Below, one piece after another: positions 1 to 33,021 of a DNA stretch of 33,021 nucleotides. A program made the translations under genes and the position numbers. Under the pieces are notes generated by a model that did not search any database, was not told the origin of the DNA, and saw only the letters and a program-made list of their open reading frames with translations. Position 1 is the first letter of the stretch, and each line of letters opens with the position of its first letter. Origin of the DNA: Phycisphaerae bacterium (GTDB lineage: Bacteria > Planctomycetota > Phycisphaerae > UBA1845); the NCBI GenBank assembly GCA_016929015.1, contig JAFGJQ010000496.1, forward strand, positions 1 to 33,021. Direction: 5' to 3'.

Positions 1-45
1 CGCCGTTGGGGCCGAACCGCCGCTCACTGTGTGCTGCGCGTCCAT
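1..45 (-). CDS. Possible 5' end of a gene running off the left edge
   Basis: On the minus strand an ATG at 45-43 is preceded by GGAG at 58-55, a spacing of 9 nt, and reads MDAQHTVSGGSAPTA without a stop to the window edge. Only 15 codons are visible, so neither family nor reality can be judged. The ribosome-binding site is the sole support. If real it is divergent from the DUF1801 gene at 270. Confidence 0.3.
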   Translation of the reverse strand, partial: MDAQHTVSGGSAPTA

Positions 46-269
46 GCAAGCGTTCTCCAATCAGCACCGTTGCGAATGCAAATGCCATTCTAGCGAAGCG
101 AATGGAGTGAGGCAATTTTGAATGGACCCGCCTGCCCGCCGGGGCGGCGCAGTGATGCACGATGCGAGTGGCACCCGATTGCACCGGTCGTTTGAGTCGG
201 CTACCCTGACCGCTTCTGCTAAAAGCCTGTTGCGACATGGGCATGAACACGGTTGGAGAGCACGAGTCG

Positions 270-662
270 ATGGACACGAAATGGTTGGATGGGCCGGAAC
301 TGGCGGGTCTTCTCCAGAAGTGCCCGGCGGAGTTCTGTGACCTGGTGCTGGAGCTGCGCGAGCTGATCCGCAAGACCGCGCCCGGCGTCTGCGAAGGCAT
401 CCGATTCCACTCGCTGTTCTACTTCAAGCCCGATTTCCCGTACGGCTCGATCGGCGGAAACGTGTGCGCGATCGGCTGGAAGGCGGACGAATTGCACCTC
501 GCTTTTCTGCACGGGGCGTTTCTGCCCGATCCGGAGCACGTGCTGAAGGGCAAGGCCAAGGCGAAGCGTCATGTCGAGATCCGGTCACGGGCAGACATCC
601 GTAATCCGGCCCTGCCCAACCTGATCCGTGCGGCGCTGCAGTATGATCCGACGGCGTCGTAG
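270..662 (+). CDS. DUF1801 (YdhG-like) domain protein
   Basis: A 130-residue soluble protein with no signal peptide. It resembles the DUF1801/YdhG family of small alpha/beta proteins with no established reaction: an N-terminal helical stretch (LELRELIRKTAPG), then a strand-rich core with GIRFHSLFYFKPDF and GGNVCAIGWK, and a C-terminal helix (LPNLIRAALQYD). The ATG at 270 is chosen because GGAG at 255-258 lies about 11 nt upstream; an in-frame ATG at 237 would add 11 residues but lacks a clear ribosome-binding site. It stands alone: the next gene in the same direction starts 300 bp later, with a decayed minus-strand fragment between. Family assignment is by overall resemblance only. Confidence 0.72.
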   Translation: MDTKWLDGPELAGLLQKCPAEFCDLVLELRELIRKTAPGVCEGIRFHSLFYFKPDFPYGSIGGNVCAIGWKADELHLAFLHGAFLPDPEHVLKGKAKAKRHVEIRSRADIRNPALPNLIRAALQYDPTAS

Positions 663-689
663 CGCGAGCCGGGGCGCCGCAGACGGCCG

Positions 690-828
690 AAACTGCACGG
701 AGTAGACGTCCGCGTCCTTCAGTACGAAGCGAAGGCGAATCGGGCGGCCGGCCAGTGACTTCATGTCGCTGCCGTCCTTTCACGGCAAGCGGATTGACCC
801 CTCGGTGAGGCCCACCGGGAACGTGACG
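690..828 (-). pseudogene. Decayed C-terminal fragment of a glycosidase/sialidase-type exported protein
   Basis: Read on the minus strand, this stretch gives GLTEGSIRLP, a TGA at 782-780, then KDGSDMKSLAGRPIRLRF and VLKDADVYSVQF. The pattern (K/G-GSD-x2-SLAG-x-P-I/V-RLRF-x-LKDAD-x-YS-x-QF) is what I recall from the C-terminal strand region of BNR/GH-like secreted proteins in Planctomycetota. There is no start codon context, no upstream body of the gene, and the frame is broken, so it is a remnant. It lies between the DUF1801 gene and the thioredoxin-propeller gene. The match is from memory of a family pattern, not from alignment. Confidence 0.5.
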
Positions 829-960
829 CAGGGTGGGCCATGGCGGACCTCACGATGGCGGTTTCTTGCCGGGCCATGTTGCGCCCGGTACGATGCGCCC
901 GAGTGGGGTTGCGTGTCTCTGTTGCAGAGAAAGCAATGCCGCGTGAAAGAGGAGCCCTCC

Positions 961-2697
961 ATGATTCGTCGACGTGTCCATCCGAGTGTCTGTGCCGCGT
1001 TTGCCGCAATCGCATCCGTGGCCGTCGCGGCGGAGCCGGCGCCGGATTTCACCCTCACGGACACGTACGGCCAGCCGGTCTCGCTCAAGGCGTATCGCGG
1101 GTCGGTGCTCTGGATCTCTTTCGGGGCCACATGGTGAGGGGGCTGCCAGGCGGAAGCTCCGCAGTTGGCGGAGTTGGAGCGGCGGTACGCGGATCGGCCC
1201 GTGCACTTCGTGCGGGTCGTCCCGGGTGAGAACGCCACCCAGGCCCTGGACTTCCAGAAGCACTACCGCAGCAGTGCAACCTACCTGCTGGACCATACGT
1301 ACGCGGTCGAAGCGGCCTACCGGGCGACATCGTGGCCGACGGACATTCTTGTGGATGCGGAGGGCAACATCGCCGGACGCTGGCAGAGCATCCTGCAGGA
1401 GCAGGATCGCGCGGCGGCCGTCCGCCTGCTCGATGAGCTTTTGCCGAAGGCCGGCGGCGGGCCGCCCCAGGGTGCAGTCTGCGTAGGTGACCGGTGCGTC
1501 CTTCCGCCGCCCGGCCACTTTTTCGAGATGCAGCCGACGATGGCGGCGGACGAGCAAGGCCGGCTGCACCTGGTGTTCGTGCGAGACCGCGCCGGCGTGG
1601 GTGAGCTGTATCACCAGCGGCTCTCCGGCGACACCTGGTCGGAACCGGAGGCAATCGGGCGCTCGCCCGCGGATGACTACGCGCCATACCTCTGCCGCAA
1701 CGCCCAAGACGGCGTGCGGCTGGTATGGTGCTCGAACCGGGCGGCCGGCGGCCGCTATGACGTCTACACGCAGCGCTTCGACGGCAACGAGTGGTCCGCG
1801 GAAGAGGCCGTCACGCAGTCGGACGACGACGCGGCCCACCCGCGTGCGGTTCTCGACGCATCGGGCAACTTCTGGGTGACATACTATCGATGGGTACCGT
1901 GGGGGCCGGGCGTATCGCGTGACCGCGAAGTATACGTGCGCTATCACGACGGCTCCTCCTGGTCGCCGGAAACGCAGGTCAGCCCGACCGACGTGCCCCG
2001 GTATGAGGACCACGCCGACCCTTCGATCGCGGCGGACGCGGCGGGCAGCGTGTGGGTCACCTGGTCGTGGGACACGCATCCCAAGGCGGAGAGCTGGGCG
2101 TTCGCCCCGACATTCGGCCCGGCCGTCTTCGCCCGGCAGCTTCGCGCCGGCCGGCCGCCCTCACGGCTGGAGATGGTGGGCGTGCGGGCGCCGACGCTGC
2201 AGGCCGCGATGAACAACGCCACGTTTGCGTTTTTGCCGGAGGTGCTCTGCCACGGAGATCAGCCGTGGTTCGCCTTCGAAATGCACACGATCCGCGGCGA
2301 CCATGCGTGTGGGGTCACGTCGTACGATCCGGCGCAGGGATTCCCCGCACCCGCGATGCTGGGAGCCAACGGAAGCTTCGTCTGCTCACCCAGGCTTATC
2401 GAGGACCGCCAGAAGAACCTGTGGTCCCTCTGGTCCGCTCCCGTGGGCAACGACAAGCGGTACGCCGTTCATGCAGCATGCCTAGCCGACACCGGTCGCT
2501 GGGACAAGCCGCAGGTTGTGTGGTACGAGCCTGGCGCCGACCTACGCTGGCCCGTCGGCGCGTTTGATGCGGACAGCCGCCTATGGATTGCCGCCGTTCG
2601 CGTCACTCCCGCGAAGAACACGGTTGCCGTTCGCCGGGCGGCGCAGCCCGCGACCTCCCAGCCGGCGTCGGACAACCCGCACGAGATCGGCTGGTGA
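961..2697 (+). CDS. Exported thioredoxin-like (TlpA-type) / beta-propeller fusion, putative selenoprotein with UGA = Sec59
   Basis: ATG 961 follows AAGAGGAG at 947-954 (6 nt spacing). Reading UGA 1135-1137 as selenocysteine gives 578 residues. Residues 1-24 form a Sec-type signal peptide (MIRRR, hydrophobic core, AVAA). Residues 26-150 are a TlpA/peroxiredoxin-like thioredoxin fold: PDFTLTDTYGQPVSLKAYRG, then SFGATW-U-GGC-QAEAPQLAELERRY, with cis-Pro126 in SWPTDILVD. The UGA replaces the first Cys of the CxxC redox motif (Sec59, Cys62), and the frame stays open for 519 codons after it. A second Cys pair (CVGDRC) sits in the linker. Residues ~175-560 carry repeated blades with DxxG-x-L/V-W/H-x-V-F/W and WS-x-E motifs, like BNR/sialidase-type beta-propellers. 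The predicted role is a periplasmic thiol/selenol oxidoreductase with a propeller for binding. The GH101/129-like gene follows 136 bp later. The alternative is a nonsense mutation of TGC/TGT. Confidence 0.78.
1155..1175 (+). promoter_or_regulatory. Candidate bacterial SECIS stem-loop
   Basis: CTCCGC at 1157-1162 pairs with GCGGAG at 1168-1173, extendable by G1156-U1174 and A1155-U1175 to 8 bp. It closes a 5-nt apical loop AGUUG at 1163-1167. The loop has a G among its first two bases and begins 25 nt after the UGA at 1135-1137. These properties fit the published loose model of bacterial SECIS elements recognised by SelB (short stem, small loop with an early G, about 16-37 nt from the UGA). 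A weaker competing hairpin (1139-1144 with 1155-1160) lies too close to the UGA. Pairing was done by eye, without folding energies. Confidence 0.6.
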
Positions 2698-2833
2698 GAA
2701 CCAACAACGATCAGACCCTTCGGCGGCCGGGAGCCAGACGCGAACCATGCAGAACAGGATTGGGATGAGTCAGACGCCACAGCACACGCGCCGCGGCCTT
2801 GGCTCGCGCCATCGCAGAAAATGGAGGTCTCCA

Positions 2834-5179
2834 ATGAGCGGCACACTGCTCGCGCTGCTTACGCTGACCGTTGGCGGGTCGGCATTGCCGGATGCCCAGG
2901 CATCGCCGCAGCAACCGAGTCTTCGCCTGGAGAACGACATTTGGACGGTCGTGGTGGAGCCGGCCTCCCTCGCGGTGACGGCGACGACACGTACTGGGCA
3001 GTCACTGACACTTTCGAATGGGCAGGCGGCGCTTGGGGAGGTTGCCGGCCTGCGGCAGGAAAAGACGTCCGCCACCTGGGAGCTCCCGTCGCAGCGCGTC
3101 CGTGTGTCGATGCGTCTCTGGGGCTCCGATGTCTCGGTCGACTTCCACGGCACGAGCGAAGGTTCAGTGGCGTGGCCGGTGCTCGAACTTGGCCCGCCGG
3201 TGACGGCTCTGATCTGGCCGTTTGCGGAGGGTCGATTCGTCCCCCTGGACGACCCGGTCTGGCGTGCATTCCTGACCGACCAGGACTGGAACACGCTCGA
3301 AGGCCTGGGCATGCCGTTCTGGGGACTTCACGGGGCTGAGGGTTCACTCACGTACATCGTGACCAACCGTTATTACAACCGGATCGAGTTCGAAAACGCG
3401 GGTGAGCACCTGCGAATGCGATTGGAGCACACATTCCCAGCCGCCCGGTCGGAACGGACGCATGGGATTGTGATCCGGTGGAGCGAAACCGCGTCGCCGG
3501 TGGAGCCCGCACGACAGTTCCGCCAATGGCTGATCGCCGGTGGCGACTTCGTGTCCATGCGCGACAAGCTCAAGACCGTGCCGAAGGCGGAGCGGCTGCT
3601 CGGGGCTCCACATGTCTACCTGTGGGGCGACACCTTGCTCTCCCGGCACGACCTTCCGAAAGAAAAGTGGCAGCCATTCTGTCAGATGCTGGTTCGCCAG
3701 GGAGCGGCCGAAGCGCCCTCCGTGGGCAAGCGAATCCGGGCGCTGATGTCCCCCGAACAGTGGAAGCAGGTGGAGGAAACTGCGACGCTGGACTGGCCGT
3801 ACGACCAGATCAAAACGGAAGTGGCCAACGCGCTGTCGGCACTTCTGGAACGGCCTGAATTCTATAACGAAGCAACGTGGCGAGACGTCACGTTGCCGGA
3901 GGACGCGCGGCGGTTACTGCAGGCCGATCGAGACAAGCTGTCGATGCGCGACATGCGCCGGATCAACTCCCTCGCTCTGCATGCTGCCTTTCCGGAAATG
4001 TTTCTCCCCGTCAACCAATGGGGCGACGGCGTGTCCACCAAGATGCTGCAGATGCTTCAGGAGGCGGGCCTGGAGCGGGTACGGCTGTGCGTCGCAGGCT
4101 GGGAAGGCATCGAGAAGCGGCCGGAGGTGGCGCAGTCGGCCGATGAGATGGGGTACCTGTTCGGCACCTACGATTCATTCCATAGCATTCATGATCCGAA
4201 GCTGGCGGGCACGGATGCTTCGTGGACCACGGCCCAGTTTGATCGAGAGCTGTTCGAGAAGGGTCCGATCGTGACGAAGGACGGAAAGAAGCGATCGGGC
4301 TTCAAGGGTCGCGGCTATCTCCTGAGTCCGCAAGCCGCCCGTCCGTGGGTGGAACGACGCGTAAGGGCCAACATGCACAACGTTCCGTATAGTTACTACT
4401 TTGTGGACTGCGATGCGTACGGACAGGTTTTCGACGACTATTCACCTGTTCACCCCTGCACCCAGGCACAGGACGCCGCCGCACGAGTCGACCGACTGCG
4501 GTGGATCGGCAAGACTTTCGGCGCGGTGGTCGGCTCCGAGGGTGGAAGTTCGTATGCGGCCCCCGCCGTGCATGTCACCGAGGGCGTGCTGACACCCGTG
4601 ATCGGCTGGGGCGATCCGGACATGAAGGACCGAGACTCGCAATATTACTTGGGCGGTTACTACCCGCCGGACGGACCGCGCGTATTCGTCCAGCCGGTAC
4701 CGTTGAAGGAGGAGTACGTTCACTTGCACTACGACCCGCGGTTTCGGCTGCCCTTATACGAGATCGTGTTCCACGACTCCATCGTTTCCACGCATCACTG
4801 GAGCGCGGGCAGCCTCAAGTTCTCAAACGTGCGGGAGACGGTGGCCCTTACGGAGATCCTCTACCAGTGTCCGCCGCTGTACCATTTGAACCTGGACGAG
4901 TGGCGCAAGCAACGAGAATCGATGCTGAAGCACTATGCCTTCTGGAGTCCGATTCATCGCGCCGTCGGATTCAAGCCCATGACGGATTTTGCGTGGCTGT
5001 CCCGCGATCGCCTCGTGCAGAAGACGGTCTTTGAAGGCGGCGTGGAGGTGATCGCCAACTTCAGCGGCGACGACTACGAGGCCAAGGATTTCGGCGTTCC
5101 GAGGCGAAGCGTCATCGTTCGAGGCCTGACCGGTGGGCCCCGGGGGCCCTATCGACCGGACGACTCGAAGACGCCGTAG
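2834..5179 (+). CDS. Exported glycoside hydrolase related to GH101/GH129
   Basis: About 781 residues, with an N-terminal signal sequence (GTLLALLTLTVGGSALPDAQA), a beta-sandwich N-terminal region, and a central (beta/alpha)8-like region from about residue 280. In that region strands such as ERVRLCVAGW and YSYYFVDCDAYGQVFDD (Asp525, Asp527) resemble the strand ends that carry acidic catalytic residues in GH101/GH129 endo-alpha-N-acetylgalactosaminidase relatives. A C-terminal beta domain (VEVIANFSGDDY) closes the chain. ATG 2834 has GGAGG at 2823-2827 (6 nt). An in-frame ATG at 2765 with AGGA 5 nt upstream would give a longer, arginine-rich n-region and is a real alternative, because the short form lacks N-terminal positive charges. 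It is probably co-transcribed with the thioredoxin-propeller gene. Substrate is unknown; the catalytic Asp is inference. Confidence 0.72.
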   Translation: MSGTLLALLTLTVGGSALPDAQASPQQPSLRLENDIWTVVVEPASLAVTATTRTGQSLTLSNGQAALGEVAGLRQEKTSATWELPSQRVRVSMRLWGSDVSVDFHGTSEGSVAWPVLELGPPVTALIWPFAEGRFVPLDDPVWRAFLTDQDWNTLEGLGMPFWGLHGAEGSLTYIVTNRYYNRIEFENAGEHLRMRLEHTFPAARSERTHGIVIRWSETASPVEPARQFRQWLIAGGDFVSMRDKLKTVPKAERLLGAPHVYLWGDTLLSRHDLPKEKWQPFCQMLVRQGAAEAPSVGKRIRALMSPEQWKQVEETATLDWPYDQIKTEVANALSALLERPEFYNEATWRDVTLPEDARRLLQADRDKLSMRDMRRINSLALHAAFPEMFLPVNQWGDGVSTKMLQMLQEAGLERVRLCVAGWEGIEKRPEVAQSADEMGYLFGTYDSFHSIHDPKLAGTDASWTTAQFDRELFEKGPIVTKDGKKRSGFKGRGYLLSPQAARPWVERRVRANMHNVPYSYYFVDCDAYGQVFDDYSPVHPCTQAQDAAARVDRLRWIGKTFGAVVGSEGGSSYAAPAVHVTEGVLTPVIGWGDPDMKDRDSQYYLGGYYPPDGPRVFVQPVPLKEEYVHLHYDPRFRLPLYEIVFHDSIVSTHHWSAGSLKFSNVRETVALTEILYQCPPLYHLNLDEWRKQRESMLKHYAFWSPIHRAVGFKPMTDFAWLSRDRLVQKTVFEGGVEVIANFSGDDYEAKDFGVPRRSVIVRGLTGGPRGPYRPDDSKTP

Positions 5180-5242
5180 TCTCGACGAGTGCCGATCGCG
5201 TCAGCCCGTTCTTGCCAGGTCGGGTATCGCTCCCTTCCCACG

Positions 5243-7795
5243 TCACGGCCCGGCGTAAGCGGCTTGAAGACCCGCAAAATCAACCAGGTCCACGCGGCCG
5301 TCGTCGTTACCGTCCATGAATCGGCACGGGTCGCCTGCAGGGTAAGTGGTGCTCGGGCCGGTCAGGCAGGTTGCGAAGGCGGCCACGTCAGTCAGGTCCA
5401 CGTCGCCGTCGCGATTCGCATCATACCGCAACGCCGGTTGACGCAGACGGGCCAGCACGCGTTGCATGACCTGCCCTCGCACCGCGTCGGACGTGATGGT
5501 CTCGAGCGGCGCGGTCATCAGTACGACGCGGTACGTCACACCGTCGTACTCGATCCCCGCCGTCCCGCCGGTGCCGCCGACGTAGTCGAGAATCCCCATC
5601 GCGCCCGGCCGCGGCGTAATGCGCTCCGCGAAGTGAACCCGGTAGGCCGCGCCGTTGGCAGGGTCGAAATCGAACGCCGGCAGCCCGTCCAGCAGCCCGC
5701 CGGGCGCGGCGGCCACGTGGTATGTGTTCGAGTAGTACTCCACGTACTCCGCCCCCAGTACGTCGCGGAAGAATACCGGCCCGTGCTGCTGCGCCACCAG
5801 GTCGTACCCCACTTGGGCGCCGGAGATGAACACAGCCCCGCCCGCGGCCAGGTGAGCGGTCACCGCCGCCTGTTCCGCCGCGTTGAACGTGAAATCCTCA
5901 TTCCGCTCCTCCCCGCAGAGCCAGTCCACTACCGCGTAGTCCGAGAGCGAGACACCGCCCGACTGCACGGCCTCATTGCTGCACGATGAAAACCCGACGC
6001 CCGCCTCTGCCGCCAGCAGGGCAGCCGCGTGTTGCCGCACGTAGTCGTACGAGTTGATCTGCCGCCACAGCGGCCGGGTCATGATCTTGCCCGGCCCCTG
6101 GCTGAACACCGGGTTCTGGGCCTGTCGCAGGCGATCGTAGCCGTTGACGATCAGCACGTCCGCCGTGCCAGTGGCCGGTCGGCAGACGACCAGCGTCTCT
6201 GACGGCATGGACTCGCCGCCGCCGTTCGTGGCGGCCACCCGGAAGAACCGCGGCTCGCCCACCGGCAGGTTGGAGATCACGGACTCCTGCACGTCCCCCA
6301 CCAGCGCAACCGGCGCAAAACCAAAGCCGTCCGCCGATTCATAAACCACGTATCCCGTGGCGGGGTCGCCCTCGACTTCACCGCTGGCCGGTGCCTGCCA
6401 GAGGATGCGCACATCACCGTCGCCCTCGTCCAGGACCGCGACCCCACCCGGCCGACCCGGCGGGAACGCCAGCGGCACGGTGCTGTCGGGCAGGCTGTGC
6501 AAGAACTTGATGAACGCCTGCACGATGCTGCGTGACACGGCCGCCCGGACTCCGGCATCCCTCAACAGCGCCGCGTCCTGCGGCTCATCGTGAAAGGCGA
6601 CTTCCACGAGCGTGGCGTCGAACTCATCGTTGTTGTACGTCGTCGAGATCTGCGGGGCACCGGTGTCCTGCGGATTCGGGCGGGGAATCCAGGGAAACTC
6701 GATCTGATCGTTCAGGAGCACCATGTCCGCTTCGATTTCGTCGCCCAGGATCGTGGCAAGCAGTGCCTGGTTCAGGGTCGGCGTGGAGCTATGAACCAGC
6801 GCGACGGTTCCTCGGGCCAGGGCGGCCGATGATGCGTTGCTGTGAATCGACAGGAAGACCCGTCGCCAGCGATCGTTGTTGGCGGCATCCAGGTTCATCT
6901 CCGCCGCCCAGATCGCGGCGGAGTTGTAGTATCCCAGGTACAGAACGCTCTCAAAACCGACGCCCTTGTAGATGGCCTCGCTCAGGGCCCAGAAGTCCGC
7001 GTCCTCTTCGTCCCGTGGATGGCCGCTCACGACGCCCGCAGCACCGGTCATGTCACCCATTCCCACGCCCCACCGAATCGCGTCGGCGATGATCAGTCCG
7101 ACGTCGGCAGACCGATTCGTGATTTCCACATAAGCGTCGGTGCCGGCATCGAACCAGTACTCGCCCAGCCATATCCAACCGTTGCCGACGATCCGATGGT
7201 CGACGGCGATCTCGGTAAGACCGCCCGCGTGCCGGATGCGATAGGTCTGGAGCACCCGATCCGTGCCGTGCTTCGTGAAGCAGTACACCGGGTAGATACC
7301 TGCTTCGGGGAGAACAGGCGTGTACCGGGCGGTGGCCGACTCGACCGTGTCGGCCGCGGTCGTACGGAACGGCACGCCGGAAGCCGTCACGCCGTTTTCA
7401 TAGTACTTCTCGGTGTCCGTGCTGTCGTCCCAGTTGCCGGTGTACGCAACGCCCGGATCGTCGTTGTCCAGCACGACCTCGATCGGTTGATACCCCGCAG
7501 GTCGGAAGGGCACCACCGTCGCGCCCGCATTGTGGGCATAGTGCACGAGATAATTGAGTTGATCGAGGTTCCCATAATCTTCAATCATCAGATTCGTGTA
7601 AGGCCGCTGCAGCGCCCAGCCGCTTGACGTGCTGTACCACCCGTGTCCCGGTTCCAGGTACACCACCACGCCGGAGAGCGCCCCCGGCACTTGCCGGGGC
7701 GCGTGAACGGTCGGCCCGCCCAGGTCGCCGAAAGCCGCCGCAGAGATCAGAACCAGAATCCCCAGCGCAACGCGCGTCGTCGATTGAATCGGCAT
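5243..7795 (-). CDS. Exported N-acetylmuramoyl-L-alanine amidase with inserted golvesin domain, FnIII and EF-hand/dockerin-like tail
   Basis: 850 residues. ATG 7795 follows GGAGGGG at 7809-7803 (7 nt). A signal peptide (VALGILVLISAAAFGD) is followed by an Amidase_3-type zinc site: His51 (YLEPGHGW), Glu72 (NLMIEDYG), a later His in VFLSIHSNASS and a catalytic-type Glu in LVEVAFHDEP. Between Glu72 and the third ligand, roughly residues 105-235, lies a golvesin C-terminal-like beta-sandwich (NDDPGVAYTGNWDDST ... YENG). After the amidase come an FnIII-like module (ILWQAPASGEVEGDPATGYVVY) and an alpha/beta domain (DVLIVNGYDRL). The C-terminus is a pair of EF-hand/dockerin-like repeats (DANRDGDVDLTDVAAF, DGNDDGRVDLVDFAGL). 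It should cleave peptidoglycan side chains outside the inner membrane. It converges with the GH gene, with 63 bp between the stops. Confidence 0.82.
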   Translation of the reverse strand: MPIQSTTRVALGILVLISAAAFGDLGGPTVHAPRQVPGALSGVVVYLEPGHGWYSTSSGWALQRPYTNLMIEDYGNLDQLNYLVHYAHNAGATVVPFRPAGYQPIEVVLDNDDPGVAYTGNWDDSTDTEKYYENGVTASGVPFRTTAADTVESATARYTPVLPEAGIYPVYCFTKHGTDRVLQTYRIRHAGGLTEIAVDHRIVGNGWIWLGEYWFDAGTDAYVEITNRSADVGLIIADAIRWGVGMGDMTGAAGVVSGHPRDEEDADFWALSEAIYKGVGFESVLYLGYYNSAAIWAAEMNLDAANNDRWRRVFLSIHSNASSAALARGTVALVHSSTPTLNQALLATILGDEIEADMVLLNDQIEFPWIPRPNPQDTGAPQISTTYNNDEFDATLVEVAFHDEPQDAALLRDAGVRAAVSRSIVQAFIKFLHSLPDSTVPLAFPPGRPGGVAVLDEGDGDVRILWQAPASGEVEGDPATGYVVYESADGFGFAPVALVGDVQESVISNLPVGEPRFFRVAATNGGGESMPSETLVVCRPATGTADVLIVNGYDRLRQAQNPVFSQGPGKIMTRPLWRQINSYDYVRQHAAALLAAEAGVGFSSCSNEAVQSGGVSLSDYAVVDWLCGEERNEDFTFNAAEQAAVTAHLAAGGAVFISGAQVGYDLVAQQHGPVFFRDVLGAEYVEYYSNTYHVAAAPGGLLDGLPAFDFDPANGAAYRVHFAERITPRPGAMGILDYVGGTGGTAGIEYDGVTYRVVLMTAPLETITSDAVRGQVMQRVLARLRQPALRYDANRDGDVDLTDVAAFATCLTGPSTTYPAGDPCRFMDGNDDGRVDLVDFAGLQAAYAGP

Positions 7796-8385
7796 GATTG
7801 TGCCCCTCCAGATGGCATGGGCAATCGCCGCATGAAAGCAGCGCCGGCTGCCATTGTACCGAAACGGCGGTCCAAACCGAACCGAGTTCCTCGCTGCGGT
7901 CGGTTCGGCTCTCCCGACTCCGATGAAGCTGTAACCACTTGCCTGGGCCACGGTTCGGGACCGCCGCAACCTATCGCGTCTCCAACAACCGCGAACTGAC
8001 CGGTCCGGCCGCTCCGTAGGTATTCGCCCGTACCACACGATTCGGGTTGAATTCAGGCGTGCGGACGGCCCAGGCAAATCACCGGCGTCACAGGAGCCGC
8101 CTTCGTGACGGCCCAGCGCCGTTTCAGTATCGGTCGTTAGACGGTATCGGACCTGTCCTCCCGCCGACCACGGCATTCGAGCCTCAATTCCACGTTGCGA
8201 GCGGTCGATTCGTAGTTGAGGTCTCCGCCTTCCTCCAGGTGGTCGGGGTGAGGGAGCGTGTGGGTGGAACGTCTGCCCGTCGGGCCACCGCGCAACGCGC
8301 GGCCGCCTGGCCGAGAGCACGTGTGGACTGTTCGCTGCGCGGTGCGTGTCCAGGGGCGCACGCGGCAACCTGCGATCGAGCCTGG
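7796..8385. other. Divergent intergenic region between the amidase and kinase operons
   Basis: 590 bp with no convincing gene on either strand. In-frame upstream extension of the kinase frame (from 8047) is arginine/alanine-rich and looks non-coding. The region must hold promoters for both directions, but I cannot pick convincing -35/-10 pairs. A 9-bp dyad at 7877-7908 is listed separately. Confidence 0.5.
7877..7908. repeat. 9-bp inverted repeat, possible operator
   Basis: CCGAACCGA at 7877-7885 is a perfect inverted repeat of TCGGTTCGG at 7900-7908, with 14 nt between. It lies 82-113 nt upstream of the amidase start. It could be a two-site operator or a hairpin in the amidase 5' leader. 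No poly-T follows on either strand, so it is not a terminator. Confidence 0.4.
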
Positions 8386-10026
8386 ATGCAGATGAACGAT
8401 TCGGTTGCCCATTCCGTTTTCCTGGCTGAAGCGGAGGACGACGTCGCCGACCGCATCGGTCGGGCTTTTGCGTCCGCGAAGCCGGATTGGGGCATCGTCC
8501 GTGCATCCACGCTTCTCGAAGCCCGGAGCGTATTGTCCCGGCAGAAACCCGACCTGGCGATCGTGGACATCCACCTGCCCGACGGAGACGGCATGACGCT
8601 GTTGCCCGGGCGCCTCGAAAACGGGCAATGCCCGATGATTGTCCTCACGAACGGCGCCGTCGGGCAGGCGCTGGGCGCCGCCCTGGAAGCCGGGGCCATC
8701 GACTGCGTTGTCAAATCCATCGAAAGCATCCAGGCCCTTCCCCAGATCGCCGAACGGGCGATTCGGTCCTGGGCCTACGTCGCCGCCCGGGAGAAGGCGG
8801 AACAGACGATCCGGCTGCTGGCCCGGGCCCTGGAGTCCGTCGCCAACGGAGTAATCATTACGGATTGCGACGCGTGCATCGAGTGGGTCAACCCCGCATT
8901 CAGCCGCCTGACCGGCTTCACGCCTGAAGAAGCCATAGGGCAAAACCCCCGGATTCTCAAGAGCGACGTTCATGAAGACTCGCTCTACCGCGAGCTGTGG
9001 CAGACCATTCTGGCAGGCTCCGTGTGGTTCGGACACATGGTGAACCGGCGCAAGGACGGCACGACCTATCACGAGGAAATGACCATCACTCCGATCTGTG
9101 ATGCGAGCGGGAACACCACCCATTTCGTAGCGGTCATGCAGGATATCTCCGAGCGGATGCAGGTGGAGCAGGCCCTCCGCAAGAACACTTGGGCCCTCCA
9201 GACCGCGAACCGCACCCTGGCCCAGGCCATAGCGGAAGCGGAAGCCGCATGCCGGGAGGCGGAGCGGGCGAATCGCGTCAAGAGCGAGTTTCTCGCAAAG
9301 ATGTCGCACGAACTGCGAACGCCGCTCAACTCGATCATCGGGTTCACGGAACTGATGATCCAGGACACACTCGATCCGCCGAGTCCGAAACGGGCCACCC
9401 GACTCGAAAAGGTTCACCGCAACGCCGGGAATTTGCTCGCTTTGATCAACGACATCCTTGATCTCTCCAAGATCGAGGCGAACCGGCTGACCCTGGACCT
9501 GGCGCCCGTAGACGTCGGCCACGTTCTGGAAGAGTGCGTCGAACTGGCCCGGCCGTTGCTTCGCGCGGGCACCGTGGAACTCCACCTCGACCTGCACCCG
9601 TCAGTTGCGCAGGCAGACCCCTGGATGGGCGACGAGCTGAGGTTCCGCCAGATTATCACAAACCTGCTCGGCAATGCCGTGAAATTCACCGAGGCAGGTC
9701 GCATCACCGTTCTCGCCCGCATCGATGCGAATGAACTGATGATCGAGGTCCACGACACCGGCATCGGAATCGCCGCCGAGCACCTGGACCGCATTTTCCA
9801 GGAATTCGAACAGGTGGATTCCTCGAACACCCGCCGGGCGAGCGGCACCGGCCTGGGGCTGGCGATCTGCAAACGCCTGTGCCGGCTGATGGGCGGACGT
9901 ATCGGCGTACGCAGCACGGTGGGCGTGGGAACGTGCTTTACGGTCTCCCTGCCCTGGTGTCAGGAAAACGCAGAGCACAAGCAGCAGACGGATGCTGGGG
10001 AGGCCGTGCTGGACGCATTCGTGTGA
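8386..10026 (+). CDS. Hybrid sensor histidine kinase, REC-PAS-HisKA-HATPase
   Basis: 546 residues, with no transmembrane segment, so cytoplasmic. An N-terminal receiver domain (residues ~10-125) has phospho-acceptor Asp61 in IVDIHLPDGDG and Lys110. A PAS domain (~145-258) contains IEWVNPAFSRLTGFTPEEAIGQNP. A short coiled coil (~262-300) leads to HisKA with His308 in FLAKMSHELRTPLN. The HATPase_c domain has an N box (IITNLLGNAVKFT), G1 (DTGIGI) and G2 (GTGLGLAI). The start is uncertain: ATG 8386 or 8392, both with poor ribosome-binding sites. It is first in an operon with three receiver proteins, which are its likely phosphotransfer partners. The input signal probably arrives through phosphorylation of the receiver domain or the PAS domain. 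Confidence 0.88.
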   Translation: MQMNDSVAHSVFLAEAEDDVADRIGRAFASAKPDWGIVRASTLLEARSVLSRQKPDLAIVDIHLPDGDGMTLLPGRLENGQCPMIVLTNGAVGQALGAALEAGAIDCVVKSIESIQALPQIAERAIRSWAYVAAREKAEQTIRLLARALESVANGVIITDCDACIEWVNPAFSRLTGFTPEEAIGQNPRILKSDVHEDSLYRELWQTILAGSVWFGHMVNRRKDGTTYHEEMTITPICDASGNTTHFVAVMQDISERMQVEQALRKNTWALQTANRTLAQAIAEAEAACREAERANRVKSEFLAKMSHELRTPLNSIIGFTELMIQDTLDPPSPKRATRLEKVHRNAGNLLALINDILDLSKIEANRLTLDLAPVDVGHVLEECVELARPLLRAGTVELHLDLHPSVAQADPWMGDELRFRQIITNLLGNAVKFTEAGRITVLARIDANELMIEVHDTGIGIAAEHLDRIFQEFEQVDSSNTRRASGTGLGLAICKRLCRLMGGRIGVRSTVGVGTCFTVSLPWCQENAEHKQQTDAGEAVLDAFV

Positions 10027-10086
10027 ATCGGACGGACGTGCAGTCGACGCCGGGACACCGTCAGACTGCGAAACGGAAAACAGACC

Positions 10087-10509
10087 ATGAGCACGATTCT
10101 GGTCGTCGAAGACACGCAGGACAGCTATGACCTCATCGCCGACGCACTGGGCGACGAGCACACGCTGGTACACGCCCGTACCGGTCCCGAGGGCATCAAA
10201 ATGGCAGCGTGTGTGCGGCCCGACCTGATCCTCCTGGACATGCGCCTGCCCGAACTGGACGGACTGTCCGTGGTCCGACGCCTGCGCAGCATGGAGGAAC
10301 TCAAGGCAACCCCGGTCGTCGCCGTCACGGCCAATGCCATGCCGCAAGACCGAGAGATTTGCCTGGCCGCCGGATGCGACGACTACCTCTCCAAGCCAAT
10401 TGCCATCCACGCTCTGGTGGAACTCGTCAATCGAATCCTGTCCACAGATCCGGGCGCCCGGGCCCCGCAGCAGAAGAATCCGCAGCCATGCCAGGAGACG
10501 TCATCGTGA
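10087..10509 (+). CDS. Single-domain response regulator (REC, DivK/CheY-like)
   Basis: 140 residues consisting of one receiver domain and a short proline/glutamine-rich tail. It has the acidic pair in LVVEDTQD, phospho-acceptor Asp51 (LILLDMRLPELDG), Thr81 (VAVTANAM) and Lys103 (LSKPI), so it should be phosphorylatable. It starts 60 bp after the kinase stop and its TGA (10507-10509) overlaps the GTG start of the next gene, so the two are translationally coupled. With no output domain it acts as a shuttle in a phosphorelay or on a protein partner. Confidence 0.88.
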   Translation: MSTILVVEDTQDSYDLIADALGDEHTLVHARTGPEGIKMAACVRPDLILLDMRLPELDGLSVVRRLRSMEELKATPVVAVTANAMPQDREICLAAGCDDYLSKPIAIHALVELVNRILSTDPGARAPQQKNPQPCQETSS

Positions 10510-11387
10510 GCGGTGAGATCGATCTGCAATCCATCACCGTCCTCGGCGTGGACGACACGCCGGACAACCTGGACCTGCTGGAAGACTACCTGGAGGGCGA
10601 GGTCTGGAACTTCCTCCGGGCCCGATCGGGTGAGGAGTGCATCCGGCTGGCCCTGGATCCGGGCGCGGACATCATTCTGCTGGACCTGAACATGCCCAAT
10701 ATGAACGGGCTGAGCGTCGTCCGCTCACTGCGAGCCATCCAGCGGCTCCAGCAAATCCCCGTGATCCTCCAGACGGCCTACGCCAGCAAAGAGAACGTTC
10801 TGGCGGCCAGCCGTCTGGGCTGCACGCACATTCTGGCGAAACCGCTGTCCCGCGACCGCCTGCTAAGCGAGATGCGAGCGTGTCTGGCAGAACGGCCGCG
10901 CCCCGCCGCCGATGAAACGTCGGACGGGGACAGGTCGGACCCGCGGGTGATCGCCCACACCGCACGCCAGACCAGGCAACTCGTGCAGAACACCCGGCTG
11001 GCCGATAATGCGGACGGCGTCGCAACGGTAGATGCGATTCAAGACCTGATCTCCGGTGAAACGGCCCTGGGAGAGCGGCTGATCCGCGTGGCCAATTCAC
11101 CGACATACGCCGGACGCCACCGCGTCCGAACCGTTGTTCAGGCAGTCGTCCGCCTCGGCATTGTGGAAACGCGCCGGCTGATTCGCAAAGCGTCCGATCG
11201 AATGCTTCAGGGGGTCGACTCGGACCGGACCCTCAAATCGCTCGACCTGCTGGAATCAATCACACGGCTCTTCCCGGAACGAGCCGCCACCGAGGAGGGT
11301 TTGCTCGGTCTGCTGGAGGAGCTGGGGCGAGCGCCGACTTCGGCAGCGGCCCAAGGCCCGGCGGCCGCATCGCCGGACGCCGGCTGA
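10506..11387 (+). CDS. Response regulator with receiver and truncated HDOD-like domain
   Basis: 293 residues. The receiver domain (10-125) has Asp60 (IILLDLNMPNMNG), Thr90 and Lys112 (LAKPLS). The C-terminal part contains LGERLIRVANSPTYAG and TVVQAVVRLGIVETRRLI, the helix pattern of the HDOD output domain, but only about 90 residues instead of the usual ~200, so it is a partial or divergent HDOD. GTG 10506 is chosen: AGGAG at 10493-10497 lies 8 nt upstream and it overlaps the preceding stop by 4 bp (GTGA). ATG 10488 is the alternative. HDOD proteins usually work in signalling rather than as DNA-binding activators. Confidence 0.78.
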   Translation: MSGEIDLQSITVLGVDDTPDNLDLLEDYLEGEVWNFLRARSGEECIRLALDPGADIILLDLNMPNMNGLSVVRSLRAIQRLQQIPVILQTAYASKENVLAASRLGCTHILAKPLSRDRLLSEMRACLAERPRPAADETSDGDRSDPRVIAHTARQTRQLVQNTRLADNADGVATVDAIQDLISGETALGERLIRVANSPTYAGRHRVRTVVQAVVRLGIVETRRLIRKASDRMLQGVDSDRTLKSLDLLESITRLFPERAATEEGLLGLLEELGRAPTSAAAQGPAAASPDAG

Positions 11388-11427
11388 GTCGTGAACCGGA
11401 GGGGCGTGATTCCGGACTGGAGAACGT

Positions 11428-11886
11428 ATGATGGACAGTGACGCAGCGTTTCGACTGCTTGTGGTGGATGACATTCCGGACAATCTCGCCTTGCTGTGCG
11501 AGGTGTTCGAGGACGAACCGTGCCAGATGATCACGGCCGCCAGTGCCAGCGAGGCAATGGAACGGATTGGGGAGGCCGCCCCGGACGTGGCTATCCTGGA
11601 CGTGCAGATGCCCGATACGAACGGCTACGAGCTGTGTCAACTGCTGCGGGACCGGTTCGGAATGCTGGACTTCCCCATCATCTTCCTGACGGCGGAACGC
11701 ACCGATGCTCAGAGCATCATCCACGGACTGGACATCGGGGCCAGCGATTACGTAACGAAGCCGTTCAACGCGCAAGAGCTCAAAGCCCGCGTTCGCAGCC
11801 TGCTCCGGGTCCGGGCCGAACACCAGGCCCGCATCGATGAGGCCAAGGCCGTCACCCGCCGCCTCTTCCGCAGCCGGTCCCGCTGA
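11428..11886 (+). CDS. Single-domain response regulator (REC)
   Basis: 152 residues: a receiver domain with the acidic pair VVDDIPDN, phospho-acceptor Asp58 (AILDVQMPDTNGYE), Thr88 (FLTAE) and Lys111 (VTKPFN). A basic C-terminal helix (RAEHQARIDEAKAVTRRLF) may extend into a partner. GGAGA at 11419-11423 precedes ATG 11428; ATG 11431 is equally possible. It is the last gene of the kinase operon, 40 bp after the HDOD-like regulator, and converges with the chemoreceptor gene. Confidence 0.87.
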   Translation: MMDSDAAFRLLVVDDIPDNLALLCEVFEDEPCQMITAASASEAMERIGEAAPDVAILDVQMPDTNGYELCQLLRDRFGMLDFPIIFLTAERTDAQSIIHGLDIGASDYVTKPFNAQELKARVRSLLRVRAEHQARIDEAKAVTRRLFRSRSR

Positions 11887-12082
11887 CCCGGACTGCAACC
11901 ACACCATGAGCCGTGTCGGGCGTACGATCCGTTTCGGTTCGCCGGGTCCGGGTCTCGCCTCCAACTCCCTTGCGATTCAGGCCTGCAACGAACCGCGCTG
12001 CCTTCGGCTCCCGCGCAGGTCCTCACGTTCCGCCGAGGACTTGGACCTACAGGGTTCACAACATGCGTAGCGTGCAAAACGA

Positions 12083-12105
12083 GACCGGTTCAGCGCGAAC
12101 CGGTC
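12083..12105 (-). terminator. Rho-independent terminator of the hydrogenase-chemoreceptor operon
   Basis: ACCGGTTC at 12084-12091 pairs with GAACCGGT at 12097-12104 (plus G12083-C12105) around the loop AGCGC. Read on the minus strand the stem is followed by CTCGTTTTG, a short T tract. It lies 53 nt beyond the chemoreceptor stop. A second hairpin (CTCTCG 12120-12125 / CGAGAG 12131-12136) precedes it but lacks a T tract. Confidence 0.65.
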
Positions 12106-12157
12106 CCTGGCACCGCACCCTCTCGTGGAACGAGAGTCCCCCTGGTAATTCCCAATC

Positions 12158-13648
12158 TTACGCTTCAGGTTCTTCGCGCGCCTTGCCGGCCCCTTCCACA
12201 ATGCCCACCAGCGCGTCCACCATGCCTTTGACCGACTCCGCCTGCGTCCCAAGGTGCTCGGCCACGGACGAGGAACGGCTCGCCTCAGACGCCGACTCCT
12301 GGGTCATTTGCGTCATTTGCGTCACCGCGCTGTTGACCTGGTCAACCCCCTGCGCCTGCTGCTCTGAGGCCCGAGCAATCTCTCCCACCAACTCGGATAC
12401 CCGCTGCGAACTGGCCACGATCGCGCCGAATGCAGTCCCCGCCTCACGGACGGCCTCCACGCCGTCCTGCGCCCGTACCACCGAGTCCTCAACCAGGGCT
12501 CGCGTGTTCTGAGCCGCCTCGGCCGCCCGACCGGCCAGGTTCCGCACCTCGTCCGCCACCACGGCGAAGCCCTTGCCGTGCTCGCCGGCGCGGGCTGCCT
12601 CCACCGCCGCATTCAACGCCAGCAAATTTGTCTGGAACGCGATCTCCTCGATCACCTTGATGATCTTGGCAATCTGGGCTGACGATTCGTTAATGCTGGT
12701 CATGGCCTGTGTGAGCCGGACCATCGTCTGGTCGCCCGCGGCGGCGTTCTCCTGGGCCTGCGTGCTCAGTGTGTCCGCCTCGCGGGCGTTCCCCGCGTTC
12801 GTTCGCGTCATGGCCGACATCTGCTCCATGGCGCTGCTGGTTTCCTCCAGCGACGACGCCTGCTCCGAGGCTGACGTCGCCAGTCGCTGGCTGGATCCGC
12901 CGATCTGCCGAGCGATCTCCACCAGCTCGTTCGAACCGCCGGACAGGTTCCCGATCACGCCCCGAAGCGACCGAACCAGTGGCCGGATCACCAGCGGAAA
13001 CAGGCTGATCACCATCACGACCAGAGCGGCTACGCCCATTCCGCAAGTCAGGGTCAGTGACTGTCTGACCCGGCCTTCAAACACGGAGCGGGCATCCGCC
13101 AGCATCTTGTTCAACTCGTCCTTGGGAAACTCCAGGTGCAGCAGGCCGTACAGCGTGCCGACCTCCATGTCCGGTCGAAGCCTCCGCATGTCGGCCGTGA
13201 CGTACAACGGCTGATACAGGTTGATCGCCTTCTGATCCTCCTTGAGGATCAGGTCCGGGGCCTTGGCAGCCTGATCCCAGACGCCCTCGACCAGGGGCGT
13301 GCCCACGTGGTCGGCGGGGGATGCCAACTCGGCCGTCCTGGACAGGCCCACAAAGGCGATCGCTCCGATGTCCGACTGTTCTCGCTGCCGGTTCGCGAAA
13401 TCCACAAACTGGGTGTTCTCACCCGTTTGCAGCCAGCGGTCGGTGGCGGCCCAGATTCCCTAGGTCATCCCCTTGGCTGCCTCTCGTTCCACTTCCAGGG
13501 ACGAGCCTTCGATCTTTTCCAGGGTGGTCTCGAAACCGTGTACGGACAATTGGTGCTGAACGCCCAGCAGCACCGCCATAAACAAGACAAAGAGCCCGAT
13601 CGTCGGCACGTACATGCGTCGGGCCAGACTGGCTTTCTGCAGCATCAT
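12158..13648 (-). pseudogene. Methyl-accepting chemotaxis protein interrupted by one in-frame UAG (codon 63)
   Basis: The frame runs 496 codons from ATG 13648, with a single TAG at 13462-13460 (GMT[14 protein letters not shown], probably CAG to TAG). TM1 is residues ~16-32 (IGLFVLFMAVLLGVQ). A ~165-residue extracytoplasmic sensor region follows, then TM2 ([19 protein letters not shown]), a poorly recognisable HAMP region and a signalling domain. The signalling domain has the canonical hairpin ([37 protein letters not shown]) and no CheR-tether pentapeptide. The ATG overlaps the hydrogenase small-subunit stop (ATGA), so the genes are translationally coupled. The signalling half is intact. GTG 13405 could restart translation but would lose TM1. 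It is either a fresh nonsense mutation, a suppressed codon or a sequence error. Confidence 0.8.
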
Positions 13649-14607
13649 GTGGTAGTCCCCTTTCGGTCGGCGTCATCATAGGCCACCGCGTGATACTTCT
13701 CGCCGAGACGATAGAACGGGAACGATTTTCTCTTTGCGAAATCCTCGCTTGTGCAGGCGATGCACGGCGCGCCGGCCCGAATGCACCAGTTGATCCCCCC
13801 ATTCCATTGACGGTGCGAGCAGTCTGAACGGCTCAGCGGACCCAGACACCCCAGTTTGAACAAACACCCCTCGTCCCCGAAGTGCTCCGCGAAGTGCTGC
13901 TTCTGCCAGTGATGGAACCTCGGGCAGTCGTCATGAACGGAGGCGGAACAGATCATGTTCGGCGTCAGGGTGGCCGGATCCACGGCCGGGTACCCGACGC
14001 CCGCCAGGTAGGCCAGCGTGGTGACCATCGTATGCGGGTGCACGGGGCAGCCCGGGCAGTTCACGAGCTTGTTCTCCACGGGGATGCCCCGGTCGATCAT
14101 GAATTCCTTGAGGCCCATCGCACCGGTGAGGTTGCCGTCCGCACCCGGGATGCCGCCGAACGCGGCGCAAGAGCCCGCCGTCACGACAAACTGGGCCCGC
14201 TTCAGCAGCGGGGGAAGCAGGTCGGTCAGCGGCCGGCCCGCCACGGTGCAGGCCTGCGGCATCTTCGGGCAGACCGCCCCTTCCAGGACCAGGAAGAAGT
14301 CACCCGCTTCGGCCAGCCGGTCCAGCGTTTCCGTGACCAGGCCGCCCTGCGCCGCCGACAACGTCGGATGGAACACGACGGAAATCACCTGCGTGATCAG
14401 CTCCACCGGCCCCGGCTCGTCGGAGTTCAGCAGGGAAACGCTGCACCCCGTGCATGACATGCCCTGCAACCACAACACGCGCTTCTGGCCGGAGAACACC
14501 CGTTCCAGTCCGGCCGCCAATGCCTGGGCCGCATCGCAACTCAGCCCGGCACCGGCCGCCAGGACGGCCCCCATGCGGAGAAATTCCCTTCGCGAGATCT
14601 CTGCCAT
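13645..14607 (-). CDS. [NiFe] hydrogenase small subunit, Tat-exported, soluble
   Basis: 320 residues. Tat signal SRREFLRMG begins at residue 5, followed by a hydrophobic stretch ending AAQALA. The iron-sulphur ligands match group 1 enzymes. Proximal: Cys52, Cys55, Cys147, Cys184. Distal: His225, Cys228, Cys248, Cys254. Medial: Cys263, Cys282, Cys285. Residue 275 (NWCIRAG) is Cys where most relatives have Pro, so a [4Fe-4S] rather than [3Fe-4S] medial cluster is expected. The chain ends at DRKGTTT without a C-terminal membrane anchor. ATG 14607 has GGAG at 14620-14617 (9 nt); ATG 14616 is possible. The gene follows the large subunit, the reverse of the usual small-large order. It passes electrons from the NiFe site to a periplasmic acceptor not encoded here. 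Confidence 0.9.
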   Translation of the reverse strand: MAEISRREFLRMGAVLAAGAGLSCDAAQALAAGLERVFSGQKRVLWLQGMSCTGCSVSLLNSDEPGPVELITQVISVVFHPTLSAAQGGLVTETLDRLAEAGDFFLVLEGAVCPKMPQACTVAGRPLTDLLPPLLKRAQFVVTAGSCAAFGGIPGADGNLTGAMGLKEFMIDRGIPVENKLVNCPGCPVHPHTMVTTLAYLAGVGYPAVDPATLTPNMICSASVHDDCPRFHHWQKQHFAEHFGDEGCLFKLGCLGPLSRSDCSHRQWNGGINWCIRAGAPCIACTSEDFAKRKSFPFYRLGEKYHAVAYDDADRKGTTT

Positions 14608-14656
14608 TGCCGTCATCTCCAAGGACTCTCCCGCCCCGTTGGTTCGTCGCACACGG

Positions 14657-16186
14657 TCAATGCACGGCACAGGCCAGGCACGGATCAAACGACCGCACAA
14701 TGCGTCCCAGTTCGATCGGCTGGGATGCGTTAGCCACTTGTGTGCCTTCCAGTGCCTTCTCCACGGGGCCGGACTGCCCCTTTGAATCCCGGGGCGAGCA
14801 GTTCCACGTCGTCGGCACCACGCTCTGGTACGCCTGCACCTTGTAGTCCTCGATGGTCAGCCAGTGTCCCAGCGCGCCGCGCGGGGCCTCCACCAGGCCC
14901 GCGCCCCGACCGCTCGTGGGGAGCTCGAACGCGGTGACGGCCGGCTGGTCCACGGCGATTTCGTCCAGCCAGCGGAAGCACTGCCGCACCAGGGCCAGGG
15001 TTTCCAGTCCCCGAGTGACGTGCCGACCCATCACGGACACCAGCTTGTCCGGCGTGAGGCCGAGTTGCTCGCAGACCGCATCCACGGGCCTGCGGGACCA
15101 ACCGTTGTCTCCCGCATGGTAGTCCACGAGCACGCGGGCGAGCGGGCCGACCTCCAGCGGCAGGCCGCGATAGCGCGGGGCCTTGATCCAGGAATAGGCC
15201 CGGGGCTTGCCCGGCTTGGGGCGCGTCTCGCCGTCATACGGATGGCGGGCCGGGCCGTCCTCGTACCAGGCGACGCTGACGTCCTCGCTGATGTGACGGG
15301 GATCGAACGCCTCCCACTTGCCGTCGATGAACGTCCCGGCCGGGAAGAACTTCCGTCCGCTGTCGTCCAGGTCAAACGAGCCGTAGGCCAGGAAGTTGCC
15401 CCAGCCCCGTCCGATCTCAAAGTACTGCGGGAACTGGCGACCCACTTCAAGCAGGTCGGGCAGGTACACGTCCTCCACGAACGCGAGCACCTCGTCCAGC
15501 CGGGACCGGTAGGCCAGGATGCGCTCCAGCGTGGGTTTCTGCGTGCATCCGCCGGGCAGCAGGGCCGTGGAGTGCGGCAGCCGCGCCCCGAACACCGCGC
15601 CCATCTCGTCGCAAGTGCGGCGTATCTTCAGGGCGTCTGCATAGTGTCCGAGCAGTGCGCAGTTGATCTCGGTGGAGGAGACGTAGTCACCCTCGTAGCG
15701 CGGCAGGAACGGCGCGACCGGAAAGACATCCTTGCGGTCCAGGGCCGATTGGGCCCAGGCCTTGAGCTTGAGCAGCGTGCGGTCCGAACCTCCGTAGTTC
15801 AGCACGGCCGTCACGTCGACAAAGTCCAGTGCCGCCAACTGGTAGAAGTGGAGAATGTGCGAATGGAAGTAGTTCGCTGAGGCGATCAGGTTTTGCAGCA
15901 GCCGACCGTTTTGCACGGGACGAATCCCGTATGCCTGCTCCTGCGCCCGCACGGAGGCCATACCGTGAGAGATCGGGCAGACTCCGCACGTACGCTGCGT
16001 GATCTGCTGGGCGTCCAACGGGTCGCGGCCGATCAGAATCACTTCCAGCCCGCGAAACATTTCCCCTTCGCAGTGGGCTTGTGTGACCTGCACGCCGGAG
16101 CCGCCAGGCTGCGGCTCGGTCTCGGTGTGGATGGCCAGGTGGCCTTCGATCCGGGTCAGCGGACTGATGGTGACCGTCTGTGACAT
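14657..16186 (-). CDS. [NiFe] hydrogenase large (catalytic) subunit
   Basis: 509 residues, shorter than many group 1 large subunits (about 550-600). The NiFe ligands are RTCGVCPISH (Cys67, Cys70, His74) and DPCLACAVH (Cys503, Cys506). The N-terminus ISPLTRIEGHLAI is canonical. The stop codon follows immediately after His509, so there is no C-terminal extension to be removed by a maturation endopeptidase. Position 503 is Cys, so this is not a NiFeSe enzyme. It catalyses H2 oxidation or evolution. With no signal of its own, it would be exported bound to the Tat-bearing small subunit, which starts 49 bp downstream. No hyp maturation genes or cytochrome b subunit lie in the window. Confidence 0.92.
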   Translation of the reverse strand: MSQTVTISPLTRIEGHLAIHTETEPQPGGSGVQVTQAHCEGEMFRGLEVILIGRDPLDAQQITQRTCGVCPISHGMASVRAQEQAYGIRPVQNGRLLQNLIASANYFHSHILHFYQLAALDFVDVTAVLNYGGSDRTLLKLKAWAQSALDRKDVFPVAPFLPRYEGDYVSSTEINCALLGHYADALKIRRTCDEMGAVFGARLPHSTALLPGGCTQKPTLERILAYRSRLDEVLAFVEDVYLPDLLEVGRQFPQYFEIGRGWGNFLAYGSFDLDDSGRKFFPAGTFIDGKWEAFDPRHISEDVSVAWYEDGPARHPYDGETRPKPGKPRAYSWIKAPRYRGLPLEVGPLARVLVDYHAGDNGWSRRPVDAVCEQLGLTPDKLVSVMGRHVTRGLETLALVRQCFRWLDEIAVDQPAVTAFELPTSGRGAGLVEAPRGALGHWLTIEDYKVQAYQSVVPTTWNCSPRDSKGQSGPVEKALEGTQVANASQPIELGRIVRSFDPCLACAVH

Positions 16187-16817
16187 GATTCAGGTCTTCC
16201 CAGGTGGTTTGCGTTCTGCACGCCCGCTGCGTGGCGTTACCGGGTCCCACGCCCCAATGGACCAGGGCACGTCGCTCGAGACGGGGAGTGGATTGGCGAT
16301 GCGTTTGGTTGACCGTCGCGCGGCTCCCCGACTCTCGCCGCGCAATACCGACTCGGGCCGCACGGATCGTCATCGCCTCCGTGCTCTCGCAGCCCTGCGC
16401 TGCTACGGCAGATACCCTATCGGTTCGGTCCGCGTCTTCAGTCGAGTTGTATCGTGTTACAGTGCCGAATTGTGGCACAGCGCAACGGTCCGGCAGACAG
16501 AATACTCAAATACCCATGGGGCGCCAGTCCTAGTCCAAAAACCGCGTCGCCGCAGTTCAGGGCATCCGGGCACGGCGTGACCGAGCCGCATGCACCGGAC
16601 GACACGACTGCGGAATGAGCCGCGTGCGAATCCTCCTTGCCGGACGGCAGCATCTCTGCCGGGATTCGGACGCAGGCCCGATCGGCAACAACCTCGCTCG
16701 TGCGATCAGACAGAGAATGCCCTTAGGACCGAAGCCCCAGACGGGAGAGAGTCACGCGATCATCTGCATCGCGTTCCATGCATTTGTATGTTTCTACGAT
16801 TGCCGCCGCCTGCCGAC
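16187..16817. other. Intergenic region upstream of the hydrogenase operon
   Basis: 631 bp between the folC stop and the hydrogenase start, both on the minus strand. I see no convincing gene: frames here are short, Arg/Ser/Cys-rich and lack ribosome-binding sites. The length suggests the hydrogenase operon has its own promoter. GTGCC 16462-16466 and GGCAC 16474-16478 form a short dyad. I could not find a clear sigma-54 or sigma-70 site. Confidence 0.45.
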
Positions 16818-18287
16818 CTACTGCCCCACCCTCTGTCCGACCTTCTGAGCGTAGAGCCGCTTGGCCCGGCCCACCAGGTAGAAGGAGCCGGTAATGCAGA
16901 TCAGGTCCTCTCGGGTCAGGGCGCTGCCCGCGATGCGGATGGCCTCTTCCAGGTCTTCCGCCACCTGGGCCATCTTCCCGCACTGATCCACGTAGAGCGT
17001 TGCCAGATCCTGCGGGTCCATGGTGCGCGGGGAGCCCGTCGTGGTGAAGATGACCTTGTCCGCCCCGAGCTGAATGTGACGCAGCATGCCCATCACGTCC
17101 TTGTCCCGCTGGCAGCCGAAGATCACGATCATCGAGTCATACGGCACGTTCTGCCCGATCCCCCGCATCAGCGCGTGTACGCTGGCCGCGTTGTGCGCCC
17201 CGTCCACCAGAATGCGCGGGTTCTCGCAGATCATCTCCATCCGGCCGCTCAGCCGCACGGAGGCCAGCGCGTCAATCGCTAGCTGGTCGTCAATCTTCAG
17301 GCCTCGCTGCTTCAGCACGTCCACCACGGCCAGGGCGACGCTGCAGTTGATCGCCTGGTGCTCGCCCAGCAGCGGCACGTGCACATGCTCAAACCGACTG
17401 TGCGGCGTGGTCAGGCACAGGCGCGTGTGCGGCCCCAGCGCCCGCGACGCCTCAAAGCGATAGCTGAACTCGATGTCCTCACCCGTGAACAGCAGCGGAG
17501 CGCCCATCTTCTCCGAAGCCGCCGTCAGCGCCTGCCGCGCCTCGGCACGCTGCGGCGCGCTAATCACCGGCACGCCCTGCTTCATGATGCCGGCCTTCTC
17601 CTCGGCGATCGCCGCCAGCGTACTTCCAAGTTGACCCGTATGATCCATGCTGATCGACGTGATGGCACACACCTCCGGCCGGATCACGTTCGTCGAGTCC
17701 AACCGACCGCCGAGGCCGGTCTCGATTACGGCCACGTCCACCTTCTCCGCCGCAAAGTGCAGGAAGGCCATGGCCGTCAACACCTCGAAATACGTGAACG
17801 TGTCCCCGTGCGACTTCACCCGGCCGATGGCATCCACCAGCTTCGTGAACTTCGATTCGGAGACCATGTCGCCGTTGATCGCGATGCGCTCGCGCACCGT
17901 CAGAATGTGCGGCGAGGTGTACAGCCCCACTTTCAGATTGTTACCCTGAAGCATCGCCGCCACCATCGCGGCTGTGCTGCCCTTGCCCTTCGTCCCCGCC
18001 ACGTGAACCGTCTTGAACTCACGCTGCGGGTTGCCCAGCGCGGCAAGAAGCCGGGTCATCCGTGACAGGTTGAAATTGGTGGAGTTGTACCCGAAGCGGC
18101 CACTCTGCTCGTAGTTCACCAGCGAACTGAGGTGATTGAGTGCCGCCTTGTACGTCCGCACCAGAGCCCCGCTCGGCTTCCGGACCGTCGCCCGATGAGA
18201 AGCGGCGACCTTCGGGCCAGAAGCGGGTTTTCGAGCTGGTTTGGACGACGACTTGGGTTTCGTCTTAACAGCGGTTGACCGTGCCAT
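16818..18287 (-). CDS. folC: Folylpolyglutamate synthase / dihydrofolate synthase
   Basis: 489 residues. It adds L-glutamate to dihydropteroate or folates in an ATP-dependent reaction in the cytoplasm. The Mur-ligase-type P-loop is GTKGKGS (98-104). Other family motifs are YTSPHILTVRERI, FTYFEVLTAMAF, VIETGLGGRLDSTNVI, SISMDHTGQLG, AEEKAGIMK, LGEHQAIN, GRMEMI and LVDGAHN, in the expected order. A basic Lys/Arg/Ser/Ala-rich extension of about 42 residues precedes the catalytic domain; it is low-complexity and absent from typical FolC. ATG 18287 is chosen because the extension begins there; no strong ribosome-binding site is visible and an upstream ATG at 18323 is possible. It is divergent from aroB. 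Confidence 0.92.
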   Translation of the reverse strand: MARSTAVKTKPKSSSKPARKPASGPKVAASHRATVRKPSGALVRTYKAALNHLSSLVNYEQSGRFGYNSTNFNLSRMTRLLAALGNPQREFKTVHVAGTKGKGSTAAMVAAMLQGNNLKVGLYTSPHILTVRERIAINGDMVSESKFTKLVDAIGRVKSHGDTFTYFEVLTAMAFLHFAAEKVDVAVIETGLGGRLDSTNVIRPEVCAITSISMDHTGQLGSTLAAIAEEKAGIMKQGVPVISAPQRAEARQALTAASEKMGAPLLFTGEDIEFSYRFEASRALGPHTRLCLTTPHSRFEHVHVPLLGEHQAINCSVALAVVDVLKQRGLKIDDQLAIDALASVRLSGRMEMICENPRILVDGAHNAASVHALMRGIGQNVPYDSMIVIFGCQRDKDVMGMLRHIQLGADKVIFTTTGSPRTMDPQDLATLYVDQCGKMAQVAEDLEEAIRIAGSALTREDLICITGSFYLVGRAKRLYAQKVGQRVGQ

Positions 18288-18709
18288 GGGCAGGATTCTA
18301 ACTCCGATAAGCGGCAGCGTCAATGAAGAAACCGTTACTACTCTTTACCAGGATTGAACTTAGCGTTCGGGCGGAGATTCTCACCCCTGTGAGTTTCCAC
18401 CGGGGAAGCCGCTATAACCCCCGGGTGACTCGCGAGTTACGTCAGGCACTCCATTTCACGTATGGCAGGGTAACGGTCTCTGGTCTTCCATTGCACTCTT
18501 ATACGAGTCACACAGCCGACCAGTTTACATCAGACGCGATGAATTTGCCAGTGATGGAAGGAATGGCGGTGGGTAGGAATCTGTCGCTCAACATGTTGTG
18601 GTTTAGTGACATAGGAGCACCGTGTGCCGCAACCCCGGTAGCCACACGGGTTTCCGGCGCGGCTCACGTGCCGGTATCATGATCGTGGCAATCAAGGGAG
18701 GATCGCGAC
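18288..18709. other. Divergent folC-aroB intergenic region
   Basis: 422 bp without a gene I can support; an open frame from 18323 lacks family features. A near-perfect 16-bp palindrome, GTGACTCGCGAGTTAC at 18425-18440 (one mismatch pair), could be an operator. Base composition is less GC-rich than the flanking genes. Promoters for folC and aroB must lie here, but I see no convincing hexamer pairs. Confidence 0.45.
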
Positions 18710-19798
18710 GTGAGCACGTTTGACATTCCGTTTGCCCTAAGCAGGACTCGTGTCGCAGTCCGGCCCGGTGCCTTGCAGGAGTTGGGCCCGGCGCTGGCAG
18801 AGTTGGCCCGCCCGACCAAGGTGCTGCTCGTCAGCGATGAGACGGTGGCCGGGCTCTTTGCGGAGGCAACCCTGGAGAGTCTGCGCGGGGCGGGTCTGGA
18901 AGTCGCGGCCCTGGTGCTGCCGCCCGGCGACGCAACGAAATCGCTCGCCTCGGCCGATCGGATTTACGACCGACTGGGGGAGATGCGGCTGGCCCGGGAC
19001 GGGGCGCTGGTGGCGCTGGGCGGCGGCATGGTGAGCGACCTGACGGGCTTTGCGGCCGCGACATGGATGCGGGGCGTGGCGTTCGCCATTTGCCCGACCA
19101 CGGTGGAGGCGGATGTGGACGCGGCCATCGGGGGCAAGACGGCTGTCAACCATCTCGCGGGTAAGAACCTGGTCGGGGCGTTCCATCAGCCGGTGCTGGT
19201 GCAGATTGATCCGGAGTGCCTGCGGACGCTGCCTCTGCGAGACCGGGTGGCCGGCTTGGCCGAGTCCATCAAGCACGCGGTAATCACTGATGAGCCGTTC
19301 CTGTCGTGGCACGAAGCGCAGCGGGAGCGCGTGCTGGCCCAGGATTCCGGCGTTCTGACGGAGTTGGTGGAGCGCAACGTGCGGATCAAGGCGGATGTTG
19401 TTTCGCGGGACGAGCAGGAGCGCACGGCGCTGCGGGCGTCGTTGAACTTCGGGCACACCGTGGGGCACGCGATCGAGTCGGCGCAAGGCTATGCGTTGCG
19501 GCACGGCGAGTGCGTGGCGCTGGGCATGGTAGCCGAGTGCCGGATCGCAGTGGCGATGGGCCTGCTTTCGGCGGCCGACGCGGATCGCGTGGTCCAGTGC
19601 ATTGGAGCGTACGGCCTGCCCGTGCGGCTGGACACTCCGCTGAACGAGGATGAGTTGCTGGGCTACATGTTGCGTGACAAGAAGGTGGCCGGCGGCAAGG
19701 TCCGATTCACGCTGCCAAACGGCCTGGGCGCCACGGTGCTGCGCGACGACGTGCCGGATGCCGTCGTACGTACCGCGTGCCATGGCGTGGCGCTTTGA
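18710..19798 (+). CDS. aroB: 3-dehydroquinate synthase
   Basis: 362 residues. It converts DAHP to 3-dehydroquinate, the second step of the shikimate pathway, in the cytoplasm with NAD+ and a divalent metal. NAD-binding segments are PPGDATKSL (71-79) and GGGMVSDLTGFAAATWMRG. The substrate loop is VDAAIGGKTAVNHLAGKN. The metal ligands are Glu185, His249 (FGHTVGHAIE) and His265 (RHGECVALGM). GTG 18710 follows GGGAGG at 18696-18701 (8 nt). It is monocistronic as far as visible. The TTVEADVDAA stretch departs slightly from the TTLLAQVD form of well-studied AroB but keeps the active-site residues; a sugar-phosphate cyclase of other function is unlikely. Confidence 0.93.
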   Translation: MSTFDIPFALSRTRVAVRPGALQELGPALAELARPTKVLLVSDETVAGLFAEATLESLRGAGLEVAALVLPPGDATKSLASADRIYDRLGEMRLARDGALVALGGGMVSDLTGFAAATWMRGVAFAICPTTVEADVDAAIGGKTAVNHLAGKNLVGAFHQPVLVQIDPECLRTLPLRDRVAGLAESIKHAVITDEPFLSWHEAQRERVLAQDSGVLTELVERNVRIKADVVSRDEQERTALRASLNFGHTVGHAIESAQGYALRHGECVALGMVAECRIAVAMGLLSAADADRVVQCIGAYGLPVRLDTPLNEDELLGYMLRDKKVAGGKVRFTLPNGLGATVLRDDVPDAVVRTACHGVAL

Positions 19799-20092
19799 TT
19801 TCCCTCATGCCTGCCAAGACCACCGGCCCGCCCGGCGCATGTATATCCTGGAACTGTCGCCAACACCTCTATGCCACCTCCCACGCGTCACCGGCCATAA
19901 CAGAGACTCACGCCACGCCGGCTCACCGGGAAGACACCGCTGATTTCGCCATTCTCCCTCCCGGCAGATTTGAACGCCACGGATGTCCCGTTTCCCCGAT
20001 CCTGTCCACGAAGCGTTCTCGCACGTGACAAGGATTCCGGCGTATGGTCAACCAATGCCACAGCGGATGACCCCGTTGATCGGCCTCTGGGT
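19799..20092. other. Intergenic region after aroB
   Basis: No gene is supported between the aroB stop and the promoter candidate at 20093. Open frames entering from here into the GHL10 gene have no ribosome-binding site and unlikely composition. I see no clear terminator for aroB. Confidence 0.4.
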
Positions 20093-20121
20093 TTGGAGAT
20101 CATCGCCGATTCTGATATGTT
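20093..20121 (+). promoter_or_regulatory. Candidate sigma-70-type promoter for the GHL10 gene
   Basis: TTGGAG at 20093-20098 and TATGTT at 20116-20121 are separated by 17 nt. The -10 is preceded by TGA, giving an extended -10 (TGnTATGTT). A start near 20128 would leave a leader of about 105 nt before ATG 20234. The match is moderate and found by eye. Confidence 0.35.
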
Positions 20122-20233
20122 GAATCAGTCAAGAAGCCAGAGCGAGGCAGAGGCCGGCACGTGCCCGGAGCGGTCGTTGCTATGTGCCTTTCTGTCGCCG
20201 CGGGCCTGGAGCGTCAGGAGGAGGATGGAAGCA

Positions 20234-22207
20234 ATGCCCACGAAGCACCATCGCACACGAGTGATTTCCTGCGCCGTCACGTGCTGTCTCATCGGGGGTC
20301 TCATCGCGCCGCCGGCGGTGGCGCAGTCATCCATGCGCGCGTTCTGGGCCGACGCGTTTCACGAGGGCTTCAGAAGCACGTCGCAGATTGACGCGATGAT
20401 CTCCATGGCGATGACCGGCAATTACAACGCCATCATCGCCGAGGTGCTCGCGTATCAGGACAATGTGGGCAGCGGCCACGGCGCTTACTGGAATTCCAGC
20501 ATTGTGCCCAAGGCCGGCGACATCGTCGGCGGGATCGACCCTCTGGCCTATCTGGTTCAGCAGGCGCACGCCAACGGGCTGGAGGTTCACTGCTGGCTGG
20601 TAGCCTATCGCGTGTCCACGGCCTGGCCCCCCAGCGGCAACACGGTCGTCCAGCCGGAGTGGATCATGGTGCCGCGAAGCGACATGGGCGGCGGACCGGC
20701 GACGGTCGACGGAAAGTATACGCTCGACCCCGGCTCGCCTGAGGTACAGGAGTACCTCGTCAGCATTGTGCGCGAACTCGTGACCAACTATGAAATCGAC
20801 GGCATTCACTGGGACTACATAAGGTACACCAGCACAAACGCGGGCTATCCGGCGGACACCGGGTATGACCAGTCCGGGCTGGCCCGCTTCCAGGACATTA
20901 CGGGGTACGTGGGCACGCCCCCGTACTCCGGCGAACCCTCGTGGGATGACTTCCGCCGGCGGGAAATCGACGAACTCGTGCGCCGCGTCCGGGCGGAGAT
21001 CCCCTCGGTTACGAGCAACCCGCGGCAGCCGTTGCGCCACACCGCGGCACTAATCACATGGGGCGACGCGCCATCCAACTTCGAATCCACCAGCGCGTAC
21101 GGCATTTTTCAGAACTGGCGATACTGGATGGAGCAGGGGTACCTCGATGCGGGCATCCCGATGTGCTATTACCGGGAGTACAACCCGCCTCACGACCAGT
21201 GGTATCGCAACTGGGTCGACGCGGCGATCGGCTGGCGCTATGACCGCCACATGTACATCGGCCCCGGCATCTACTTGAACAGCTTTGCCGACAGCGTAAC
21301 CCAGATGCAGTACGCGCGGAACGCCGGTGCCGACGGGCTCTCGACGTACTCCTTCGCGAGTACAAACAACACCGGCCAGATCGCGGCGGACTGGTACCCT
21401 TACGTAGCGGCGAATCTGTTCACCAGCTCCATACCGACGCCCGACATGCCCTGGCGCGATCCGGCCGTTGCCGGTGAAGGAACCCTGTGGGGCCGGGTCA
21501 CCGACCGGTTCACGGGCGAGCCGATCGACAACGCCACCGTGCAGGCCGGCCCCGGCGGCCCGATCCAGACCGACGGCAACGGCTACTACGTTGTGACGCT
21601 GATCCCCGCCTCTCCGGCCGGGACCGCGTACAATGTGACCGCGTCCTACCCCGGCTACACGGACCGCACGGTGGTGGGCGTAGTCCTCGCGGGCGACGTC
21701 TCCAGACTGGACATCCTGCTGGGTGACTGTCGGAACGACAACGACTGTGACGACGGCGTGTTCTGCAACGGTGCGGAGACGTGCCTTTTCGGAACATGCC
21801 AGCCGGGCACGGCCGTCGATTGCGATGACGGCGTCGGCTGCACGGATGACTCCTGCAACGCGGACACCGATTCCTGCGACAACATCCCGAACAACGGCCT
21901 GTGTGACGACGGGCTGTACTGCAATGGTGCCGAAACCTGCGACGCGCAGCTTGGTTGTCAGTCCGGCGATTATCCGTGCGCATCGACCCACTGGTGCCAC
22001 GAGGATGGCACGGAATGCATCGCTTACGGGAGCGGTGATTTCGAACCGGACGGCGACGTCGATCTGGCGGACTTCACGGCGCTGCAGCAGTGCTTCGGCG
22101 AGCCGGCGACCCCGGAGTGCTATCCAGGCAATCTGACCGGGGATGACGGCCTGATCGACCTGGAGGATTTTGCGGTGTTTGCCGGGGCCATGGCCGGACC
22201 GTCGTAG
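20234..22207 (+). CDS. Exported GHL10-type glycosidase with CarboxypepD_reg, Cys-rich repeats and EF-hand/dockerin-like tail
   Basis: 657 residues. The signal peptide ends near PPAVAQ. Residues ~30-400 match the DUF187/GHL10 (beta/alpha)8 family: MRAFWADAFHEGF, AYLVQQAHANGLEVHCW, WIMVPRSD, DPGSPEVQEYLVSIVRELV, EIDGIHWDYIRYTS and GADGLSTYSF. A carboxypeptidase-regulatory-like beta-sandwich follows (GTLWGRVTDRFTGEPIDNATV). Next are two Cys-rich repeats (DCDDGVFCNGAETC, CDDGLYCNGAETC) and two EF-hand-like loops (EPDGDVDLADFTAL, GDDGLIDLEDFAVF). ATG 20234 is preceded by AGGAGGAGG at 20216-20224 (9 nt); ATG 20225 is too close. The protein is probably surface or extracellular and acts on an unknown polysaccharide. 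Confidence 0.82.
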   Translation: MPTKHHRTRVISCAVTCCLIGGLIAPPAVAQSSMRAFWADAFHEGFRSTSQIDAMISMAMTGNYNAIIAEVLAYQDNVGSGHGAYWNSSIVPKAGDIVGGIDPLAYLVQQAHANGLEVHCWLVAYRVSTAWPPSGNTVVQPEWIMVPRSDMGGGPATVDGKYTLDPGSPEVQEYLVSIVRELVTNYEIDGIHWDYIRYTSTNAGYPADTGYDQSGLARFQDITGYVGTPPYSGEPSWDDFRRREIDELVRRVRAEIPSVTSNPRQPLRHTAALITWGDAPSNFESTSAYGIFQNWRYWMEQGYLDAGIPMCYYREYNPPHDQWYRNWVDAAIGWRYDRHMYIGPGIYLNSFADSVTQMQYARNAGADGLSTYSFASTNNTGQIAADWYPYVAANLFTSSIPTPDMPWRDPAVAGEGTLWGRVTDRFTGEPIDNATVQAGPGGPIQTDGNGYYVVTLIPASPAGTAYNVTASYPGYTDRTVVGVVLAGDVSRLDILLGDCRNDNDCDDGVFCNGAETCLFGTCQPGTAVDCDDGVGCTDDSCNADTDSCDNIPNNGLCDDGLYCNGAETCDAQLGCQSGDYPCASTHWCHEDGTECIAYGSGDFEPDGDVDLADFTALQQCFGEPATPECYPGNLTGDDGLIDLEDFAVFAGAMAGPS

Positions 22208-22282
22208 AACGCCCGCAACGGGTTGGTTCTCACAAAGCCTGTTGCTCGCTTGCTCCCTGCTCGTGACAGAGGTTCATCGATC

Positions 22283-22312
22283 CGGCGACGGACGTACGCC
22301 GTGTTGTCGCCG
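22283..22312. repeat. Inverted repeat between convergent genes
   Basis: CGGCGAC at 22283-22289 pairs with GTCGCCG at 22306-22312 around a 16-nt loop. It lies between the stops of the GHL10 and SGNH genes. No T tract follows on either strand, so if it stops transcription it is not a classical intrinsic terminator. Confidence 0.35.
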
Positions 22313-22356
22313 CCCGGCCCCGTGCTGAAGCGATGCGGAACCCTCGGCACGGACCG

Positions 22357-23211
22357 TCATCCGCCGCTCCCCTGACCGATTACCTGGGCAAAGAGCCGGG
22401 CGATGATTGCATTGCCCGTCTCGCTGAGGTGATTGCAGTCCACAAAGTTGGAATCCTCGGCGTGAAGAGTCTCGTTCGCCGATGCGACATCCACGATGAT
22501 CGCTCCCGTGTTCAGGGCGGCCTGCCGAATTCGCTCGTTCAGGAGTGACACGTATTCATTGGCGTTCTGCGCCTGAGACGGCTGTATGACCTGCAGAAAC
22601 AAAGGGTCGCACGGGGCACTCGCCTCCCGTAGGAAAAAGTAGGTTGCGACATAGACCGTCAGGCCGGCCCTTTGGGCCTCCATGATCGCCGCCTCGATGT
22701 TGGCCTGAACGCGGTCGAGGGTGTCCGTCAGCCGCACCGAAAAGGGGTAGCCGGACGTGATCGGCGAGAACTGCAACTGACCATCCACCTCCTGGATGAG
22801 ATGGATGATGTCCGCTCCTCCCTCCCAGTACAGCAGGGTGTCGGCGTTCGGATACTTGCCGCTGGAAAGCAGGTCGCGCAGCCGGTGCAGCCCCGCGCCC
22901 GTTGTTTCACCCCCTCTGCCCTGGTTCGCGGTGACTCCCGGAGACTGCCCCAGGCGTTCCGACAGAATCTCCGGGTAGGCAGGATCGGAGCGCCCGGCCG
23001 TACTTGAATCGCCAAAGGCGATATATCGAACGGACGGGTCGGGTATCAACAGGACGCCGTTGGTGCAGCCCATGCCTGGGCCGACCATGGTCAACAGAAG
23101 CGCAACACGGGCGGCCGCGCGGCGAGTGCCGATGCGTTCCTTCTTCTCCTTCGCCAATACGAATCCAAAGAAGCGAAGCGCGTTGACGAACGGGTCTGGA
23201 AACACGCCCAT
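22357..23211 (-). CDS. SGNH/GDSL-type hydrolase, probably exported
   Basis: About 284 residues. Block I is AFGDSSTAG with nucleophile Ser69. Block II is NQGRGGETT. Block III is EGGAD, where the usual Asn of GxND is Ala. Block V is DCNHLSETG with Asp258 and His261. The fold fits an esterase or lipase acting on an acyl or acetyl ester. A hydrophobic segment (VALLLTMVGPGMGCTNG, residues ~36-52) after a very basic stretch (KEKKERIGTRRAAAR) looks like a signal sequence; the GMGC could be a poor lipobox. The start is uncertain: ATG 23211 has no ribosome-binding site, and an internal TTG just before the basic stretch is possible. It converges with the GHL10 gene. Confidence 0.72.
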   Translation of the reverse strand: MGVFPDPFVNALRFFGFVLAKEKKERIGTRRAAARVALLLTMVGPGMGCTNGVLLIPDPSVRYIAFGDSSTAGRSDPAYPEILSERLGQSPGVTANQGRGGETTGAGLHRLRDLLSSGKYPNADTLLYWEGGADIIHLIQEVDGQLQFSPITSGYPFSVRLTDTLDRVQANIEAAIMEAQRAGLTVYVATYFFLREASAPCDPLFLQVIQPSQAQNANEYVSLLNERIRQAALNTGAIIVDVASANETLHAEDSNFVDCNHLSETGNAIIARLFAQVIGQGSGG

Positions 23212-23677
23212 ATGCGTTGATTCTACGCCGGACGCAGGCATCGGCCAACGATCATGCGACGCCTTTTCGGCAATCCCGCACCGCCGGAAACCCGATCCTG
23301 GCGAGTCTGCTTGTTTTCCATGAAGGCTGGTTTCAGCCGCGGAGCCGATCAACGGAACCACCGCTCCCGCTGAGCCGCCGTCGACGTCAGACGTGGTGTC
23401 GGCCCCAGCCGGGTCTGTCACCGCGAACAACCGAATGGGCCGCTTCCGGAACGGGACCGCGCGTTTGTGCTGCTAGTCCAGACTTCGCAATGGGAGTTTT
23501 TGACAGTAGTCCGCGATCCGGGATGCGAAACCAACCTCGGGTCCTTGGTCCCGCGTCGTTTGCCCATGCCCCCCAATTCGTAGGATCGACACAGCGAACG
23601 CTGGCGGGGCACGGTCAGGTGGACTTCATTCGATGTTCCCGTACGTAGAAACCCGGACCCGCCTACGGCGAACTCTC
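23212..23677. other. Intergenic region between the SGNH gene and the PEP-CTERM leader
   Basis: About 466 bp with no supported gene. Both strands have only short arginine/serine-rich frames without ribosome-binding sites. The frame upstream of the SGNH start remains open to 23430 but is low in family signal. Promoters for the divergent pair lie here or just to the right. Confidence 0.4.
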
Positions 23678-23706
23678 TTGCGTTCGACTTTGGAGGTCTC
23701 TAGGAT
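23678..23706 (+). promoter_or_regulatory. Candidate promoter for the PEP-CTERM gene
   Basis: TTGCGT at 23678-23683 and TAGGAT at 23701-23706 are separated by 17 nt. Transcription would begin near 23713 and run through a structured ~160-nt leader before ATG 23876. The hexamer matches are only 3/6 and 4/6. Confidence 0.3.
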
Positions 23707-23775
23707 AGCCAGCAATACTCAAGGAGGCACCGGACAGTCTGGCGGTTGTCCCCTTGCCTGCCCGTCCGGGAGACG

Positions 23776-23807
23776 AGAGAGACGCTGAGAGGCGTGCTCT
23801 CTTTTTT
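23776..23807 (+). terminator. Intrinsic terminator inside the leader of the PEP-CTERM gene (possible attenuator)
   Basis: GAGAG 23777-23781 and ACGC 23782-23785 pair with GCGT 23792-23795 and CTCTC 23797-23801, with one bulged G at 23796 and the loop TGAGAG. Six T residues follow at 23802-23807. This is the best intrinsic terminator in the window, yet it points into a gene that begins 69 nt further on. Upstream, CCGGAC 23730-23735 can pair with GTCCGG 23764-23769, and CAAGG 23720-23724 with CCTTG 23752-23756. The second pairing would interleave with the first, so alternative folds are possible. It could instead end a small upstream RNA. Confidence 0.6.
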
Positions 23808-23875
23808 CATGCCGGGGTCGCATCCGGCGTCCCTGTGCACGGTCACACCTGGAATCGAAAAGGAGGAACACGACG

Positions 23876-24622
23876 ATGAAGACACCACGTGCCATTGCAG
23901 TCCTGCTCGTCTGCACTTGCGGATCGATCGCATCTGCAAACGTCTACGATGGCTTCGAGGACGGGGATTACACGAACAATCCCACCTGGACTGTGGTTCC
24001 TATTCCTGACGTGACTGGCGCAGCGGAGGTGGTTGCGGACCCAGTTCGCCCAGGCAACCTTGTGCTGGCCGGGTACGGTCAGGAGTCGCGCCACTATGGC
24101 CTCACGACGTGGGTGGCCATGCCATGGACGTCGTTTGACATGTCGATGGACATCCTGACGCTTGCCAACGACTTCAACCCGAAGATCGTCGTGCGGCGCA
24201 ACCCTCCTGAACCCAGCAATCCTGATTACATCGTGGATGTCCAGGTCAGACGAGAACCGACCGCATCCTTCAGCCAGCTTCGAATTGTCGAGTATGCAGA
24301 GGACCACCCCGCGCACCTGGACCACCGCGTTGACTTCGATGCGGACCCCATGGGTGATTGGTGGCGTGTGCACGCTTGGTACGACGACACTGACAACCAG
24401 ATCAAGGTGGAGATCCGAAGGGTTGTGGACGACTCGCTCGTGCTCAGCCACAGTCTAACGCCCGCCGCAGATCTTTCACTCGAACCCCCCATCGAGGCAC
24501 TGGACGTTGGTTTCGAGAAGACGTCGTGGTCGTACATGGACAACGTGACTCTCGTTCCAGAGCCGTCATCGATCGTGTTCGTGGGCCTGGGATGCGCTGC
24601 GATCAGGAAACGGCGGCCTTGA
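23876..24622 (+). CDS. PEP-CTERM sorted surface protein
   Basis: 248 residues. The signal peptide ends SIASA; the mature part begins NVYDGFEDGDYTNNPTWTVV, a beta-rich lectin/laminin-G-like pattern. The C-terminus is VPEPSSIVFVGLG followed by a short hydrophobic span and RKRRP, the PEP-CTERM signal recognised by exosortase EpsH/XrtA-type transpeptidases. The protein should be cleaved and sorted to the outer surface or exopolysaccharide matrix. ATG 23876 has AAGGAGGA at 23860-23867 (8 nt). No exosortase gene is in the window. The long leader with a terminator suggests regulated expression. Ligand and function are unknown. Confidence 0.85.
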   Translation: MKTPRAIAVLLVCTCGSIASANVYDGFEDGDYTNNPTWTVVPIPDVTGAAEVVADPVRPGNLVLAGYGQESRHYGLTTWVAMPWTSFDMSMDILTLANDFNPKIVVRRNPPEPSNPDYIVDVQVRREPTASFSQLRIVEYAEDHPAHLDHRVDFDADPMGDWWRVHAWYDDTDNQIKVEIRRVVDDSLVLSHSLTPAADLSLEPPIEALDVGFEKTSWSYMDNVTLVPEPSSIVFVGLGCAAIRKRRP

Positions 24623-24650
24623 CCGCGCGGATAGTGCGCGGATTGCTTTT
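24623..24650 (+). terminator. Probable terminator of the PEP-CTERM gene
   Basis: CCGCGC at 24623-24628 pairs with GCGCGG at 24636-24641 around GGATAGT, and is followed by ATTGCTTTT. The stem begins right after the stop codon. The T tract is interrupted, so strength is uncertain. Confidence 0.5.
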
Positions 24651-25118
24651 GCCAGTTGCTCGAAGCGAGGCGACGCGTTTGCCGGGCAGTCAGCCTCCGG
24701 TGAGCCGCGCAATCGTCCTGCAAAATCCGGCCCGGGCTGCCCGCTTGGCGCAAATCGATCTCTGCTTGGCCTGTCAATTCCAGGGCCACCGCGCCCCGCA
24801 TTGGGTTCCCGGTGCTCGTGCAGACGCCGGGGAGGGAGTTTGTGACCGCGGTCGACGGGCTGGGTCTGCGCTGCGCCATCGGTCCCATCACGCCATGATC
24901 GTTGCCGATGCCCCCTACGGGGCCGTGAACACCTGCTGGAATTCCCCGACGTCATTGGGGCCCACGTCGGTATCTGCTTCGTAATTATCGCCCTGGCATC
25001 GGACCGATAGGTTCACGTTCGACTTGGACAGGCAGTCTGCGAGCGTTGCGGATGTTCCCCGTATCAACGTCACTGTTCCCGCCTTGGTCTTCGGGCTTCG
25101 GCAACTCCGGGGCAGCCG
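24651..25118. other. Region of decayed sequence left of the integrase remnant
   Basis: 468 bp with no intact gene. A minus-strand frame ending at 24915 reads TLIRGTSATLADCLSKSNVN and later GPNDVGEFQQVF with protein-like composition, but it continues upstream through the tRNA gene and has no start, so at best it is the tail of a lost gene. The stretch lies between the PEP-CTERM gene and an integrase remnant beside a tRNA and is probably the residue of an old insertion. Confidence 0.35.
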
Positions 25119-25325
25119 CATTCGGATCGCCGGTCTGCGATCACGAACTGGGCCCGCCGAGTGCCCGCCCACGTTACGCAGCGATTGGCGGGACACGTCA
25201 GCATCACCACGACGATGCAGTTCTACGTGAGCGTTCTCGACGATGACATGGACGTCGCCAGACGGGCCATTGAGGACACGATAGCGCACACAAGAAGTGC
25301 GCGGGACGCAGTTAGGACGCAGTGA
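25119..25325 (+). pseudogene. C-terminal remnant of a phage-type tyrosine recombinase (integrase)
   Basis: This frame reads HSDRRSAITNWARRVPAHV, then TQRLAGHVSITTTMQFYVSV, then LDDDMDVARRAIEDTIAHT and ends at TGA 25323-25325. It matches the last catalytic section of tyrosine recombinases: the HxLR-type box (here HSDRR, altered), the GH box (LAGHVS) and the nucleophile Tyr (MQFYVSV). The rest of the enzyme is missing; upstream the frame loses resemblance. It ends 83 nt from the 3' end of tRNA-Leu, the usual place for an integrase of an element that uses the tRNA as attachment site. Confidence 0.75.
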
Positions 25326-25376
25326 GGCCTTTTTCCACCCCCTCCGGTGGCTCCGCACGCCAGGCAAACACTGTCG

Positions 25377-25401
25377 TAACTCCCTGAGCGAATTCGAGTT
25401 A
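25377..25401. repeat. Short inverted repeat between integrase remnant and tRNA-Leu
   Basis: TAACTC at 25377-25382 and GAGTTA at 25396-25401 flank a 13-nt centre, immediately beyond the tRNA 3' end (25408). It could be part of an old attachment site or a weak tRNA terminator. There is no poly-T tract. Confidence 0.3.
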
Positions 25402-25407
25402 GCCGAT

Positions 25408-25492
25408 TGGGCGAGGCGGGAATCGAACCCGCACGGGGGGAACCCCCCAGGGGATTTTAAGTCCCCAGCGTCTGCCATTCCGCCACTCGCCC
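25408..25492 (-). tRNA. tRNA-Leu (anticodon UAA)
   Basis: Class II tRNA of 85 nt. The acceptor stem GGGCGAG (25492-25486) pairs with CTCGCCC (25415-25409), with A73 at 25408. The anticodon stem GGGGA/TCCCC encloses loop CTTAAAA with anticodon TAA. The long variable arm is a G6/C6 hairpin, and the T arm is GCGGGTTCGATTCCCGC. The CCA is not encoded. It lies 58 bp downstream of the U32 gene in the same direction and has an integrase remnant next to its 3' end. Confidence 0.97.
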
Positions 25493-25504
25493 GAGCGTCA
25501 TCAT

Positions 25505-25534
25505 ACGATACCGGAGGCAACCGTCTGACCGCAA
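25505..25534 (-). promoter_or_regulatory. Candidate promoter of tRNA-Leu
   Basis: On the minus strand TTGCGG (25534-25529) and TATCGT (25510-25505) are separated by 18 nt, placing a start a few bases before the tRNA 5' end at 25492. The match is moderate. Confidence 0.35.
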
Positions 25535-25550
25535 CCGGAACCGGATCGTG

Positions 25551-28124
25551 CTACGGATTATCGGTGTCCGGAACGGGTGCCTTGTTGCGAATGCCGTGCG
25601 GGTACAGGCGGGCCAGACGTTGGAGCGTCGTTTCGGGATCGGCCGATCCGCTCAGCAGGGTGGTGACGGCCTCCAGCAGCGCCGCGACCGTCTCGGGCGG
25701 TTCGTCCAGCAGCTCGATGCGGTAATCTCGCACGCCGGCACTGCGCAACTCGGAGTACATCCCCACACACGTGTGCGCGAACGCGCTGAAGACCGTACTC
25801 CGGCCGTGCGCGTCGATCCGAACGGGATGGTCCACGTTTTTGCGGTCCCGCAGGTGAATCTCGTGCTGCATGCACGGGCGGCTGCACGCGGTGCAGTCGG
25901 AAGCGTGCGACAACCGCGCGGCGGCCACACAATGGGCCGTGTGGAACAGGGGCACGTGCTGGCAGAGCACGGGCTCGACCGTTTGGGCGGGAAGGAATTC
26001 GAGGGCGGCCGGCAGGTCTGCCGGCGGCACGTCGAAAGCCGGTGTCCAGCGCGTCACGCCCCACGAGAGCAGAGCCGAGGCACCCAGCTCGTTCGCAGCG
26101 TTCAGCGACGCGTCGGCCACAAGCGAGATCCGATCCGCATGCTCTCGGAACCGCGCAAGGCACGCGAGGTTCCGGACCAGGACGGCGTCCGGCGCGGCAT
26201 CGAGCAGCGCGGCAACGACTGCCTCCTCGCCCGGCATGAGCACCCGCGGCGTCGCCACGCCGATTGCGAGGCCGGCCTGCCGCGCGGCACGGAGGTCATC
26301 CGCGGAGATGCCCCCCGGGATGTCTATGTAGACGGTCGCCACGGAAACACCCGTGCGGACCACCGTTTCCGTCACCGCGGCGAACTGCCCCGCGTCCCGA
26401 ACGAGCACGTGCAGGCGCGGCCCGCCGGCCGCCGACCGCCGGCCCGCGATCTGCGAGCGAAGCGACTCCAGCGCTGCGGGGTCCGCCACGGCGTGTCGTG
26501 CAGCCGCCCGGCGAGCTTCGAGCAACTGGCCCACCGCCCGCCGGCGGAGCTCGTTCAACGTGCTCTTGGGCACCATGACCGGAAGAACATCCGTGCGTCC
26601 CTCCGGGCCTTCCAACGTCACGTCGGCCAGCGTGAATGGGGTATCACCGAGCCGGCCCAGTTGCGCGGCAATCAGATCGCGCGTCAGTGGATGCCGTGAG
26701 GCCGGCTCCGGGGCTCGATCCGTTGTCACGCGGGATACATGTCCATCCTGATCGGCGAACTCAACGCACAGTCTTCCTTCCGCGTCAGGAAATGCCCGGG
26801 CAGTGAGCGGGCGGCGGCGGACGATGACATCCCGGGCGTACGTCTGCTCCAGGCGGCGGCGGGTGGCCGGATCATCCGTTTTCCAGACCTGCGCCCCGAG
26901 GCCCACGGACGCAACATCCACGTCGTCGCGCCCAAACTCCAGTTCCACTACCACGCCGCCACCCGATGTGGCGGCCGGCACCGTCCGGACGGCGTACACC
27001 CGACCACCCGCTTCCGGCTCGTCCGGGCGGCCCTGATCGAACACCAGTCCGTCGCCGGGCTTCACTGCCGCGATGTCGGGCCCGTGCGTTTTCTCTTCGA
27101 GAGCAACCCGCAGGCCGGTGCGTGTTCGCCCGACCACAGAGCCCAACCGCACGCCGCGGCTCTTGGGGAACCGGCCATGGACCAGTGCGTCATGATGGGG
27201 GCCGTCGAGATACCCGTGGCAGAACCCGCGTGAGAAGCACTGGGCCAAGTCCGATTCCTGCTGCGCGCCGGGCGAGAAGTGCCGGCCGGCAACGGCGGCG
27301 TCGATGGCGTTCCGATAGAGGCCGGTCGCGGCGGCAACGTACGGTGCAGCCTTGAGCCGACCTTCGATTTTGAACGCCCGGACGCCGAGGGCAGTCAACT
27401 CGCGCACACGGTCCCAGGCAGCCAGATCGCGCGGGCTGAGCAGGTATTCGGCGTCGGGGGCATCGACGGGCTCGCCGTCGATGACGAGCTGGTAAGGGAG
27501 TCGGCACGCCTGGGCACACACTCCACGGTTGGCGCTGCGGCCAAAGAGAGTCTCGCTGGCCAGGCATTGTCCGCTGTAGGAAATGCACAGCGCGCCGTGG
27601 ACGAACACCTCCAGTTCCAGCGTGGTCTCCCGGGCGATGGACTCGATCTGCCGGATGGAGAGCTCGCGAGCGAGAATCACTCGCTGCACGCCCAGTTCCG
27701 CGAGCAGGGTCAATCCGGCCGCGTGCGACTGCGTCATCTGGGTGGACGCGTGAACCGGCAGCGTGGGCGTCATCCGCCGGACCAGTTGAGCGATGCCCAG
27801 GTCCTGCACGATCACCGCATCAGCCCCGGCTTCGGCGACGGCCTCGACATACCGAGCCGCTCGGCCCAGCTCGCTGGAGAACACGAGCGTGTTCAACGTG
27901 ATATAGGCGCGCACGTTGCGGCTGTGGAGGAAATCGATGGTCGCGGGCAGGCGAGCAAGTGGAACGTTTGCCGCGCGGCGCCGCGCGTTGAAATCGTCCG
28001 CGCCGAAGTACACCGCGTCGGCCCCGTTGGCCACGGCGGCGCGGAGTGCGGTCTCGTCGCCGGCGGGGGCGAGCAGTTCGGGAGACCTTGCGTTGGCAGC
28101 GGGTCCGGCCATGATCGCAGCCAT
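25551..28124 (-). CDS. Peptidase U32 / DUF3656 protein, RlhA-like RNA hydroxylation enzyme
   Basis: 857 residues. The N-terminal (beta/alpha)8 U32 domain starts at ELLAPAGDETALRAAVANGA and has the family signature EVFVHGALCISYSGQC. Cys180, Cys187, Cys203 and Cys207 (NRGVCAQACRLPY) form the set expected to bind an iron-sulphur cluster. A DUF3656-like region follows (from about residue 370), then a second barrel-like half with a Cys-rich segment (HASDCTACSRPC). U32/DUF3656 proteins such as E. coli RlhA act in hydroxylation of a 23S rRNA cytidine rather than as proteases; RlhA is ~650 residues, so this one carries an extra C-terminal module. ATG 28124 or 28112 could be the start; neither has a clear ribosome-binding site. 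It is divergent from hutU. Confidence 0.85.
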   Translation of the reverse strand: MAAIMAGPAANARSPELLAPAGDETALRAAVANGADAVYFGADDFNARRRAANVPLARLPATIDFLHSRNVRAYITLNTLVFSSELGRAARYVEAVAEAGADAVIVQDLGIAQLVRRMTPTLPVHASTQMTQSHAAGLTLLAELGVQRVILARELSIRQIESIARETTLELEVFVHGALCISYSGQCLASETLFGRSANRGVCAQACRLPYQLVIDGEPVDAPDAEYLLSPRDLAAWDRVRELTALGVRAFKIEGRLKAAPYVAAATGLYRNAIDAAVAGRHFSPGAQQESDLAQCFSRGFCHGYLDGPHHDALVHGRFPKSRGVRLGSVVGRTRTGLRVALEEKTHGPDIAAVKPGDGLVFDQGRPDEPEAGGRVYAVRTVPAATSGGGVVVELEFGRDDVDVASVGLGAQVWKTDDPATRRRLEQTYARDVIVRRRPLTARAFPDAEGRLCVEFADQDGHVSRVTTDRAPEPASRHPLTRDLIAAQLGRLGDTPFTLADVTLEGPEGRTDVLPVMVPKSTLNELRRRAVGQLLEARRAAARHAVADPAALESLRSQIAGRRSAAGGPRLHVLVRDAGQFAAVTETVVRTGVSVATVYIDIPGGISADDLRAARQAGLAIGVATPRVLMPGEEAVVAALLDAAPDAVLVRNLACLARFREHADRISLVADASLNAANELGASALLSWGVTRWTPAFDVPPADLPAALEFLPAQTVEPVLCQHVPLFHTAHCVAAARLSHASDCTACSRPCMQHEIHLRDRKNVDHPVRIDAHGRSTVFSAFAHTCVGMYSELRSAGVRDYRIELLDEPPETVAALLEAVTTLLSGSADPETTLQRLARLYPHGIRNKAPVPDTDNP

Positions 28125-28199
28125 TAGACGCGAAATCACAGAGACCGGGAAGGGTGTCCCGCGTGCCGCACGGGTGGGGACTGACGCGGCGATGGCCGC

Positions 28200-28205
28200 T
28201 ATAAT
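28200..28205 (+). promoter_or_regulatory. Candidate -10 box for the hut operon
   Basis: TATAAT at 28200-28205 is a perfect -10 hexamer, 63 bp before ATG 28269 in the short intergenic gap between the U32 gene and hutU. No good -35 lies at the correct distance, so an activator may be needed, or the match is chance. Confidence 0.4.
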
Positions 28206-28268
28206 GTCTGCTTCCGGCAGCCCGGTTTGGATTCCAGGTTCAGGTCGTTTCAGCGCGCAGGAGAAACC

Positions 28269-29951
28269 ATGTCCAGCCCAAAAACATCGACAGACACGAA
28301 CAAACGAGTGGTGCATGCTCCCCGCGGGTCGCAGCGCACCTGCCAGACCTGGCAGGCCGAGGCGGCCATGCGGATGCTGATGAATAACCTCGACCCGGAG
28401 GTTGCCGAGAAGCCGGACCAGTTGATCGTGTACGGCGGCAGTGGCCGGGCGGCGAGAAGCTGGCCGGATTTCGACCGCATCGTGGCGGCGTTGAAGGCGC
28501 TGGGGCCGGACGAGACGCTGCTTGTCCAGTCCGGCCGGGCGGTGGGTGTGGCCACCACGCACGCGGACGCCCCGCGCGTGCTGATCGCGAACTCGCTGCT
28601 GGTGCCGCATTGGGCCACCTGGGACGAGTTTCGCCGGCTGGAGGGACTCGGCCTCACCATGTACGGCCAGATGACGGCCGGAAGCTGGATCTACATCGGC
28701 ACGCAGGGGATTCTGCAGGGCACGTACGAGACGTTCGGTGCGGCGGCGCGGCAGCACTTCGGCGGATCGCTGAAGGGTCGGCTGGTGGTCACCGGAGGGC
28801 TCGGCGGCATGGGCGGAGCGCAGCCACTGGCCGGCACCATGAACGAGAGCACATGCCTGATCGCCGAAGTGGATCGGGCGCGGATCGAGAAGCGATTGCG
28901 CGACCGCTACCTGGATGAGGTTGCGGACTCGCTGGATGCGGCCATAGGACGGGCGCTGCAGGCGAAGGCGTCGGGCACGAGCGTCTCGATCGGCTGGTGC
29001 GGAAACCAAGCGGACCTGCTGGCGGAACTGATCCGGCGAAACGTGACGCCGGACCTGCTGACGGACCAGACCTCGGCGCACGACGCGCTGGACGGCTACG
29101 TGCCCAACGGCATGGCGTACGAAGCGGCGTTGGAACTGCGGCGTCGCGATCCCGATCGGTACGTGGCTCAGTCCATGCGGACCATGGCGGAGCACATGCG
29201 GTCGATGCTGGAATTGAAGCGGCGGGGGGCGGTGGCCTTCGATTACGGCAACAACATCCGCGGGCAGGCAAAGCTGGCCGGCGTGGAAGACGCGTTTGAG
29301 ATCCGCGGGTTTGTGCCGCTGTACATCCGGCCGCTGTTCTGCGAGGGGCAGGGGCCGTTCCGGTGGTGTGCTCTGTCGGGCGATCCGGCGGACATCGCGC
29401 GGACGGACCGGGCGGTGCTGGAGACGTTCCCGGAGAACGAGCATCTCTGCCGGTGGATTCGCCTGGCGGGTGAGCGCGTGGCGTTCCAAGGCCTGCCGTG
29501 CCGCATTTGCTGGCTGGGATACGGCGAGCGCGACAAGATGGGCCTGGTCTTCAACGACCTGGTTGCCCGCGGCGAGGTGAAGGCGCCCATCGTGATCGGG
29601 CGCGACCACCTGGACTGCGGATCGGTGGCGTCGCCCAACCGCGAGACGGAAGGGATGAAAGACGGCTCGGACGCGATCGCGGATTGGCCGATCCTCAACG
29701 CGCTGTTGAACACGGCGTGTGGAGCGAGCTGGGTGTCGGTGCATCACGGCGGCGGCGTGGGCATCGGCTACAGCCTTCACGCGGGGCAGGTGATCGTGGC
29801 GGACGGCACGCCGGAGGCCGCGGTGCGGCTGAAGCGCGTGCTCACCGCAGACCCGGCCACCGGCATCTTTCGCCACGTCGATGCGGGATACGAGAAGGCG
29901 GAGCAAGTCGCGCGGGAACGCGGCGTGAAGATTCCTACGCGATCGACGTGA
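28269..29951 (+). CDS. hutU: Urocanate hydratase (urocanase)
   Basis: 560 residues, the usual length. It converts urocanate to 4-imidazolone-5-propanoate using tightly bound NAD+, the second step of histidine degradation in the cytoplasm. Diagnostic segments: [48 protein letters not shown] (NAD binding), [35 protein letters not shown] with the NAD-adjacent Cys414, [15 protein letters not shown], and [17 protein letters not shown] 28269 has AGGAG at 28258-28262 (6 nt). It is first in a run with a small membrane protein and hutI; hutH and the later pathway genes are not in the window. Confidence 0.97.
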
Positions 29952-30005
29952 GTCTCGGATCGTGCACGGGCGGGAAGAGAAGTTGAGAAAGGGAGCCAGC
30001 GTAGC

Positions 30006-30518
30006 ATGGACGGCGTCGATGAAACACCCGTTATCATCGCTCTGGCTATCGCGATTCTTGCTCTGCCCATTCTTGTTGTCGTCCGCACGATTCGCACGGA
30101 GCGAAAGGGGCGGGCCGCCGCTGCCGACTTCCAGGGGACGACCTGCCACGTGTGCGGCGCGAATCACGGATCCCCGTACACGTTCTTTGAGTGGCGATTC
30201 TACGGTGTAGCCCCCATCGCATTCTACTCAATGCTCACGCCCCACCTGTCCGTGCTGTGTCCACCACATGCCCGCCATTTGTCACTTTCGTATTGCCGCA
30301 GCATCGGCCGTGTGGGATACTGGGGCTTCCCGGGTTTTCTGTTCGGCATGTGGTACGTTTTCAGGAACGCCTGGGCGTTGCGGGCGACGGGCGCGCTCAC
30401 CTGGCGGCACGTGTGGGCGTGCTTTCTTTTCGGCGTCGTCCTTCCCTGGATTTACCTGACTGTGTTCATATGTGCTTTCATCGGTCTTCTGCTGGTGTGT
30501 GTCCACTTGTATGAGTAG
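30006..30518 (+). CDS. Small membrane protein with CxxC motif, function unknown
   Basis: 170 residues. An N-terminal transmembrane segment (VIIALAIAILALPILVVV) is followed by a basic patch. A Cys-containing soluble part has CHVCGANHG and later CPPHARHLS, which could bind zinc through C-x2-C and C-x3-H. Two or more C-terminal hydrophobic spans follow (WGFPGFLFGMWYVF; FFGVVLPWIYL and VFICAFIGLLLVCV regions). It starts 54 bp after hutU with GGGAG about 10 nt upstream, and hutI follows 103 bp later, so it may belong to the hut transcript. I recognise no family. A link to histidine uptake or degradation is only positional. Confidence 0.65.
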   Translation: MDGVDETPVIIALAIAILALPILVVVRTIRTERKGRAAAADFQGTTCHVCGANHGSPYTFFEWRFYGVAPIAFYSMLTPHLSVLCPPHARHLSLSYCRSIGRVGYWGFPGFLFGMWYVFRNAWALRATGALTWRHVWACFLFGVVLPWIYLTVFICAFIGLLLVCVHLYE

Positions 30519-30621
30519 ACCCTTGCTGTGGCCCATACTCTCTCGCAAATGATCGTTTGCCCGGAACGGAGCGACCAAAGCAGTAGAGGAATTCGAGACG
30601 TTTGCGGACAGGGAGCTTCGC

Positions 30622-31872
30622 GTGCTCATCATTGAAAACATCGGGGAGTTGGTGGTCTATCCGCCGGGGCCGACGCCGGGGCGGCAGATGGGGAACGTGT
30701 CGCGGCTCGAGCGGGCGAGTCTGCTGATCCAGGGGCAGGCGATCGCCAAGTTCGGGCGGAAAGGGGAAGTGTCGGCCCCGCCCGGATGCACTGTGCTGGA
30801 TGCCGCAGGCGGATGCGTCGTGCCGGGTTTGGTGGACTGCCACACGCACGCGGTGTTCGCCGGCAGTCGCGAAAAGGAGTTCGTCCAGCGGATCGAAGGC
30901 CGGAGCTACCTGGAGATTGCCGAATCGGGCGGCGGCATTCGCTCGACGATGCGGGCGGTGCGCGAGGCGAGCGAGGAGGACCTTGTCCGGCTGGCCCTGC
31001 CTCGCCTGCGTCGGATGCTGGAGAGCGGCACGACGACGGCGGAGGTTAAAAGCGGCTACGGCCTGACCGTCGACGATGAGCTGAAGATGCTGCGGGCCAT
31101 CAAGCGGCTCAACACGCTGCAGCCGATCGAGTTGGTGGCGACGTACCTGGCGGCCCACACGGTGCCGCCGGAGTTCGAGGGGCGGGCGGACGCATACCTG
31201 GACACGATGCTGGCGGACGAGGTGTTCGAGCGGATTGCCGAGGAGGGGCTGGCCGAGTTCTGCGACGTGTTCTGCGAGCGCAGCGCGTTTGGCGTGGAGC
31301 AATCGCGGCGGGTGCTGGAGGCCGCGGTGCGGCATGGTTTGCGGCCGCGGGTGCATGCGGACCAGATCACGCAAATGGGGGCCTCGCAGTTGGCGGCCGA
31401 GCTGCAGGCGGTGTCGGCGGACCACCTGGAGACGATCGACGATGCGGGGATCGCGGCGCTGAAGGCGGCGGGGACGATCGGCGTTCTGCTGCCCGCGTGC
31501 TCGTTCTTTTTGGGCGTGAGGCAGGCGCCCGCGCGGCGGCTGATCGAGGCGAACCTGCCGGTGGCCGTCGCGACGGACGTGAATCCGGGTTCGTCCATGG
31601 TGGAATCGCTCGCGTTGACGCTGAGCGTCGCCTGCACGCAACTGCGGCTGACACCGGCGGAGGCGCTGGTGGCGGCCACGGCCAACGCTGCCGCCGCGCT
31701 GGACCGCCACGCGTATCTTGGCGCCATCGCGCCGAACATGCAGGCCGACCTGCTGGTGCTGGACGTGCCGAACCTGGAGCAGTGGCTGTACCACATCGGC
31801 CGGCCGTGCGTGCGAACGGTCATCAAGCGCGGGCGCGTGGTTGGGGAAAGTGAGCAGACAGTGCTTGAGTGA
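30622..31872 (+). CDS. hutI: Imidazolonepropionase
   Basis: 416 residues. It hydrolyses 4-imidazolone-5-propanoate to N-formimino-L-glutamate, the third step of histidine degradation. It belongs to the amidohydrolase superfamily with one metal: His74 and His76 (VDCHTHAVFAG), His179 (AAHTVPPE), His245 (HADQ) and Asp319 (ATDVNPGS). Other family segments are RIEGRSYLEIAESGGGI and EVKSGYGL. GTG 30622 has GGGAG at 30611-30615 (6 nt). It follows hutU and the small membrane protein; histidase (hutH) is absent here and must lie elsewhere if the pathway is complete. Confidence 0.96.
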   Translation: MLIIENIGELVVYPPGPTPGRQMGNVSRLERASLLIQGQAIAKFGRKGEVSAPPGCTVLDAAGGCVVPGLVDCHTHAVFAGSREKEFVQRIEGRSYLEIAESGGGIRSTMRAVREASEEDLVRLALPRLRRMLESGTTTAEVKSGYGLTVDDELKMLRAIKRLNTLQPIELVATYLAAHTVPPEFEGRADAYLDTMLADEVFERIAEEGLAEFCDVFCERSAFGVEQSRRVLEAAVRHGLRPRVHADQITQMGASQLAAELQAVSADHLETIDDAGIAALKAAGTIGVLLPACSFFLGVRQAPARRLIEANLPVAVATDVNPGSSMVESLALTLSVACTQLRLTPAEALVAATANAAAALDRHAYLGAIAPNMQADLLVLDVPNLEQWLYHIGRPCVRTVIKRGRVVGESEQTVLE

Positions 31873-31886
31873 CAGTCTGTTGCGGG

Positions 31887-31910
31887 GTCCGCCTCGCGGA
31901 CGGCTTGTTT
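31887..31910 (+). terminator. Weak candidate terminator after hutI
   Basis: GTCCGC at 31887-31892 pairs with GCGGAC at 31896-31901 around CTC, followed by GGCTTGTTTG. The T-rich stretch is broken, so this is tentative. Confidence 0.35.
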
Positions 31911-32400
31911 GAGTCTGCGGTCTCCTGTTTCTTCTCTCCAGCGGGTGGTCCGTCGGACGCTCGAGCCTCCCCTACCCCCCATACCCCATTCCCAACGGGG
32001 TTGGGCGTGCGAGGCTCGCGTTGTGATTCGGGGCGGGGCGTTCTGTTGCGGGTCGGCTTTCGGAGAAGACACCTGATCCGCGATGTTGCGATCAGAGAAG
32101 ATCCCTGACCTCGACCGTTCCCCCCGACAATTCCCGCCTCGATGGCATCTCTCTCGCCCGCGGGGCAGACGAGGCTTCGAGTGTGCGGAGGCGAGGGCTG
32201 CGGGGATCGCGTAGGGGGAATCCCCCAGTTGCCTTGTCGGGCAGGCCGGGGTTTCGACTTTGTACGTACGGCGTCTTATGCTACACTTCGGGAGAACGGT
32301 TTGTCGCTGGCCGGACGGGGATGGGCGGTTGGGCGGGTGATCGGGACAAAGAGAACGGGAAGGACCGTCGGCCGGACGCAGCCGGGAACGTTGGTGACAT
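31902..32400. other. Intergenic region without a supported gene
   Basis: About 500 bp with several GC hairpins, for example CCCAAC 31991-31996 / GTTGGG 32000-32005 and a GGGGG-AAT-CCCCC hairpin near 32215-32227. Open frames here are short, of random-looking composition and without ribosome-binding sites. No RNA gene is recognised. Confidence 0.4.
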
Positions 32401-32553
32401 ATGATGGCACTCACACTGAAAACGGTTGACTGTCCCGAATGCCGTGAATGCCGTCGAATGCCGGAATGCCGTCCCTTTCTCTTGATGTCGCGTGCAGGCA
32501 ACATCATGTCAGGAGGGCACGCTCTGCGCAAGTGCTGCAACTATCTTGAATAA
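32401..32553 (+). CDS. Possible 50-residue Cys-rich peptide
   Basis: ATG 32401 opens a frame to TAA 32551-32553. The peptide begins MMALTLKTVDCPECRECRR, continues MPEC, and has a later KCCNYLE end. The six or more Cys could bind metal. However, the Cys-rich part is produced by the short tandem repeat at 32437-32472, and no good ribosome-binding site precedes the ATG. I consider it more likely non-coding than coding. Confidence 0.22.
   Translation: MMALTLKTVDCPECRECRRMPECRPFLLMSRAGNIMSGGHALRKCCNYLE
32437..32472. repeat. Short tandem repeat of GAATGCCG units
   Basis: Four copies of GAATGCCG begin at 32437, 32446, 32456 and 32464, spaced 8-10 nt apart. The 10-mer TGACTGTCCC occurs just before the array (32427-32436) and again at 32595-32604, bracketing this segment. 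The arrangement resembles degenerate repeat-rich intergenic DNA. It is not a CRISPR array. Confidence 0.55.
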
Positions 32554-32726
32554 AATGAGTTACGAAAGATGCCGCCTGAAGTAGATGCCGTTTGTGACTG
32601 TCCCCGGTATAGCGGTATCTCGCGCGGAATATGAGCGATGGCCCGCTGGTCTCGCCCGAGTGTATGGACGCCGCTCGTTCGGATGTAGCTTGATCGCTGT
32701 GTATGTCGGTTGGGGAGTGTGATCAA

Positions 32727-33021
32727 ATGCCTAAGTGCGACGAGAGGACTGAGTTCCTGAGGGAATACCTGAGTGTCTTCGTGAGTCCTCCAGCCGATGA
32801 CCTCAGCCATTTGGGAAGGCTAGAGGCATTGCTCGAGCGGTTTCTTGGGTTGGACGCACCAACTTGGCGCGGAGAATGGCCCAGTTTGATCCGCGCGCGA
32901 ATTCGTAGAGCTCGGCGAGAATACGATGACGCTTTGGGGATATTGCGCGGAGTCTTACGCAGGGAAAAGGGTAACCCCTACGCTCTCCTGTTGGCGGGTA
33001 CAATTCACGCGCGCAAGGGCA
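32727..33021 (+). CDS. 5' part of a TPR-like protein, runs off the right edge
   Basis: ATG 32727 follows GGGGAG at 32712-32717 (9 nt) and the frame stays open to the end of the window, 98 codons. The N-terminus MPKCDERTEFLREYLSVFV has no signal peptide. The visible end, REYDDALGILRGVLRREKG then NPYALLLAGTIHARKG, has the spacing of tetratricopeptide helices (Y-x2-A-L ... P-x-A-L-L-x2-G). Base composition is less GC-rich than the neighbours and includes codons rare elsewhere in the window (AGG, AGA, TTA), hinting at a different origin. Function is unknown. Confidence 0.6.
   Translation, partial: MPKCDERTEFLREYLSVFVSPPADDLSHLGRLEALLERFLGLDAPTWRGEWPSLIRARIRRARREYDDALGILRGVLRREKGNPYALLLAGTIHARKG

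Follow-up and report, generated by a model that had tools for sequence, protein, structure and literature searches.

The DNA analysed here (the window) is a 33,021-nucleotide stretch, contig C135 of a draft Phycisphaerae genome (5.8 Mb, 92% complete, 4.7% contaminated), and near its left end it carries a gene that, judged from its sequence, very probably encodes a bacterial selenoprotein. The gene is flanked by a DUF1801 gene and a GH129-like gene; the latter, a glycosyl hydrolase frame at 2516-5179 on the plus strand, lies just downstream and has its Pfam match at residues 514-837. The features of the locus, all on the plus strand, are as follows.

950..954, plus strand: Shine-Dalgarno-like AGGAG, six bases 5' of the ATG, by direct reading
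961..2697, plus strand: very probable selenoprotein gene, encoding a signal peptide, a TlpA/ResA-like domain with UGGC and a beta-propeller (each as predicted), final stop TGA
961..1032, plus strand: probable signal peptide, Ala-rich, AVAA then EPAPDF, by direct reading; low pLDDT at residues 1-22
1033..1377, plus strand: TlpA/ResA-like thioredoxin-fold domain, residues 25-139, from PF00578, PF08534 and ResA structure matches
1135..1137, plus strand: UGA, predicted selenocysteine 59, the U of U-G-G-C, from 10 UGA and 4 Cys codons in 14 genomes
1144..1146, plus strand: Cys62, presumed resolving Cys, invariant in 13 aligned sequences
1155..1175, plus strand: predicted bacterial SECIS-type element, intragenic, stem 1155-1162/1168-1175 and loop AGUUG 1163-1167, from folding, compensatory changes and a synonymous control
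1522..2637, plus strand: predicted beta-propeller, residues about 188-559, from the structure model, a CV39L match, a sub-cut-off PD40 match and invariant columns

Read through the internal UGA, the frame yields 578 residues and a terminal UGA, and the sole internal UGA is residue 59, within W-U-G-G-C-Q, where it opens the U-G-G-C redox motif of the TlpA/ResA-like domain. A sequence-only reading of this DNA had described one frame broken only by the TGA at 1135-1137, with more than 500 intact codons behind it; both descriptions are confirmed, its 579 codons including the stop and 519 codons being open 3' of the UGA. To the left of the UGA are a signal-peptide-like N terminus, APDFTLTDTYGQPV and SFGATW, and to its right are GGCQAEAPQLAELERRY and SWPTDILVD. 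The Pfam matches to AhpC-TSA (5e-18, residues 25-138) and Redoxin (1.2e-17, residues 24-139) both run across the UGA, and PF00578 scores 65.7 bits against a cut-off of 26, with the UxxC motif present as UGGC. The placing of the stop where the attacking Cys of the redox motif belongs, also taken from that reading, agrees with these spanning matches and with the UGA or Cys that relatives have there. ResA, TlpA and related chains were among the matches of the window protein in a PDB sequence search. The codons are rich in G+C at their third positions both before the UGA (0.88, 32 codons) and after it (0.84, 519 codons), and first-position G+C differs across it (0.53 before, 0.70 after).

Relatives were sought in several overlapping groups of genomes, the window genome being counted wherever a group included G000. 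At E 1e-20 the window's family gave no match in 50 other genomes, its own genome being the 1 of 51, and a single-protein scan of the genome contig collection returned no relative. A four-sequence alignment scan of the genome contigs returned six loci among 31 pattern-matching stretches. Matches were found in at least 4 of 392 genomes of a phylum sample, at least 11 of 397 of a sample of the window's class and at least 9 of 161 of the order of G727, all lower bounds from at most three candidates scored per genome in the phylum and own-class samples and at most eight in the order of G727. Two of 23 genomes matched in the class of G322 and 1 of 29 in the class of G364. The family is patchy in Planctomycetota.

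Fourteen genomes, as separate assemblies and with the window included, keep the thioredoxin domain, and motif position 1 is UGA in ten of them and Cys in four, which bears out the expectation of Cys or UGA at this position when homologues are aligned. The UGA forms are the window, G322 (L019), G364 (L020), G181 (L021), G680 (L023), G740 (L025), G653 (L034), G727 (L035), G724 (L036) and G801 (L072); the Cys forms, with TGC or TGT, are G588 (L037), G752 (L038), G725 (L039) and G641 (L040). The 12 other rows of alignment A5, in which L036 was trimmed at an internal TAA, are 27-31% identical to the window protein. L072 does not enter alignments A4 and A5, the structure model, the counting of stem pairs or the recoding test, nor the searches for selA and tRNA-Sec; it is included in the hairpin tally, the tree and, via genome G801, the selB search. 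Left outside the UGA/Cys count are the G750 copy (L028/L041/L060), which keeps the propeller and is missing the thioredoxin domain, and a propeller-only partial second match in G801 (L074).

Several members of the family have features of their own. An extra Cys precedes the motif Trp (C-W-U/C-G-G-C) in L023, L025, L034, L035, L036, L072 and the four Cys forms, and is absent from the window and L019-L021. In G588, the genome that gave no selA match, the Cys form (L063 6940-9675) is itself joined to an S41 peptidase that carries a Tricorn C1 domain; the Cys form of G752 has N-terminal HEAT repeats. At L028 3911-6960 (G750) the propeller follows directly after a histidine kinase, the thioredoxin domain being missing through deletion or an assembly fault. 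L036, a UGA form, has an extra in-frame TAA after SLW in the propeller, reflecting decay, an error or a shortened product.

These data bear on two simpler accounts of the UGA. One is that an ordinary Cys-type TlpA gene has suffered a nonsense change, as a pseudogene or by sequencing error. It can point to the single matching genome among the 51 of the window's family, which leaves no close relative with the gene, and to damaged copies such as L036 and the G750 locus, but this UGA codon is shared by ten genomes, their proteins having 27-31% identity to that of the window, a covarying hairpin (below) lies behind it and 519 codons remain open, so we regard this account as very improbable. Random stops elsewhere in the relatives, which would have spoken for decay, form no pattern, the TAA in the L036 propeller being the one extra stop. 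The other account takes the UGA as a true stop after a short fragment, with a later start, e.g. TTG 1165, giving a separate propeller protein. A 510-codon frame from TTG 1165 does stand in the mechanical ORF list; such a stop would nevertheless cut the thioredoxin fold just before its redox-motif helix, yet WUGxCQ is common to all ten UGA genes, and domain and propeller are uninterrupted in four relatives. We consider two separate products highly unlikely.

Behind the window UGA, positions 1155-1162 pair with 1168-1175 around the loop AGUUG (1163-1167). An early-G stem-loop had been claimed to begin 25 nt after the UGA; the hairpin is present, with its stem starting at 17 nt and its loop at 25. 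With shifts of up to 2 allowed, all ten UGA genes can form such a hairpin, 8 stem pairs around a 5-base loop starting 17 nt behind the UGA, with 7 or 8 of the pairs in place; the four Cys genes reach at most 4 of 8 with the same shifts, and 0, 0, 2 and 2 in the common register. Nine UGA sequences align gap-free from the UGA onward, with the stem in columns 21-28 and 34-41, and the loops in the common register read AGUUG, AGGUU, GGGUC or GUGUC. In these nine genes, 93.1% of 72 cells are paired, compared with 33-47% after displacement of one arm by 1-3 columns and with a mean of 75.7% in shuffles, none of 500 of which reached the observed value. Twelve cells, in four of the eight pairs, are changed on both sides; the twelve cells were matched by 0 of 500 shuffles, the four pairs by 37 of 500, the covariation score by 0 of 500 and the number of pair types by 6 of 500. 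RNAalifold, unprompted, returned the same stem with one more pair, the loop closing to three bases in most sequences.

Since the hairpin lies in coding sequence, its pairing was also compared with synonymous recodings, in which each of the nine sequences drew its codons at the frequencies of its own frame further downstream. The genes as they stand form 67 of 72 pairs; 20,000 trials averaged 46.5 and never exceeded 58. Taken singly, L019 (0.058) and L020 (0.86) are not outstanding in this test; the L020 stem lies one base earlier (7 of 8 pairs), and 4 of 8 remain when it is scored in the common register. When 45-nt cuts are folded alone, six of the nine UGA genes have the stem in their minimum-energy structure, and the window, L020 and L034 adopt other folds; the window stem is present in the best structure of all four longer cuts. 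The window hairpin alone is unexceptional for its G+C-rich composition (z of -1.76, -1.91, -0.61 and -0.62 in four cuts), and the case for the hairpin is carried by the family evidence, not by the window fold alone. The two strands of the window hold 811 TGA triplets, and the one at 1135 is alone in being followed by a hairpin that fits a set rule (8 stem pairs, a loop of 5 nt whose first two bases include G, stem start 16-18 nt after the TGA); the count is descriptive, as the rule was derived from the family. Six other UGA-plus-hairpin candidates, from the window and from the two contig stretches with tRNA-Sec and selAB, appeared chance-like.

The selenocysteine-insertion genes selA, selB and tRNA-Sec, which the sequence-only reading had proposed to look for, are all present in the window genome: selA (559 bits) and selB (324 bits, or 366 with the neighbour in frame) lie side by side on contig C432, and there is one tRNA-Sec with anticodon UCA (69 bits; ARAGORN call SeC(tca)). 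Across the relatives, selA was found in 14 of 15 genomes, including all nine UGA-form ones, G801 being outside this sample; it is still present in three of the four Cys-form genomes and was not found in the fourth, G588 (97% complete). ARAGORN confirmed a tRNA-Sec with UCA in 9 of 15 genomes (5 of 9 UGA-form ones) and left it unconfirmed in G680, G322, G181 and G364, where the best matches were tRNA-Ser, tRNA-Ser, tRNA-Ser and tRNA-Gly, respectively. Eleven of 16 genomes, among them 6 of the 10 UGA-form ones, gave a selB match above cut-off; G181 and G680 have sub-cut-off pieces at contig ends, and G364 and G801 (57% complete) have elongation-factor-like matches only. Since most of the genomes are many-contig drafts, the absence of selB or tRNA-Sec is weak evidence, yet it lends no support either.

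The open in-frame UGA might also reflect a changed code, with UGA read as another amino acid (Trp, Gly or Cys); UGA terminates five of the nine window frames checked, the selenoprotein frame included, and the Sec machinery is present in the window genome, so that this account is exceedingly unlikely. Two further loci in the window were examined for signs of Sec. A tRNA-Leu (TAA) called by ARAGORN at 25408-25492 (minus strand) scores 53 bits against an Rfam tRNA-Sec cut-off of 47, and is a trap for automatic tRNA-Sec calls. The large subunit of a [NiFe] hydrogenase (14657-16186, minus strand) has Cys, not Sec, in its last motif, DPCLACAVH.

An AlphaFold2 model from 13 sequences (mean pLDDT 81.3, pTM 0.85) contains a thioredoxin-like domain with a helix from residue 60, directly after Sec59; a helix starting right after the first motif residue is the expectation for a thioredoxin-fold redox motif. 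About seven strand groups follow at residues 188-559, suggesting that the predicted propeller may have seven blades. In Foldseek, ResA chains among the matches listed for the first domain had TM-scores of 0.84-0.89 by target length; for the second domain, lectin, sialidase and lyase propellers were among the matches listed, CV39L lectin being the top propeller by target length among the 50 matches listed (TM-score 0.70). The PD40 propeller repeat falls slightly under the Pfam cut-off in the window protein. Invariant residues include W58, Sec/Cys59, G60, C62, Q63, F98, H101, Y102 and R103 in the thioredoxin part and S319-R320-D321, E323, E349-D350-H351, W368, W370, D371 and H373 in the propeller, whose family signatures are SRDREVYV, VSPTDVPxYEDHxDP and WSWDxH. 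The cis-Pro place is occupied across 14 sequences by Pro in seven, Thr in five (the four Cys forms and L020), Ala in one and Ser in one, the window having Pro; given this variability, the redox chemistry may be unusual.

The selenoprotein assignment rests on computed observations, namely the conserved UGA codon and its exchange with Cys, the covarying hairpin, and the recoding genes selA and selB with tRNA-Sec. Upon reaching the UGA at 1135-1137, the ribosome would be supplied with Sec-tRNA-Sec (anticodon UCA) by SelB bound to the hairpin at 1155-1175, and translation would continue for 519 codons. We infer that the product would be exported as a TlpA/ResA-like thiol-disulfide oxidoreductase and run a reductase-type Se-S cycle, with Sec59 as the attacking and Cys62 as the resolving residue, and that the propeller probably serves as a binding platform for a substrate or partner. 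A reductase-type role for the window protein seems reasonably likely.

A different main function for the same selenoprotein is possible, though we would not favour it: the protein might sense redox state or a substrate in concert with a histidine kinase, or its main activity might reside in the propeller. A histidine kinase gene stands directly upstream in five genomes, by Pfam in G724 and G750 and by sequence likeness in G740, G801 and G653, and a response regulator with Trans_reg_C directly downstream in G740 and G724. The long conserved stretches of the propeller, the variable cis-Pro and the G750 copy without a thioredoxin domain point the same way. However, no kinase lies directly beside the window gene, L023 or G727, the last two having neighbours that differ from the kinase context, and gene neighbours do not prove function. 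In G724, G653 and G750 the gene for a TPR protein lies on the upstream side of the kinase gene, and the G653 and G750 proteins also carry CBM9 and laminin-G-like domains. Within the window, a PAS-type histidine kinase with a receiver domain is encoded at 8047-10026 (plus strand), 5-9 kb downstream of the selenoprotein gene, and the next gene, at 10209-11387 (plus strand), encodes a response regulator with an HDOD domain.

In the 14-row tree, the Cys forms make up a single group, requiring one change (support 85/85; 88% of bootstrap trees), and Sec forms stand on both sides of the midpoint root. Given the midpoint rooting, the long branches of the window and L021 and five rows of unlike composition, 'Sec first, one loss' is a reading of this tree, not a result. 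A tentative wider picture, doubtful as a whole, would be a Planctomycetota family in which Sec is the older state and in which, in at least one lineage, the Sec-TlpA-propeller protein forms, with the TPR protein, histidine kinase and response regulator, a two-component sensor whose exported redox arm it provides.

Taken as an exported oxidoreductase with selenocysteine, the window protein and its relatives would enlarge the bacterial selenoproteome by one domain architecture, a Sec-TlpA domain joined to a beta-propeller. Ten hairpin-bearing sequences and four hairpin-less Cys counterparts offer a natural experiment on the benefit of Sec in what would be an exported thiol-disulfide protein, and the histidine kinase link in one lineage suggests a redox or substrate sensing role there. 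Where annotation ends a frame at every UGA, such genes would come out divided or truncated.

Among known systems, the periplasmic oxidoreductases ResA, TlpA and DsbE resemble the window protein in the probable signal peptide, the fold and the place of the redox motif; the window protein differs in its predicted Sec for Cys and its extra propeller, and it remains under the NCBIfam cut-offs for ResA (63.2 of 170 bits) and TlpA (42.4 of 230). No NCBIfam model exceeded its cut-off for the three proteins tested. CV39L lectin, PL25 lyase and sialidases have the predicted propeller fold in common with the window protein, at 8-14% identity among the matches listed, and the window protein has no sialidase or lectin Pfam match (for sialidase, none at E up to 1). 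TlpA-like selenoproteins also include the UGC-containing TlpA family protein listed in the available part of PMC13188914 and NF041054, 'ResA-like WAxxUGC motif-containing protein'; the window motif is WUGxC rather than UGC, and the window protein scores 33.7 bits against the NF041054 cut-off of 300.

Sec machinery was already known in Planctomycetes from the available text of PMC4807772. In the accessible parts of PMC9312934 and PMC13188914, UxxC selenoproteins of PF00578 (Prx-like thiol:disulfide oxidoreductase) are already tabulated, and the portion of the Sargasso Sea paper at hand (PMC1088965) has a Prx-like UXXC family, so the sequence-only reading was right that UxxC thioredoxin-like selenoproteins exist in bacteria; its 'new selenoprotein' stands for the propeller fusion, which appears new, and not for UxxC selenoproteins of PF00578 as such. 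A propeller-fused TlpA selenoprotein was not found described in the literature consulted, including the available parts of PMC9312934, PMC13188914, PMC1088965, PMC12013277 and PMC4807772, and members of the family may sit unnamed inside the published 'Prx-like' family. As far as the accessible descriptions go, the window protein and the Prx-like proteins (listed representative WP_010940744.1) have in common the PF00578 domain and Sec, predicted in the window protein, at motif position 1; the window protein adds a predicted propeller of about 370 residues, and its family has signatures of its own (WUGxCQ, HYR, SRDxE and EDH). With the same UGA at the same codon in relatives within the phylum, the Sec-TlpA proteins with a predicted beta-propeller appear to form a previously undescribed selenoprotein family.
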